This document shows, piece after piece, positions 1-64,000 of a stretch of 64,000 nt of DNA. The notes under the pieces were generated by a model, which saw only the letters and a program-made list of their open reading frames with translations, was not told where the DNA came from and made no database searches. Where the stretch lies: the NCBI GenBank assembly GCA_015178975.1, contig WHVD01000012.1, positions 1,240,001 to 1,304,000 of the forward strand, written 5' to 3'. This DNA comes from Hysterangium stoloniferum. Lineage: Eukaryota > Basidiomycota > Agaricomycetes > Hysterangiales > Hysterangiaceae. Every line of letters starts with the position of its first letter. Position 1 is the stretch's first letter. A program made the position numbers and the translations under genes.

Positions 1-143
1 TAACTGACAGGTTCTGGCATGAAAACCATGTGCCTATGTTGATTGTTTGCATTTGTTTATGTTTTTCAACATGTCATGTGATCATTCTATACAACAGTAT
101 AAGTAGAAGGGCTTTCTCAGCTAAGATTCCCTCAATTCTAACT

Positions 144-1164
144 ATGCATCCCCTTTCCACTCCTGCCCAGTATGAGATTCTTTCTCTACTTGATGCTGGC
201 CATTCTGCCAGACATATTTCAGTTTCTACTGGCTATAGTTATACTACTATCTCTAGACTTCGTTATAAACACTGTTCCCACCTTTCTAAGTCCTCTGGTG
301 GTCGTCCTTCCAAACTCTCCACAGCCAACATCCATTTTGCACAACGCCTTATCAGCTCTGGAAAGGCTGATACAGCTGTAGATGCAACAAAGGCACTTTG
401 CACTATCACCAACCAGTCACTCAATCCTCAAACAGTGTGTCGTGGACTCAAGGCAGCTGGGATGAAGCCTGTGGTAAAGAAGAAAAGGCCTCTTCTTTCT
501 AAGAGACATACATAGGAAGGAGAGGATGGATTTTGCTTTGGCACATCAGGATTGGACTGTGGAGGATTGGAAGAAGGTGGTGTGGTCTGATGAGACCAAA
601 ATTAATAGGCTGGGGTCAGATGGCAGGAAGTGGGTGTGGAAAAAGGCAGGGGAGGGCTTGAGTGACAGACTGGTTGAGGGAACCCTGAAGTTTGGTGGTG
701 GATCTTTAATGGTTTGGGGGTGCATGCTGTGGGAGGGGGTTGGGTATGCATGCAAGATTGATGGAAGGATGGATGGGGATCTCTACATCCAGATTCTGGA
801 GGACGACCTGCAAGCCAGTCTTAAAGACTATGGTAAATCTGCCAATGGTATCATCTTCCAGCAGGACAATGACCCCAAGCATACCTGCAAGAAGGCCCAG
901 AATTGGTTCCAAGAAAATGGTTTCAGGGTTCTCTCATGGCCAGCACAGTCTCCTGACTTGAATCCCATTGAACACCTATGGAATCACCTGAAGAGGAGGT
1001 TGGCAGGGTATGAGAATGCACCCCAGGGGATGGAAGAGTTGTGGGAGAGGGTGGTGGATGAATGGTACAGGATTGATGCAAAGGTGTGTCAGGATTTGAT
1101 TGAAAGTATGCCTAGGAGAGTTTCAGATGTATTAAAGGCAAAGGGTGGCTACACTAAGTACTAA
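144..1164 (+). pseudogene. Tc1-family DD34E transposase, one frame break
   Basis: The enzyme would cut and join the ends of transposon 1. The first ATG that fits the family is at 144. The N-terminal helix-turn-helix region (144-510) runs from a Q-Y-E-I-L-S-L-L helix to VVKKKRPLLSKRH. The catalytic part (526-1164) shows WSDETKIN (first Asp), QQDNDPKHT (second Asp) and SPDLNPIEHLW (Glu), with 34 residues between second Asp and Glu. It ends in LIESMPRR...KGGYTKY, the usual end of the family. The two halves lie in different frames. Around 507-514 the tetramer ACAT occurs twice in a row, and without the second copy the frame would run on as KRHRKERMDFA. This looks like a single small duplication in an otherwise whole gene, so the copy is young or recently active. 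Confidence 0.9.
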
Positions 1165-1188
1165 ATACTAGTAATTTACTGCCTAAAT

Positions 1189-1403
1189 GTGTCAGTTACA
1201 AAATGTATCCAATGAACCCTCTCCATTGAAATATTCATAGTGTTGCCATATATGGATATTATGTAATATAATTCTACCGGATAAATATATACATGATAGG
1301 TCATGTTCACAAATACTTTGGTGATTTCTACTATTTTATCCACTGGGATATAGCATATATAAGCTGAAACTACAAAACATTGGATACATTTTGTAAGTCA
1401 CTG
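1189..1403. repeat. Right terminal inverted repeat of Tc1 element 1
   Basis: The inner edge reads GTCAGTTACAAAATGTATCC and the outer edge carries its inverse, GGATACATTTTGTAAGTCAC. The whole arm could fold on itself. The same layout is seen in the other two Tc1 elements of the window. Confidence 0.75.
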
Positions 1404-1404
1404 T

Positions 1405-1919
1405 ATCAGTAATTTGAGATAAGAGGAAGTTGCATTTAACATACCACCATCTGGATCAAAACTAGGATAGTCGGCACTCATAGTATGACAATCTTCATAT
1501 TTATCATCAAAACATACTGTAAAATTTTCAAATGTCGCAATGAATGTCAAAAAAAGAAAAAAAAAGAAAAGTAGAGAATTACCGCATAAGCCACAATCGT
1601 CACATTTAGCAATAGTCCATTCCCTATGTTCCCGGATATCAGCGAAAATAGGGTAGTTGGGTGAGTATATAGTGCAGAAGCACTCAAACTTTTGCTGCCG
1701 ATGGCGGTTGTACTTTTTCAGCCCTTTAGGGTGAATGCGGTGCCCTCTCGATAGTGGGCTGTCCAAGATTTTGTCAATATAGACACAATAAGAATGAAAT
1801 AAATAAGAAGCACTAGGGAAACTCAGCAGCTTCGCCTTGTGGACGGTTATAAAAAACAAGATTCTTTGACTGCGCTTGAAGTTCAAGGCACTCTGCAAAG
1901 AGGTCCCGTCCAAATTCAC
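1405..1919 (-). CDS. Hypothetical protein, truncated by Tc1 element 1
   Basis: I do not recognise this gene. The minus-strand frame has 173 codons. Its middle is Cys- and His-rich, with KFECFCTIY followed by HREWTIAKCDDCGLC, which could bind zinc. A donor-like GTAATT after GLC and an acceptor-like TTTTACAG about 80 bases further on suggest a short intron, because the frame between them codes an unlikely F-rich stretch. The 3' end abuts the TA of Tc1 element 1, so the gene seems to be cut there. The upstream part (beyond 1919) is not resolved. It could also be a fragment of another transposon. Confidence 0.35.
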
Positions 1920-2737
1920 GAATATACTGTTTTATCTTGTGTACTTGCTCATTGGCGACATACTGGTGCCTGGGATATCTGGGATGAGGGTTTCAGTGAT
2001 TTGTAAGAATAATTTTGTGGGGGCCCATGATATAGTAGAGTGATTGTGTGGATTGTTGAAATGATTGGATGCTTGTATGGTAGACCAGAGGTTCAAAGAA
2101 GGGAATGTGGGGTTGGGTGGGTAGTGTTACTTGGGTATTGTGCATGGCTTTTGTTATTTATATTCCATTGTGCTCACTTGACTTACCTCAGTGCATTATT
2201 GATTAGATATCCAAAACTATCATACCACTTGCATTTTCCGCTCATCAGTGTTGGAACAAAGGAAGTACCCATCTGTTACTGGTTCTAATCAGCTAAAGCC
2301 AAGAGAATAAATTGATACAGAAATATATTACTATTGAGGTAGCCTGTCAGTAGCACACTGTTTGATGTTCTGGAATCCAGTGCATTGAAGTGGTGAAATA
2401 AACTTGTTACACTACGTTGTCAGCTTACTCAGCACCTTAGCCTCAGCCACTTTAAATACATTTATAATATGAAACACACACTCTCCGCTCTTGTTATAAT
2501 TGCCAGAGTAGAATAGGTAAAACAATTTATCTTGTTATTTTTAGACTAGATCTCCTATGGTAATCTGGGCTGAATGTTGAGAATTTCAGTGGTTGTACAT
2601 ATACGAATCCCAAATAATATATGAAGTTTAATTGTATTCCACAAATCAAAAGAAATCACTTGCAGCAAGGTTTGAATGATTCGGAAAGAGCATTCAACAG
2701 GCAATAGAGGATATGTATTTTGTGATTTTTTCACTAC
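1920..2737. other. No supported gene
   Basis: Short frames exist on both strands but have no recognisable motif, no good splice context and AT-rich composition. I see no repeat shared with the rest of the window. The 3' part may hold an upstream exon of the next gene, because a pyrimidine-rich stretch followed by an AG lies at about 2725-2747. Confidence 0.4.
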
Positions 2738-5700
2738 ATGCCTCTCAGTCTTGAGCAGGTAGATGCTTTGAAAAAAGCAAAGCTCATCCTTGAAGAGGCC
2801 AGAATATTTGATATTCCTTCTATCTCTGTTAATCCTGAGCTTCAGCAGTTGCAGCACATTTTCAACCTTCACATTGATCCACTCAGTCATTCTTTCTCCC
2901 CTCTTTTAAACTATTATCCCCCTCCAGCCAGATTATTTACAGAGGAAGAATGGCAACATTCTAAAATAAGACTACCCACCAGTCTTATGCATCTGCACTC
3001 ATTGAGCATCCAATTGGTGCCATTGTCGAATATCCAGAATCTGGAAGCCAACCTAAATATTCAGTTGCACACCATTTTCACATTAATCCCAAGAATTTTA
3101 TTCATCCAAAGGAAAACATCCAATACTCTTTAGGTGATGTGCATGGTTCCCATGAAAATGTCACTTGCTATTTGCTTCGTGATATTCACACCAAAGAGCC
3201 GGTATCTTGCAAACAATTAAAAACCCGCTGTAAGTCTTACTTCTCTGAATATTTTTTTCAATAACAGTTTTATTGGTGATTACTCATATTTTTTTCTAAA
3301 CAGGTCGCTCTGTAAAGCAATGTTCTTTTATTAGTACACAGCCACATACTGCCGGGGCCTCAAGACAACCTTTTGATGCTACAAAGGAGGTGTTTCTGAA
3401 GACATTGGCATTTTTCTGTGCACTACAAGAAAATGGGTGTCTTTTCAATTTAGAATCAGATCTAAGCTCAAATGACTATGAAGAGGATAGTGACCAATGT
3501 GGCTCAGCCAGTCGAAATGACAGAAATTCCAAAGCTGGGGATTTATACAGTGTACTCAGAGACTCACGAGCTTGCACTTCTAAAGCAATGGTCAGCTAAT
3601 CTTCATTCGTGATTCCAACAATCATTCTAAGATTCACTAAGTCACTTATTTTATTTAATTTTCAGTGTGATTTTTATAGGCTAATAAATTGGAGGTGCGA
3701 GAAATATGGGAAAGGTTATCGGGCACACCTTGTGTTGCGAAATCTTGATGAATTCAACATAGGGTACTTGGAAGCACTTCTCTGTAACAACAAGAGAGAA
3801 ATACAACAATATGAGGAAGCAGCCTCTCGAGATGGCTATGGTCCCCTTGCTCCTTGCAATTTCTTAGCAGCTGTTCGAGACCAAAAGGAGCTTTGTCGTA
3901 AGTCTAAAACAATTAATATTGGTATAGTAGTCTTTGCTAATTGAAAGTAAAAAAGCCATATGGCACAGAAATGCGGATGGCATTCTTGCCCGTGGAATAT
4001 TAAAAGTTACTTCAGAATGCCCTGTGCGGTTTGAATTCTATGAACCATATGATCTTCAATCATGCCCATATATTTTACTTGTGTCACACCATCCTCATTC
4101 ACACGCTGATCCCAATCCATCAAGAACACCAGGCACAATTCTTCAAATTTGGAAGAATCTATTGAATCAGTTAAATTGGAAACTTGCAGATGCAACACCA
4201 AGAAGAATTATATTAGACAGTTTTTTTATGTCAAGTCTTCGTCAGGTCTTGGGATGGACAGGGATAACAGATCCGGCACTAGGCGATCTGCATCCTTCGC
4301 TTGCCAATGCTGACCATGCTGCTCGTCTGATTGACAACCTCCGATATCTACATTATCCCCATGGCACCGGTTTTGAAGGTATGTGTTTTTAATATGTTCA
4401 TATCAAAATTTATGCAACAATATTATTTAGGGGCTAAACATGTTTATAATGAGCATAAGCTACTCCCACAAGATGAAGTTTATGTCTGGTGCATTGAAAC
4501 TCATGAGATCCAGGGTGAGGGAACCTTTCAGCTTGTGGTATGCATGTTTCGTGCCATGAGTATACTGCTATCCAAAACCAAACGGCCATCCATTGACACA
4601 TCTTTCAAACGGCTTCACAACTGGCAAGAATTCGAGGTGGAAGCGTGGTTCCCTGAGTATTCACGGTGTGAGACTACTTTTTGTTTTATTACCATCCCTA
4701 ATCTCAAATACAGCCATTGTGGTCACTCGGGCATTTACTACCTCACAGAGTGCACTAGCACACAAAATTTTATTTCGATGTATATTTAACATTGTAGAAG
4801 AAGACACAGGTTCAAAGGTTAAGTTTCGTCATATACATGGTGAGGGCTTTGATAGCGTCATGGCTGATGGCCACAGAGGTCAAGCACTAGGTTTGTGAAA
4901 ATTATCTATGTTCAACCAGTCAACTCAATTATTATTTAGGTCTCGGGTTATACTGCGAAGAAATTTGTCGTGGGATGACAGGGTACTGTGCCATTGAACA
5001 TACCAAAGCACTGCATACTCTGTCACCATATGAACACTTAGCCCGTTTATACCGTCTTTGCTTCACACATTTCACACGCAAGATTGGAAATCTAAAAGGA
5101 CACGTCACACTTCCCATTCGTGCTGCGATGATGAGCCTTTACTCTGCAGAGCCATTACCTGACTTCGAAGGTACCTTACAATTAATCCGCTCAGGAGGAA
5201 AGAAGGCAGCAGGTAAGTTTCATCTGTTGTTGCATATTTTCTAATATCTGATAAACTACAATAACTAGACTGGCTAAAAGATAAAGAAGCAGCATCTGGA
5301 TTTGCCCTTGCAGGGATTTACCAGCCACTGAGCAAAATTCCACTTGAAATATGGAAAGCATCACCATTAATATCCAATGGTAATGAGCAGGCGCATCGGA
5401 ATATAAATCGAGATGGGATAAAACTCACAATGTTAGCGGGAATCATGCGTGGAATGCAATTTGACTCTCGATGTATGGTCAGCCTCAATATTCTGTGCAA
5501 ATATGGTATCAATATGAGAGATCAACAGGCAACTCACTTTTGCAGAGCGGCACGTGCAATTCAAAGAAGCAGTAAGTAGTAGATTTCTGAACTTTTTCTC
5601 TTGTCTTTTATTGATCCTTACTAATTTGCTTCTTTCTAGGGCTGGTTCAAAAATGTACAATCGAGTCTATTGATGAGGATATTAATATTTTGTATAACGA

Positions 5701-6436
5701 AGTGCTCAGTCTGCAAACCCATGTAGAAACTCAGGATTTGGTCCTCGAATCCTCTACTGGCAAAGGCAAAGATCACGAGCGACCAGTGAAAAGGCTGCGA
5801 CAGGACAGCAAACGACTCACAGAGATGCACAACAATCTCAGGAAGTTAATTTCGAGAGGCTCAGGGAAGATTGGCACACCAGGGCTTGATGAGGCTTCAA
5901 AACCATCCAATGCAGCATCATTAACCTTTAATCAGCAAATTCAGATATCACATCCCTCAACAATAACTCCAGACTCTCGTTTTTCAAGCCCAACATCTTC
6001 GTGTCATCCTCAAAACACTTTGACACCAACACAACCACCTGCCCACCACCTTCAAGCCGAGCCTGAGCACTATAACCCGCCCACTTTCATCATCCCTCAG
6101 GATATGCATCTATACTCTCCCAATAACTCTTTAATGCATTCTCATCACAACTCGCCATTTCCTTTTCCTCGTGTAGAGCCCGAATTCTTAACACAAAATT
6201 CACAAACATATCCTATAGCCCCCCTTCACCCAGTGTTAGATGGTCCAGCCTCACCACACACGCTTAATCAACTCCCTCAACTTGTCGCCATCAGCACCGG
6301 TCGACCCCCTCAACTTGCTGCCATCAGCACCAGAAATCCTGCAAGTTACTATCCATCCTATTTCAACACTAATGTCGCAGAGTCATATCCTAATCAATTT
6401 TATTCTTACACATCTCATTTTTGGTCAAGACAATAA
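2738..6436 (+). CDS. Multi-exon gene with transposase-like (RNase H-fold-like) core, basidiomycete type
   Basis: I recognise this as a protein type seen repeatedly in Agaricomycetes, without an established function. About eight exons are visible. Introns lie at 3230-3303, about 3594-3665, about 3905-3955, 4380-4431, about 4668-4720, 4891-4938, 5211-5268 and 5570-5640. Nearly all have GTNNGY donors, and a TGCTAAT branch site is visible at about 3935. Protein landmarks in order: EHPIGAIVEYPESG, SLGDVHGSHENVTCYLLRD, WHRNADGILARG, DTSFKRLHNWQEFEVEAWF, VTRAFTTSQSALAHK, MADGHRGQALGLGLYCEE, CFTHFTR, SNGNEQAHRNINRDG, then a Pro/Ser/His-rich tail of about 150 residues. The Asp of DTSFKR, the Asp of MADGHRG and the Glu of NGNEQAH are spaced like a D-D-E catalytic triad of MULE- or hAT-like transposases; that is inference. 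One frame change near 2960-2985 may be an indel or a missed tiny intron. No terminal repeats were found. Confidence 0.65.
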
Positions 6437-6736
6437 GACTTTTTTTATAAAAACTTAATTTTAGATGCTTTTATGTAAATACAACAACAGAAATTTGTCT
6501 CGTTATTACAGGAGAATAAATGTTTTATTAGAAATTGATGATTACACGGTCTGAGAGCGTGTCTGGGGGACGGTATGGCGCATAAGAGCAAGTAAGCTTA
6601 AGTTGACGCTAATGGGATGAGATCTGGGGCTGGGATGCCGAGTCGTAACAATCGACTGTGAACTCGATGGCAAATTAGAGTAAGCTATTTAAAGTTATTT
6701 TTAGTTCTTAAAATAACTGAAGTTTAACTTTTATAG

Positions 6737-7678
6737 TTGGGAAAATGGGATTTGGTGTGCTCATTACCACATGAAGCTGATAAGATCTTGGACTACCTTC
6801 ATTATCCCTCATCTCCAATGTTTGATACTCTTCTGAAATCCCATCTTCCATTACTTAACAAGCTGATGAAGATACCAAAACAAGTTAGAAGAGAAGAATG
6901 TCCTGTTTTGAATTATCTGTACACTGGGAAGGCTGTTTCAGAGTTGAAGGCTGAATTCAATTATCTGAAAAACCATATCATATTGTTTTCTGGAAATCTT
7001 TCTTCAATATAAATTGCCATTATACATTATTGGCTGTATATGAACCTAGACTCTGGTACAAGGAACAAGGATAAATGGATCCAACGAGTACCTGCTCCCC
7101 ATGCAATGACTCTTCTTATCCTGAAACAGTCTTACACCCAATTATCCCCTGATGGTCCACCTTTTGAGGAACTTCCTAAACATACACAACTATTTCAAGA
7201 CCTACTGAAGCACTCATGGCATATACAGTATAGCCAGGTATCACTATTCCCTCCCATAGATGTTGACAAAGAAGCCATTGGATTACTTGAACATGAAATG
7301 TTTGAGACTTCAAAAGCAGCAGGGCCTGCCAGCTTTCAACAATGGGGATTGGATGCAGGTAACCATCAGAATAAATGGAGTCCTTATCCTTTTGTTCCCT
7401 ATTCTTGGAATGAATGTGATACTCCTGAACCAGAGGAGACTAATTATCAGGTATTTTACTATTAATTTCAAAATCTGATATAGATTACTACTCATACTTT
7501 GATATAGCATGGGCCAGAATTTAGTGAAGGCAGTGAACCAGACACTCAAGAATCTCATATTTTCCCTCTAAACAGACCAATACCCCAACCAGCTCAGAAG
7601 TGCAAGCAGAGGAAGTGTGTGAGGAAGCTTTGTTTGAGAAGCAATCTGAAAGAATACTCAGAAAACTACCCAGGTTGA
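6737..7678 (+). CDS. Unknown gene fragment pair with one visible intron
   Basis: I do not recognise this gene. A first frame (6737-7012) begins MGKWDLVCSLPHEADKILDYLHYP. A second (7040-7449) includes APHAMTLLILKQSYTQLSPDG and LFPPIDVDKEAIGLLEHEMF. An intron with donor CAG|GTATTT at 7450 and acceptor GATATAG near 7508 joins on to a Lys/Arg/Cys-rich tail ending at 7678. The two main parts are not in one frame, so there is either another intron or a break near 7013-7040. A decayed partial copy of the second part lies at about 18190-18490, which makes a repeat-associated gene likely. Confidence 0.4.
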
Positions 7679-8165
7679 ATTATAAAGAGACTTGAAGGTA
7701 TAAAATATTTTAATGCAAATAAAGAGAGTTTCTGTATACATATATACAGTGGCTTCCAAAACTGTACCAATGTTTTGGTAATTCTCAATAAATGCTTTAT
7801 AACCTACCAAATAAATTTTCTAAAATAGTTAAATTACTCTCACATACACCTTAGCATACTAGCTTTGATATACCCAAATATTACATAATATAGATGGATA
7901 TTGGTGCCATAGTGAATATTTAAAAGTGACCAATCATAACTAAGTATATGCCAATTAAAGTGGTGCACAAGGTATATTTCATCAAGGACAATGTACACCA
8001 GATGTAACAGTTCTCATGTTTTGATGATATAATGTCAAATATAATTTTAGTTTGGTAATTTTGAATACAAAATTGATGAAGTATCCACGGGACTTTGAAA
8101 AAAGAAACATGTCACGGCACTTGCACGGCAGCGCGGCACTTTCCTATAGCCCTGTTATGTAAGAT
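7679..8165. repeat. Non-coding repeated segment, second copy split by the Ty3 element
   Basis: The stretch from about 7930 to 8160 is similar to 18820-18899 joined to 28169-28310. The sequences around GTGGTGCACAAGGTAT and GTAACAGTTCTCATGTTTTG, and the later AGAAACATGTCA and TTTTCCTATAGCCC blocks, are shared. A TA followed by CAGTGGCTTCCAAAACTGT at about 7747 looks like a Tc1 end, but no partner end is visible. Confidence 0.55.
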
Positions 8166-8862
8166 TTGTCTGAGCGCTCACCACCACAAGTATAGTAGCG
8201 ATGAGAAAAAGAAGGCAAAATATCTACTTTCAGATGATTTATGTCAAGGTCAAAATTTGATGCATTCCAGAACAAAACATGAAAAAAACAAGTTAATGGG
8301 ATGATCTCGTCATCCTCTAATCAAGATCACTGGCAGATGCGGTACAAGTTTCCTCCCTCTCTGGGCCAGATATAGAGTGCATCTGTTCTTATGGGGTATT
8401 TACGTCTTGTTCGTCCCGTGACTGTTGCATGAATTGACACTGCCTTCCAGATGCTTGACACGGGTTTAAAGCTTCTATGCGGCTGTGTGGCTTCTCGTTA
8501 TCATATTCGCAATACGAAGATAATGGATTTCTCTACAAATTTAATCACTCCATCAACACTACAAATGGCTTAAAATGAGCATTTCGGCTTCTATAAAATA
8601 TATCCCAAGTCTATTGCGCTGATATACATAGCGAAACAGTGCTTATTGCTCTTATGTTAAGGCTACCTTCCTTTCTCCATCCCCACGTTTGTCCTATTTT
8701 GAAAGTTGCAGCTTTTGAGGACTCATTCATGGTCACATGAGTAGTTGTTCGCATTACATGGTTCGATAAGACTTGGGGAGGCTTTCCACCTACCTATTCT
8801 ATTTATTGAAAATTCCTCACCTCTAGCCCACGCCATGGGGATGTGTCGAAGGCCGTTATGTC
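8166..8862. repeat. Left direct repeat flanking the WW-gene island
   Basis: It matches 13110-13783 in the same orientation along its length, with many point differences and small indels. Shared landmarks are GATCACTGGCAGATG, GAGTGCATCTGTTCTTATG, CCCAAGTCTATTG and CGATAA...ACTTGGGGAGGCT. It has no TG...CA ends and I found no primer-binding or polypurine site beside it. A segmental duplication is therefore more likely than a pair of LTRs. Confidence 0.7.
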
Positions 8863-10227
8863 AACCTGGGCCTCAGGTAGTGTGGCTCTCAGTTATTGAA
8901 AATTTCGTGTAAGATGCATCGCTGTACAAATTGAAGAGAAGAGCAGGACATCTGGATTTCGTGATGGTTATTGTTTCCGAGATTTATGCTTCCGGCCGGA
9001 GATACGTGCATTTATGGTGGACTTTATGTTCCCTGTTATACCAGCAAATTAATGAACTTTCCGACTAAGGAGGGTGGGACGGACAATTTAAACAAAGAAC
9101 TTGGAGGACTTGAACCTCCAGAAATGCGGCTATCACCAGAAGCGCTGGGGGAACACTTACATGCAGATTAGATGACAAGATTTAAACGACTGGGTACAGT
9201 CATACTAGAGCTAAAACTGACGAAATTATTCAGTGATCGATCAATGGCGAAATCATTATATAAAGAATTTTACCAGCTTTAAAGGGTATAGTTCAGCAGT
9301 ATAACATTTTCAGTTCAAAATGAGCAAGGACGACATGTTTGAGTCTGTACTGTGGAGTAATCATATGACTTAATATTTCATAAAGAGCTTTACATAATAA
9401 CCGATGCAAGCCGTTACTGGGCAATAACGACAGCGATATCAGAGAAGCTTGTGTGACCGGTCGAAAACCCATCGAACGAGCTATTACTGCCAACATCTGC
9501 ATGCCCTGGACTAGAACTGACATAGTAGTTTTAGTTTATTACTCTTTGAAATATTCATTGAGGAATTAGGACAATTATAAGAAGTTGCCTGGGAAGTCGA
9601 AATAAAGAGAAGCATACAACTGGTATAGTTCATCCACAACATTGTTGCCTGAATTTATGACCGGTACCAAACAACTTCCATCAGTATATCGGAGTTTTAA
9701 CCAAATTATTGAAGGTTAAAGTCGGTACAAGCGCATAGAGTGTTTCCCATCGTATATTTCGCTGAGTCCTAGAAAGTGAGCATATAGTGTTATAGTCTTT
9801 GATCAGTAGATAACTACACAGACTCTCAGATCCTACCAACACACTGAATACATAGAGCAGCAGCCCGACATATGAGCTGTCCCCGACGTTTTTGCTGACT
9901 TTTTCTTTATTTTCCTTTCTCCAAGTGTCTTATAAACCTTCGAACGCCAATAGTAGATCATGTAGACGAAAGGCTTCTGGAAGTGTGTACACACGAGGCT
10001 CCACCCATTTTCATGCCACGTTTGCACCGGGAAGACACAGGTATCTACGCATTATAAGTGCAGTGAAATAATGTGAGCATTCAACGTGTACGTTCGCTCG
10101 GAGTACCATAAAATAGAGATTGAGATGTTTTGTGTCTTCTGCCGGCGATCTAGTACATGTAATGTCAAGTATTTACGAATGGTACAAGAGGGAATGGTAT
10201 CTCTCGAAACACTGCCAAGGTCCGTCC
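8863..10227. other. Island sequence without a recognised gene
   Basis: The base composition is more balanced and CpG is kept, as in the WW gene beside it. Short frames are present (for example 8971-9171 plus and 9833-10027 minus), but none has a recognisable motif or a clear exon chain. No repeat from elsewhere in the window was seen here. It may hold remains of one or more genes on the minus strand. Confidence 0.4.
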
Positions 10228-13007
10228 CTAAACCCTATCCCGCCACTTGCGAAAGAGGGATGACGGGGACAATAGCTTTAAGATATTGCACAACGAGTGC
10301 AGATCTTCTTCCAAACCGAGATCATCTTTCCAGAAGTATTGGACGACCCAGATTAGCGTGACCCCAAGGGCTAGAGCCACAAAGGTGTCAAAAAGTGAGC
10401 TATGGCAGCACATTATTCTTTCACATACCGAAAGCTAGCGAGCCGAGCATTGTTTCCGAATGTGTGCTGACGCCTGATTTGAAGACATACAGCATTATCG
10501 CCATAATGAACGATACCATGGCCCACATAAGGAGCGCGTATGGAAGACTATACAGGATGGCCAAAGGCTGTAAGTCCACACAGGACTTGGATCTTCTAAG
10601 GAGAAATTCATCCTATGAAAGGTATCGTCAAAAACTGTCTCTGTGGCGTCTTAGATCACTACAAACACTGTCTGTTGCCTGCAGACGATTAAATTCCTGT
10701 TTGATTAAATAAAGTCAGGAGAACATAACTCAGACAACTAAATGATACACGATACACCTTGTGTTTCTTAAAACAAAACGTTTAGTCAGATAATGGGATA
10801 TAGCAATATAGAGGACGATTTCACATACGCGTACATGCAGCAAGCCTATAACAATAGATGCTGTACTCAAAAGGGTGGATGTCATGCTACAAGTTACGGC
10901 AAAGTTTTCCTCTACAACTTGTTGTGTCGAATTGAAGACTGCCAAAAATCCCATATTCGCTTTCAATACACATGAGTATTAGTCTGTTTGCTACTGAGAT
11001 ACACATTTGAAAAACGGTCACCAGTTAACAATACAGTGGCCTATCGAATATAAGTGGGAGTACTGGGCGTCGTAATTAGCTTGAACATACTTGAAGAATC
11101 ATATCTCCCCAGCTTTCGCACAGCTGCTCCATGCACTTCCGCCATCCTTCAGCGTAAACTACTTTGCCAGAGTATAACTCGCGTAGGGTAGATAGCCGAA
11201 CCGAGGGTGCATCGAATAATGCCAGAAAGACTACCTTCATGAGTGGATGTGGTGTAGCCCACTCTTCGACCGCAATCTGTTTTCTGTGTAGTCTTGCCTC
11301 CGGCTCTCCATAGTAATTGATAAAGCGAGCATGATCTGACTCCAGTTTAATATGAACGAATAAATGGGAACGTCGGTTCACAACTTACATATTTCGGTCC
11401 ATGCTCTGCCTATCAATGCAATCTTAAGTAGGGATGGACATCGTTGAGCTTATAATTACCTATGATTGCGGTCCGAGCAAGTCCGGAGTAATCTATGACA
11501 CCAATATCAAGCAAGATCAAATCGCGGAGTTTGATACATGCAAACATACCATTTGTGTTCTTCAAGCTCCATACAATGGTATCTACTGTATTTCGATCAT
11601 AGGAGCAAGTGTGCAGTGGGGAGGTTGTCATATCTTGTGTCAAAAGCCTGTGAATGAGACTGTAGAACTGATCATACAAGATCTTACCAACAACGTTAAA
11701 GCTCAACGTGCCTATAAGCTCAGTTACCAATTTATCGGGGACCTCACGATGAGGAAAGTACTCTTGATGAAGCCAGTAAAGTCCCCGAATCTTTAATTCT
11801 GTTCATGTTTGTAATCATTCTACATTGGAAAATGAGACGTCTCGAGAATGTACTTACGAAGATGATCGTCTCCAGCAAACGAGTCCCCAACTAGATAATC
11901 ATCGTCGTCATCGGAGAAATCATGGAGCCAAAAGATTGAAGTGCTGTCGTGATGTACGAAATAGTAGGAATCTTGGTCCTTATCTCGGTCCATATCTATA
12001 ATTACGACTAATTCGACATCAGAACCATTAAAGTCCCCGTAGTCCAGTACAGTCAGCTCTTCAAAGACCAACTGTACAAAGTCCGTCACTCGAGTCGCCA
12101 CGTCCTTCTCCAAGATATTGTTTTCTGTGATCACGGCAAAATTAGGGGATTCAGTCCATTTCCTTATAAAATAAGGTTGCCCCTCGGGATGGACAAGCAT
12201 TTCCCAACCGTGTGGGAGCATTCCACGTCTATGATGATAGCAGATCGAATTAGCACCGCGATTGGAAGCAAAAGGTCAATGGTGTTTACCTTCCATGAGT
12301 TAAGGAAGGGGGGCCGGCATGAATAGGTGCACTATCGCATTTTGGACTAGGTCTGTTGTAAGCGCATATCGGTAAAAAAACACTCATTAAACTTACCCTT
12401 TGCGACAGTCATATCGTTGGCTCAATCTTGGATTTGAACGTTTAGGCTTCGAGGAAAGGGACGTGGCGACCGTTGAACTAGCCGACGACTGTTGTGCTTC
12501 CTGTAAGTCACTCAAGTCGACTTCACGCAATTCAACTCCAATACCCTCCTCCTCTTCACCGATGGTCAAGGGACCGGGAAACTTCCCTTTTTTCCATGGG
12601 GGAGTGAAAGAAGAAGGTGAAGCAACGAGGGTGGCGACGGAGTCCGCTGTTGATCGACGTCGGCCGGTATTGATCTCAAGCGGTGGGAGCGTGATGGCAG
12701 CCACAGATGCAGAGGTCGAGGGAAAGTTCGGACATTGTGGCGCCGAAGCACTGGAGGGCGATTCCATCAAGTTTGTAGTAGGCATGAAACTTGCACAGAT
12801 GACGGTGTCAAAAATACCATCTGCCAATATTCTTTCCGTTCGATCTATATAGTCGGGGATCGTCGGTTTGGCGTTGACGGACACGAATCGTACCAGCGGT
12901 CGCAGCAGTCGCCATAGACGTAGTATACCCCGCCAAAATGCTTGACTGCTTCTGAGTCCCTTAAAGAAGGACAAAAATCTCTGCCACAGGCACTTGGGGA
13001 GATACAT
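10228..13007 (-). CDS. WW-domain membrane protein, Agaricomycete family
   Basis: The protein belongs to a family I know from Agaricomycetes: an N-terminal low-complexity part, a WW-like domain, and C-terminal membrane segments. Its cellular role is unknown. Exon 1 (13007-12397) starts MYLPKCLWQRF. Exon 2 starts at 12228 after a clean donor/acceptor pair, with phase kept, and carries LPHGWEMLVHPEGQPYF, a WW-domain start. Later exons carry YYFVHHD, GLYWLHQEYFPHREVP, MTTSPLHTCSYD, NYYGEPEARLHRKQ and AVEEWATPHPLMKVVFLALF. Membrane-type segments follow: NMGFLAVFN...LLSTASIVIGLL, then LAILYSLPYALLMWAMVSF, then a last hydrophobic stretch before the stop near 10228. Introns are 40-60 bases long. Most junctions keep the frame; the one before NMGFLAV I could not make fit exactly. 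The gene looks whole or nearly so. The N-terminal hydrophobic/basic stretch could be a further membrane anchor. Confidence 0.8.
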
Positions 13008-13109
13008 ATTCTCTGTGAAGAAAAATCATTTGCTTAAACATCTATTTTATGGAATCCAATTGCTGTGCGGTATGGCAGCTGCCTCGTGCTATGAAATCCT
13101 TGTCTGAGC

Positions 13110-13783
13110 GCTCATTTCTACAAGCATAGCAATGATTTGGTAACGATAAGAAAAAAAGGCAAACTTTCTACTTTCAGATGATTTATGTCACAGTCAAAAT
13201 GTTAAAAATACAAGTTAATAGGACGATCCTTGCCATCTTCTAATCAAGATCACTGGCAGATGGTGTATAAGTCTTCTCCCTGTTGGGCCAGATGTAGAGT
13301 GCATCTGTTCTTATGAGAGTACTTGTTCGTCCCCGTGACATGCATTGACACTGCCTTCCATATGGTTGACACATCAGATTTAAAGCTTCTATGCGTCAGG
13401 CTGTGCCGCTTCTCGTTATCAACACATTCGCAATACGAAGATGGTGGGATTTTCTACAAATTCAATCAAACCTTCAACACTAAAAATGGATTAAAGCGAG
13501 CGTTTCGGTCTCTACAAACTTGTATATCCCAAGTCTATTGTGCTGATACAGCGAAACAGTCCTCATTGCTCTTATATTAAGGATACGCTCCTTTCTCAAT
13601 TCTCCACCTTTGTCCTATTTTGAAAGTTGCAGCTCTTGAGGACTCATTCATGGTCACATGGGTAGTCGTTCGAATTATATAGTTCGATAATACTTGGGGA
13701 GGCTCTCCACGTACTTATTCTATTTTTTTAAAACTTTCTCAACTTCAGCCCACGCCATGAGGATGTGTCGAAGGCCGTAATGT
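13110..13783. repeat. Right direct repeat flanking the WW-gene island
   Basis: This is the partner of 8166-8862, in the same orientation. The similarity stops abruptly after CGAAGGCCGTAATGT, where copia-derived sequence begins. The two copies enclose about 4.2 kb with the WW-domain gene. Confidence 0.7.
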
Positions 13784-13897
13784 ACGTTGCTCAAAGCACT
13801 GATATCGCATTTGCAATACTCTGCCTCGACCAATTTACTACACACATTCAAAAAAACACTGAGAAGCTGTTAAATGAATATTTAGGTATCTAAAGGA
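13784..13897 (+). mobile_element. Ty1/copia reverse-transcriptase fragment (fossil)
   Basis: A short relic of the end of a copia reverse transcriptase, recognisable by STDIAFAI...LDQF and, further on, a FRYLKD-like motif. It abuts the LTR at 13898 and is on the opposite strand to the copia remnant to its right, so it comes from a different copy. It is broken. Confidence 0.55.
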
Positions 13898-14880
13898 TGT
13901 TAGAATGTAAGACCTAATAGTAATCTCAGTCTCGTATTAGTGTATAACGGACTATGGTAGATACCTAATAGTAATCTATGATACATAAGTATACTGCAGT
14001 AACGGTATAAGTAGAGTGGCTTACCTCAGTCTCGTATTAGTGTATAATGGACTGAGGTATAGAGACGTTCTAGCTACTACATATATACCAAAAGTAAACA
14101 ATAAGTAAGATGGACAATAGGGATGTAGAACAAGGAAAAATATGAAACAAAAAGAGAACAATAGGATATGCTTTCATGCATAGTTCCTTTGTTGTTTCGA
14201 TCCTTTTGTATTATTGTTTGCCCATATATGGTGATGGGATTTCTATGGTGTTATCCAACACTCCTCCTCACTGTAGATACTCCTCCTCACATGGAAATCC
14301 AGTTATCTAAGACCTAGTAAATTACGGAGATAAGTGAATTTGGAAGGCTCCAGTGCTTTGGTGAAAATATCGGCAAGATTATTTGCAGTATTGACATAAT
14401 GCAAGATAACGTCACCAGTATGGACCCACTTGTGGAGGAAGTGGTATTTAATATTGATATGTTTGACCCAGGAATGCAAGAGGGGGTCTTCAGATAAAGA
14501 GATAGCGGCGTTGTTATTGCAAAAGATAGAGGTGGACACAGGACAAGGAAAGTGAATCCCAGTGAATAATGCACGAAGCCAGCTAGCCTCCTTGACGGTT
14601 TCGAAAGCAGCAACATATTCAGCCTCACAGGAAGAGGCAGCGACAGTCTTTTGCTTTTTTGTGGCCCATGAGATAAGGCCAGATCCCAGAGTAAAGGCAT
14701 AACCACTAATGCTGCGTCGAGTGTCAAGACAATTGGCCCAATCAGAATCTGTATACCCGGCGAGTTCAATTTTATTAGAACCACCCAGGCATAGCTTAAG
14801 GTTTCGTGTGCCTTTTAGATACCAAACAACTCAAATGGTGGCATACCAATGCGGTGTAGAATAAGTGTCAAGAAACTGTG
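13898..14880 (-). mobile_element. Ty1/copia 3' end: LTR plus RNase H region (fossil)
   Basis: The LTR is 13898-14260 (363 bp, TG...CA in minus reading TGTTGGATAACACC...TTCTAACA). A GAGGAGGAG polypurine tract lies directly upstream on the minus strand, as expected for a 3' LTR. From about 14300 to 14880 the minus strand codes the end of reverse transcriptase and the RNase H domain: IELAGYTDSDWANC, SGYAFTLGSGLISW, AASSCEAEYVAAFE, KHINIKYHFL, NLADIFTKALEPSKF. The remainder of the element is missing. The LTR contains an internal duplication around CTCAGTCTCGTATTAGTGTA (two copies, about 13930 and 14030). The element is broken and of moderate age. Confidence 0.85.
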
Positions 14881-14883
14881 AGA

Positions 14884-15003
14884 TCTGTCATCCACAGGTA
14901 AAGTTATTTCATTGTTGTAGCAGTCACCTTCCTAATTAGGAATAATTAGGAACGTAACTGCTGTGACATAAAAAATTTTGGTGTAAACCTAGAACCCATG
15001 TTA
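14884..15003. repeat. Small repeat A, copy 1
   Basis: It matches 18603-18737. Both begin CTGTCATCCACAGGTAAAGT and end near GGTGTAAACCTAGAACC. The core has the small palindrome CCTTCCTAA...TTAGGAA. Origin unknown; it may be the remnant of a small non-autonomous element. Confidence 0.5.
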
Positions 15004-15357
15004 TTTACCATTGTATGCATGTTGCCATGCAGCATATGCAGCATGTAGATGTCCACATCACATGCAGTGATTTGCATCATATCATGTGCAGTCATTCACA
15101 TGACATCACATGAAAACATTGTGACAAGCATGTAGCAAAATAAACTATACTAACTAAAATAAAGACAAATTTAAACTGAGATAAAGACAAGACAAATATT
15201 CAGAGCCTTGACATTGGGTGTCCTTGCCCAACATGGCAAATATGTATTACTATTCTGCTAATTTGACTTGATCATGATTCTGATCCCAAAAGATGGCATG
15301 TGAAATGGTAGTGACACAATCACTATCATAATCTATCTCCAACAGAATGTTAAGATT
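15004..15357. other. No gene seen
   Basis: AT-rich sequence with short CATG/GCATG-rich simple stretches (15015-15130). No coding frame or recognisable repeat end. Confidence 0.4.
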
Positions 15358-15844
15358 TAAATTGAAAGGGGGCCAGAAGGTTATATATTGGGGGGGTGAT
15401 GATATACAATTGTACTAGTCAGGAGGTCCAACTCTCTAAAACAAGTAGAGCTTAGCTTCAACTTATGTGTTCCACCCTCATACAAGCTATTAAGGTGCTC
15501 TGGTATTTCAAACAGAGCAGATAATGTGATGAAGACTAAAGACAATACTTAGCTTAATTGATTGGAGGGCTGAAGTATGAAGAGTTGTAGGGGTAAGAGT
15601 CATGGCTTGCTGATGACATCTTTGAAGATGATTAAGAGGAAGCAAATGAGATTTAAACAAGAAGGATGTAATATACATTGATGCATGGGCACGCAGCATG
15701 GTCACAATTTGTGCATTCTGTGTGGTGGCACGGCCAAGCAACGATGCTGACATAATGACAACGGTGTCGCCTATGTCCCAAATATGGCCACGCAGTGATA
15801 TAGCGACACGATGCAGCATCGGCACAGCCAGACGATAGCGACCG

Positions 15845-17821
15845 TGTGATGTATTAGCCTTACTTTAATACTATTTTCTGAAAAAGGAGTCCAGTGCTCT
15901 ATCAAATTGTGCAAATATTCAATTCACTGCAAGATAAAATAATTTAAGTATTTGATATTAATCAGTGGCAGCCTGAATAGACTTAGAACCCCTGAAGTCA
16001 AGAGTTTACTTGAATATATGCACCCTACTTCGCAAAGAAGGTTTTGAGAGCTGCTTGTGCAAGCTTGTTCTTTTTCTGTGAAAATATGTACTTAAAATAT
16101 GAATAACAATTCACTGATTCAGAATCTAGATTCAACTTCGATTCCAGCTAGTTTATATATATTTTATACTATTTATCAAACAGTAAAAATATTTATAAAC
16201 AGGTCAAAAGATTAGATATAGAATAAAACACTATTTGGCTAATATATGCTTTATTTACACTAACCTACAGGGTCTACTGTGATACTAACTTATCAGGATC
16301 TTAATGTTGTCTTAAAGATTCTGCAAGAATATTCTCAGTATTTATTTATGTGAATATATTTTACTGATTCACAATAAATGAGCAATGGAATAGGGATTAT
16401 TTGCAATGTATGTAATAAACAGTCAAATTACTCAACTAGAGGTGACTGAAGTCTTAGAGTACAAATAACAATGTAGAGAAAACTAATAATCAGTACTCAA
16501 TTAAGAGATGACTATAGTATAAGATTATTTATATATTATTGGTTGATAACCAACAACTCTAACTGAGGTGGAAATAATATATAAAAGATAGCCAGTTATT
16601 CAATTAAGAAGTGGCAAAGGGAACAAAAGTCAACAACTCAGATTGAGGTGACAGGGGGAACAACAGATCAGTCAACAACTCAGATTGAGGTGACAAGGGA
16701 TCTGATTGGGCCAACAACTCTGATAGAGATGGCAAGGGTTTTCAACAGCTCTGATAGAGGTGGAATTAGATGTCCAACTGCCCAGATTGGGGTGGAGTAG
16801 CCTGCTTGCTGCAGTGACACACAGATGTGGTGGGTTGATGTGATGATATGATATTGATTGATTGATATTCAAGGCTGGAGCTGAGCTCCTTATATACATT
16901 TTAGTCTGAGACATTTAGAAGATTCTAGAAGATTGAATAATGTCATTTAGAATTTTCTAGAATTTTCTAGAGCATTGTGGAAGGTTCTAACTACTTCTAA
17001 GACACTATAGAATGTTCTTGGCATAATAGAACATTCTGGAATCTTAAAGAATATTCTACAATATTCTATCTACTATTAGTACCTATTATCTACTATTCCT
17101 TTGGAAGCCACTGGAATATTCCAGGAAGTTTTCAGTTTTTGCTGTAGTAGGATATATGATGATATAATGCTCTTGTGCCTGTGCATGTATAACATCCTTT
17201 GTTGTGCACCTTTGTGACCGTCACACACCTCTGTGACCATTGCGTGCCTTTGTGACCGTCACACGCCTTTGTGACCATTGCGTGCCTTTGTGACCATTGC
17301 GTGCCTTTGTGACCATTGTGTGCCTTTGTGATCATCGTGCACCCTTGTGACAACTGTCACTCATTGTGACAATTTTCCCGTGCGCCATGTAATAAGCACT
17401 AGGTGGCTGGTTTTATATTATTATATAATTATTATATTTACTTTTAGTTAGTTATAAATATAATATTTTATTATAATAATATAAATATATATATTGCTTT
17501 GATTATGCATGATTATTTCACATCACGTTTTGTCCTTATCAGAGTTTGAAATGTCATGTGAATATCATGTGATCTCTCGCGCATTGTGAATAAGTGCTGA
17601 GTCACCGGCATATTAATCAAAAAAGAATAAAAGGTAGAAATTCGATAACTTGCTCAATTTATAAGATAGAAATACAAAATAAATTGCATAAATTCAAGAT
17701 AAATCAAGACAATATTGTACAATTTTATAATCGCGATATAATTACATTTAAATATTCTTTTTCGCAATTTGTTAGGGGGGATTGGTTTTTAAAAATGGAA
17801 AAGGCTTAGAAATACATAACA
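15845..17821. mobile_element. Solo LTR L1, 1977 bp, with GACCG target duplication (fossil)
   Basis: The ends are TGTGATGTATTAGCC and ...ATACATAACA, and GACCG lies on both sides (15840-15844 and 17822-17826). Inside are a tandem array of a 20-30 bp unit around CAACAACTCAGATTGAGG (16625-16780) and a GTGAC-N-GTCAC minisatellite (17180-17370). The related LTR at 48469 shares most of its length. In minus reading part of it matches the LTR just upstream of the copia element at 57963 (CTCAGACTAAAATGTATATA, about 57765), so it probably belongs to a copia family. It is non-coding. Confidence 0.75.
17180..17370. repeat. GTGAC-N-GTCAC minisatellite inside LTR L1
   Basis: About nine degenerate units of roughly 19 bp, such as TTTGTGACCATTGCGTGCC and TTTGTGACCGTCACACGCC. 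Related arrays are at 51225-51390 and 55735-56235. Confidence 0.8.
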
Positions 17822-18180
17822 GACCGACTCAAGGCTGACGCCACCACCCATGCCCCAACAGACACACAGTGCTTCGCACTGTGTACCCATGGAGGCCTCC
17901 TTGTGCACTGTGTGGACCTACACAGTGCCAGTGGGCTTACATAAGCGCCAAAAGCACGGCTATGCACTGTAGGGTACATGCCATTTTTAATGTTTTCTCA
18001 GATTTTTAATAAATAGTATAAATAGTAGACCTGTACATACTCATTTCTTCAGTTTCAATCTCATAGGAATCCCACTAAAACAAGTGTGATCTCCCCTGTC
18101 ATTGAGCTGTCCCCTCTCCACCTTTATTTCTGTGTTCTATCTTGTGTTTGGTAGCCTTATTAGTGTTGCCCTAACAGCAG

Positions 18181-18899
18181 TACAGTCCTGTAGCCCCATC
18201 CAATGACTCTTCTTATCCTGAAACAGTCCTACACACAATTATTCTCCTGATGATCTACCTTTAAACATACACAACTTGTTCAAAACCTACTGAAGCACAT
18301 GTAGCATATACAGTATAGCCAGGTACCACCATTCTCTGCCATAGATGTTGACAAAGAAGTTATTCAATTAATTGAATATGAAATGTTTGAGACTTCAAAA
18401 GCAGCAGCTTTCAATAATGGAGATTGGATGCGGGTAATCATCAAAAGAAATAGAGTCCATATTTTTTTGTTCCCTACTCTTAGAATGAAACTCTGAACTC
18501 TAAACCCTAACCCTAAGGTGTTTTCTGTATATAATCATTTTTAAGAGTATATAATACAGTAGAGAACTTCTAAGACATAATTTTCAACATTTCTTTGAGT
18601 CTCTGTCATCCACAGGTAAAGTTATTTCATTGTCACAGCAGTCACCTTCCTAAATAGGAAGGTAAACTGTGCAACACTTCCTAAATAGGAAGGTAACTGC
18701 AACATACAAAGTTTTGGTGTAAACCTAGAACCTATGTCATTGACAAGTTACAGTCTATTATTTTAGACTTCAGTAAGTTTATTTGAGCATTAATATTACT
18801 CGAGGAAGGACTAAAACTAAGGATATGGCAATTAAAGTGGTGCACAAGGTATTTTTCACTAGGAAACTTTACACTAGATGTAACAGTTCTCATGTTTTG
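18181..18899 (+). repeat. Decayed copy of the 7100-8030 locus (left half)
   Basis: Positions 18190-18490 match 7092-7400, including the stretch coding MTLLILKQSYTQ. Positions 18820-18899 match the sequence near 7935-8025. Small repeat A (18603-18737) is inserted between. The right half continues at 28169, beyond the Ty3 element. Near 18503-18516 two telomere-like CCCTAA units occur, too few to call a telomeric tract. Confidence 0.6.
18603..18737. repeat. Small repeat A, copy 2
   Basis: Matches 14884-15003. This copy holds the palindrome CCTTCCTAAATAGGAAGG and a partial second copy of it. Confidence 0.5.
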
Positions 18900-20216
18900 T
18901 GTTAAGAACAGAAAACTGACTAATGTCGGTTGGCCGATGGGAACCAATTGAAAGGACTTGGCTTCAGCTTATGTGCTGCACCCTCGCAAGTTACCATCAG
19001 GTGTCCTTAAATTTTGGGTAGGTGGAAACTAGTCCTATTGAATTCCTCATGGTGAGTTACTGATTGGAAATGAAGGATAAGTCAAGTGTCGGGCCAAGGG
19101 GTCAGAGGCCAAAGGTGGGTGAGCACATGCAGAGGCAGGGAGTGGGATATTTAGAGTAAGGCTTATAGAGATGTATGTGGGTGTTCTGAGTCAATATTCT
19201 GATTGCCTAGTAACTACAACTACAGTGGATTTATATACGAGTTATTGGTGTCTAGAAAATGCTAACTAAGGGAAAAGCAGAACAATACTACTGACAAATA
19301 AGCTTGACTAGGAACTGGAAGGTTACAATAAGTTTGGAGGCCATGGATTAACTGAGAGCAGAATTACTAGAAAAGGAAATAGTCCATGGGTTACAAGTAT
19401 ATATGGGCATATGTGAAACATAGAGTAGAATGGATCATCATGATAAAAAGGTGTTACGACCCGTTCCCGGATGTTTCAATATCCAACTTCTGATCTCCGA
19501 CTTCCGACTTCCGATCCCCGACTACGGAACATCACAGTTACCGTATCATCCGCATTCTTCCCTTGTTCCACATTTGGTAATTTGTCCGTTGACAAGTATT
19601 CACTCGTTTGTTTGTTGTATTCCCATTTCAGAATATTGTCTCCCTAATATGTCTTATTGTATTTCCGTTTTAAGAACACTTCCATTTCCATCTTATTGTG
19701 GTCTTAGTTTGTAGTACAATAATGAGTAGACTTATATTAGTTTCCGCGAATTTGTACTTTACCTTAGATCTGATATCGACTTAGTTTCTTATTCCTCCTC
19801 CCGTCTTTCTGTACGCTCAATATTCGGAACTCTTCGGAACTCTGAATATCCATATCTTTCATTGTAAGTTTCACTTCTGAAATTAAGGACATTGAGCATT
19901 TGCGTAGAGGCGCAGCACATAAGCTGAAGCCGACGTCCTGACCCTATCCACGAGTTTCCGACTTCCCGGTGACTTTCCAATAGTTCCGGAATAAGTTCCC
20001 GACACGGCACTTAACAAAAGGGGACATATCAAAGCATAACCAGATAATATGAGTATATGTAACTTGACAGGGGCATAAACAGGGTTTGATCACCATGAAG
20101 GCATACATCAGTGTCGGGCAACCGATGGTTTCCGATACGATGACTTGATTAATAACTTGAAATGTCAATAGGCAGTAATATCTCAGGGACTGTTGGGTTG
20201 TGACACAGCTGTAACA
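18900..20216 (-). repeat. 3' LTR of the Ty3 element, interrupted by a solo LTR
   Basis: It starts TGTTAAGAACAG and ends CAGCTGTAACA in plus reading. It contains the shared LTR motif GGCTTCAGCTTATGTGCTGC (about 18960). The piece from 19452 to 20016 is a separate element. A further copy of this LTR is at 49438-50839. Confidence 0.85.
19452..20016. mobile_element. Solo LTR, 565 bp, with AAAGG target duplication (fossil)
   Basis: The ends are TGTTACGACCCGTTCCCGG and ...GGCACTTAACA, and AAAGG flanks it (19447-19451 and 20017-20021). It keeps CpG far better than the LTR it sits in, so it came later. The shared LTR motif occurs here on the minus strand (about 19908-19935). It contains a run of CCGACTTCCGA-like units near 19495-19525. 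Confidence 0.85.
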
Positions 20217-20388
20217 GTATCCCCCCATTTGGCTGAAATCCCAAGGAGGCCGAAAATCTAGATCTTGTATGTAAAAACTTGTCAGGTATGGGCGGTGTGT
20301 CAAAATATCATGTGATCTGGTAAAAATTTAAATATAAAAATTCGAGGGGTGCTGGCACTTGAAATTTAACTCTTTTCCCTCAACCACA

Positions 20389-22437
20389 ATGACCATGGGC
20401 TTGGGATCAAAGCCCTTCCCATCCAGGCCAACTGTCACCCCTGTATCAGGTCCGAGTGGACCCCTGAATGCACAAGAGCATCATCAGCTTCTCAAAGAGA
20501 AGAAGAAGGCATGCGAGGAGGAGGAGCATAAGGAGAAGGAGGAGCATAAGGAGAAGGAGGAGCATAAGGAGAAGGAGGAGCATAAGGAGAAGGAGGAGCA
20601 TAAGGAGAAGGAGGAGCATAAGGAGAAGGAGGAGCATAAGGAGAAGGAGGAGCATAAGGAGAAGGAGGAGCATAAGGAGAAGGAGGAGCATAAGGAGAAG
20701 GAGGAGCATAAGGAGAAGGAGGAGCATAAGGAGAAGGAGGAGCATAAGGAGAAGGAGGAGCATAAGGAGAAGGAGGAGCATAAGGAGAAGGAGGAGCATA
20801 AGGAGAAGGAGGAGCATAAGGAGAAGGAGGAGCATAAGGAGAAGGAGGAGCATAAGGAGAAGGAGGAGCATAAGGAGAAGGAGGAGCATAAGGAGAAGGA
20901 GGAGCATAAGGAGAAGGAGGAGCATAAGGAGAAGGAGGAGCATAAGGAGAAGGAGGAGCATAAGGAGAAGGAGGAGCATAAGGAGAAGGAGGAGCATAAG
21001 GAGAAGGAGGAGCATAAGGAGAAGGAGGAGCATAAGGAGAAGGAGGAGCATAAGGAGAAGGAGGAGCATAAGGAGAAGGAGGAGCATAAGGAGAAGGAGG
21101 AGCATAAGGAGAAGGAGGAGCATAAGGAGAAGGAGGAGCATAAGGAGAAGGAGGAGCATAAGGAGAAGGAGGAGCATAAGGAGAAGGAGGAGCATAAGGA
21201 GAAGGAGGAGCATAAGGAGAAGGAGGAGCATAAGGAGAAGGAGGAGCATAAGGAGAAGGAGGAGCATAAGGAGAAGGAGGAGCATAAGGAGAAGGAGGAG
21301 CATAAGGAGAAGGAGGAGCATAAGGAGAAGGAGGAGCATAAGGAGAAGGAGGAGCATAAGGAGAAGGAGGAGCATAAGGAGAAGGAGGAGCATAAGGAGA
21401 AGGAGGAGCATAAGGAGAAGGAGGAGCATAAGGAGAAGGAGGAGCATAAGGAGAAGGAGGAGCATAAGGAGAAGGAGGAGCATAAGGAGAAGGAGGAGCA
21501 TAAGGAGAAGGAGGAGCATAAGGAGAAGGAGGAGCATAAGGAGAAGGAGGAGCATAAGGAGAAGGAGGAGCATAAGGAGAAGGAGGAGCTGGAGGCGATA
21601 GAGGTGGAGGAGAAAAGGTTGGCAGAGGAAGAGGCCACATGCAAGCATTGGGAGGCCATGCTTGTGAAGAAAAGGCAGTGGGAGGCTGATCGGGTGCGAG
21701 AAGAGGAGGCGAGGAAGAAACGGGAGGGTAAAGTAAGTCGGAATTTTTCTTATCTTTGCGACCTTTTCTGACTTTTCTTTTAGCACAAGGTGGTGACACC
21801 ATCAGATTCTGATGATGAAGAGGATGAGGAGGATGAGGAGGACATGCCAGGGCCTTTGAGCCCCAAGGTAAGTTTGGACTCCTAGTATTTTAGTTTTCTA
21901 ATTTTGTTTGTTTTCAGTTATAGAAACAAAAACAGGCCCCCAAGGTGGGGCCTGAAAATATGTAACCCAAAGTGCAACCGGTGCACCAAACAGGGTCAGA
22001 TTTGCCATCTGTGGGCAAATGGTCAGGGCTGCACCTGTCAAGAGTGTGCCAACCAAAAGCTTGGCTGCACATTCCCAGATACCAATAGAAACAGGTCTTA
22101 TCAAGAGTGGCAGGCTGATGCCTTAGAAGAGCAAAATCAGCTCATGCACACATTTTTCTCGGAGATGACTTGGTTCCAGTTCAAAACACTGTGACAACAA
22201 GGCCTGATCACTGAACAACTGCGACTATTGGGTGAGGGGCTGGAGAAACAAACCAGCACCATAGAGTCTCTCGGGGAACAACTTGAACAGTACTTGGAAG
22301 TGTTGAGTTCCGATGAAGTTGGGCCTGGAGTTGGGATATCGGGGAAAATTGGTGAGGAGGTGTCAGTGGCCATCGGTGAAGGGGAAAACTTGGAGGCCAG
22401 GGAGGAAGGAGAGGTCATAGAGGAGACTTATAGATAG
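20389..22437 (+). pseudogene. Antisense gene inside the Ty3 element: EEHKEK repeat plus Zn2Cys6-like cluster
   Basis: The gene runs against the element, between the chromodomain and the 3' LTR. The ATG at 20389 (context ACCACAATG) opens a frame of MTMGLGSKPFPSRP..., a 59-unit EEHKEK repeat, and a charged helical part ([16 protein letters not shown]). Introns at 21733-21783 and from 21868, with GTAAGT donors, lead through an acidic [13 protein letters not shown] exon to a cysteine cluster at 21960-22080. The cluster reads CNRC, then GQIC, then CTCQEC, then KLGC. Its spacing C-2-C-6-C-10-C-2-C-6-C agrees with the fungal Zn2Cys6 pattern. A coiled-coil-like acidic tail follows (22230-22437). I recognise similar Cys-cluster proteins from Agaricomycetes, but no function. 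As a part of a decayed element it is broken. Antisense genes between pol and the LTR are known in some plant Ty3 elements; whether this one travels with its family is untested. Confidence 0.65.
20521..21582 (+). repeat. 59 identical 18-bp tandem units
   Basis: The unit GAGGAGCATAAGGAGAAG is repeated 59 times without a visible difference. The unit is a multiple of three and codes EEHKEK in the main frame. Five of the six frames stay open across the array; only the frame reading GGAGCATAA has stops. The lack of differences implies recent expansion or correction between units. The array length may also be affected by sequence assembly. Confidence 0.95.
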
Positions 22438-22539
22438 TTGAATATAATGGTTTTCTTTTGAAACAAAACAAACAAAACACGAGAACATAAGACATAGTTG
22501 AAAAAGGGGTCGAATGCCATGTGAAACTATAGAGAACCT

Positions 22540-22986
22540 AAAGGACCAGGTTTATTTGGATATGCTTGATGAAAGCCTAAGACGATTTCTGATGCATTGC
22601 TGAGTTCTGTAGCTAGGATCCATGAAGTTTCTTCAGTTGACCAAATAAAGTAACTTACATGTGCGTCGGCAATTGTCGATCTTGGAGTCTAGGATTTCTG
22701 ATATCTCGAATTCAGGTCATTGACATTGCTACAGCTTTGCTGGTTAGCTTGTCAGGAAGATGCAGTGATCCTTCACCCACACATTGTAAGCAGTCCACTA
22801 AAGGATATCAATATTGCTCAATGTGAAGGTGGAAAACCGGTCCTCTCCATCAATAATCACAGGTGGAGGTGGTGGTTGTATGCAATCTGGTATATTGTTT
22901 GCAACACATGGTTCTAACATAGATACATGAAATACCAAATGCACTGCATGTATGTTGTCAGGAAGCCAAAGTGTCCACAAAAGCAT
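22540..22986 (-). pseudogene. Chromodomain end of Ty3 pol (fossil part)
   Basis: The minus strand shows the integrase tail HAVHLVFHVSMLEPCV...QPPPPPV...DGED and, lower down, chromodomain words such as EILDSKID and AYPNKPGPLG. The presence of a chromodomain places the element among chromoviruses, which are thought to target silent chromatin. Broken. Confidence 0.75.
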
Positions 22987-23395
22987 GCCGGCTTGTGCTA
23001 TAACTTCAAAAGGACCTAAATATTTTTCAGAGAGCTTCTTAGAGGGTCTAGTAGTTCGGAAAAACTCAGCTTTAATGAATACTCAGTCTCCAATCTTAAA
23101 ATCAGTAGGTGGAAGTCGATTTTTATCCATGGACCATTGGTATCATTCTTGGGCCATTGCAATAGTTTTTTGAAGTTCTTGATGTACATAGCTCGTCAAG
23201 GTTTGTTACGAAGTCTTGAGCATGGGTGGATGCGAGATCGTGTTCTGGGTGGATTGCAATATTGGGGTTGTAGCCTTTGTTTGCGAAAAAAGGCGAAATC
23301 CCAGTAGTGGTGTTCAGTGCATTGTTATATGTGAATTTGGCTAGTGGTAGTAGTGATTTCCAATTATATTGTTGATAGTTACAATAGACATGAAT

Positions 23396-24120
23396 TTACT
23401 GTTCCAAGGTTTGATTCATATGTTCAGTTTGGCCATTGCCTTCCTGGTGATAGCCTGAAGTGAAGTGTAACTTCATGTCTAGTGCTTCCAAGTGACCTAA
23501 AGAAATGAGAAACAAACTCGGATCCACAATCAGATGTGACATGTGACGGAACACGGTACTTGGAGAACACATGGGTAACAAATAGTTCAGTTAACTGTAC
23601 AGATGTTATTGTGTCATATGTTGGAATGAAAATACTTTGCTTTGTGAGCCTATTCACAACAACTAGGATTGCTGTATGACCTTCAGATGCTGGTAGGTGC
23701 TCGATAAAATCCATAGAAATTGAGTTCTAGGGTTTTTCCGGTATCAGTAACTGTTTGAGTAGGCCATATGGTTTGTGTCGCTGTGATTTAGAGCATAAAC
23801 ATGTTGTACAGGATTTGCAATAGTGCTTAACGAAATCTCAGATGCTGGGCCATGTATATTCTCTTCTAATACATAAGTGAAAGAGTTTTATTAAGGCCAA
23901 AATGTCCCGAGATCAGGTGGTCATGCTTATGTTGTAGGATTCGCAGCTGAAGGGTGTCAGAATCTGGTACATAGATGCGGTTGTCAAGCCTAATGAAACC
24001 CTGTGAGTCTAGTGACCATTGGGGTTGATTGGGGTCGGACAGGTTATCGAGGTGTGCTTTGGTGACTGGGTCTAATGGAATTGCCAATAGTATATCTTGA
24101 TGTAACTTTTTGGTATCCAT
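23396..24120 (-). pseudogene. Ty3 integrase region (fossil part)
   Basis: Recognisable by the zinc-binding HHCC region (HKHDHLISGHFGLNKTL, at about 23900) and the catalytic core: MDFIEHLPASEGHTAILVVV, LTELFVTHVFSKYRVP, TSDCGSEFVSHFFRSLG and the GYHQEGNGQTEHMNQ motif. Broken. Confidence 0.85.
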
Positions 24121-24272
24121 AAGGATAACACTTCACAAGACTGGATGAATGAGGTAAGTGGCTCAGATAGACACAGACAGTTGTTCGGTTGAAAACATAG
24201 GCTTAAAGTTATGCGGATTAACTGTGGCATAATCGCTACTCCCCTCTTTAGGATAGACATCCCATTGTCTAG

Positions 24273-25560
24273 TCATAGCATCAGGTGTTCCACCAAGGCA
24301 GCTGGGATGGAAGTGGATGACCATATTAAAGGCAGAGAGGTATTCGGACCATCAGGCTTGCTGATGGGTGAGTAGTTTTGTGGTTGAAAGTAAACCAAAT
24401 TCTTGTGGTCAGTTATAACATCTATCAGATGAGCTGATCCTTCCAGATAATGTTGCCATGTCTTGAAAGCTTCAAATATCATGAGGAGTTCCTTATCATG
24501 AACATAATAGTTGATTTCGGGTGCTGAAAAGGTGTGAGACAAGAAGGCTACTGGGTGGACTTCACCGTTGGTGTCCAGAATGGACAATATCGCAGCAAGC
24601 TGTAATCCAAGGCATCAGTTTCCACAATGAGTTGAACATCAGGTTTCCAGTGCGACAAAATAGGGGCAGATGTAAAAATGCACTTTTCAATTCTCGGAAT
24701 GCTGTATGGCATTCTTCAGAGAAATTCCACGAGGCATCTTTACAAGTAAGACAAGTGAGCGGAATGGTAATTTTTGAGTAGTTGTGAATGAAATGACGAT
24801 AAAAATTGCTGAAGCCTAAAAAAGACTGAATGTCCTTAACCTTTCAGGGTTCTGGCCAATCTTGAATTACTTGAATTTTAGAGTTATCCATGCGGAGACC
24901 ATCAGGTCCCATCATGAAACCTAAATATTCAACTATGTCAACATCAAATGAACATTTTTTACCATTCACAAAAAGACCATGTTTTCGGAGTCTTCAGAGA
25001 ACTTCACGGACATGTTTGTCATGAAGTGTAGGATCTTTGGAAAATATGAGGATGTTGTCTAAATACACAATGACATAGACATTGAGGAGGTCAGAAAAGA
25101 TATCATTGATAAAACATTGAAAGACCAACAGAGCATTGGTGAGGCCGAAAGGCATCACTAACCATTTGAAGGAGCCATAGTGAGTGTAAAAAGCCATTTT
25201 CCACTTGTCGCCTTTGGTGATCTGAACCAAATGATAGGCATGTTTTTGAGATCTATCTTTGTATAGATTCAGGCCTTCCGAGGGGCATTGAGTAGATCAG
25301 AGATTAGTGGTAATGGGTACTTATCTTTCTGAGTGATCGCATTTAGTTCTCGAAAGTCAACGCAAAGCTGTAGGGAACTGTCTTTTTTCCAAATGAATAG
25401 GACAGGGGCTCCATAAGGAGACTTTGAGGGTCAGATAAAACCTATAGCCAAGTGTTCATCCAAGAAATCTTGGATAGTGATAAATTTGGACTGCAAGAGA
25501 GGATAAACCAGGCTTAAGGGTGGATGTGAACCTTCTTCAATACCAAATTTCAAATCATAG
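24273..25560 (-). pseudogene. Ty3 reverse transcriptase and RNase H regions (fossil part)
   Basis: The reverse transcriptase is visible through [16 protein letters not shown] and [14 protein letters not shown] (25000-25230), with the fingers part further upstream (to about 25560). The RNase H part (24273-24587) shows HPVAFLSHTFSAPEINY, HDKELLMIFEAFKTWQHYLEG and ITDHKNLVYF. Broken. Confidence 0.85.
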
Positions 25561-27624
25561 GGCCTGTGAGGGGCAAGTTGATCAGCTTTTTGTTTACTGA
25601 AGATGTCTGCAAATTCATGGTATTTTTCTGGAACACCTTCCAAATCTGCGATCGGTTCAGCCACCAGGGTTGCAAAGCGACTGGTGGCTTCCTCAACTTT
25701 AAGGTTGACTGTAAATGCTTGGGAGCCTTCCAACTTGATGGCTCTCATAAAAGCTGCAGCATTTATTAGGGAGATGGGAGGTGGAGAGCTCAGATTTGCC
25801 ACAGGCCGGAGGTGCTGTAGAGGCCATATTTGCCAAAACAGGTGGAGATGGACCAGTTGTATTGGGTGCTGATGGTGTTTGGAAATGAATACTGCCCAAT
25901 ACCCAATCAATCAACGGATTGTAGCAGGTGAGCCAGTTATGTCCTAGAACCACAGAGCAGCTCGAGTCCAACTGTGTTACAAAAAACGTAACTGTCCAAA
26001 AGGTTCCACACAGGAACCAAAGTCGGAGTTTGCAGGCTTGTGAGATTACAGAGTTTAAAATACCATCAAAAAGTTGGAGTGGAATTGGATCTATTGCATA
26101 GGTTTTTAACTGATTTTTTCAGGAAAAATTTATATCTATAAAACAATGGGTTGAACCTGAATCTACGAGAGCTCAAAAAGTAAGACTCCCAAAGGGTTCC
26201 AAAGTGAGATTTATAAACAATGAATTTGGATCATACAGGGCAGATGCGTTAAGATGACAATTTTCTGGTGTGTGGGGAGATTCAATGCAACTCTCTAACT
26301 GCACAGAATCCAGAGAGTTGCTTAATCTTTTTTTGACTCGGCAGCTGGCTTAGCCAGTTGTGAAGTCATGGCCATATTGGCCAATTGGGCTTTTGTGGCC
26401 TTTGGGCATGCGGTGACTCAGTGTCTGGGATCTGCGCATGACAAACAAAGGTTGTTGTCCATTTGGCATTGCTTTTCTTGTGCTAGGAGCTTGCTGTCAG
26501 AGCCGAGGTTGCCAGTTAGGTTGGGTTTGTCCTTGTCTTGAGACTTATTCGACTGTTTGCCCTTGCCTTTTTTGTTGTTAGAACCCTTGTTGTCGGACTT
26601 CTTATTGGAGCTTGAGTTGCCGCTATTGTTGGTGTTTTGATTACCAGACTTGTTGGCATTCTTGTTATCTGATGATTTTTTGTCTGATGGGTTTTTGCAA
26701 CTGATTTCTGAGCATTATTCCCAGTATCAGACATCTGTGTTTTGGGCCTTTAGACACATGAGGGGGAGAGTCTTCAGTTTGCCAGTCTCTCCTTTGGAAA
26801 CTTCGTCTTTGAGGCAAGATGGAAGGTCAGAGTAAAACTGGTAATGGAGGGCCGAATCGCCCCAGTTGCAACACGCAGTGAGGTTGTTGAACTGGACAAT
26901 GTAGTCAGTGATGCATTGGGTGTCTTTCATTTTGAGATTAGAAAGTGTGGTCTCGGCATCGCTGGTTTGGTCATAGGGGCTGAAGTTTGTTTCAAGTTCC
27001 TCAACGAAAGTGTCCCAATCATGAAGCCAATTGGGATCTTTGGAAGTGAGGCCGGAGAATCCAGGTTCAAACCAGGCTGCTGTGGAATCCTTGAGGTAAG
27101 AGAGTGCAAAGTTTACCTTTCAGTCATCTGTTGTGAAAGCAGCCAGTTGGTCCCGAAAATTGAATCGACATTGCATAAGAAATGTCGGTAATTTCTTTGG
27201 GTTTGGGCTAGTAAATGGTTCAGGTTTATTGACTCAGGTTTGCCCTTCTTCCTTGGTATTGTTCTTAAGGAAATAATTAAGGGATCCTAAGGTACCTGAG
27301 AACAATTTCCATGTCTTGTTGGGAGAGAAATCCGGTTTTTGTTTCACAGACTTTGTAGGACCACTAGCCTGAGGTAAGGATTGGTCGCTATCCTCGGGTT
27401 CAGGTCCCAGAGCTGACTAATTGTTAACCTCTTCAGATGCTTCAGGTTTGGTGGCTTCGGTAACTTCTTCAGCATTGCCAGTAATTTCCACAAAGCAGGA
27501 TTCTTCGGAGGTTTTTGGTTGTGGGGTTTTTAGGGTAGCTTAGGCTGTATACAGGAATGGAGATTTGAGAGTGGAAGATTCTGCTTTGCCACTTGGCTTG
27601 GCATCCTTCTTCCTTGGAGGCATG
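25561..27624 (-). pseudogene. Ty3 gag and protease regions (fossil part)
   Basis: Gag begins near 27624 with MPPRKKDAKP. A zinc-knuckle-like Cys/His stretch lies at about 26390-26460 and a charged linker at 26516-26734. The protease region includes [20 protein letters not shown] (25860-25971). The order gag then protease then reverse transcriptase is that of Ty3 elements. Broken. Confidence 0.7.
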
Positions 27625-27659
27625 ATTGATGGAAATGCAAGTGTGAAATCAAAATACAC

Positions 27660-28168
27660 TGTTAAGAACAGAAAACTGACTAATGTTGGTTGGCCGATGG
27701 GGACCGATCGGAAGGACTTGGCTTCAGCTTATGTGCTGTGCCCTTGCAAGTTACCATCGGGTGTCCTTAAATTTTGGGTGGGCAGAAACTAGTCCTATCG
27801 AATTCCTCATGGCAAGTTACTGATCGGAAATGAAGGATAAGTCGAGTGTTGGGCCAAGAGGTCAGAGGCTGAAGGTGGGTGAGTGCACACAGAGGCAGGC
27901 AGTGGGATATTTAGAGTAAGGCTTATAGAGATGTATGTGGGTGTTCTGAGTCAATATTCTGATTCCCTAGTAACTACAACTACAGCGGATTTATATATGA
28001 GTTATTGGCGTCTAGAAAATACTAACTAAGGGAAAAGTGGAACAATACTACTGACAAATAAGCTTGACTAGGAACCGGAAGGTTACGATAAGTTCAGAGG
28101 CTGTAAATTAACTGAGAGTGGAATTACAAGAAAGGCAATAGTCCATGGGTTGCGACACGGTTGTAACA
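27660..28168 (-). repeat. 5' LTR of the Ty3 element
   Basis: It has TG...CA ends and holds the shared LTR motif at 27713-27745. In the core CCGATCGG, this copy keeps two CpG sites where the partner LTR reads CCAATTGA. That is typical of decay of methylated CpG on one copy. Confidence 0.9.
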
Positions 28169-28500
28169 TTTTGATAATCTAATGATATTATTTTATTTTG
28201 ATAATTTACAATATAAAATTCATAAAGTATCTGCTTAATTTGCAAAAAGAAACATGTCATGGCACTTGTGCAGCAGTGTGGCACCCTGCATGGCATTTTC
28301 CTATAGCCCCATGGTGTGCTATTGAAATGTCTGATGACCTTATTTCTCAAGATGAGTTAATAGGTCCTTGGGATGATGAAAATATCAAGGTTCATCTAGG
28401 ATTTTGTGGGATGCTATTGCATGCATTTCTTACACATGACGTGTATGGATGGCCCAGTTTTTTTACATGCTTTCCTGCAAAGAAAGCACAATAGAAGAAT
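28169..28500. repeat. Right half of the decayed 7100-8160 locus copy, then a copy of 45605-45815
   Basis: Positions 28169-28310 continue the locus cut by the Ty3 element. Positions 28311-28500 are similar to 45605-45815: both have GTGCTATTGAAATGTCTGAT, and later GGTTCATCTAGGATT. The copy here has lost most CpG sites that the other keeps. Confidence 0.6.
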
Positions 28501-29539
28501 ATATCACATCAGTATGACATACTGACATACCTTGAAAATCACTTACAAAAGCAAGTCCATCTGTCTTTGAGTATTGCAGATGCTGAGAGAAGCTGAGGAA
28601 TTCACCTCTGTGAACATCATTTCCTTCAGGAAATTTGTATGGCTTGGCAGATCCATTTCAAATATACTTGCCAAAGGCCCTATCAGCAATGTCATCAATG
28701 ACTTCTTCAAGTAAAAATGCATCATGACTATTTTCAGCTACTGTATAGCAAATGCACTTTTGACATGACACATGTGGGGGATTGCAAGTGATGCTGGACC
28801 ATTCATTTTTTGATAACTGTTGATGTGGTCATATACAAGATCCATGAAAAGCTGATACCCAACACAGGCAATTAATTTCACTGCTGAGCTTTGTGACTCG
28901 AGTGTGACTATCATGGGTAAGGTGGGCAGGCCCCCATAGCTGTGCAGGTATACCAACATTGTTTACCAATAACAGAGTTAGAATTTCCAAGTGCTGGGCA
29001 GTTTAAATGCCCAAATGATTGCTTAAATACACATATTTGGGTTTTGCAACCTGGTCATACATCAATGTCAATAAGGTGGGGCCAGAACAATCTTTGACTG
29101 CATCAAATGGGTGTGCATGACTGATAAGACTTAAAAAAGTCAGCACCCCCCCCCTGTTGGGTAGTATTGACTACAATTGGGATGATGGTCACAATTATGG
29201 CAGGTAAATTGAGTATTGAGGTATATACATACAAATAGATTTAACAGTCTTCTTTGAGGGAGCTGTCTAAGCTTGATTTGCCATGAGAAAGTTGTGCAGG
29301 CAGCTGTACTGAGGGGCTGGCACTTGTGGCTGCAAAGCCAATCTGGGATTGGATAATAGTGCATGCGTCAGGGCAATATACATATATAATATATATTTGC
29401 CATTTATTTTTTGATTTTAGTTTATTTTATTTTATTATACATATCTACATGTGCATGCACTGTGTAGTCAGTCACAAAGTGCATGCACTGCACAGTCGCA
29501 ATGTGTGCACACAGTACAGTGGCATTATGGTGTCCTCAT
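28501..29539. other. No supported gene
   Basis: Two minus-strand frames (28543-28725 and 28738-28959) have protein-like composition, with SSAVKLIACVGYQLFMDLVY and LLIGPLASIFEMDLPSHT, and may be fragments of one decayed gene. I recognise no family. After 29340 the sequence is TA-rich and then CATG/TGCA-rich. Confidence 0.35.
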
Positions 29540-29951
29540 GTCAGCACTGATGGAAGGCCACCACCACCACCTACAACCTGATGGACACACAGTGCTTTGC
29601 ACTGTATGCCCATGGGGCCTCCTTGTGCACTGGCACTGCAAAATGCAGTTGGTGCCTATGCAAGTGCCGAGCAGGATTACATAAGCACTGAAGTGCAGCT
29701 ATGCACTGTAGGGTGCATACATGCCATTTTTAGTGTTTTTCTCAGATTTTTGATAATAAAAAATACTAAATAAATATTAAATGAATAGTATAAATAGTAG
29801 ACCTGTACATACTCATTTCCTTAGTTTCAATCTCTTAAGAATCCCACTAAAACAAGTGTGATCTCCCCTGTCATTGAGCTGTCCTCTCTTCACTTGATAT
29901 TCCTATATTTTATCTTGTGTTTGGTAGCCTTGTTAGTGTTGCCCTAATAGC
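29540..29951 (+). repeat. LTR-like repeat, second copy of 17840-18176
   Basis: It shares GGACACACAGTGCTT, GCCTCCTTGTGCACT, TATAAATAGTAGACCTGTAC, CCACTAAAACAAGTGTGATC and a GTTGCCCTAA end with 17840-18176. TATAAATA followed about 50 bases later by pyrimidine-rich sequence resembles a promoter region. This suggests the downstream half of an LTR. Its left end is not resolved. Confidence 0.6.
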
Positions 29952-30291
29952 ATGGCTGGATGTGTGGTGGAGATTGGGTGTCAGATCCCTATTGTTTTAC
30001 TTTGATTAGAGTTGTTTTGAGTCATGTTGGGTGGAATGCATCGGTGTCATGAATGTACAAGCTCAAATTCCAATAATATTCAATTTAATATTTCTTTGAC
30101 TTTCCTTCGACATTCCTTTGACTTTCTGACTTGATTTCCAACTTGATTTCCAACTCGACTATTTTTTGAGATTCTTTGACTAGTGTTTGACAATATCAAA
30201 TATCTTCAACTTGTCTCAGTCTGACATCAATGATGATTTCACTCTGATATCATCATAGGTAAATGATATATAGTATAAAAGGGCAATGATA
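29952..30291. other. No gene seen
   Basis: AT-rich with degenerate TTTGACTTTC/TTCCAACTTGA tandem stretches at 30090-30190. No coding frame. Confidence 0.4.
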
Positions 30292-31899
30292 CAGTGACTC
30301 ACAAAATTGTCCCTATGTTTTAATTGTTTGATGAATAACTTGAGAGCATCAAAAATATAAACAAAGTGTTGGTGTATCAAACATAGTGTTTGATCATGGT
30401 TATACCACCAAAAAAGAATTATGTAATTCCCATCAATATTCATTGAGATATATGCAATTTAATATAATAACTCATTGGGACAATTTTGTGAGTGTGTATT
30501 AAAAATATAGTAATTGTAATTCTAGTACTTGGTATGACCTCCCTTGGCCTTAATATGTAACTGCTTCTAGTCTTCTAGGCATACTTTCAATTAAATTATG
30601 ACACACCTCTAGTGGAAAATAAGTCCACACTTCCACCACTCTCTCCCATATCCCCCAAACTCCCTTGGGGACTGTTGGATATTTGGATAGCTCTCTCTTG
30701 AGGTGAACCCATTGATATTCAATAGGGCTAATGTCTGGAGATTGTGCAGGCCAGTCTAGGAGAGTGATATTGTTGTCCTCCATCCACTTCTTAGCCTTTT
30801 TTGAGGTATGTTTGGGATCATTATCCTGTTGAAAAATCACCTCCTCTCCAGAAATTCCACTCTCCTCCAAGCTAGGCAGCAAGTGGTCCTCCAAAATAGA
30901 CACTGGTCAGCATTCATCTTCCCCTCAACCTCTGCAAGATGCCCCACTCCATTCCACCCCATACATCCCCATACCATGATGTTTCCTCTACCAAATTTGA
31001 CTGTTCCCTGCACCTCTCTCTGAATCAAACCCTCTCCCTTCTCTTTCCAGACCCACTGCCTCCCATCTGATCCAAACCTGTTGATCTTGGTCTCATCTGA
31101 CCAAATGACCCTCTTCCAGTCCTCCACAGTCCATTCCCTATACTTCTGGGCAAATGCCAATCTTGCCTTTCTATGCTTTACACTAACCAAGGGCTTTTTC
31201 TTCTTCACCACAGCCTTGAATGAGCTTTCCTAAGGATTCTTCTGACTGTTTCTGAGGAAACTGGAGTAGAGATGATAGTGTTGATGTGTTTGGCAGCCTG
31301 AACAGCATTAGCAGCCTTGCCAGTGGTAATTTGTGTAAGGATAACCCTCTGGTCTATGGCAGAAAGCTTGGAAGGATGGCCAGCAGAAGGGGCCTGGTGA
31401 TTGGGAAGGAGGTTTTGAAGTGTTCTAGAGACAGTAGACTTGCCAATACCAAGTTTGGAGGCAATATGACAAGTGAAGATGCCATTAGTTGGCCAGAGAA
31501 AGAATATTTTCTTTCTGAGCAGAGATGGGGTGCATTGGAAATTATGAAGTTCTTAAATGATTAGCCTTGATTATATAGCTTGAATTCAAGTACTCATTAA
31601 GGTTCCAAACCTTAATCAAACTATTTATTAAAATTTGATGAAGGTTTGACAGCAATAGAATTGATGAAACATCAGATTCTGATATTTTCTGATGGAACTC
31701 ACAAAATTGTCCCAATGAGCTATTATATTAAATTACATATATCTCAATGAATGTTGATGGGAGTTACATAATTCTTTTTTTGTGGTATAGCCATGATCAA
31801 ACACTATGTTTGATACACCAACACTTTGTTTATATTTGTTGATGCTCTCAAGTTATTCATCAAACAATCAAAAAGTGTAAAACATTGGGACAATTACTG
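30292..31899 (-). mobile_element. Tc1/mariner transposon 2, both ends present
   Basis: The ends are CAGTGACTCACAAAATTGT and ...ACAATTACTG, with TA on each side (30290-30291 and 31900-31901). The terminal repeats are about 200 bp each (30292-30496 and about 31692-31899). Each has the terminal motif at its outer edge and again, inverted, at its inner edge. The transposase gene lies on the minus strand between them. Confidence 0.9.
30550..31540 (-). pseudogene. Tc1-family DD34E transposase of element 2, decayed
   Basis: The helix-turn-helix part is readable in pieces from about 31540 (LGIGKSTVSRTLQNLLPNH; GKAANAVQAAKHI). The frame from 31211 carries WTVEDWKRVIWSDETKINRF and GNIMVWGCMGW. The next from 30903 carries VIFQQDNDPKHTSKKAKKW and AQSPDISPIEYQW, ending LIESMPRRLEAV. 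Asp and Glu are 34 residues apart. At least two frame changes separate the pieces (near 31211 and near 30890), so the gene is inactive as it stands. It is clearly related to, but distinct from, the other two Tc1 transposases here. Confidence 0.85.
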
Positions 31900-32800
31900 T
31901 ATTTGAAAATTGGAAAAATCTTGAAAAGTTTGAAATCTTCGAAAGTTGAAATAGTCAAAAAGTCAAAAAGTCAAAATCTTCGAAAGTTGAACTAGTTGAA
32001 AGTCAAACTAGTCAAAAAGTCAAAAAGAAGAAGTTGGAAGATAATCGTGTGGTAGAAGAATTGAAAAGTCTCGGATTTTGATTTCTTGTAAATCTTTTTG
32101 GAAATAAATGATTTGACTTGCCCAGATCAAAGCATGCCTCTTTTCCACAATAAAGTCATAATTGACAATTGAATTGGATTTGGATTTCTCAAAGATTGTC
32201 AAAGTAGGTTTGAACAATGTAATGGCCAGATCACTAGTCAATCTCAGGATTGTATTGCTTCACCTGATTGAGTCCTAATACCACTTGACATGACAAGTCC
32301 AGATAATGTGGTTGTGGAAATGATGGATAAAGGGGATGTGAAATGAATTGAATTTGTGGTGTGTGCTCAGAGTGTCCTATGCTTCATCAACAATTGGTAG
32401 TCAGAAAACACTTGACATATCACATACATATATTCACCAACTCTGCCTTGGATGACCAATCTGTGACAAGGTATGTGACAATTGGCTGTCATACCAAAAG
32501 TTGCCACTTTCTTTGGGGAGCTTCCACATCCTGCTTAGCTGCATTAATGCATTTTACCAGGCTCACAGAACTTGGAAGGGTTCGAGTCATCAACTCAGAA
32601 GCAAACAATTTTTTGCAACTGCCACTTCCATGCTTGCTTCCAGTGATGTAGGATATCTTCAGCTTCCTTGACTGCTCCTGATCTATGATCTACATACATT
32701 GGATTTATGAGAGATTTACCATCTGAATAAGCAGTGGTATAGTGGGCACACTTTTTCATTTTGCAACTTCTCCAAACAGTCTAAGACTGTGGTATATGTA
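31900..32800. other. No supported gene; unknown sequence interrupted by Tc1 element 3
   Basis: Positions 31910-32030 are a degenerate tandem of GAAAGT(C/T)AAA-like units. From about 32350 to 32800 the minus strand has protein-like pieces (MYVDHRSGAVKEAEDILHHW near 32640-32700) that continue, across the transposon, with the frame at 36807-37028. So an unknown decayed coding sequence held the target TA. Confidence 0.4.
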
Positions 32801-33556
32801 CAGTGACCCAAAAAAGCATCTGGATGTTTGGTGAAATTGGAAAGAGGGGTTCACAGCTCCAGAAATAAAATAGATAAAAATCAGAAAAAATCAGAAGTAA
32901 GAGGTATATGTACATCTGACCTATATGATGACATGAGCATGACATCATGGCTTTCCTTATCAGGGGAGCAAAAAATGAACAATGGACATGGTGCATCTGG
33001 ATACTTTTTTTGCTCTTGTAATTTACTACCAGTTTTTACCAGTTTCAGTATTTAGTGTATCCCCCCTTGGCCTATCCCCCCTTGGCCTTTAGCACTGCAG
33101 CAACCCTTCTAGGCATGCTCTTGATCAATTCAAGGCATTTCTCCCTTGGAATACCTGTTGATTAGCAAGCACGATATAGTCTCACTCCTGCTATATTCAG
33201 AGCCTAACATAAAGTACCAAGCTAGGCAAGTACACACAATATAATATATATGCCTTTCCATTTAGTTATTTTCTGTTTTACTCTCTGTAATATGCAACAT
33301 ACAATCATAGATAGAACATTAATACCTTAAAAGCTTAGTATTTATAGCTAATGCACCTCAGCTGTTTAGCCCCACTACTGTATACAAACACTGAGGTGAG
33401 ATTACCTTTACACATTCACTTATGTAGATACAATACTTATCATGCATCCTAGATTGCTTTCTGTTATCTAGGTAAATACATAGCTGTTTAGCCCTGCTAC
33501 TGCATGCAAACACTGAGATTGCTATCTGCTATCTAGCTGTCTAGTATATATACTAT

Positions 33557-34786
33557 TGTTGAGATCTGCTAGCCTGGGAATCACAGTACGAGGACTCTCT
33601 ACTGTTGGAGCATAGCCACTAGGAGTAGAGCGGGTAGATACTAAGCCAGTGATATTGCTAGGCCTTCAGATGAGGGATCTACTCCTCATCTGAACTAACT
33701 ATATACTAGTATACATGGTCTGTGCACTGGTCTGTGCATGATGGCGTGCTATAGATCTAGTGAACTCTAACTAAATATATCAATCACATGTGTGAACCGG
33801 CTGGAACCTATACAGTCACAAGACGAGATATGAGATTACGATTAATCATGTTATCATATTCTAACACCACCCCTTAATCGAATATCTCATGACCAATGAG
33901 ATTACTTTTTCGGTTTAGGTTTTGACGAGGAGGTGGTAGCCGCTGGTGTGGAAGTGGATGGGCCTTTCTTCTTGGCACGTGAACGCTCTCTTCTTGACTG
34001 CCGTCGTAACTCAGCAGTGTCTGCAACAAATGCAGCGTACTGAGCGGCAAAGGGGGACAAGGGAGGAGGCTGGGCGATGAGATTGGTGTAAGGAGGAGGA
34101 ACAGGTTGATTTCACCTCTTATTATTCGCCGCAATCCGTTGTCTGACAGCCATGGGACTTTTGGACCGACAGGCCGAAGCTTGGTGTCCTTTGGCTGAGC
34201 ACTTCATGCACTTCACCGATGGTGAGGGTACGGAGGCAGCTTGAGCAGATCCTCCCAATGGAATCTGCCTACCCAGGTCCACTGAAATGGCTTGGATATA
34301 CATGACGATAGCATTGGCCACATTAGTGACGAAAGTCCAGATCAACGTTAATGCTTGGTTGAATCTGGCATTTGACGTCGAGGGTGGGGACTGTTTGAGT
34401 ATCGCATCCAGCTTACTTCGAGCACTGACGATGTCAGTCATGATATCGATATGTCGAATGTAAGTGTTATCTGAAAGTGTTGAGATTTGCTAGCCTGGGA
34501 ATCATAGTACGAGGACTCTCTACTGTTGGAGCATAGCCACTAGGAGTAGAGTGGGTAGATACTAAGCTGGTGATATTGCTAGGCTTTCAGATGAGGGATC
34601 TACTCCTCATCTGAACTAACTATATACTAGTATACATGGTCTGTGCACTGGTCTGTGCACGATGGCATGCTATAAATCTAATGAACTCTAACTAAATATA
34701 TCAATCATATGTGTGAACCAGCTGGAACCTATACAGTCACAAGACGAGATTGAGATTACAATTAATCACATTATCATATTCTAACA
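33557..34786 (-). mobile_element. Short gag-only LTR retrotransposon, 1230 bp, ACTAT target duplication (fossil)
   Basis: Two LTRs of about 310 bp (33557-33866 and 34478-34786) enclose 611 bp. ACTAT flanks the element (33552-33556 and 34787-34791). The LTRs look about 95% alike by eye, and nearly all differences are transitions. The minus-strand interior codes a small gag-like protein with a CCHC knuckle, and there is no room for a polymerase. A purine-rich AAGGGGTGG stands just upstream of the minus-strand 3' LTR. It looks complete for its kind. The nearest known class is the gag-only TR-GAG group described in plants. It would depend on enzymes from another element. Confidence 0.85.
34112..34441 (-). 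CDS. Gag-like protein with CCHC zinc knuckle, in the gag-only element (fossil part)
   Basis: The 109-residue frame starts MTDIVSARSKLDAILKQSPP about 36 bases after the minus-strand 5' LTR. A helical part (NQALTLIWTFVTNVANAIVM) is followed by the zinc knuckle CMKCSAKGHQASAC (C-2-C-4-H-4-C) and a basic end. It is much shorter than usual Ty gag proteins. A second, overlapping-frame stretch (33874-34134) with Pro-rich content follows. I make no claim about how the two relate. Confidence 0.65.
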   Translation of the reverse strand: MTDIVSARSKLDAILKQSPPSTSNARFNQALTLIWTFVTNVANAIVMYIQAISVDLGRQIPLGGSAQAASVPSPSVKCMKCSAKGHQASACRSKSPMAVRQRIAANNKR

Positions 34787-35620
34787 ACTATTCCAACAAT
34801 ACCCTCCCATTCTAGGATATGTTCCAAGTCTTCTCTTCAACTCCCACCATAAGTGTTCTATTGGATTTAGGTCTGAAGACTGTGCATGTGAGTCTAAAAC
34901 CTCCACCTGATGGTCCTTGAACCAATCCTTGGTCAACTTGCAAGTATGTTTAGGATCATTGTCCTGCTGGAAGACAAACCTTTCCCTGTCTATCCCATAA
35001 TACTCCACTGTGTTGAAGATATAGTCCTCCAATATGTCCCTGTACATCTCCCCATCCATCCTCCCATCTACCTTGCACATGTACCCCATACCATGTGCTG
35101 TTATGCATCCCCAAATCATCAGATTCCCCCTTCCAAATTTGATAGTTCCATTGATATGCTGCTAAGTGAGTGCAGAACCTGGTCTTTTCCACACCCACAA
35201 CCTCCCATCAGAGCCCAAATGATTTATTTTGGTCTCATCTGAGAAGATAACCCTAAACCAGTCCTCCTCAGTCCAATGCTGGTACTTGACAGCAAACTCA
35301 TATTGAGCCTTGATGTGTTGGGAGGCAAGAAGGGGTCTTTTGGCCTTCACCACAACCTTCAAATTCTCTTTCTTCAATGCATTGTAAATTGTCTGTGTGC
35401 AGACATTGAGGGAGAGGTGGGACTTGGCCTGGGAGGCATTATCAACCTGTCCAGAGGTGATAGAATGAGCCAGGTGGTGATGATCCCTGGGGGAGAGCTT
35501 GGGAGGACAACCTCTGGAAGGTGTTGGAAATGGACCAGGGAGTTGGGAGTGAATTTCTGATACTGTAGAGTGCCCAATATGGAGTTTAGAAGCAAATTGT
35601 TCTGCAGGAGTGACCCTCCT

Positions 35621-36403
35621 TGTTAAGAGGTGTGCAGAGCTTATCAGAGGGTTTCTGGAGAAACCTGCAGGAAAGCCAGTAGGATGTGGCTTCAGCTTAT
35701 AGGCTCCTGAGATTGTGTTGTCCAATTTCAGACAGGTGCTCCCAGGGAGTCCAGGAGTAGTTGGTGAGTTGAGAGGTTGAGTAACTGATTGAGTTGGAGG
35801 TCAAGAGATAGATATGTAGGTCGGAGCCTGTGGGCTCTGACAGGATAAATAGCAGTGTGTTTCAAAGAGGGATAGAGCAGGAAATCTAAGCTGAGAACTT
35901 AGTTGATTTTCTGACCAGATTGTATGTACAACATTAGCTAGTTTATATAGACTGCTGAGTGTATGCAGTACCAAATCTAGTAATAATGAGATCCAAACAA
36001 GTAATCATGAAATGAGATAAGTAAATACCAAGTTTGGTGTTAGGAATGGAATAGAGTCCGAAATGTGACAGGTCATTAGACCATAATGGGAATGGAGCGG
36101 GAGCAGCATCCAAATTGTGACAGGTCATTTGTCCATAATGGGAACAGGGCTCAGTTAGAGAGCTGATGGGTTTTCTGAGCAGAGTCTGGTGACTGGTATA
36201 TGGGACAGGGTCAGAGATATGTAGACAGGAGTGGGTTCTGGTGGATATTCCGGTGACTGATACATGAAGTAATGAAGGCCAAGCATGGACATGTCTGATA
36301 TCTGGAGTCCAGCAGGTATTCCAGTAAACTGATAATTGGTGTGTGTAGGGTGTGGGTGCATATAAGTTAGTGCCCAGAGTCTGGCGGTTTTCTGGTTGTA
36401 ACA
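35621..36403. mobile_element. Solo LTR K1, 783 bp, CTCCT target duplication (fossil)
   Basis: It starts TGTTAAGAGGTGTGC and ends TGGTTGTAACA, with CTCCT at 35616-35620 and 36404-36408. It is similar over most of its length to K2 (56659-57496) and carries the shared LTR motif TGGCTTCAGCTTATAGGCT at 35688-35705. Confidence 0.85.
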
Positions 36404-36804
36404 CTCCTGGAGAACAGAAATGACAGAGTCTTGTTTCAGCAGAGTACTTCTTCATAATGTGGTGGGAGGGTGAAATGAGGTAAAGGTTCATATAAATGTG
36501 TTATTTAAACATGTGGTCACATGACCTTGTTGAACCTAACCAGAAATTCCCACAGTCATATGAACCTTAGTTGAGTTTCATGTATCAGTTGACAGAGCAA
36601 AAAAGTGTCTGGATGCACCCTCTCCATTGTTCATTTTTTACTCTCCTGATAAGCAAAGCTATTATGTCATGTTTATGTCATAATATAGGTCAGATGTATA
36701 CCTCTTACTTCTGATTTTCTCTGATTTTTTTCTATTTTATTTCTGGAGCTGTGAACCCCTCTTTCCAAGTTCACCAAATATCCAGATGCTGTTTTGGGTC
36801 ATTG

Positions 36805-38054
36805 TACAACTCATAGTTTATCTCCAAGTATAGATTCAAGACTTTGTTTGATTGAAATTGTAACACTTTTGATTTTCCTTTTGGTGCAAAAACCTTGCTT
36901 GAAATCACATTGATATCCTTATTGTCAGGTCTCAAAGGAATTAATTCCACCCAATCTTTAAAACACAACTGCAAGTCATCAATGGAGAGAGGCTGATTTT
37001 TGGACCACTTGGCAAAGAGAAGTAGCAATGTAAAGTATGCAACTGCTTTGAGATTCCTGACACCAAAGTGGAGAGGGATGTTTGATATTGTTTCTGAAAT
37101 GTTCTGTTAGAGTCTTTCTATTGAATGATGAAGCTGACAGCACCAGTTACATTTACTTTATACTGAGACCATCTGGGGGTTTGTAATCTGGTTTCAATGA
37201 CATCATCATAACTTTTATCACCACCACTTCATTCTAATGTGCTGAAGATGCCTTTCAGGCAAAGAATTGTTGCATCTCATCATACAACTTACATGTGGTG
37301 CTACTGTATATACTTCCAACCATAGTCTGCTCACATTTCATAATTGGACACAAATTTTGGGACAACTATTGATTGAATCCCTCCTTGAAACATATTCTGA
37401 TAAGCATGTCTTTGGACTGTGAAACATCAGAGTGCTTTGGCCAGGGAAGACTCTGGTGTGTCACTTGGCTGCCTACATGACCTAGAGCTGACCTGAATGA
37501 CTGCAATACCACCATAGCTGCAGAGTGGACCTGTGTGCTAACTTATAATGGATGATTGTTACCTACCAAATGTAATTTTCAGTTCTGGTTGATGCTGCAT
37601 AAAAATCATAATTAGGCAATCCATACCCTGCCTTTGAGCTGCTGCAACTGCCTTTTGTGTAGTGGTGACATTGATCATCTGATGCTCCAGAGTAATCTGC
37701 TGAGGTAGATTTCATGCACTTACATAACAAGAGCTGTCAGAACAGAAATGGAAGAGCATGGCCCAAAAAGGAAATAGCTTGAGTATGAGTTGTCAGGGCA
37801 CCATCATCAGGGATGCTGGTGTCAGAGGCACTGAATGGTGGGCTGCCAAAAAGGTGAATACTGCAAGTGGGGTTCCCAAAGTGATGGTTCCTAACAACTT
37901 TACATAAACAATAGCTAATTTCTTTTTTTAAATTTCTCTTCATTTTTCTTACAAAAATATGTAGATTTCAAATACTTTAATAATCTACAAATGCTAAGAA
38001 ATAGTCAAAAATGCCCACCCCAAGTCAGGCTGTTCTCTGAGGATACCATATTTG
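36805..38054. other. Decayed unknown coding sequence, then no gene
   Basis: The minus-strand frame 36771-37028 (LLLFAKWSKNQPLSIDDLQL, FKDWVELIPLRPDNKD) looks protein-like and seems to be the upstream part of the sequence cut by Tc1 element 3. I do not recognise it. Beyond 37050 the frames are short. Nothing else can be supported. Confidence 0.35.
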
Positions 38055-38366
38055 TGTTAGAATATGGGAATAAAACAATTAGTATTAATCTCATATCTCA
38101 TCTTGTGACTGCATAGATCTGACCAGTTCATAACCATGTGATAGTTATATTTAGTTTGTGTTCACTAGTCCATAGTATGCATGAATGTGTAGTGCACAGA
38201 CCAGTGCACAGACCATGTATTCTAGTATATAGTCTAGTCCAGTTGAGGAGTAGGATCCTCATCTGGAAGCCTAGTCATATCACCAGTGTTACTCCTACAC
38301 TGTTCATAGTACCTAGGAAGAAAGTCCTTGTACTGTGATTCTCCCCACTTGCAGAATATTTTAACA
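38055..38366. mobile_element. Solo LTR of the gag-only family, ATTTG target duplication (fossil)
   Basis: The ends are TGTTAGAATATGGG and ...GAATATTTTAACA, with ATTTG on both sides (38050-38054 and 38367-38371). In plus reading it matches the minus-strand LTR of the element at 33557-34786, sharing CTCATATCTC, CAGACCAGTGCACAGACCAT and GAGGAGTAG. It shows that the family has more than one insertion. It is more diverged than the two LTRs of the complete copy. Confidence 0.85.
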
Positions 38367-38371
38367 ATTTG

Positions 38372-39253
38372 GGCACTTAGTTTCAATAACACCTTGCTAT
38401 TCTGTATAATTTAAGTATTATGTCATTTATATTTCCACATATTGTTAGGATTGTCACTTTTTCAGGCCCCCACAGCTTGTTTTCACTCTGACAACCCTCC
38501 AGCATCCCAATATCAGTACCTCCAACTACAGCATACAGTAATTGCCTGTACCACCCCAATATGGTTTACTATAGAGTACCCTTTTAAACATTCCATTCTG
38601 CTCCATCCCAACACTTTCCCATCATTTGCATTATGTGTACACATCATTTGCCATTTTCAACCCTTTTAGTATTTTCCTATTACCTTGCATTTAGTTCCTA
38701 TTGTCCCTCCATCCTGTCACTTGCTTCATTTGGTCCATTTGTCTTCTACCCTTCATGATCAGCCTCCTGATCACCTATCTCATTTTAGTATATAACTCTC
38801 ATTTTATATGTTATAGTTCTTTAGTTTGAATATCAACTTACAGTAAGTTCCCCTATTCTTTTGCTTAATCCTCTTCAAGATGTCATCAGCCAGCTGAGAC
38901 TCTTATCACTCTGACTCTTAGCATTTGGGCCACCCTGTTGATTAAGCTAAGTGTGGACTTTTAGTCTATTACATACTACTTACTTATTTTAAAATACTGA
39001 AGCACTCCAATAGTTCATGCAAGGATGCAACACATAAATTGAAGCCAAGTTCCACTTGCCCTGTAGAATGGGAACTCCCAGTTATGTAAGTACATACATT
39101 CTAATTCTATGGACCCCCAGAGTCCTGTCCTCTTTAGCCTTTAGACTTTAACACATATTTATAACTCTGAGCAGAGGAATCAAAAAGTAGAGTAAGTATA
39201 TTGGGCATCAATGACTCTGTGTATGACTCCCTTCTGCTAGATTGCCTGCTAAT
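38372..39253. other. Probable LTR-derived sequence, ends not resolved
   Basis: TGTTAGGATTGTCAC at about 38445 and the inverse of the shared LTR motif near 39008-39035 (CACATAAATTGAAGCCAAG) suggest an old LTR in the opposite orientation. I could not find a matching end or target duplication. No gene is supported. Confidence 0.4.
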
Positions 39254-40790
39254 TGTTAAGATCTAAGCTAAAAGGGAGAAGAGAGGCTCTAGTCAGAGGG
39301 CTGATGATGGTAACTAAGTCACTTGGGGGGCTGACAATAGAGATTGTACTAGTTGAAAAGTCCAACTCTATAAATGTAGTGGAGCTTGGCTTCAACATAT
39401 GTGTTGTGCCCTCATACAAACTGTTAGGGTGCTCTGGTATTTCAAACAGAGTTGTGATGTATCCAGTATATTTTCATGAATTTTTCCTTAATTTTTCGGG
39501 ATTTATTTCTCTTTATTTATTTTATTTTATTTTATTTATTATTTCAAGAATTATGCTATTTCCTTTTAACCTTGCATACTCAAAGCTTTGAATGATGTCA
39601 CATTACATAATCGAAGCCTAGAGTGGTCGAAATATATTTATAATAAAGCCGGGTTATCTAGTTTTGGGTGGCCAGGTTTTTATTATATTATATTACTAGA
39701 TATACATATGTATGTGCATTATTATTGCTCGATCATGTGACATCATGTGACAATGTGTTCACAAGCCATTGCATATAGTTTTCGCAGCTGCCCAGCTGGG
39801 TTTACTTCCATTTCGGCCACCTGGCCTATTTTGCTTCCACTCTTGGCCATCCTGGACATATCTTCTGACTCAAACAGCTCGGATCTTCAAGTCAGGTGAT
39901 AGCTATGATATCATAGCAGAATTATGGAAACCTGTAGAAGCTTCTAATAATTTCCTATTTAGTTATTTAGATATTATTAAGCAGAACTCTCTACATGTAT
40001 AAAAGGAGGCCTAAATCTTGAATAAAATCAATCTACTTTACTACTATCAACAGCACCAGCTCAGAAGCAACAGCCTTCATACTAAAGGACAGAATAGCCT
40101 TAGTGTGAAATTATCTAACTGCAAGCACCTACACTTGCATAATCTTGAACTCTTTGTCAGCACTCTTGAACTTAGTTAATTCATCTAAGTTCCCTCAGCT
40201 TCCTGGAAACTTTAGGCTTACTAATCACTTAAGTAAATCTAAATTCTTATTACTGAAATCCCTGCCCATTTAGATTATTCAAGAGCCCACATTAACAGCA
40301 CAGTTAATTGATCTTTAAACAAACACTTGGATATTTGACTCTCGGACAATCTCTCTATTTATAAATTATTTAACAGCTTGTTAAATCTTTATAAATAGTA
40401 AACTAAAAGGCTACAAGAAAGTGAAGGCTTACAACAAGTTTCCGCCGACTTATTGCACATACATTCAGCTCCCAAACCTTTATTCTCAAGGAGAACTTAA
40501 CTTTCATAGAGACATATTGACTTTAGTTGTTTAAGCTTAATAGTGCAGCTAATTAATCTATCAGTATTTAAATTACTGGACCTTTATTTGTTTATTTCTT
40601 GAATCCCTCGCCATGTCAACATTTGCATTTGTTAACTATTTGAGAGAGTAAATAGCCGAATCCATTACAAGAGTGGATAGTACAATAGGAAATGAAGATC
40701 AACACTTAGCTCAGTCGACTGGGAGGCCAAATTACTAAGAGTCATGAGGTAAGAGGTTGTGGCTTGCTGTAGATGCCTTTGAGAGTATTA
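39254..40790. mobile_element. Solo LTR remnant (TGTTAAGATCTAAGC), split by the LTR at 39453 (fossil)
   Basis: Positions 39254-39452 and 40670-40790 together match 15358-15640. The shared LTR motif GGAGCTTGGCTTCAACATAT lies at 39382-39401. The right end is not resolved. Confidence 0.55.
39453..40669. mobile_element. Solo LTR S1, 1217 bp, AGAGT target duplication (fossil)
   Basis: The ends are TGTGATGTATCCAGTATA and ...GAATCCATTACA, with AGAGT on both sides (39448-39452, 40670-40674). It is related, in inverse orientation, to S2 at 59137-61017; both carry the AAGCACCTACACTTGCA block in one orientation or the other. A TATAAAAGG box lies at about 39998 with a CAATAAAA-like stretch following. Confidence 0.85.
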
Positions 40791-42890
40791 GATGGGAATA
40801 ATAGGACTTAAGAACTACAAGAGGGTTTAACTCAATTGTGGACCATCTAACAAATTCTATATTATTTTGTAATTCCATCAAATGCAGGGATGTGAATGGG
40901 ATTTTAAATTGATTGATTATGCACATGTTCTATGGGATGTTGAATCCTGCAACCACATCCAGAAGTTTTGTGGATTTTTAATCAGATCATCCTCTGACAA
41001 GTCACAGGAAATATAAAGGGATACAGAATCCCACTGGACTATACAAAATTGAAAGAGTTTATATTTAATGATATGGTTGATGCTTAAAAGATCCTATGTA
41101 CCCTCCACCTACCTTTTGGATCCTTAACCAACTGTAAATCTTATAAGGATCCAATAGAGTTTATTGGAGTTTATATATATGTAAGATAAGGCTCTACTAC
41201 AGATCTTAAAATTTTTTGGACAGAGGGGTTTTCCCGGTGAGGCTCTCCTAGTAGTTGTTTTCACCACAGGCCACTACGGTAGTAGGTCAGAATACACTTC
41301 AGCTCATAAACCCAATTCATCCGACTCCCCCTTTGTTTCGCTCATAAACCTTCTGGAAGTTGCCATGTCTGACCTGTAATAGATACAATCAAACACCCCA
41401 TAGCACCGAAAGACTGTGATAAATCACTTGAACATTTCGTGAATGACCTTGCTACCAATATGAATGTGTTACTCAGATCTGCGGGCCCCCCTGCTCCCCA
41501 AGTCTCCAATCTGGAACCTGTGCAAACCGTTCCAAATTATTTCACCGGTACCCAAGGGCACTGATCATGGCTGCTAGTTTCAAGGTGAAGCCAACAATTC
41601 TGATTGACTATGGCAGAGATCATGAACTCGGGTGGCGAAGCTTTCTCAATAGCTGTCATCTCTGTTTGTCCCTCTGTGTTTCGAAGTTCCCTGATGACTG
41701 ACAATTGTGCATCCTCCAGAACTCACCCATACATAGAAAGAGTGCGCAGATACATTCAATGATCATCAAAACGCAGACCCCATGCCAAAAAGAGAAGGAG
41801 GCAACACAATGTGCAATTCCACTATTGAGCACCAGGTGAAAGATACCGTGTTGCTTCAGAAAGTGGTGTTGACTGTTGATGAAACGCCAGAAGACAAAGT
41901 TTCGAACACTGCTACTGTCTCAGTGTGATCAATGGCAAGCACAGATTGTGTCTAACACTGTTACTGTTTCAGGGTGATCAATAACAAGCACAGAATGTGT
42001 CTGATCCAGTTCTGTTTGTGGAATTGGCAAATAGATCGGTAGCCTGAGCTAGATGTGGCAGCTGATATGCTTCAGGATATTACTTTCATCGATCTCAGGC
42101 TTCCCTATCCAAATTGTGGAAGGTGTACCTTCTGAATGCCTTCCATTTACTTGTCAGGGGATAGTGCAACTAAAGAACCAAATCACACGAAAAAGCCATG
42201 GGGCTAGGTAATGAAAGAGGCGGTCGGGATTCAATTTGAGGCTCAGCCCTGTGTGGTACAAACAACTCATGTCTTATTACTGATACACTACCAATATACG
42301 AATGGGGTTTGGTTGTCCAGTGGAAGAAGATGGAGTCTATACGCACATGATCACTATAGTTCGTTGGCAGTCAGAGACTAATCAATCATGTGGAGCAAAT
42401 ATCGTAATAACGACATCACTGACGAACCTGATAACTTCCTCTTTAGTCGTTATTTACAGATCACCTGTTCTTCGTCCAGCGAGGCACAATTCAAAACCTA
42501 TAAATACGACGGAACGTCCGGATTCATCATATGTTCACTAGAGAGTATTTGCAACTACTACAGTGACGGACCGCTCATTATCATTATCATTGTCAATGTT
42601 ATCTCCCTCTTCGTTTGTTTCCAACCTGTTCACGAGGATGAGTCGACTCATGATCGTGATGATCTTTCGTGTCGCAGAAGTATTCTTCTTTCAGATCCCA
42701 ATCTTCTCTCATAACGATCTCCTCGTCTCTGCCAGTATTAACATTCAATGCTGACTGTTGTTGGTGTTTCTCCAGGTATTCCTCCACAGTTATTTTTTCT
42801 CTATCTCTTTCTTGTGCTACCACATCCAGCTACACCGTTTTGGAGAAAGCATGGTGAGCCATTTACACTATACGAAGACCCCCGCTGTCA
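40791..42890. other. No recognised gene; CpG-keeping sequence from about 41220
   Basis: From 41220 on the composition resembles the alpha-galactosidase gene next door, so this is probably old single-copy sequence. A short imperfect duplication around GTTTCGAACACTGCTACTGT lies at 41900-41990. A minus-strand charged frame (42599-42823, EEYLEKHQQQSALN...EDWDLKEEYF) could be an exon of an unknown gene. Nothing is certain. Confidence 0.4.
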
Positions 42891-45400
42891 TTTAGCCACC
42901 CACATGAGTGCCATTCTGGTCGGTGCAATGCCACCAAACACTGCATGCAGGGAAAATCCCTGCCGGTTCGTCACCTGCATCTTTAAGAAGTAATGCTGTC
43001 ACGCCATGTGCTGGAAGGGTAGTGGTGAAGCTCCGTACAGCAGTGCCATTGTCGGTATGCGACCAAAGGTCCTACTCGAAGACATAAACAACAAGGGATT
43101 AATTGACCGAGTACTGGTTAACTTACGCGAACGGAGTATTGACGACCTGCTCTGATCCAAGGTGACTCGGTAAGATTAAAGAACATCTCTGCAGTCTCGT
43201 TCTGGGTATTTAGCTGTATCAACAGTCAGATATTTATGAATGTAACATCCATAGTTAGTCGTACAAGCATGATGACTGAAAATCATGCAAATTAGAAATG
43301 GTTGATATCTTTGAATAAACTCATTACCTATTCCATGTTGACTCTGACCACTCCAGTACTGCGCAGGGGAGGTTTGGTTGCTTACCCAGTCGGGCTATAT
43401 ATATCCAAAAGTCAGGATTACGCCTCAATGTGATGTGCTTTCAGATACTCACGTTGATTCCCCATCGGAAAGGTGTAATTGCGGTCCCAACAACAGGATC
43501 TTGGTTAATGGCGATGATCTCTTGGTTCTTTAAGATACTGAGGATATCGGGAGTAATCGCAGAGAGCTAACAAATGTGGACCAATTAAAACATAGATGAT
43601 AGATGAATAAGTGGATACATTTCACACATTGGTGCCAATCAAAAGAGGGCTCTTGTTGAGTGCCCAAGCTGTAAAGTGTGACCTCGAAAAGAACGGAAGA
43701 TCAGAAAATAGTACGAAGGATAATTACGACGACATGCGCACTTTGCTTCCTCGAAGGTGAGTCCCCCGTTACCCCTGTCGACGCAAAAATAATCAGAAAA
43801 TATATATTTCTCCGACAGGATTTGCATCACAATTGCAACTGTGACGGGGTTAATCGAGCATATCTTGAATAAAATGATTTGGTTACCATATCCATATCAT
43901 TATGACCAAAGAAGTCGGTATGAGAGCTGATAAAGGAGGTGGTGTCAATTATCGCCGCCAATGAATCCCAGTTAGGTGCTAAGGCGAAAGTATTAGACCA
44001 TGATTCACCCTGTCCATAAACCAAAAGAAAATGGACCAATATCTCCAGTTATCCTCCAGCTCTGTCCCATAGTCTTTCCCCAAAGCCAAACCTGACTCTA
44101 AATATCATAAAAAGCCTTCAGTTAATACAATCTCGAATAAATGAGCTCAAAACCGACCCATCCCCATTCGCAAAGGGAGAAGATGATTGGGAGGCCACCA
44201 TTCTTCATTTGAAAGAAGCTGATTGCATCGGCCATTCTTTGATATCCTGGTGACGGGGTTGTTAGTAGTGAAAACGGCTGATCACGTATAAAACTTAATT
44301 TACTTCCAACAATGCCTGTACGGGTGATAGAGTCGTATGGAACTGGCAATTGTTTAGAAGAGGAAGATACTGATTAATTCCAACTAACTGGCACAATTGT
44401 CGTATCTAGGTTGATCATATACAGTTTAGAGTCTTGTAAGTTAAAAATATCTAAAAAAAACGTACTTCAAATAATTGAAGCCCCATCCGATAAATTGTTC
44501 CAAGTCGCTGCGAGATTGTGAGAAAACTGCGTGCTTCAGAAGGCATATAGCAAATAAGCATACCTCTCTTCATGTTGGAAAGATCCAGGGTAACCATCAC
44601 CTATATAAAACACAGCTATTTAGTGGCAAGCGGTAGCACAAATATCGATAACCTTACAGGTGAACCATCCGGAATCTGAGTACTTTAATTACTAATTTAG
44701 CTTTCTGAACGCATAGTGATATTGGTAGCACATACGATTCCCGCATTCCTATGAAGGGAGCAGTTTGATTGATGGCTTCAACTAGTACAAGGAGGAGAAT
44801 AACCTACAATCCCAATTTATGCAGCTTAGAAGTCAGGTCATTGAATCCCAAAGGGAATTTGTTGAAATCTAACGAACTCTGGGTGAATAATATGCAATAC
44901 ACTGACAATAGATATTTACCTGGTACTAAAAGGCCTTTGGAGGTCCTATTTTTTTCAGCCCAGCAATCGTCGAGATTCAGTTGTTTATATCCTACGTCCT
45001 GGATTGCCTTTTAAGAGACATTACGTGGGAGATATTATGAAAGGCCCAACAATGAGACCAAGACTTTTCATTAGTGAGCCTGTTTGCAACACCAACTTTT
45101 CGTCTACATTGCACTAACGGGTCCCGTTATTGACATCATCTTTTGGTTAATATGGGTTCTCACACCTGGAATGCGTTCCAACCTTCATATTAAATCTTTC
45201 AGTCAGAGCATATTCTATAACACATGGCGTCATTGGCCAATTTACCGTTATAACCCATAACTATTAATTAGATTGATCTCATCAACATTCCAATACTTGC
45301 TCAGTTGGAATAATCACTTACTGGGTAACCTCCCAACACCATTATTCAATGTCTGCACGACCAAAGGCGTGGCAAGTAAGAAAATCAGGCTGGATAACAT
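42891..45400 (-). CDS. Secreted alpha-galactosidase, glycoside hydrolase family 27
   Basis: The enzyme cleaves terminal alpha-linked galactose from plant oligo- and polysaccharides outside the cell (EC 3.2.1.22). The ATG at 45400 (context CACCATG) opens a signal peptide, MLSSLIFLLATPLVVQTLNN. Small exons then give MGYN and WNAFQ, CNVDEKLVLQTGSLMKSLGL, VGYKQLNLDDCWAEKNRTSK, YSDSGWFTC, GDGYPGSFQHEER, FIGWGFNYLKYDNCA (nucleophile Asp near 44400), RMADAI, IIFSLCEWGW, WLWGKTMGQSWRITGDI (acid/base Asp near 44040), LAPNWDSLAAIIDTTSFI, FFGHNDMDM, SHFTAWALNKSPLLIGTN, AINQDPVVGTAITPFRWG, and the tail FNLTESPWIRAGRQYSV...HGVTALLLKDAGDEP. More than ten introns of about 45-60 bases have proper donors, and most junctions keep the frame. 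The motif following MDM is the least clear. The gene looks intact or nearly so. Its 5' flank is a 117-bp tandem duplication. Confidence 0.88.
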
Positions 45401-45403
45401 GGT

Positions 45404-45640
45404 GACGAGCCTCCCACAATGGCCTTCAAAGTTTTTATATGATTGGGACCCCGGCCATCGTTGGCGCCTTGCTTCCGCTCCTCGGATACACCCACATAGT
45501 GTGCTATTGAAATGTCTGATGACGAGCCTCCCACAATGGCCTTCAAAGCTTTTATATGATTGGGACTCCGGCCATCGTTGGCGCCTTGCTTCCGCTCCTC
45601 GGATACACCCACATGGTGTGCTATTGAAATGTCTGATGAC
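45404..45640. repeat. 117-bp tandem duplication directly upstream of the alpha-galactosidase ATG
   Basis: Copies at 45404-45520 and 45521-45637 begin GACGAGCCTCCCACAATGGC and differ at only a few bases. The end of the unit (GTGCTATTGAAATGTCTGAT) also occurs at 28318. The gene's promoter region is therefore built from repeated, and partly dispersed, sequence. Confidence 0.85.
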
Positions 45641-46019
45641 CTCGTTTCTCAAGATTAAAAGATTAATAGGGTCGAACATTTATCATCCATAAAGAGCAAC
45701 CTCCTTGGGATAATGAAAATCGCGAGGTTCATCTAGGATTCTGTGGGACGCTATTGCGCGCGTTTCTTGCACATGATGCGTACGGATGGCCCGGGCTTTT
45801 TACATGCTTTATTCCAATTTTGAACTTTCCAGTCTCTCACATCAAGATTGAATCTTATTATGGGAATCCGAGGTTTTTGGGAGGTACATTATACCAGTTT
45901 CGATCTACATACATATCTCTAGCAATACACTGACATGTTGCTTGACATTTAAGGTCCTCACTCCAACTGCATGAAGTCAGTCAATACTTAATCTAGCCAT
46001 TGAGGATGGGTCAGCATCA
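45641..46019. other. Copy of 28330-28500, then no gene
   Basis: Up to about 45815 it is similar to 28341-28485, and this copy retains CpG (GCTATTGCGCGCGTTTCTTG against TTGCATGCATTTCTTA). Beyond that nothing is recognised. Confidence 0.5.
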
Positions 46020-47690
46020 AGTCAAAACCTCAGTGGTGGATATAGAGTTGGTATTGATACTTACATATGGCTTTATGAAGCAAGACCTGCACAACAAGGG
46101 GAAAATACAGTCCTGCAAGTTCTCTTCTCTTGTTGCTGCAGGTGCACTGTGTTTGGCTCATATTAACATCATGCTTCGATTAATTTTTTATAAGAATTTT
46201 GAAACTTGCTATTCTTCCTCTTTTTGTTTTTGATGGTCCACAGTGTCCCAATGTGAAAAGAGGGTGAACAATCAAACAGAGGGACCATGAGCTCCTCAAT
46301 AGTTTGTGAAAGATGTTGGATGCATTTGGGTTTGACTGCCACACTGTAAGTTTCCCTTTATCATACAAATTGACTCCATAAATTATTATGATAGGCTCCT
46401 GGGAAAGCTGAAGCTGAACTAGCTTACCTGAATAAAATTCACATTATCGATGCTGTGATCACCAATGATGGGGACAGCCTCATTTGGGGAGCTAAAACTG
46501 TTATCTGTAGCTTCTCTGTGATTATGAATGGACATGCAGCCTATAATGGTGCCCAGAAGCATGATACAAACCATGCCTATGTATTCAGGGCAAAAAAAAT
46601 TCTGGAACATCCCAAAATTGGCTTGGACCAAGATGGATTCCTTCTTATAGCCTTATTTTGTGGTGATTACAACACTGTGCATCACTTCCATTCTTCATAT
46701 TTCAGACCCTTAGCTTATCTCATCACAGTCCTACATATTAGGCATGGGAATTAAAATTGCTATGGGTTTAGCACAAGCTGGCTTGGTACAAGTCTAGGCA
46801 ACATTATTCATATGTACTCACCTATGCAGCTGGAATCCTTTCTCCCTGGCTGGCATAAATCACTTGTTGATGAACTACAGACCAATAAAAGTGGAAGGCT
46901 GCCAATAAGTATCTACAACTTTCCAAGACTCTACCCACCGGGTTCCCAGAGATGATGATCTTGGAGCTCTACAGCAACCCATTGACATCAGAAAGGTATG
47001 ATCAGTCCCTTCAAGGGTTTGCTACCCTGTGGATGAAGGCTGCAAATATTGGAAAGCTGTCACACTTTTGTGAGCTTTACTTTGATTGGGCCCATGAACA
47101 TACTATTCTAGAAAAATTTTGCACATTACTGTGGCCTGGGATTTTAATACGATGTCTCATGAAAAGTCCATCTCCATGCCTCAAATGTGAGTGAACTATT
47201 AACCCCCCCAGTATGATAATATTGACTCCACTCTGAGGATACAACAATTCAAGAATTGTCTGTTGTGATCATCAAGGAGGGCAGGCATGCCTGGGGTGAC
47301 TTCTTACCAGAATTCCAAGTTATGATTGACACCACCCCATTGATCCTGCAAGGAAAGACCAGGATTCAACATGTCAGAGAAATATTAAAAGACTCAGTCC
47401 CTGTTGTCAGACCCAACAAGCCAAACTGCAAGGAAACGAAGATGGTAGTCAGGTCTCACAATGTGTGTTCTCTGCTTCGATGTTGGATTCCAGCCAAAGT
47501 ACTTGAGAATGCTCTGCCATTATTAGTGAGTGAGCATGCAGAAGCCATAGACCACAGAAGCAACATCAAACCAAAAAAAATCTGTGTCACCTCCTCATCA
47601 ACAACAAAGAGGAAATTGCCATCACCTAGCAATTCAGAATGTGACCTCCCATCCCCCCAAGCCTTGCTAGATGGCATTCCAGTATGAACT
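46020..47690 (+). pseudogene. XPG-I domain nuclease relative, decayed
   Basis: The family (XPG/Rad2/GEN1-like structure-specific nucleases) is expanded in Agaricomycetes. The N region is seen at 46030-46110 (VGIDTYIWLYEARPAQQGEN) and 46220-46260 (FDGPQCPNVKRG). After an intron with a GTAAGT donor at 46349 and acceptor near 46394 comes the XPG-I signature APGKAEAELAYLNKIHIIDA, VITNDGDSLIWGAK and HAYVFRAKKILEHPKIGLDQ. A helix-hairpin-helix-like stretch follows (MGIKIAMGLAQAGL, about 46745), then FPEMMILELYSNPLTSERY, CELYFDWAHEH and LLWPGILIR, with a C-terminal part to 47687 containing CWIPAKVLENALPLLV. Pieces lie in different frames and the N part has stops, so it is inactive as read. The Glu of the usual APGEAEAE is Lys here at the first position. 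Confidence 0.75.
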
Positions 47691-48132
47691 TTACTTGCAA
47701 CTTTCTGCAACAATTCCTGACAACATCCCCCTCCTTTTAAGCATCAAAAGACTCAGAGGACCAATCCTTCACCCAAATGATTGAGCACAGATATTTCTTC
47801 TGCACAGATGAATAACAATAAATAAATAAAAGGCAATGTAATAGATTTGAGCTTGTACATTAACGTAGCTAAGGCCACACTGTACTATCTCATATGCCTT
47901 TCCCCACTGCCCATTCATGCCAAGATCAATGCAAAATCATGATGTGCTGCTGTTTCAAATTGGCCCTTTGTTTTCAGGACGAGGATGGTGGGTGCATTTG
48001 AGCATATTACATGCCAAGCCTTGGAAGAACCCTACTGTAGGGAAGGGCCCATTTGGAGTCTGTGTAACAGGTATATGTGGTGGGGAGATTGGTGTGCTTA
48101 TATTAGCAGTTTGAGGATGTGCTCAATGGTGG
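47691..48132. other. No gene seen
   Basis: Short frames only. No recognised motif or repeat. Confidence 0.4.
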
Positions 48133-48468
48133 CTTGATAAAACAGCATACACTGCAGAGGCGGTCAATCATGAGGCATTAGAAATTGCATCTGACTCACC
48201 TATAACCTGAACCAATCCCCGACAGCGACTCAGTAAAGTAACATGCACTGTGAAGATGGGTAATGATTGACGAGGTGCTAGAAAATGCACCTGACTCACT
48301 GTATAACTCAAACCCATGTCTGACGGTGACCCCTGATAAAGTAAAATGTGCTGTGGAGATGGAGATGGTCAATTATTATTAAAGGGGTTAAAAAGTGCAC
48401 CTGACTTGTCATGTGATCCAAACTCCTTCCTGATGGCAACCTGATAAAATAATATGTGCTGTGGAGAC
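48133..48468. repeat. Three to four degenerate tandem units of about 105 bp
   Basis: The units share AGTAAAATGTGCTGTGGAGATG-like starts, a GTCAATNAT core, TGCACCTGACTCAC and a GATGGCAACCTGATAAA-like end. The array stops where the LTR at 48469 begins. Confidence 0.6.
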
Positions 48469-48661
48469 TGTAATGTATTAGCCTTATTTTAATACTATTT
48501 TCTGAAAAAGGAGTCCAATGCTCTATCAAAATGTGCAAATACTCAATTCACTGCAAGGTAAAATAATTTAAGTATTGGATATTAATCAGTGGCAGCCTAA
48601 ATAGACTTAGAACCCCTGAAGTCAAGAGTTTACTTGGATATATGCACCCTACTTCACAAAG

Positions 48662-49332
48662 GAGGATATCTGAAAACTATTAAGTATACCAAATTCTAAT
48701 ATACTCTAAAGGTCATTTATACATCTGGGATGTGATTCAAACATAATTTGGTTTTTAAAACTTTCAAAAAGTTAACTCTCTCGTACATTACAAACTAAAG
48801 AATCTTTCTGGACATGAGTAGACAATAAAAAAAATTAGTAGTTTGAAACACTAATACTTGTAAAAAAATAGATACCTTTAGATAGTCCATTCCATACATA
48901 TATATATCATTGGTACCTCTAAATACATATGTATTACTTTGGAATGGATCTGTCAATCTGAACAGATTTCTACTTGATTCAATATACCCAGAATATATAG
49001 GAGGTTTTACTTAACAAAGACAGCTGTGGTATGAAAAATTTCCAATAATATTTCACATATTTTACATGGAAATAACTACATTGCAATTTTTAAAAAACAA
49101 AGTACTAATAAAAGTATTAGTAGGTATCTGTAAAAGGAAGGAAATTCTATACAATGGAATTTATTAAATAACTATGGGTTGTATAAAATGTAATATGGAG
49201 AACTATTTCTGATGATTGTTTTTTGACAATATAATTGTTTCAGAATAGATATCACTATTTAAAGATGGGGTTTTGTAAAAATAAGGCTTTTATTAGTAAA
49301 TATTTGAGATTATAGTAATTATAAACACCCTC
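48662..49332. mobile_element. GAGG-ended 0.67-kb element, copy B1, CAAAG target duplication
   Basis: Unnamed non-coding element. It starts GAGGATATCTGAAAACTATT and ends ...TTATAAACACCCTC, and CAAAG is on both sides (48657-48661 and 49333-49337). The uninterrupted target can be read at about 16031 in L1. The inverted ends are only GAGG/CCTC. It does not have TG...CA ends. Copies B2 (49503-50174) and B3 (59569-60234, inverse) share its whole length. Confidence 0.85.
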
Positions 49333-49437
49333 CAAAGAAGGTTTTGAGAGCTGCTTGTGCAAGAGAATAAGAATTTACTGATTCCGAAGCTAGATTTAAC
49401 TTGAATTCTAGCTAGTTTATATATATTTGTTAAGAAC

Positions 49438-50839
49438 TGAAAAACTGACAGATATTGGTAGACTGATGGGTACTGAACGGAAGGACTTGGCTTCAGCTTA
49501 TGGAGGATATCTGAAAACTATTAAGTATACCAAATTCTAATATACTCTAAAGGTCATTTAAACATCTGGGATGTGATTCAAACATAATTTGGATTTTAAA
49601 ACTTTCAAAAAGTTTTAAACTCTCTCATACATTATAAACTAAAGAATCTTTCCAGACACAAGTAGACAATAAAAAAAATTAGTAGTTTGAAACACTAATA
49701 CTTTTAAAAAATAGATACCTTTAGATAGTCCACTCCATGCATATGTATATCATTGGCACCTTTAAATACATATGTATTACTTTGGAATGGATCTGTCAAT
49801 CTGAACAGATTTCTACTTGATTCAACATACCCAGAATATATAGAGGGTTTTACTTAATAAAGACAGCTATAGTATGAAAAATTTCCAATAATATTTTACA
49901 TATTTTACATGGAAATAACTACATTACAACTTTTAAAAAACAAAGTACTAATAAAAGTATTAGTAGGCATCTGTAAAAGGAAGGAAATTATACAATGGAA
50001 TTTGTTAAATAACTATGGGTTGTATAAGATGTAATATGGAGAACTATTTCTGATGGTTGTTTTTTGATGATATAATTGTTTCAGAATAGATATCACTATG
50101 TAAAAATGGAGTTTTGTAAAAATAAGACTTTTATTAGTAAATATTTGAGATTATAGTAATTATAAACACCCTTCTATGTACTGTGCCCTTGCAAGTTGCC
50201 GTCGGATTGTCCTTAAATCTAGTCCTATTGGTGAAACCTCCCAGTGAGTTACCAATTGGAACCAAAGGATAAGTTGGGTGTCGGGTCAAGGGTCAGAGAC
50301 TGGAGGTGAGTGAGCACAAGCAGAGGCGGAGAGCGGAATACTTAGAGCAGGACTACATGAGATGTAAGAGGGTATTCTGAGTCAATATTCTGATTGCCTA
50401 GTAACTACATTTACAGTGAGTCTATATATGAATTGTCAGCACCTAGAAACTACTAACTAAGGGAAGAGTGGAAAACATTATCTGACTAGAAAATGGAAGG
50501 TTACAATATGATCGGAGGCCATGATTAACTGAGAGTGGAATTATGAGAAAAGGAAATAGTTCAAGGGTTACAAGTATATATGGCATAGGTGAAACATAGT
50601 GTGGAGCGGATCCTCATAAGTAAAAGGGGGTGTATCAAATCATAACCAGATGGTACGAGTATTTTGACAGGGGCATAAACAGAGTTTGATCACCGTGATG
50701 GTATATGTCAGTGTTGGCATTCCGATGGTTACCAAAACAATGACTTGATCATCATCTTGAAGTGTCGATAGACAGTAATAACCTTGGGGACCGTCGGGTT
50801 GCGACATGGTTACGACATGGTTACGACACGGTCGTAACA
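49438..50839. mobile_element. Solo LTR of the Ty3 family, ATATT target duplication (fossil)
   Basis: The ends are TGTTAAGAACTG and ...CACGGTCGTAACA, with ATATT on both sides (49433-49437 and 50840-50844). It matches the LTRs at 18900-20216 and 27660-28168. It holds copy B2 exactly within the shared LTR motif: GGCTTCAGCTTATG ends at 49502 and the motif resumes at 50175. Confidence 0.85.
49503..50174. mobile_element. GAGG-ended 0.67-kb element, copy B2
   Basis: It starts GAGGATATCTG and ends AAACACCCTTC, and TATG lies on both sides (49499-49502, 50175-50178). It is very similar to B1, so both inserted fairly recently. Non-coding and AT-rich. Internal ACATATGTAT and CTAATAAAAGTATTAG palindromes are shared by all copies. 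Confidence 0.85.
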
Positions 50840-51224
50840 ATATTTTATACTATTTATCAAACAGTAAAAATATTTATAAACAGGTCAAAAGATTAGATAT
50901 AGAATAAAATGCTATTAGGCTAATATACATACATTTTAGTCTGAGACATTTTAGAAGATTCTAGAAGATTTAATGATGTCATTCTGGGATGAATGATGTC
51001 ATTTAGAATTTTCTAGAATTTTCTAGAGCATTACAGAAGGTTCTAACTACTTTTAAGACATTATAGAATGTTCTTGGCATAATAGAACATTCTACAATAT
51101 TCTATCTACTATTTGTACCTAATATCTTCTGTTCCTTTGGGAGCCACTGGAATATTCCAGGAGTTTCTGGTTTTTTCTGTAGTAGCATACATGATGACAT
51201 AATGCTTTCACACCTGTGTGTGTA

Positions 51225-51390
51225 TGACACCCTTTGCATCTTGTGACTGTCACATGTTGTGACTGTTGCATGCCCTTGTGACTGTCATGTGCCCTTGTGA
51301 CTGTCATGTGTCCTTGTGACTGTCACATGCCTTTGTGACTGTCACACACCTTTGTGACTGTTGCGCGCCCTTGTGACGACTGTCACCTGT
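51225..51390. repeat. GTGAC-N-GTCAC minisatellite inside LTR L2
   Basis: About eight units such as CTTGTGACTGTCATGTGCC and CTTTGTGACTGTCACACAC. Same family as 17180-17370 and 55735-56235. Confidence 0.8.
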
Positions 51391-51834
51391 TGTGATGATT
51401 TTCCTGCACACTGTGTAATAAGTGCCAGGTGGCCGGTTTGATATTATTATATTGTTATTATATTTACCTTTAGTTAATTATAAATATAATATTTATTATA
51501 ATAATATATGTATAAATATATATATTGCCTTGAATATGTGTGATTACTTCACTTCACATTTTGTCCTTGTCAGAGTTTGAAAGATCATGTGAATATCATG
51601 TGATCTCTTGTGTGTTGTTCATAAGTGCTGAGTCACCATGACATGTTAATCAAAAAAGAATAAAAATAAAAATAGAGGTCAGTTCTATACTCTATACACA
51701 TTAGGTCCCCACCATTCTCCAAAACACCTGATTGAATCCTCACTGATTGAATGGGCACTGGCAGAGCCAAAGAGGCTATCCAATACAGCTTTAGTGGCCT
51801 GTAGATCTTATCCTTGCGCAATCACTGTTGCAGC

Positions 51835-52077
51835 AAGGTGCCGAAAGGTAATAACTAAGTAAATAAAATATAAATAATTAGTTAAAAATTATAATAAATT
51901 AACTAAGATATAATAGCATAATATGAGTCCATATATGCTATTATTTATGTGAAGTTAAAAGGAATAAGGCCTATTTTTCACAATAAAAATATAATAAAAA
52001 TACAATAAATTCGAAAGAATATTAAATAATCCACAGAAAATTAAGAGAATATTATGAGATGATGCTGATACATCACA
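51835..52077. repeat. Truncated LTR end of the S1/S2 family
   Basis: It matches 60775-61017, the right end of S2, from GGTAATAACTAAGTAAATAAA to the end CATCACA. The left part is missing. Confidence 0.65.
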
Positions 52078-53258
52078 GCCGTCAAGGCACCTGGAGAATG
52101 CTCCCCCATGCGTATTTTATCTGGGAGTGGATCCATCACCTGTGTGAGGAGTATGCTTTTACCACAGTTTCATTATGGTAAAACACTCCTTTTATTTTAT
52201 TTATATTTTACACATTTTATTTATATTTTTCTATCTTTTATATTCTTTGAATATTGCATATTTCATTAGTTCAAAGCATTGTGTATACTTGTGGGTGCAC
52301 TCAGCACCAAATGAAACTCAAACACACTTTTACCCAAGAACCACCACTCGTAAGACATAAACTAGGTCTACTACGAGCGGTGATCAGGGTAACGTGTCAG
52401 CTACCACATAGGTAGCAATATCTGAACTATCTAACACTTCTGGCCTTGAACTGTAACAGTCGAGGCCTCCACTCAATCCATCACACTCTTTGACTACTGC
52501 GTTATCTTGTGCTCTCTCTCTCACTTTCTCTTATATTGCACCAAATAGGTCAATATTCTTCCTTTCTACTCATTTCTTCATATATAGAATGGTCAGAACT
52601 TCCACCACTCTTCACAACCTGAGTGAATGACATAGGAAGCTTCTCTGCCATATATGTCTGTGCAATTGATCATGTCGGAGATGCTGGCGCATTAATGACA
52701 GCTTGAACAGTGTCTATCTCAATTTGGTGAGCAACTCAGGCCTCGAGCCACAACACCCGTTCAGCTGCAAATCAGATGAAATAAAATAGATATATAATGT
52801 ACCTTTTGTATGTATGTCACCATGGTCAGGGCTATCACCTGCAGGGCCCAAGCCAGCCTGGTGGCAGGCCAGCAGTTGTGTCCTATGCACACATAAGCAA
52901 GGAGAGAAAATGCCACCCAGCACCATCTGTATAAATCATGCCAGTCCCACCAGAGTATTATATCAACAGCACCTATTTTCACAGATGGCAGAGAGGACAG
53001 GAGGTCAACAGCAGGTCCCCAAAGGTGCAAGGCACCATGTAATAGCAGGTGATTGGAGAAATTATACAGGTACCAACAGCACAGCACCTGCAAGCATGGG
53101 TCCCCAGCACCTCACTGTTATATTGTTTGCTGTAGAATTAATATTTCATTAAATTCAATTCATCAGGTAACACTCTGGAGAATGGGGAAATATTAATATT
53201 TATCTTGCAATCTAATAAAAGGTAGTCAAACAATCATCTGTACAAACCCGTCACGATC
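52078..53258. other. No supported gene
   Basis: TATTTTATTTATATTTT-rich up to 52260, then mixed sequence with a CT-rich stretch near 52510. A minus-strand frame (52761-53093) is Trp/Leu-rich, but its opposite frame is also open and no family is recognised. I leave it uncalled. Confidence 0.35.
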
Positions 53259-54218
53259 CTAACTATGTTCTGCCTGTAAGAAAAATGCATGATCAGTCAC
53301 GTCTCATAATCTAGACCACTGCGCCAAGCGGCATACTCAAATGTAGTGCAACTCCACTGCAAATTCTACAGCTAAGCTACCATATTTGAAACCACAATAC
53401 TCACATGGGACTGAGAACCCTGGCCAGATATCAGCCTAGGCCACCACGAACTAAACAAGAGACGATCATGGTCCTCCTCGATCGGCCCTGCAGGATTGCC
53501 TGGCCAACAGATATCCGCATTCTGCAACGCAGGGTAGTATACTCTACCAGCATCACCTGCCCAGTCGAAGTCAACCACTTTAATGTTTGCTCTACTATTT
53601 CCCGAGCCGCCAGTGACGCGAATCACCTCGCCAGTTTCCGAGACATTAACCATAACGTTGAGGGACCACAGGTCACCATGCACCTTGCCGTTCTTTTTGA
53701 GAACGGAGAGAACTTTAGTTATCGAACGGTGTATAAGGTCTGTAGATGTAGAAGCGTTGGGAAGTGATGAGTAATCATACAATGTTTTCCAAGACGAAGG
53801 CTGAAGATATTCCATAATGTATGCCCTCGGGGCGCGAATAGGCATGGAGAGTTGGTGCGAGGTCGTGCTTAGCTAACAAATGGTGGACATCCTCCCCATA
53901 TTTCCCAGACACAAGCTTAACGAATATGGGAATCGGCTCAGCTGAAATAGCGATGAACAAAGAAGCAGAAAACAGCAAACAATTGCAGTTCTTGAAATCA
54001 AGTTTGTCTGTAAAGGTGAGGCGTCCTTGAGTATGAGCTTCTGATGGGGTGTACAACATGCAGGATGTATAAATTCGAGGAGTAAAGGGTGGAAAAATGG
54101 GAGAAGACCGTTTCTGAATCGCTAGTCTAGAAACCTGAAATGAGAAACGAGGCAGAATATAGGTTTACTAACGAACTCTTTCAGTTCATCCACGTGATTG
54201 GATAATGCATGTAGCACC

Positions 54219-54470
54219 TGTTAGATTTGGAAATACAATATCTATTAGAATGTCCAAGCTGTTATAAGTCCCTAGTTGGCAGTCCAGATGTGACTGTATA
54301 AGTCCCAAGGTAGCATCAGAAGGACTTATATAGAATATGTATATATAATCCATAATATCTCACTAGACCAATAGGTCCAGTAGCTCAGTGGTTAAGAGCA
54401 CTGCTTATATAAAGCCAGAGGTCCTTGGTTCAATCCCAGGCTGGGTCAATTGGTCTCTATACCTTTAACA
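54219..54470 (+). mobile_element. LTR-like element of 252 bp with GCACC target duplication, containing a tRNA-like sequence (fossil)
   Basis: The ends TGTTAGATTTGG and ...ATACCTTTAACA are inverted for five bases (TGTTA/TAACA). GCACC stands on both sides (54214-54218 and 54471-54475), and the kinase-like coding sequence continues on either side. This is the form of a solo LTR. What is unusual is that positions 54374-54448 fold as a tRNA. It could be a solo LTR of a small non-autonomous element whose LTR carries a Pol III unit, comparable in idea to plant Cassandra elements (5S-like LTR). The alternative is a tRNA-derived SINE, but the tRNA lies near the far end, not at the start. Confidence 0.75.
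54374..54448 (+). tRNA. tRNA-like sequence inside the LTR-like element, anticodon uncertain
   Basis: The acceptor arms GGTCCAG and CTGGGTC pair over seven positions with two G-U pairs and are followed by A. The D arm is GCTC-AGTGGTTAA-GAGC. The T arm CTTGG-TTCAATC-CCAGG pairs fully with one G-U, and the variable loop is AGGTC. A-box (TAGCTCAGTGG) and B-box (GGTTCAATCC) match Pol III promoter sequences. The anticodon arm (54401-54418) is one base too long: it pairs only with a bulged C, or with an eight-base loop. TAT (isoleucine) is one reading and ATA (tyrosine) another. So it is tRNA-derived and possibly transcribed, but probably not a working tRNA. A TTTT lies about 36 bases downstream. 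Confidence 0.6.
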
Positions 54471-55734
54471 GCACCTGAGCAAGCTTTTCGCGTCGGCCAT
54501 TGGTATAGTCTTCAAACATGATTCAAACATCTCCGAGGGGTTCTACAATGACATTTTTGCCATCATGAAAGCCACCTGCGACCAACAGCCAAGGTCCTAC
54601 GCACCATTCAGAGAGATCAGTACCAGTGCGGAAATTTTTCCATAACAAATTCACCAATGACGCAGAGCAAAAACATCGGTGCGCCCTGTTCCAAAAACAT
54701 CGGTGCGCCCTGTTCCAAAAACGCCTGCGCCCCTCTGTCTCGCAAAACTTTCACCGCAAGATCGTAACTGCGCGCTGCTTGCATGTAAGCGTCACTGGTC
54801 TCCTCTTTCATCTCACACAGTGTGATGAGGATGCCCTCTGTCAACAAAGCGCCATCGACTGTACCGTGATGTAGATCGGTCGTTGGGTTCAAGGCGTACC
54901 CTCTTTTGAATTTGTCCAAGATGCCGCAAATGCAATTGTCGAACGTGAGGGTCCTTGCGTTTTCCGGGAGATCCCGCAACTGTGGCACTGCGTTGCTGTC
55001 GTAGTCCTTAGTGGAAAAAGAGCGTCCCATTGAGGCACATAACTGCGCTGCTGCTTCCATGGCCTTGATGGCAGACTCTGATGCCTGAGGAAGGGGCATC
55101 TGAGCAGCGAGATATCGACGAAATATATCGTGGAGGGTGCACAACGGCAAACCACGGGCGTCGGGGGGACGTAAGCATAGGAGACGAGCGTCCAGGTTGG
55201 ATTGACATTGGCCCCATTTTTGGGCAAAATCGGATGGTGCAGGAAGGCAGGATAGCTTCAGCTTCTGAAGTTGGCTAAAAGACTCATATTGTTCGTTGTA
55301 CACCTGGAAAATTCGCTCTACGATTATGTTAATAGCAATCGCCACTTTCTAATGATTCAAAAGGAACAACTGACTATCATTTGAAGCCGCATGTCAAGTA
55401 TGGCCCGCCCTCTGCTCGTCCAATTACCCCCTGGGTCTTTCGCCCTATCGCATGAATAATTCCAGCAGGCCAATGTGTCTAAAAGATCATTAGCATTCTG
55501 GGGAAACATCGCTTCGACGGTTTTTTGGATCTTAGGAATGTCGTTGAGTACGTTGTCGGCTGCCTGGACAATCTGTTCGAAAAGGATATTCAGAGACTTC
55601 TGCCTTTTGTGGTATGACATGGATGAAGCCTCACTTGGATGTGAGCGTTTTGGTGACATTGTTCATGGTGGTGGACATCAAGGTTTCAAACTACGACACA
55701 AATACATGGGCGTGAGCCAAAATGGAACATTTGT

Positions 55735-56235
55735 CACAACAAGTGACATTTGTTACACAACAGTCACAAAAGTGTGTGACAGTCAAGAAAGCATGTGACA
55801 GTTACAAAGGTCACAAAGGCGCATGATGGTCACAAAGGCGCATGACGGTCACAAAGGCGCACAACAGTCACAAAGGCACACAACAGTCACAAAGGCACAC
55901 AACAGTTACAAAGGCGTGCGCGACAGTCACAAAGGCACGCAACAGTCACAAAGGCACACAACAGTCACAAAGGCATGTGACAGTCACAAAGGCATGTGAC
56001 AGTCACAAAGGCATGTGACAGTCACAAAGGCATGTGACAGTCACAAAGGCATGTGACAGTCACAAAGGCATGTGATAGTCACAAAGGCATGTGATAGTCA
56101 CAAGGCATGTGACTGTCACAAAGGCATGTGATAGTCACAAAGGCATATGATAGTCACAAGGCATGTGACTGTCACAAAGGTATGTGACTGTCACAAGGCA
56201 TGTGACTGTCACAAAGGCATGTGACTGTCACAAAG
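55735..56235. repeat. GTGAC-N-GTCAC minisatellite, about 25 units
   Basis: The typical unit is GTCACAAAGGCATGTGACA, 19 bp. Each junction forms GTGAC-A-GTCAC, a perfect 5-bp inverted repeat around one changing base (A or T). Units at the left are more mixed and hold CpG (GGCGCACAAC), while those at the right are nearly identical. Confidence 0.9.
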
Positions 56236-57537
56236 GTGTACTGTATATGATATAGTAGAGATCTATATATTTATGTATATATTTGGCCTTATGACATCCT
56301 ATTTAATATTCAGTGAGTATCAGTACAATGGTTCCTCTGCATTCAATTATTCATATATTTTGCATATAGGTTGGTGGAACTAATACTATCTATTGTATGA
56401 AAATATCCCCTGAGTTGTGAGGCATAATGCTACCTTTTGAACAAGTTACACTACTCACTATCAAGTGTGCATACAGTAAGTAGCACAACTTATTCAAAAG
56501 GTGGTATTAAGCCTCACAACTCAGGTAATATTCTCATACAATAGATAGTATTAGTTCTACCAACTTATATGCAAATATATGAATAATTGAATGCAAGGGA
56601 ACCATTGCACTGATATCTCACTGAATATTAAATAGGATGTCATAAGGCCAAATATATATGTTAGAATACACACACAGGCCGGGTTTCCGGAGAAACCCAC
56701 GGGATATCCAGTAGGACTTGGCTTCAGCTTATAGGCTGCACCCTCGCTAGATCATGTTGTCCAATTTCAGACAGGTGGACGGGAATCCCGGGGAGCCCGG
56801 GCGGGGGTCGTAGGTCGTAGGTCGTAAGTCGGGGGTTGTGGGTCGTAAGTCGGAGGTCATGGATCGTGAGTCGAGATAGTTGAGAGATAGATGCACCAGA
56901 GCCCGTGGGCTCTGACTAGTGTGAGCAATGTGAATCAAGTAAGGTTTTAGAGTGGAAAATGTTATTAGATTACTGGGGGGAATCTAAGCTAATTTTCTGA
57001 CTGGATTGTATGTACAACATCTGCCAGTTTATATAGACCATGGAGTGAATGACATACCAAATCCAGTAATAATGAAATGAAACTAACAAAACATAAAACA
57101 GGAATAGTAAACACCAAATTGGTGTTAGGAACGGAACAGAACGGAGTGGAGTCCGAATCATGACAAAGCATAACCCATAACAGGAAATGGAGCAGGAGCG
57201 GAGTTCTAAATTGTGACAGGTCATTTGACTAAAACAGGAATGGGGCTCGATTAGAGCAGTGACAGGATTCTGAGCGGGGTCCGGTGACTGATGTGTAGGA
57301 CGAAGATGGACATAGACAGAGACGGAGTCTGGGGGAAGTCTGGTGACTGATGTGTGTCGTAATGAGGTCGAACGTAACTAGTCTTGACGTAATGGAGTCG
57401 GGGTGGGAAATCCTATAAACAGATGATTGGTGCTTGTAGCGTGTGGGGGTGTACGGGTTAGTGCCCAGAGTCCGGCGGGATTGTCCGGTCGTAACAATAT
57501 ACATAAATATATAGATCTCTACTATATCATATACACC
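56235..57537. repeat. Fold-back repeat with arms of about 225 bp, right arm split by solo LTR K2
   Basis: Left arm 56235-56458 and right arm 56475-56658 plus 57502-57537 are inverse copies. Examples are CCTTTTGAACAAGTTACACTACT against AGTAGCACAACTTATTCAAAAGG (in part), and TATGATATAGTAGAGATC against GATCTCTACTATATCATA. Only about 16 bases separate the arms. A transcript across it would make a long hairpin. It directly follows the minisatellite. Confidence 0.85.
56659..57496. mobile_element. Solo LTR K2, 838 bp, ATATA target duplication (fossil)
   Basis: The ends are TGTTAGAATACACAC and ...CCGGTCGTAACA, with ATATA on both sides (56654-56658, 57497-57501). It is similar to K1 (35621-36403) and has the shared LTR motif GACTTGGCTTCAGCTTATAG at 56704-56723. 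CpG is well kept, so it is younger than the fold-back it split. A GTCGTAGGTCGTAGGTCGT run occurs near 56808. Confidence 0.88.
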
Positions 57538-59136
57538 CCAAATTACTGTGTCTTAATTGGGTCCCATTCCTGATATATAGCATAATTTGTCTGTAGGTCA
57601 AAAGCAGAACTTTTTAAAAAAAATTTGAACACCATTGGTACTCAGAACAGCTGTAAATATTCTATAATGTCTTAGAAATAGTTAGAATCCTCTATAATGC
57701 TCTAGAAAATTCTAGAAAATTGTAAATGACATCATTTAATCTTCTAGAATCTTCTGAAATGTCTCAGACTAAAATGTATATAAGGAGCTCTGCTCCAGCC
57801 ATGAAATATAACTTATTATCAACCCATTTATCACCACATCTGTGTGTCACTCTTATGGATACTACAGTATACTGTATATAGTTGGAGATCAACCACGTGG
57901 CCTCTCAGTGAAGGTATCACTCACTGAGAGTATTATTTAGAACTGTGCAAATAATCTCAACAGGTTATGGGCCCTGCAGAGCCTAGTATCAAGAGCTCTG
58001 TTGTCCCAAAACTTGACTGAGATGGATCAAATTGGGTTAGCTGGAAGAACCAGATACTGATGGTACTCAGTGCTGGTAGAGGTCTAAAATGTCACCTTGA
58101 GGAAACTGCAAGGGAGCTGCTGTCACCACTGACTTTCAGGGTGAAACATGTTATGACAGAAGATGATTGGGACAAGGTCAAAGCTACAGAGCAATGACAG
58201 GATGAATTTGAACAATGCAAGGTGTATATCAAACGCCAGATCTTCATGTCCATTGAGCCAAGTCTTCAGATCGAGATTCAGAAGCTAAACACGGCCAAAG
58301 CAGTGTGGGACACATTATGCCTCAAACATGAGGATAAAGTGCTGTCAGTTAAAATTGACATCAGACATTGCATGTATGAGATGAAGTGTGAAGATGACTC
58401 AGCAGTCAAAATGCACCTCAATGAACTAATGAAAATGCAGGCCCAACTTGAGGGCATGGACACTGGTCTATATAATGATGACCTAGTCACCATTATACTT
58501 GGATCATTGCTGAAAACCTATTGACCGGTCATTAGCACAGTATCAATGTCCACGAAATTCACTGCATCACCCCTCGAGCCAAACAAAGTGGTTGAAGCCA
58601 TAATTGAAGAATATGAAAGACTCACTATTGAAGAGAAGAAGCTGAAGGCCTCTGAGACCACTATGTCAGCATCCAAGCACCATGGGAAATCTAGAAATAC
58701 ATAGAAAACAGAGAAATCCTTCGAAAATGTGGAGTGTTGGAATTGCAGGAATATGGGTCACATTTCAGCTGAATGCCAGAAACCAAAGAAGAAGGGACAA
58801 GGGAAGTGTGAATGGAAAGGAGAGAAGTCAAAAGGAAACGTGACAATGTCAAGCACAGACTTTGCTTTTACAACCACATTCTCTGGAACCATGCTATCCT
58901 GGAAAATGAGTCCACTTTGACACACTGAAGTAGATGTGTGTGATTCAGCAGCATCAAACCATATGTCCCCCAGCCACCACCATTTCATCACATTCAGAGA
59001 AACTACTCCACATCTGATAGAGGCCACTGATAAGACTGTCTTTCATGCAACTGGAATCAGGAGCATAAAAGTTGCTATGCCAAATGGAAGTTCAATGGTC
59101 AATGTGACATTGAACAATGTGCTGTATTCACCAGAC

Positions 59137-61017
59137 TGTAATGTATTTAGGGGTTTCTCTCAGATAGCTCAATAAATGCTATAGTGTCACAAAGCTTCAA
59201 CAATATAACAAGCAAAGGTCCAGTAATGTAAATACTGATAGATTAATTAGTTGGGCTATTAAGCTTAAACAACTAAAATCAATGCTTATTTTGATTATTG
59301 AAAGTTCAATAGAACTGTGTATGACTCTTTTAGCAAATAAACAGCAATTCTTTAAGAATAGGGGCTGGAAGCTGAATATATGTGCAGTAACTTGGCAGAG
59401 ACTTGATATAAAGCTTCAGTTTCTTGTCTGCTTATTTGTAACTATTAATAGATATCTAACAAGGTGTTAAATAATTTATTAACAGAGACAATAATTTGTA
59501 TGGGATTAATTGAGTGCTTGGACTTGATTAATTCAATAAACTTAGTTATGGGCCTTGAATAATCTAAGGAGGGTGTTTATAATTACTATAATCTCAAATA
59601 TTTACTAATAAAAGTCTTATTTTTACAAAACTCCATCTTTAAATAGTGATATCTATTCTGAAACAATTATATCATCAAAAAACAACCATCAGAAATAGTT
59701 CTCCATATTACATCTTATGCAACCCATAGTTATATAACAAATTCCATTGTATATAATTTCCTTCCTTTTACAGATGCCTACTAATACTTTTATTAGTACT
59801 TTGTTTTTTAAAAGCTGTAATGTAGTTATTTCCATGTAAAATATGTAAAATATTATTGGAATTTTTTCATACCACAGCTGTCTTTATAAGTGAAACCCCC
59901 TATATATTCTGGGTATGTTGAGTAGAAATCTGTTCAGATTGACAGATCCATTCCAAAGTAATACATATGTATATATTTAGAGGTATCAATGATATACATA
60001 TGCATGGAATGGACTATCTAAAGGTATCTATTTTTTACAAGTATTAGTGTTTCAAACTACTAATTTTTTTTATTGTCTACTTGTGTCTGGAAAGATTCTT
60101 TAGTTTGTACAAGAGAGTTTAAAACTTTCAAAAAGTTTTAAAAACCAAATTATGTTTGAATCACATCCCAGATGTTTAAATGACCTTTAGAGTATATTAG
60201 AATTTGGTATACTTAATAGTTTTCAGATATCCTCCTAAGTGTTGGCAGGGATTTCAGTAAGAATACTTATTAGGTTTATTATGTATTTAATAAGCCTAAG
60301 GGGTAGCTGTGAGGCTGGGGGACTTAGATGATTAGCTAAGTTCAAGAGTGCTGACAAAGAGTTCTAGATTCTGCAAGTGTAGGTGCTTGCAGTTAGTATA
60401 TCAGACTAAGGCTATTATTGTCCTTAGGATGATGAGATAAGTTTCTGAGCTGTGCTGTAAAATATGTATATGATAAGTTATTTTATTGTGGATTTCTGGC
60501 CCTCCTTATATACATTTTGATAACTAATTATTTCACTGTTTAAATATTTTATGATATCATTACTGACTCAGTAATGATATCATGTTTAACTATTCATTAC
60601 CCTTTTTCTATTCTATGACTCCTATGTCTGAGACAAGGGTTCCAATCTAAGCCTGAACTTGAAGGTTCAGAGGCCAAGATCTGGGATGGAAGCAAATGCC
60701 AGTAACTTGAGCCTTTGAAGTTGACTTAAGTAACAGGTCACATGACACCAAAAATGTGCACAAGGAGTAAGGCAATGTGCCGGGAAGCAATAACTAAGTA
60801 AATAAAAGATAAATAATTAGTTAAAAAATTATATAATAAATTAAATAAGATATAATAGCATTATATGAACTATATGCTATTATTATATGAAGTTAAAAGG
60901 AACTAGGCCTTAGATTTCACAATAAAAATATAATAAAAATACAATAAATTCGAAAAAAATACTAATTAATTCAAAGAAAATTAAGAGAATTTCATGAGAT
61001 AATACTGGTACCTCACA
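59137..61017. mobile_element. Solo LTR S2 in the copia element, CAGAC target duplication (fossil)
   Basis: The ends are TGTAATGTATTTAGGGG and ...GGTACCTCACA, with CAGAC on both sides (59132-59136 and 61018-61022). The copia protein words run on over the junction (NNVLYSPD before; then AFTLISLACCDKSGY). Without the B3 insertion it is about 1210 bp, close to S1 at 39453-40669, which it matches in inverse orientation. Confidence 0.88.
59569..60234 (-). mobile_element. GAGG-ended 0.67-kb element, copy B3, CTAAG target duplication
   Basis: The inverse copy of B1 and B2: GAGGGTGTTTATAATTAC at the left and ...CAGATATCCTC at the right, with CTAAG on both sides (59564-59568 and 60235-60239). It is the third independent insertion with a 5-bp duplication, which fixes the ends of the family. 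Confidence 0.85.
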
Positions 61018-64000
61018 CAGACCTAGCCTTCACACTGATCTCACTTGCTTGCTGTGACAAATCAGGTTACTCAGCACTGCTAAAAATCGGAGGTGTACAA
61101 TCAGGGACCCAGATGGAAAGCTCATTGGTGAAATCCTCCTTGCTGACAATGGTCTATACAAGGTGGAGCACAAGACATGCCATAGTACCACAAATGTGAC
61201 CTCAAAGAAAATGTCAATTGATGAATTGCACCGACAACTGGAGTACATTGAACCCAATGCAGCAAAGAAATCAGTTCAGGATGGTCATATCCTCTGGATA
61301 GACCTGGACTTATCTAGTGAGCCAATGTTTTGTACAGCATGCATACAGGCCAAAATTATATGACTGCTTATACCAAAGGAATGCACCAGTGAAATTGCAG
61401 CAAATGTTGGCAATAAAGTCCACTCATATGTATGGGGTTTTGCAAATCCTGAGAGCTATGATGCAAAAACATACTTTGCCAGTTATACAGATGATAAAAC
61501 CTGGTGGTCATTGCTTGCCATGTTAGGACAGAAAAATCACGCATTTCAAGCCTATAAAGAATATGAAGCATGGGTTAGTATACAATATAATGGAAAAATA
61601 AATATACTGCAGACAGACCAAGGTGGTGAATACTTATTGAATGTATTCACTGAATATCTAAAATCTCAGGGAATGGAACACCAATTGACGGTACACAACA
61701 CACCTCAACAGAATGGCATATCTGAGCAACTAACTCGCACCTTATTAGAACATGTTCATGCCATGACTATCGCCACAAACTTGCCAAATGTTTTATGGAC
61801 CGAAGCCATAAAACATGTGACCTGGCTTAAAAACTGCACTTCAATAAGTACTCTAGATGGATGTACCCCCTACCAAATCTGGGAAACATTCCTGAGTGAG
61901 GTGTGAAAGTTTGGGTATTCAAGGAAGAATGCAGGAAACTGGAAGCAAAAGTGGACAAAGGATGTTGGGTCAGATTCAGCGATGAAAGCAAGGGCCACCA
62001 TATTTATTGGCCTGGGAAACACTGCATTACAGTTGAGTGTAACATCAGATTCAATGAATCGACCACTGTTGTTTTAGATGATGTACAGGCTGAGGGAGGG
62101 AATATGATCTCAGACAGCCAGAACACCACACAAACTGACATACCCATACCAACAACCACCAATCCCAAATGACACCCAGCATGCCCAAATTGACCCGCTA
62201 GAAGATTTCAAAGAGACAGAAACACCCAGATGAGGACAAAGAATATGGAAACCATCAGCATATACATTCCTGAAAGGAATGCCAGTACCCCCCGAAACAC
62301 CTCAAAAAAAATTGATGTGAGATGTTGCAGCTGTTGCAGCAATGATGAAAATCAATGATCAACTGAAAAGGGAGATAAATGAAGACTTACTGGCATCTCA
62401 ACATCATTTGAGAATGCAATGGCAATAATCATACATGATATTGATGAACTGCCAGTGAATGTTGCAGAAGCGAAGTCTCGAAGTGATTGGCCATAGTGGA
62501 AAATGTCACTTGAGAAGGAAATGCAGCATCATGTAGATGCTGGCACATAGGAACTTGTTGAACCACAAAAAGGTATGAATGTCATAGGGAGCAAAGTCAT
62601 CATGTGATACACACATGGTTCAAATGGTGAGATCACGGCTTACAAGTCTAGGTTCGTAGTGCAAGGGTTCTCTCAGCAAGAAGGCATAGACTATAACAAA
62701 ATGTTCTCATCTACCACAAAATTGACCACTATCTGCATTATCGCTGCCATTGCCACACGGAATGACTGGGAACTCGAACAAACAGACATTGATGCTGCAT
62801 ATCTCAATGCACCTCTTACCGAAATGATCTACATGAGGCAGCCAAAAGGACTTGAGGTTCCAGGAAAAGAGCATATGGTATACTTGCTCAAACACATGAT
62901 ATATGGATTGAAACAAGCCAGCCATGAGTGGTATCAACACCTTTGTGGTATCATGTTCCAGATTGGATTCACCCAATGCCAAGTCAAACATGCAGTCTTC
63001 TATAGGTATACTGATGAAACTGCATTAATTGTTGCAGTTGACATCAACGATATGACCATGGCAGGAAACTTGAAAGACATTATCTTGAAGTTGGAGAGCG
63101 AACTCCAACAGGAATTCAAAATAAAGGATCTTGGTGAACTCAAGTGGCTCTTTGAGATTGAAGTCAAACACAATTGCACAGCTTGAACAATATTGTTTTT
63201 GCAACACTTGTATATTGATGAGATCATCACATGATTTGGCCTACAGGATGCAAAGCCATTATCAACCCCCCTTGACCCCCATCACTGTCTTTCCCTCTCA
63301 CAATCACCCAGCACACCACATCAGCTTGAAGAAATGTGCAATGTACCCTATTGCAAGGTGATAGGATCCCTTATGTATGCAGCACTTGGTACATGCCCAG
63401 ACATAATGTTTGCAATATCTTTCCTTGCAAAATTTATGCAAAAACCCAGTCAGCCGCACTGGGAAGCTGTAAAAAGGGTCTTCAGATACCTGAAAGGGAC
63501 AAGAGACCAATGGCTGGTATTCAGAGAAAGGCAAAATGACTCATGAAATGCACTCGAGGGTTTCACCCATGCAGATTGGGGCACACAAGAGCATAGACAT
63601 TCAATCTCAGGCTATATTTTTACCACAGACAGAGGCACCATCTCATGGAGCTTGAAAAGCAATCTATTGTTGTGTTATCAATGACAGAGGTGGAATATAT
63701 AGCTGCGACTCACGCTACAAAGGAAGCTCTATGGATTCAAGCATTCATAGCCAAAATTGCCTGTTCACTTACTAGCCCTATCACAATCTATTGCCATAAT
63801 CAAACTGCCATATTGATTGTAAAAAATGATGAGTTCCATGCATGCACCAAGCACATTAATATTCAATACCACTTTATTCGTGACATCACCAATAAGCAGC
63901 TGGTGTTGATCCACTATGTATCCACAGATGATAACCCTGCTGATATGCTAACGAAGCCATTAGCCAGACCAAAGGTTGAAAGGTTCTCATACCTCATTGG

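Follow-up and report, generated by a model that had tools for sequence, protein, structure and literature searches.

Helenus elements are TRIMs whose LTRs contain tRNA-derived sequence, a class named by Kojima 2024 (PMC10886601). In the accessible part of that paper, Helenus (TRIMp3) is reported from rusts and Agaricomycetes, with box A defined as TRGCY plus YGG and box B as GGTTC. Coprinopsis cinerea, a laboratory Agaricomycete, is reported to carry Helenus. The fungal members mostly use a PBS matching the anticodon loop of iMet, and are described with 5-bp duplications and Copia mobilisation; half-tRNA priming is reported there for most of them, and other work is cited for it in Ty5 and Drosophila Copia. 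A 2026 meeting report, in its accessible part, also mentions Helenus. Here, we describe an LTR in a 64-kb window (the whole stretch of DNA analysed; GC 40%) that belongs to a Helenus-type TRIM, matched to published Helenus by description and not by sequence, and whose family may already be among the published ones.

Results

A solo LTR with a tRNA-like unit

The LTR occupies 54219-54470 on the forward strand. It starts with TGTTAG, ends with TTAACA and lies between two copies of the target-site duplication GCACC (54214-54218 and 54471-54475), so that all the solo-LTR marks listed in an earlier note on this DNA (TG...CA, TGTTA/TAACA ends, 5-bp duplication) can be read in the sequence. The tRNA fold with A and B boxes proposed in that note was also recovered: both ARAGORN and Rfam call a tRNA at 54374-54448 (+), with an abnormal anticodon arm. 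The Rfam tRNA model RF00005, which the window copy matches along its entire length, scores 45.4 bits (gathering score 29; E 8.2e-9) and is the sole family found at E<=1 in 54200-54490, with no 5S match. The box A-like TAGCTCAGTGG (54381-54391, +) and the box B-like GGTTCAATCCC (54427-54437, +) agree with the Helenus definition and are the same in the majority sequences of two families in this genome, family A, to which the window copy belongs, and family B. A TATA-like block, TATATATAAT (54340-54349, +), lies 24 nt upstream of the tRNA-like part. Bacterial promoter and ORF scans gave nothing informative. A functional cellular tRNA gene is disfavoured, as ARAGORN assigns no proper anticodon to the family A copies that it reports and calls most family B copies 'Tyr (ata)'.

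Elsewhere in the window, Pfam searches of nine frames found only Tc/mariner-type transposase pieces above cut-off (DDE_3; HTH_Tnp_Tc3_2), at 481-1161 (+) and 35165-35800 (-).

Family A is a repeated LTR family with precise ends

In the genome from which the window comes (554 contigs, 111 Mb in all), the 252-base element has at least 45 matches (best 40 of 309 candidates scored). Allowing up to 3 mismatches, the first 40 bases of the LTR occur 51 times genome-wide and the first 28 bases of the tRNA part 309 times, with no occurrence of either reversed control. Forty-two full-length LTR copies were aligned; three matches, located in L012 and L013, were set aside as partial. All 42 start with TGTTA, 41 end with TTAACA and one with TTGACA, and their lengths range from 244 to 258 bp. 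They come from 39 loci, comprising 33 solo LTRs, four two-LTR elements and two chimeras. The 5-bp duplication is perfect at 30 of the 33 solo loci, with two others at 4/5 and one at 2/5, while shuffled pairing of the flanks gave 0.99 perfect duplications on average and never more than 6. Two of the 30 perfect loci, L041 and L043, have common flanks and are probably a single insertion duplicated along with its surroundings.

Since the aligned copies include the tRNA part, the chance insertion of a tRNA into one LTR, which the earlier note had weighed, is ruled out; capture of a tRNA by a single LTR is rejected on the same grounds, together with the 309 genome matches to the first 28 bases. None of the 42 copies starts at the tRNA or has a poly(A) or simple tail in its 15-base 3' flank, so that an ordinary SINE, the other possibility raised there, fails as well.

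The window copy is an atypical member of its family. At 252 bp it is 3 bp shorter than the common form, and 34 of the 42 copies measure 253-257 bp. It has lost family A's only T4 run, a putative Pol III terminator that is kept in 36 of the 42 copies and whose site falls at 54449-54457 (+). It also carries ATTGGTCTC in place of ATTCTTTTC, which is found in 31 of the 42; at this site, six other family A copies have variants and four were not parsed. Three clustered substitutions have created ATTGGTCT (54449-54456), present in none of the other aligned family A copies and the exact reverse complement of AGACCAAT (54365-54372), so that a perfect 8-bp inverted repeat brackets the tRNA part. Judging from this pattern, the three substitutions and the removal of the T4 run look like one template-switch event.

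Complete elements reveal the internal part and primer site

Paired LTRs in direct repeat, which the earlier note proposed to look for, are present on contigs C96, C518, C521 and C475. The four elements (L009, L010, L011 and L012) consist of LTR, 66 bp and LTR, amounting to ~576 bp without coding capacity; L009, for instance, reads 255+66+255 bp, with two direct LTRs in under 1000 bp. All four have perfect duplications (CATGT, CAACA, GGTAA and TGACC, respectively), which, with the solo loci, bears out the note's expectation of 5-bp duplications at other copies. In the three elements with both LTRs intact, the pairs differ at only 0/255, 2/254 and 3/250 positions and, on this measure, some family A insertions are recent. 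In L012, the second LTR is interrupted at 594-1178, where an LTR-like sequence of 585 bp (TGTTA...TAACA) has inserted and is itself flanked by a CATCA duplication.

In the 66-bp internal part, GGTTATGGGCCCCG directly follows the 5' LTR and AGGGGAAG, by its motif a polypurine tract, stands just before the 3' LTR. The former is complementary over 14/14 nt to nucleotides 26-39 of L122, a tRNA-Met(CAT) gene in this genome that we take from its sequence to be the initiator tRNA. In Drosophila Copia, the primer is a 39-nt 5' tRNA fragment. A short pattern derived from the PBS occurs at 19 places in the genome, and among the eight fetched one is a tRNA; a longer pattern for the primer tRNA had no match. 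The 15-mer ACAGGTTATGGGCCC, which joins the LTR end to the primer site, has 799 exact copies genome-wide (390+409; reversed control 0).

A tRNA-derived SINE mobilised by a LINE would account for the tRNA unit and the short length. This reading has practically no chance given the exact LTR ends, the fixed 5-bp duplications, the primer site and polypurine tract and the absence of a tail in the printed 3' flanks of the 42 copies, and we rejected it, the two-LTR copies already refuting it.

A proposed cycle for the element

We consider it highly probable that 54219-54470 is a solo LTR produced by LTR-LTR recombination of a ~576-bp non-autonomous Helenus-type TRIM with the following cycle. TFIIIC and TFIIIB would bind the two boxes as well as the TATA-like block ahead of them. 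Pol III would start near the 5' end of the tRNA, pass the weak T4 of the 5' LTR and the 66-bp part, and end at the T4 of the 3' LTR. With such a start and stop, the tRNA-like stretch would form the R region at both ends of the RNA. The RNA would then be packaged into a Copia particle, where the 5' half of tRNA-iMet (to nt 39), whose complementarity is seen, may prime cDNA synthesis at GGTTATGGGCCCCG, and the second strand may be primed from AGGGGAAG. Copia integrase is the presumed enzyme for an insertion that leaves the observed 5-bp duplication, and most family A insertions, accounting for 33 of 39 fetched loci, would later have collapsed into solo LTRs.

Pol III transcription of the element is predicted from sequence, and several points count against it or against the cycle. 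Full-length RNA requires read-through, since the 5' LTR carries the T4 run too; the TATA-like block is equally usable by Pol II; and the tRNA fold could attract RNase P/Z processing. Families A and B have different anticodon arms. Mismatches within family A are about as frequent in box A (16/462) as in the upstream LTR (222/6636; 3.35%), and only box B has fewer (3/462; 0.65%). Conservation of the boxes above the rest, which the earlier note proposed to look for, thus holds within this family for box B and fails for box A. The exact box A string is found in 37 of the 42 copies and the exact box B string in 39; among the five copies without the former are both LTRs of L011.

Family B shares the tRNA boxes while its upstream LTR has diverged

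We found family B through relatives of the internal region with 83-86% identity; its LTR is mostly 251 bp long. Perfect duplications flank seven of the eight units lying wholly within the fetched stretches (L066, L067, two in L071, the inner unit of L073, L076 and the array in L072), the exception being L070; L068, L074 and the broken outer unit of L073 were left unscored. The L072 array (122-1324, minus strand; C4:59600-61000) comprises four LTRs of family B plus three internal parts, the latter of two distinct types, with GGTTG around the whole. In L073, a family B element (~830-1400; duplication AGAGC) has inserted into another copy of its own family, within the tRNA part.

The majority LTRs of the two families are identical at 75/121 positions upstream (62%), 20/22 columns around the TATA-like block, 13/18 from there to the tRNA, 66/76 in the tRNA part, where the differences are confined to the anticodon arm, and 21/22 in the tail. 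Each has a single TTTT, just 3' of the tRNA, and the 66-bp internal part of family A has none. When the family A unit was shuffled 5000 times, a single T4 fell within 10 nt of the observed place in 0.86% of cases.

These data bear on two other readings of the tRNA-like part. The element could be a TRIM that Pol II transcribes, starting from its TATA-like block; the tRNA-like part would then be a passenger that came in with a captured SINE and is kept only because LTRs are copied whole. The position of TATATATAAT 24 nt upstream of the tRNA start, in a well-conserved block, speaks for this, as do the lack of special box A conservation within family A, the absence of the exact box A string from both LTRs of the young L011 and the abnormal anticodon arm. 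A passenger, however, fits poorly with a tRNA part that is unchanged between the families outside the anticodon arm while the upstream LTR is 62% identical, with the low mismatch rate of box B relative to the upstream LTR and with a single T4 directly 3' of the tRNA, and we judge this reading unlikely. Alternatively, the fold might not be a promoter and might instead help to package or stabilise the RNA or to target integration. The end-to-end fit of the window copy to the Rfam tRNA model and the sameness of the tRNA part outside the anticodon arm would agree with such a role, but the anticodon arm itself is not preserved and the unchanged parts include both promoter boxes, which makes it quite improbable.

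We compared the family B tRNA part with ARAGORN tRNAs from 30 loci among the 62 matches listed (best 63 of 5384 candidates scored). Two tRNA-Cys(GCA) genes tie for the best score at 26.5, with tRNA-Met at 25.5, and at L099 the first 18 nt are identical to the family B tRNA part while the 3' half fits less well. As judged from these scores, tRNA-Cys as the source is a weak lead. The fetched tRNA loci also include many intron-bearing tRNA-Lys(CTT) genes (such as L102, L105 and L117), an unusual expansion of a single gene located at C112 0.99-1.22 Mb, C68, C410, C290, C61 and C183, partly in tandem units of ~400-430 bp with diverged copies.

Helenus and Copia are joined at a common primer site

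The 15-mer ACAGGTTATGGGCCC occurs once in the window, at 57960-57974 (primer site itself 57962-57973). It belongs to a degenerate Copia at ~57500-64000 that has an iMet half-tRNA primer site and an RVT_2 (RT) piece at 62608-63183; no LTR-marking direct repeat was found for it within 57300-64000. Elsewhere in the genome, L082 is an intact-looking Copia, hereafter Copia X, with a single 1377-aa frame, gag and RT domains and LTRs that are 99.7% alike. Such an element speaks in favour of the proposed cycle; its integrase core, which lies just below the Pfam cut-off (32.4 vs 32.6 bits), counts against it.

At six loci, Helenus is joined to a Copia LTR at the common primer site, and a seventh has a foreign LTR, Y. 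In L065, L075 and L127, an X LTR (90-93% to L082 in L065 and L075) is joined to the internal part and 3' LTR of family B. In L069, the place of the X LTR is taken by an LTR of 47 bp, which matches X in its last 40 bases and has no other occurrence in the genome when up to 3 mismatches are allowed. In L064, an LTR of Copia Z (307 bp; 87% to L079/L080 across 312 aligned columns) is joined to an internal part of family A with an LTR stub of 22 bp. L077 and L078 each have a unit of internal part plus LTR from family A, with a foreign LTR on one side and a second primer site on the other. This foreign LTR is Z in L077, by its last 83 bases, and Y in L078, where it was not assigned to Copia. The first primer site of L077 is the variant GGTTATGGACACC, and the sequence beyond its unit resembles the internal part of Copia Z (73-74% over 368 columns). 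Among the loci looked at, B is thus paired with X four times, A with Z twice and A with Y once; these counts are not a rate, since L127 was fetched for its adjacent hits and the internal-part matches are the best 40 of 79 candidates.

A 5-bp duplication surrounds the entire chimera at four of the seven loci (GATTT in L065, GGTTG in L069, AAAGA in L127 and ACCCC in L064); L075 lacks one. Under the standard model of replication, each cycle rebuilds both LTRs, so a duplication-flanked chimera would have formed in the last cycle, with both element types in one particle and strand transfer at the common primer site. LTR retrotransposons are known to switch templates, for which PMC7215508 cites Sabot and Schulman 2007. 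The chimeras may instead stem from ectopic recombination of genomic copies, for which the 799 copies of the 15-mer offer ample homology; L077 and L078 recall the outcome of recombination with a one-LTR circle, and L075 lacks a matching duplication. Duplications around whole chimeras, as in L064, L065, L069 and L127, nevertheless require one integration event, and ectopic exchange would give different flanks, so that we regard recombination of genomic copies as fairly unlikely. Joint replication in Copia particles is what the chimeras appear to reflect and, together with the common PBS, they support mobilisation of Helenus by Copia, as far as sequence can indicate.

Nine contigs (C14, C35, C60, C109, C137, C182, C514, C534 and C543) are rich in family B and Copia X but not in family A. 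These contigs (3.34 Mb, 3.0% of the genome), which were chosen post hoc and could be centromeric, hold 50 of the 64 family B rows listed and 22 of the 41 long Copia X rows listed, counts that exclude 8 short inner Copia X matches and derive from the best 40 of 508 and of 248 candidates, respectively, biased to the query's own subfamily. They hold just 2 of the 51 family A starts, a complete count. This distribution would fit partner choice. We tentatively propose that TRIMs and Copia elements with the same iMet half-tRNA primer site swap LTRs by strand transfer at that site within shared particles, with family-specific partners (X for B, on the same contigs; Z or Y for the dispersed A), a possibility that we would sooner doubt than affirm.

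Discussion

The clean, young family A confirms the Helenus design. The earlier note was right to read an LTR with a tRNA-type unit, but the class that it thought would be notable is not new, Helenus having been described in 2024, including from Agaricomycetes. The Copia chimeras are the fresh part: to the accessible main text of 2024 they add links between individual Helenus families and individual Copia partners. Literature searches on fungal tRNA TRIMs, Helenus, chimeric TRIM/LTR elements and Pol III LTRs returned no other description among what were mostly titles. If LTR exchange occurs, TRIMs could acquire or shed complete LTRs through it, the tRNA promoter included, without a SINE having to insert into an LTR. 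As the standard model has both LTRs rebuilt every cycle, each duplication-flanked chimera should be recent evidence that the RNAs of two elements were in one particle. If this is right, which Copia moves which TRIM could be tested from sequence alone.

The elements share with Helenus, as far as the accessible text describes it, an abnormal tRNA-like sequence within the LTRs of a short non-coding element, a PBS on the anticodon half of tRNA-iMet, a polypurine tract, 5-bp duplications, a Copia link and many solo LTRs; tandem arrays are noted there for a zebrafish Helenus family (PMC10886601). They depart from that account in the Copia-LTR chimeras at the primer site ('chimer' has 0 occurrences in the main text of PMC10886601) and in having tRNA-Cys as the closest cellular tRNA compared ('tRNA-Cys' has 0 in the accessible text). 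Cassandra, a plant TRIM, likewise has a Pol III promoter (predicted here) and terminator within the LTR and tandem LTR-internal arrays, according to the accessible part of PMC7215508; where Cassandra has 5S rRNA, the LTRs here carry a tRNA-like sequence. The nemertean TRIM Ajax, from the part of its description available, has the same TRIMp3 design and 5-bp duplication but a 5S-derived promoter and a tRNA-Leu 3'-end primer. With tRNA-derived SINEs (SINE2), finally, our families have in common a tRNA-derived Pol III promoter (predicted here) in a short non-coding repeat, and they differ from them in their LTR-type ends, fixed 5-bp duplications, two-LTR copies and absence of a visible tail.
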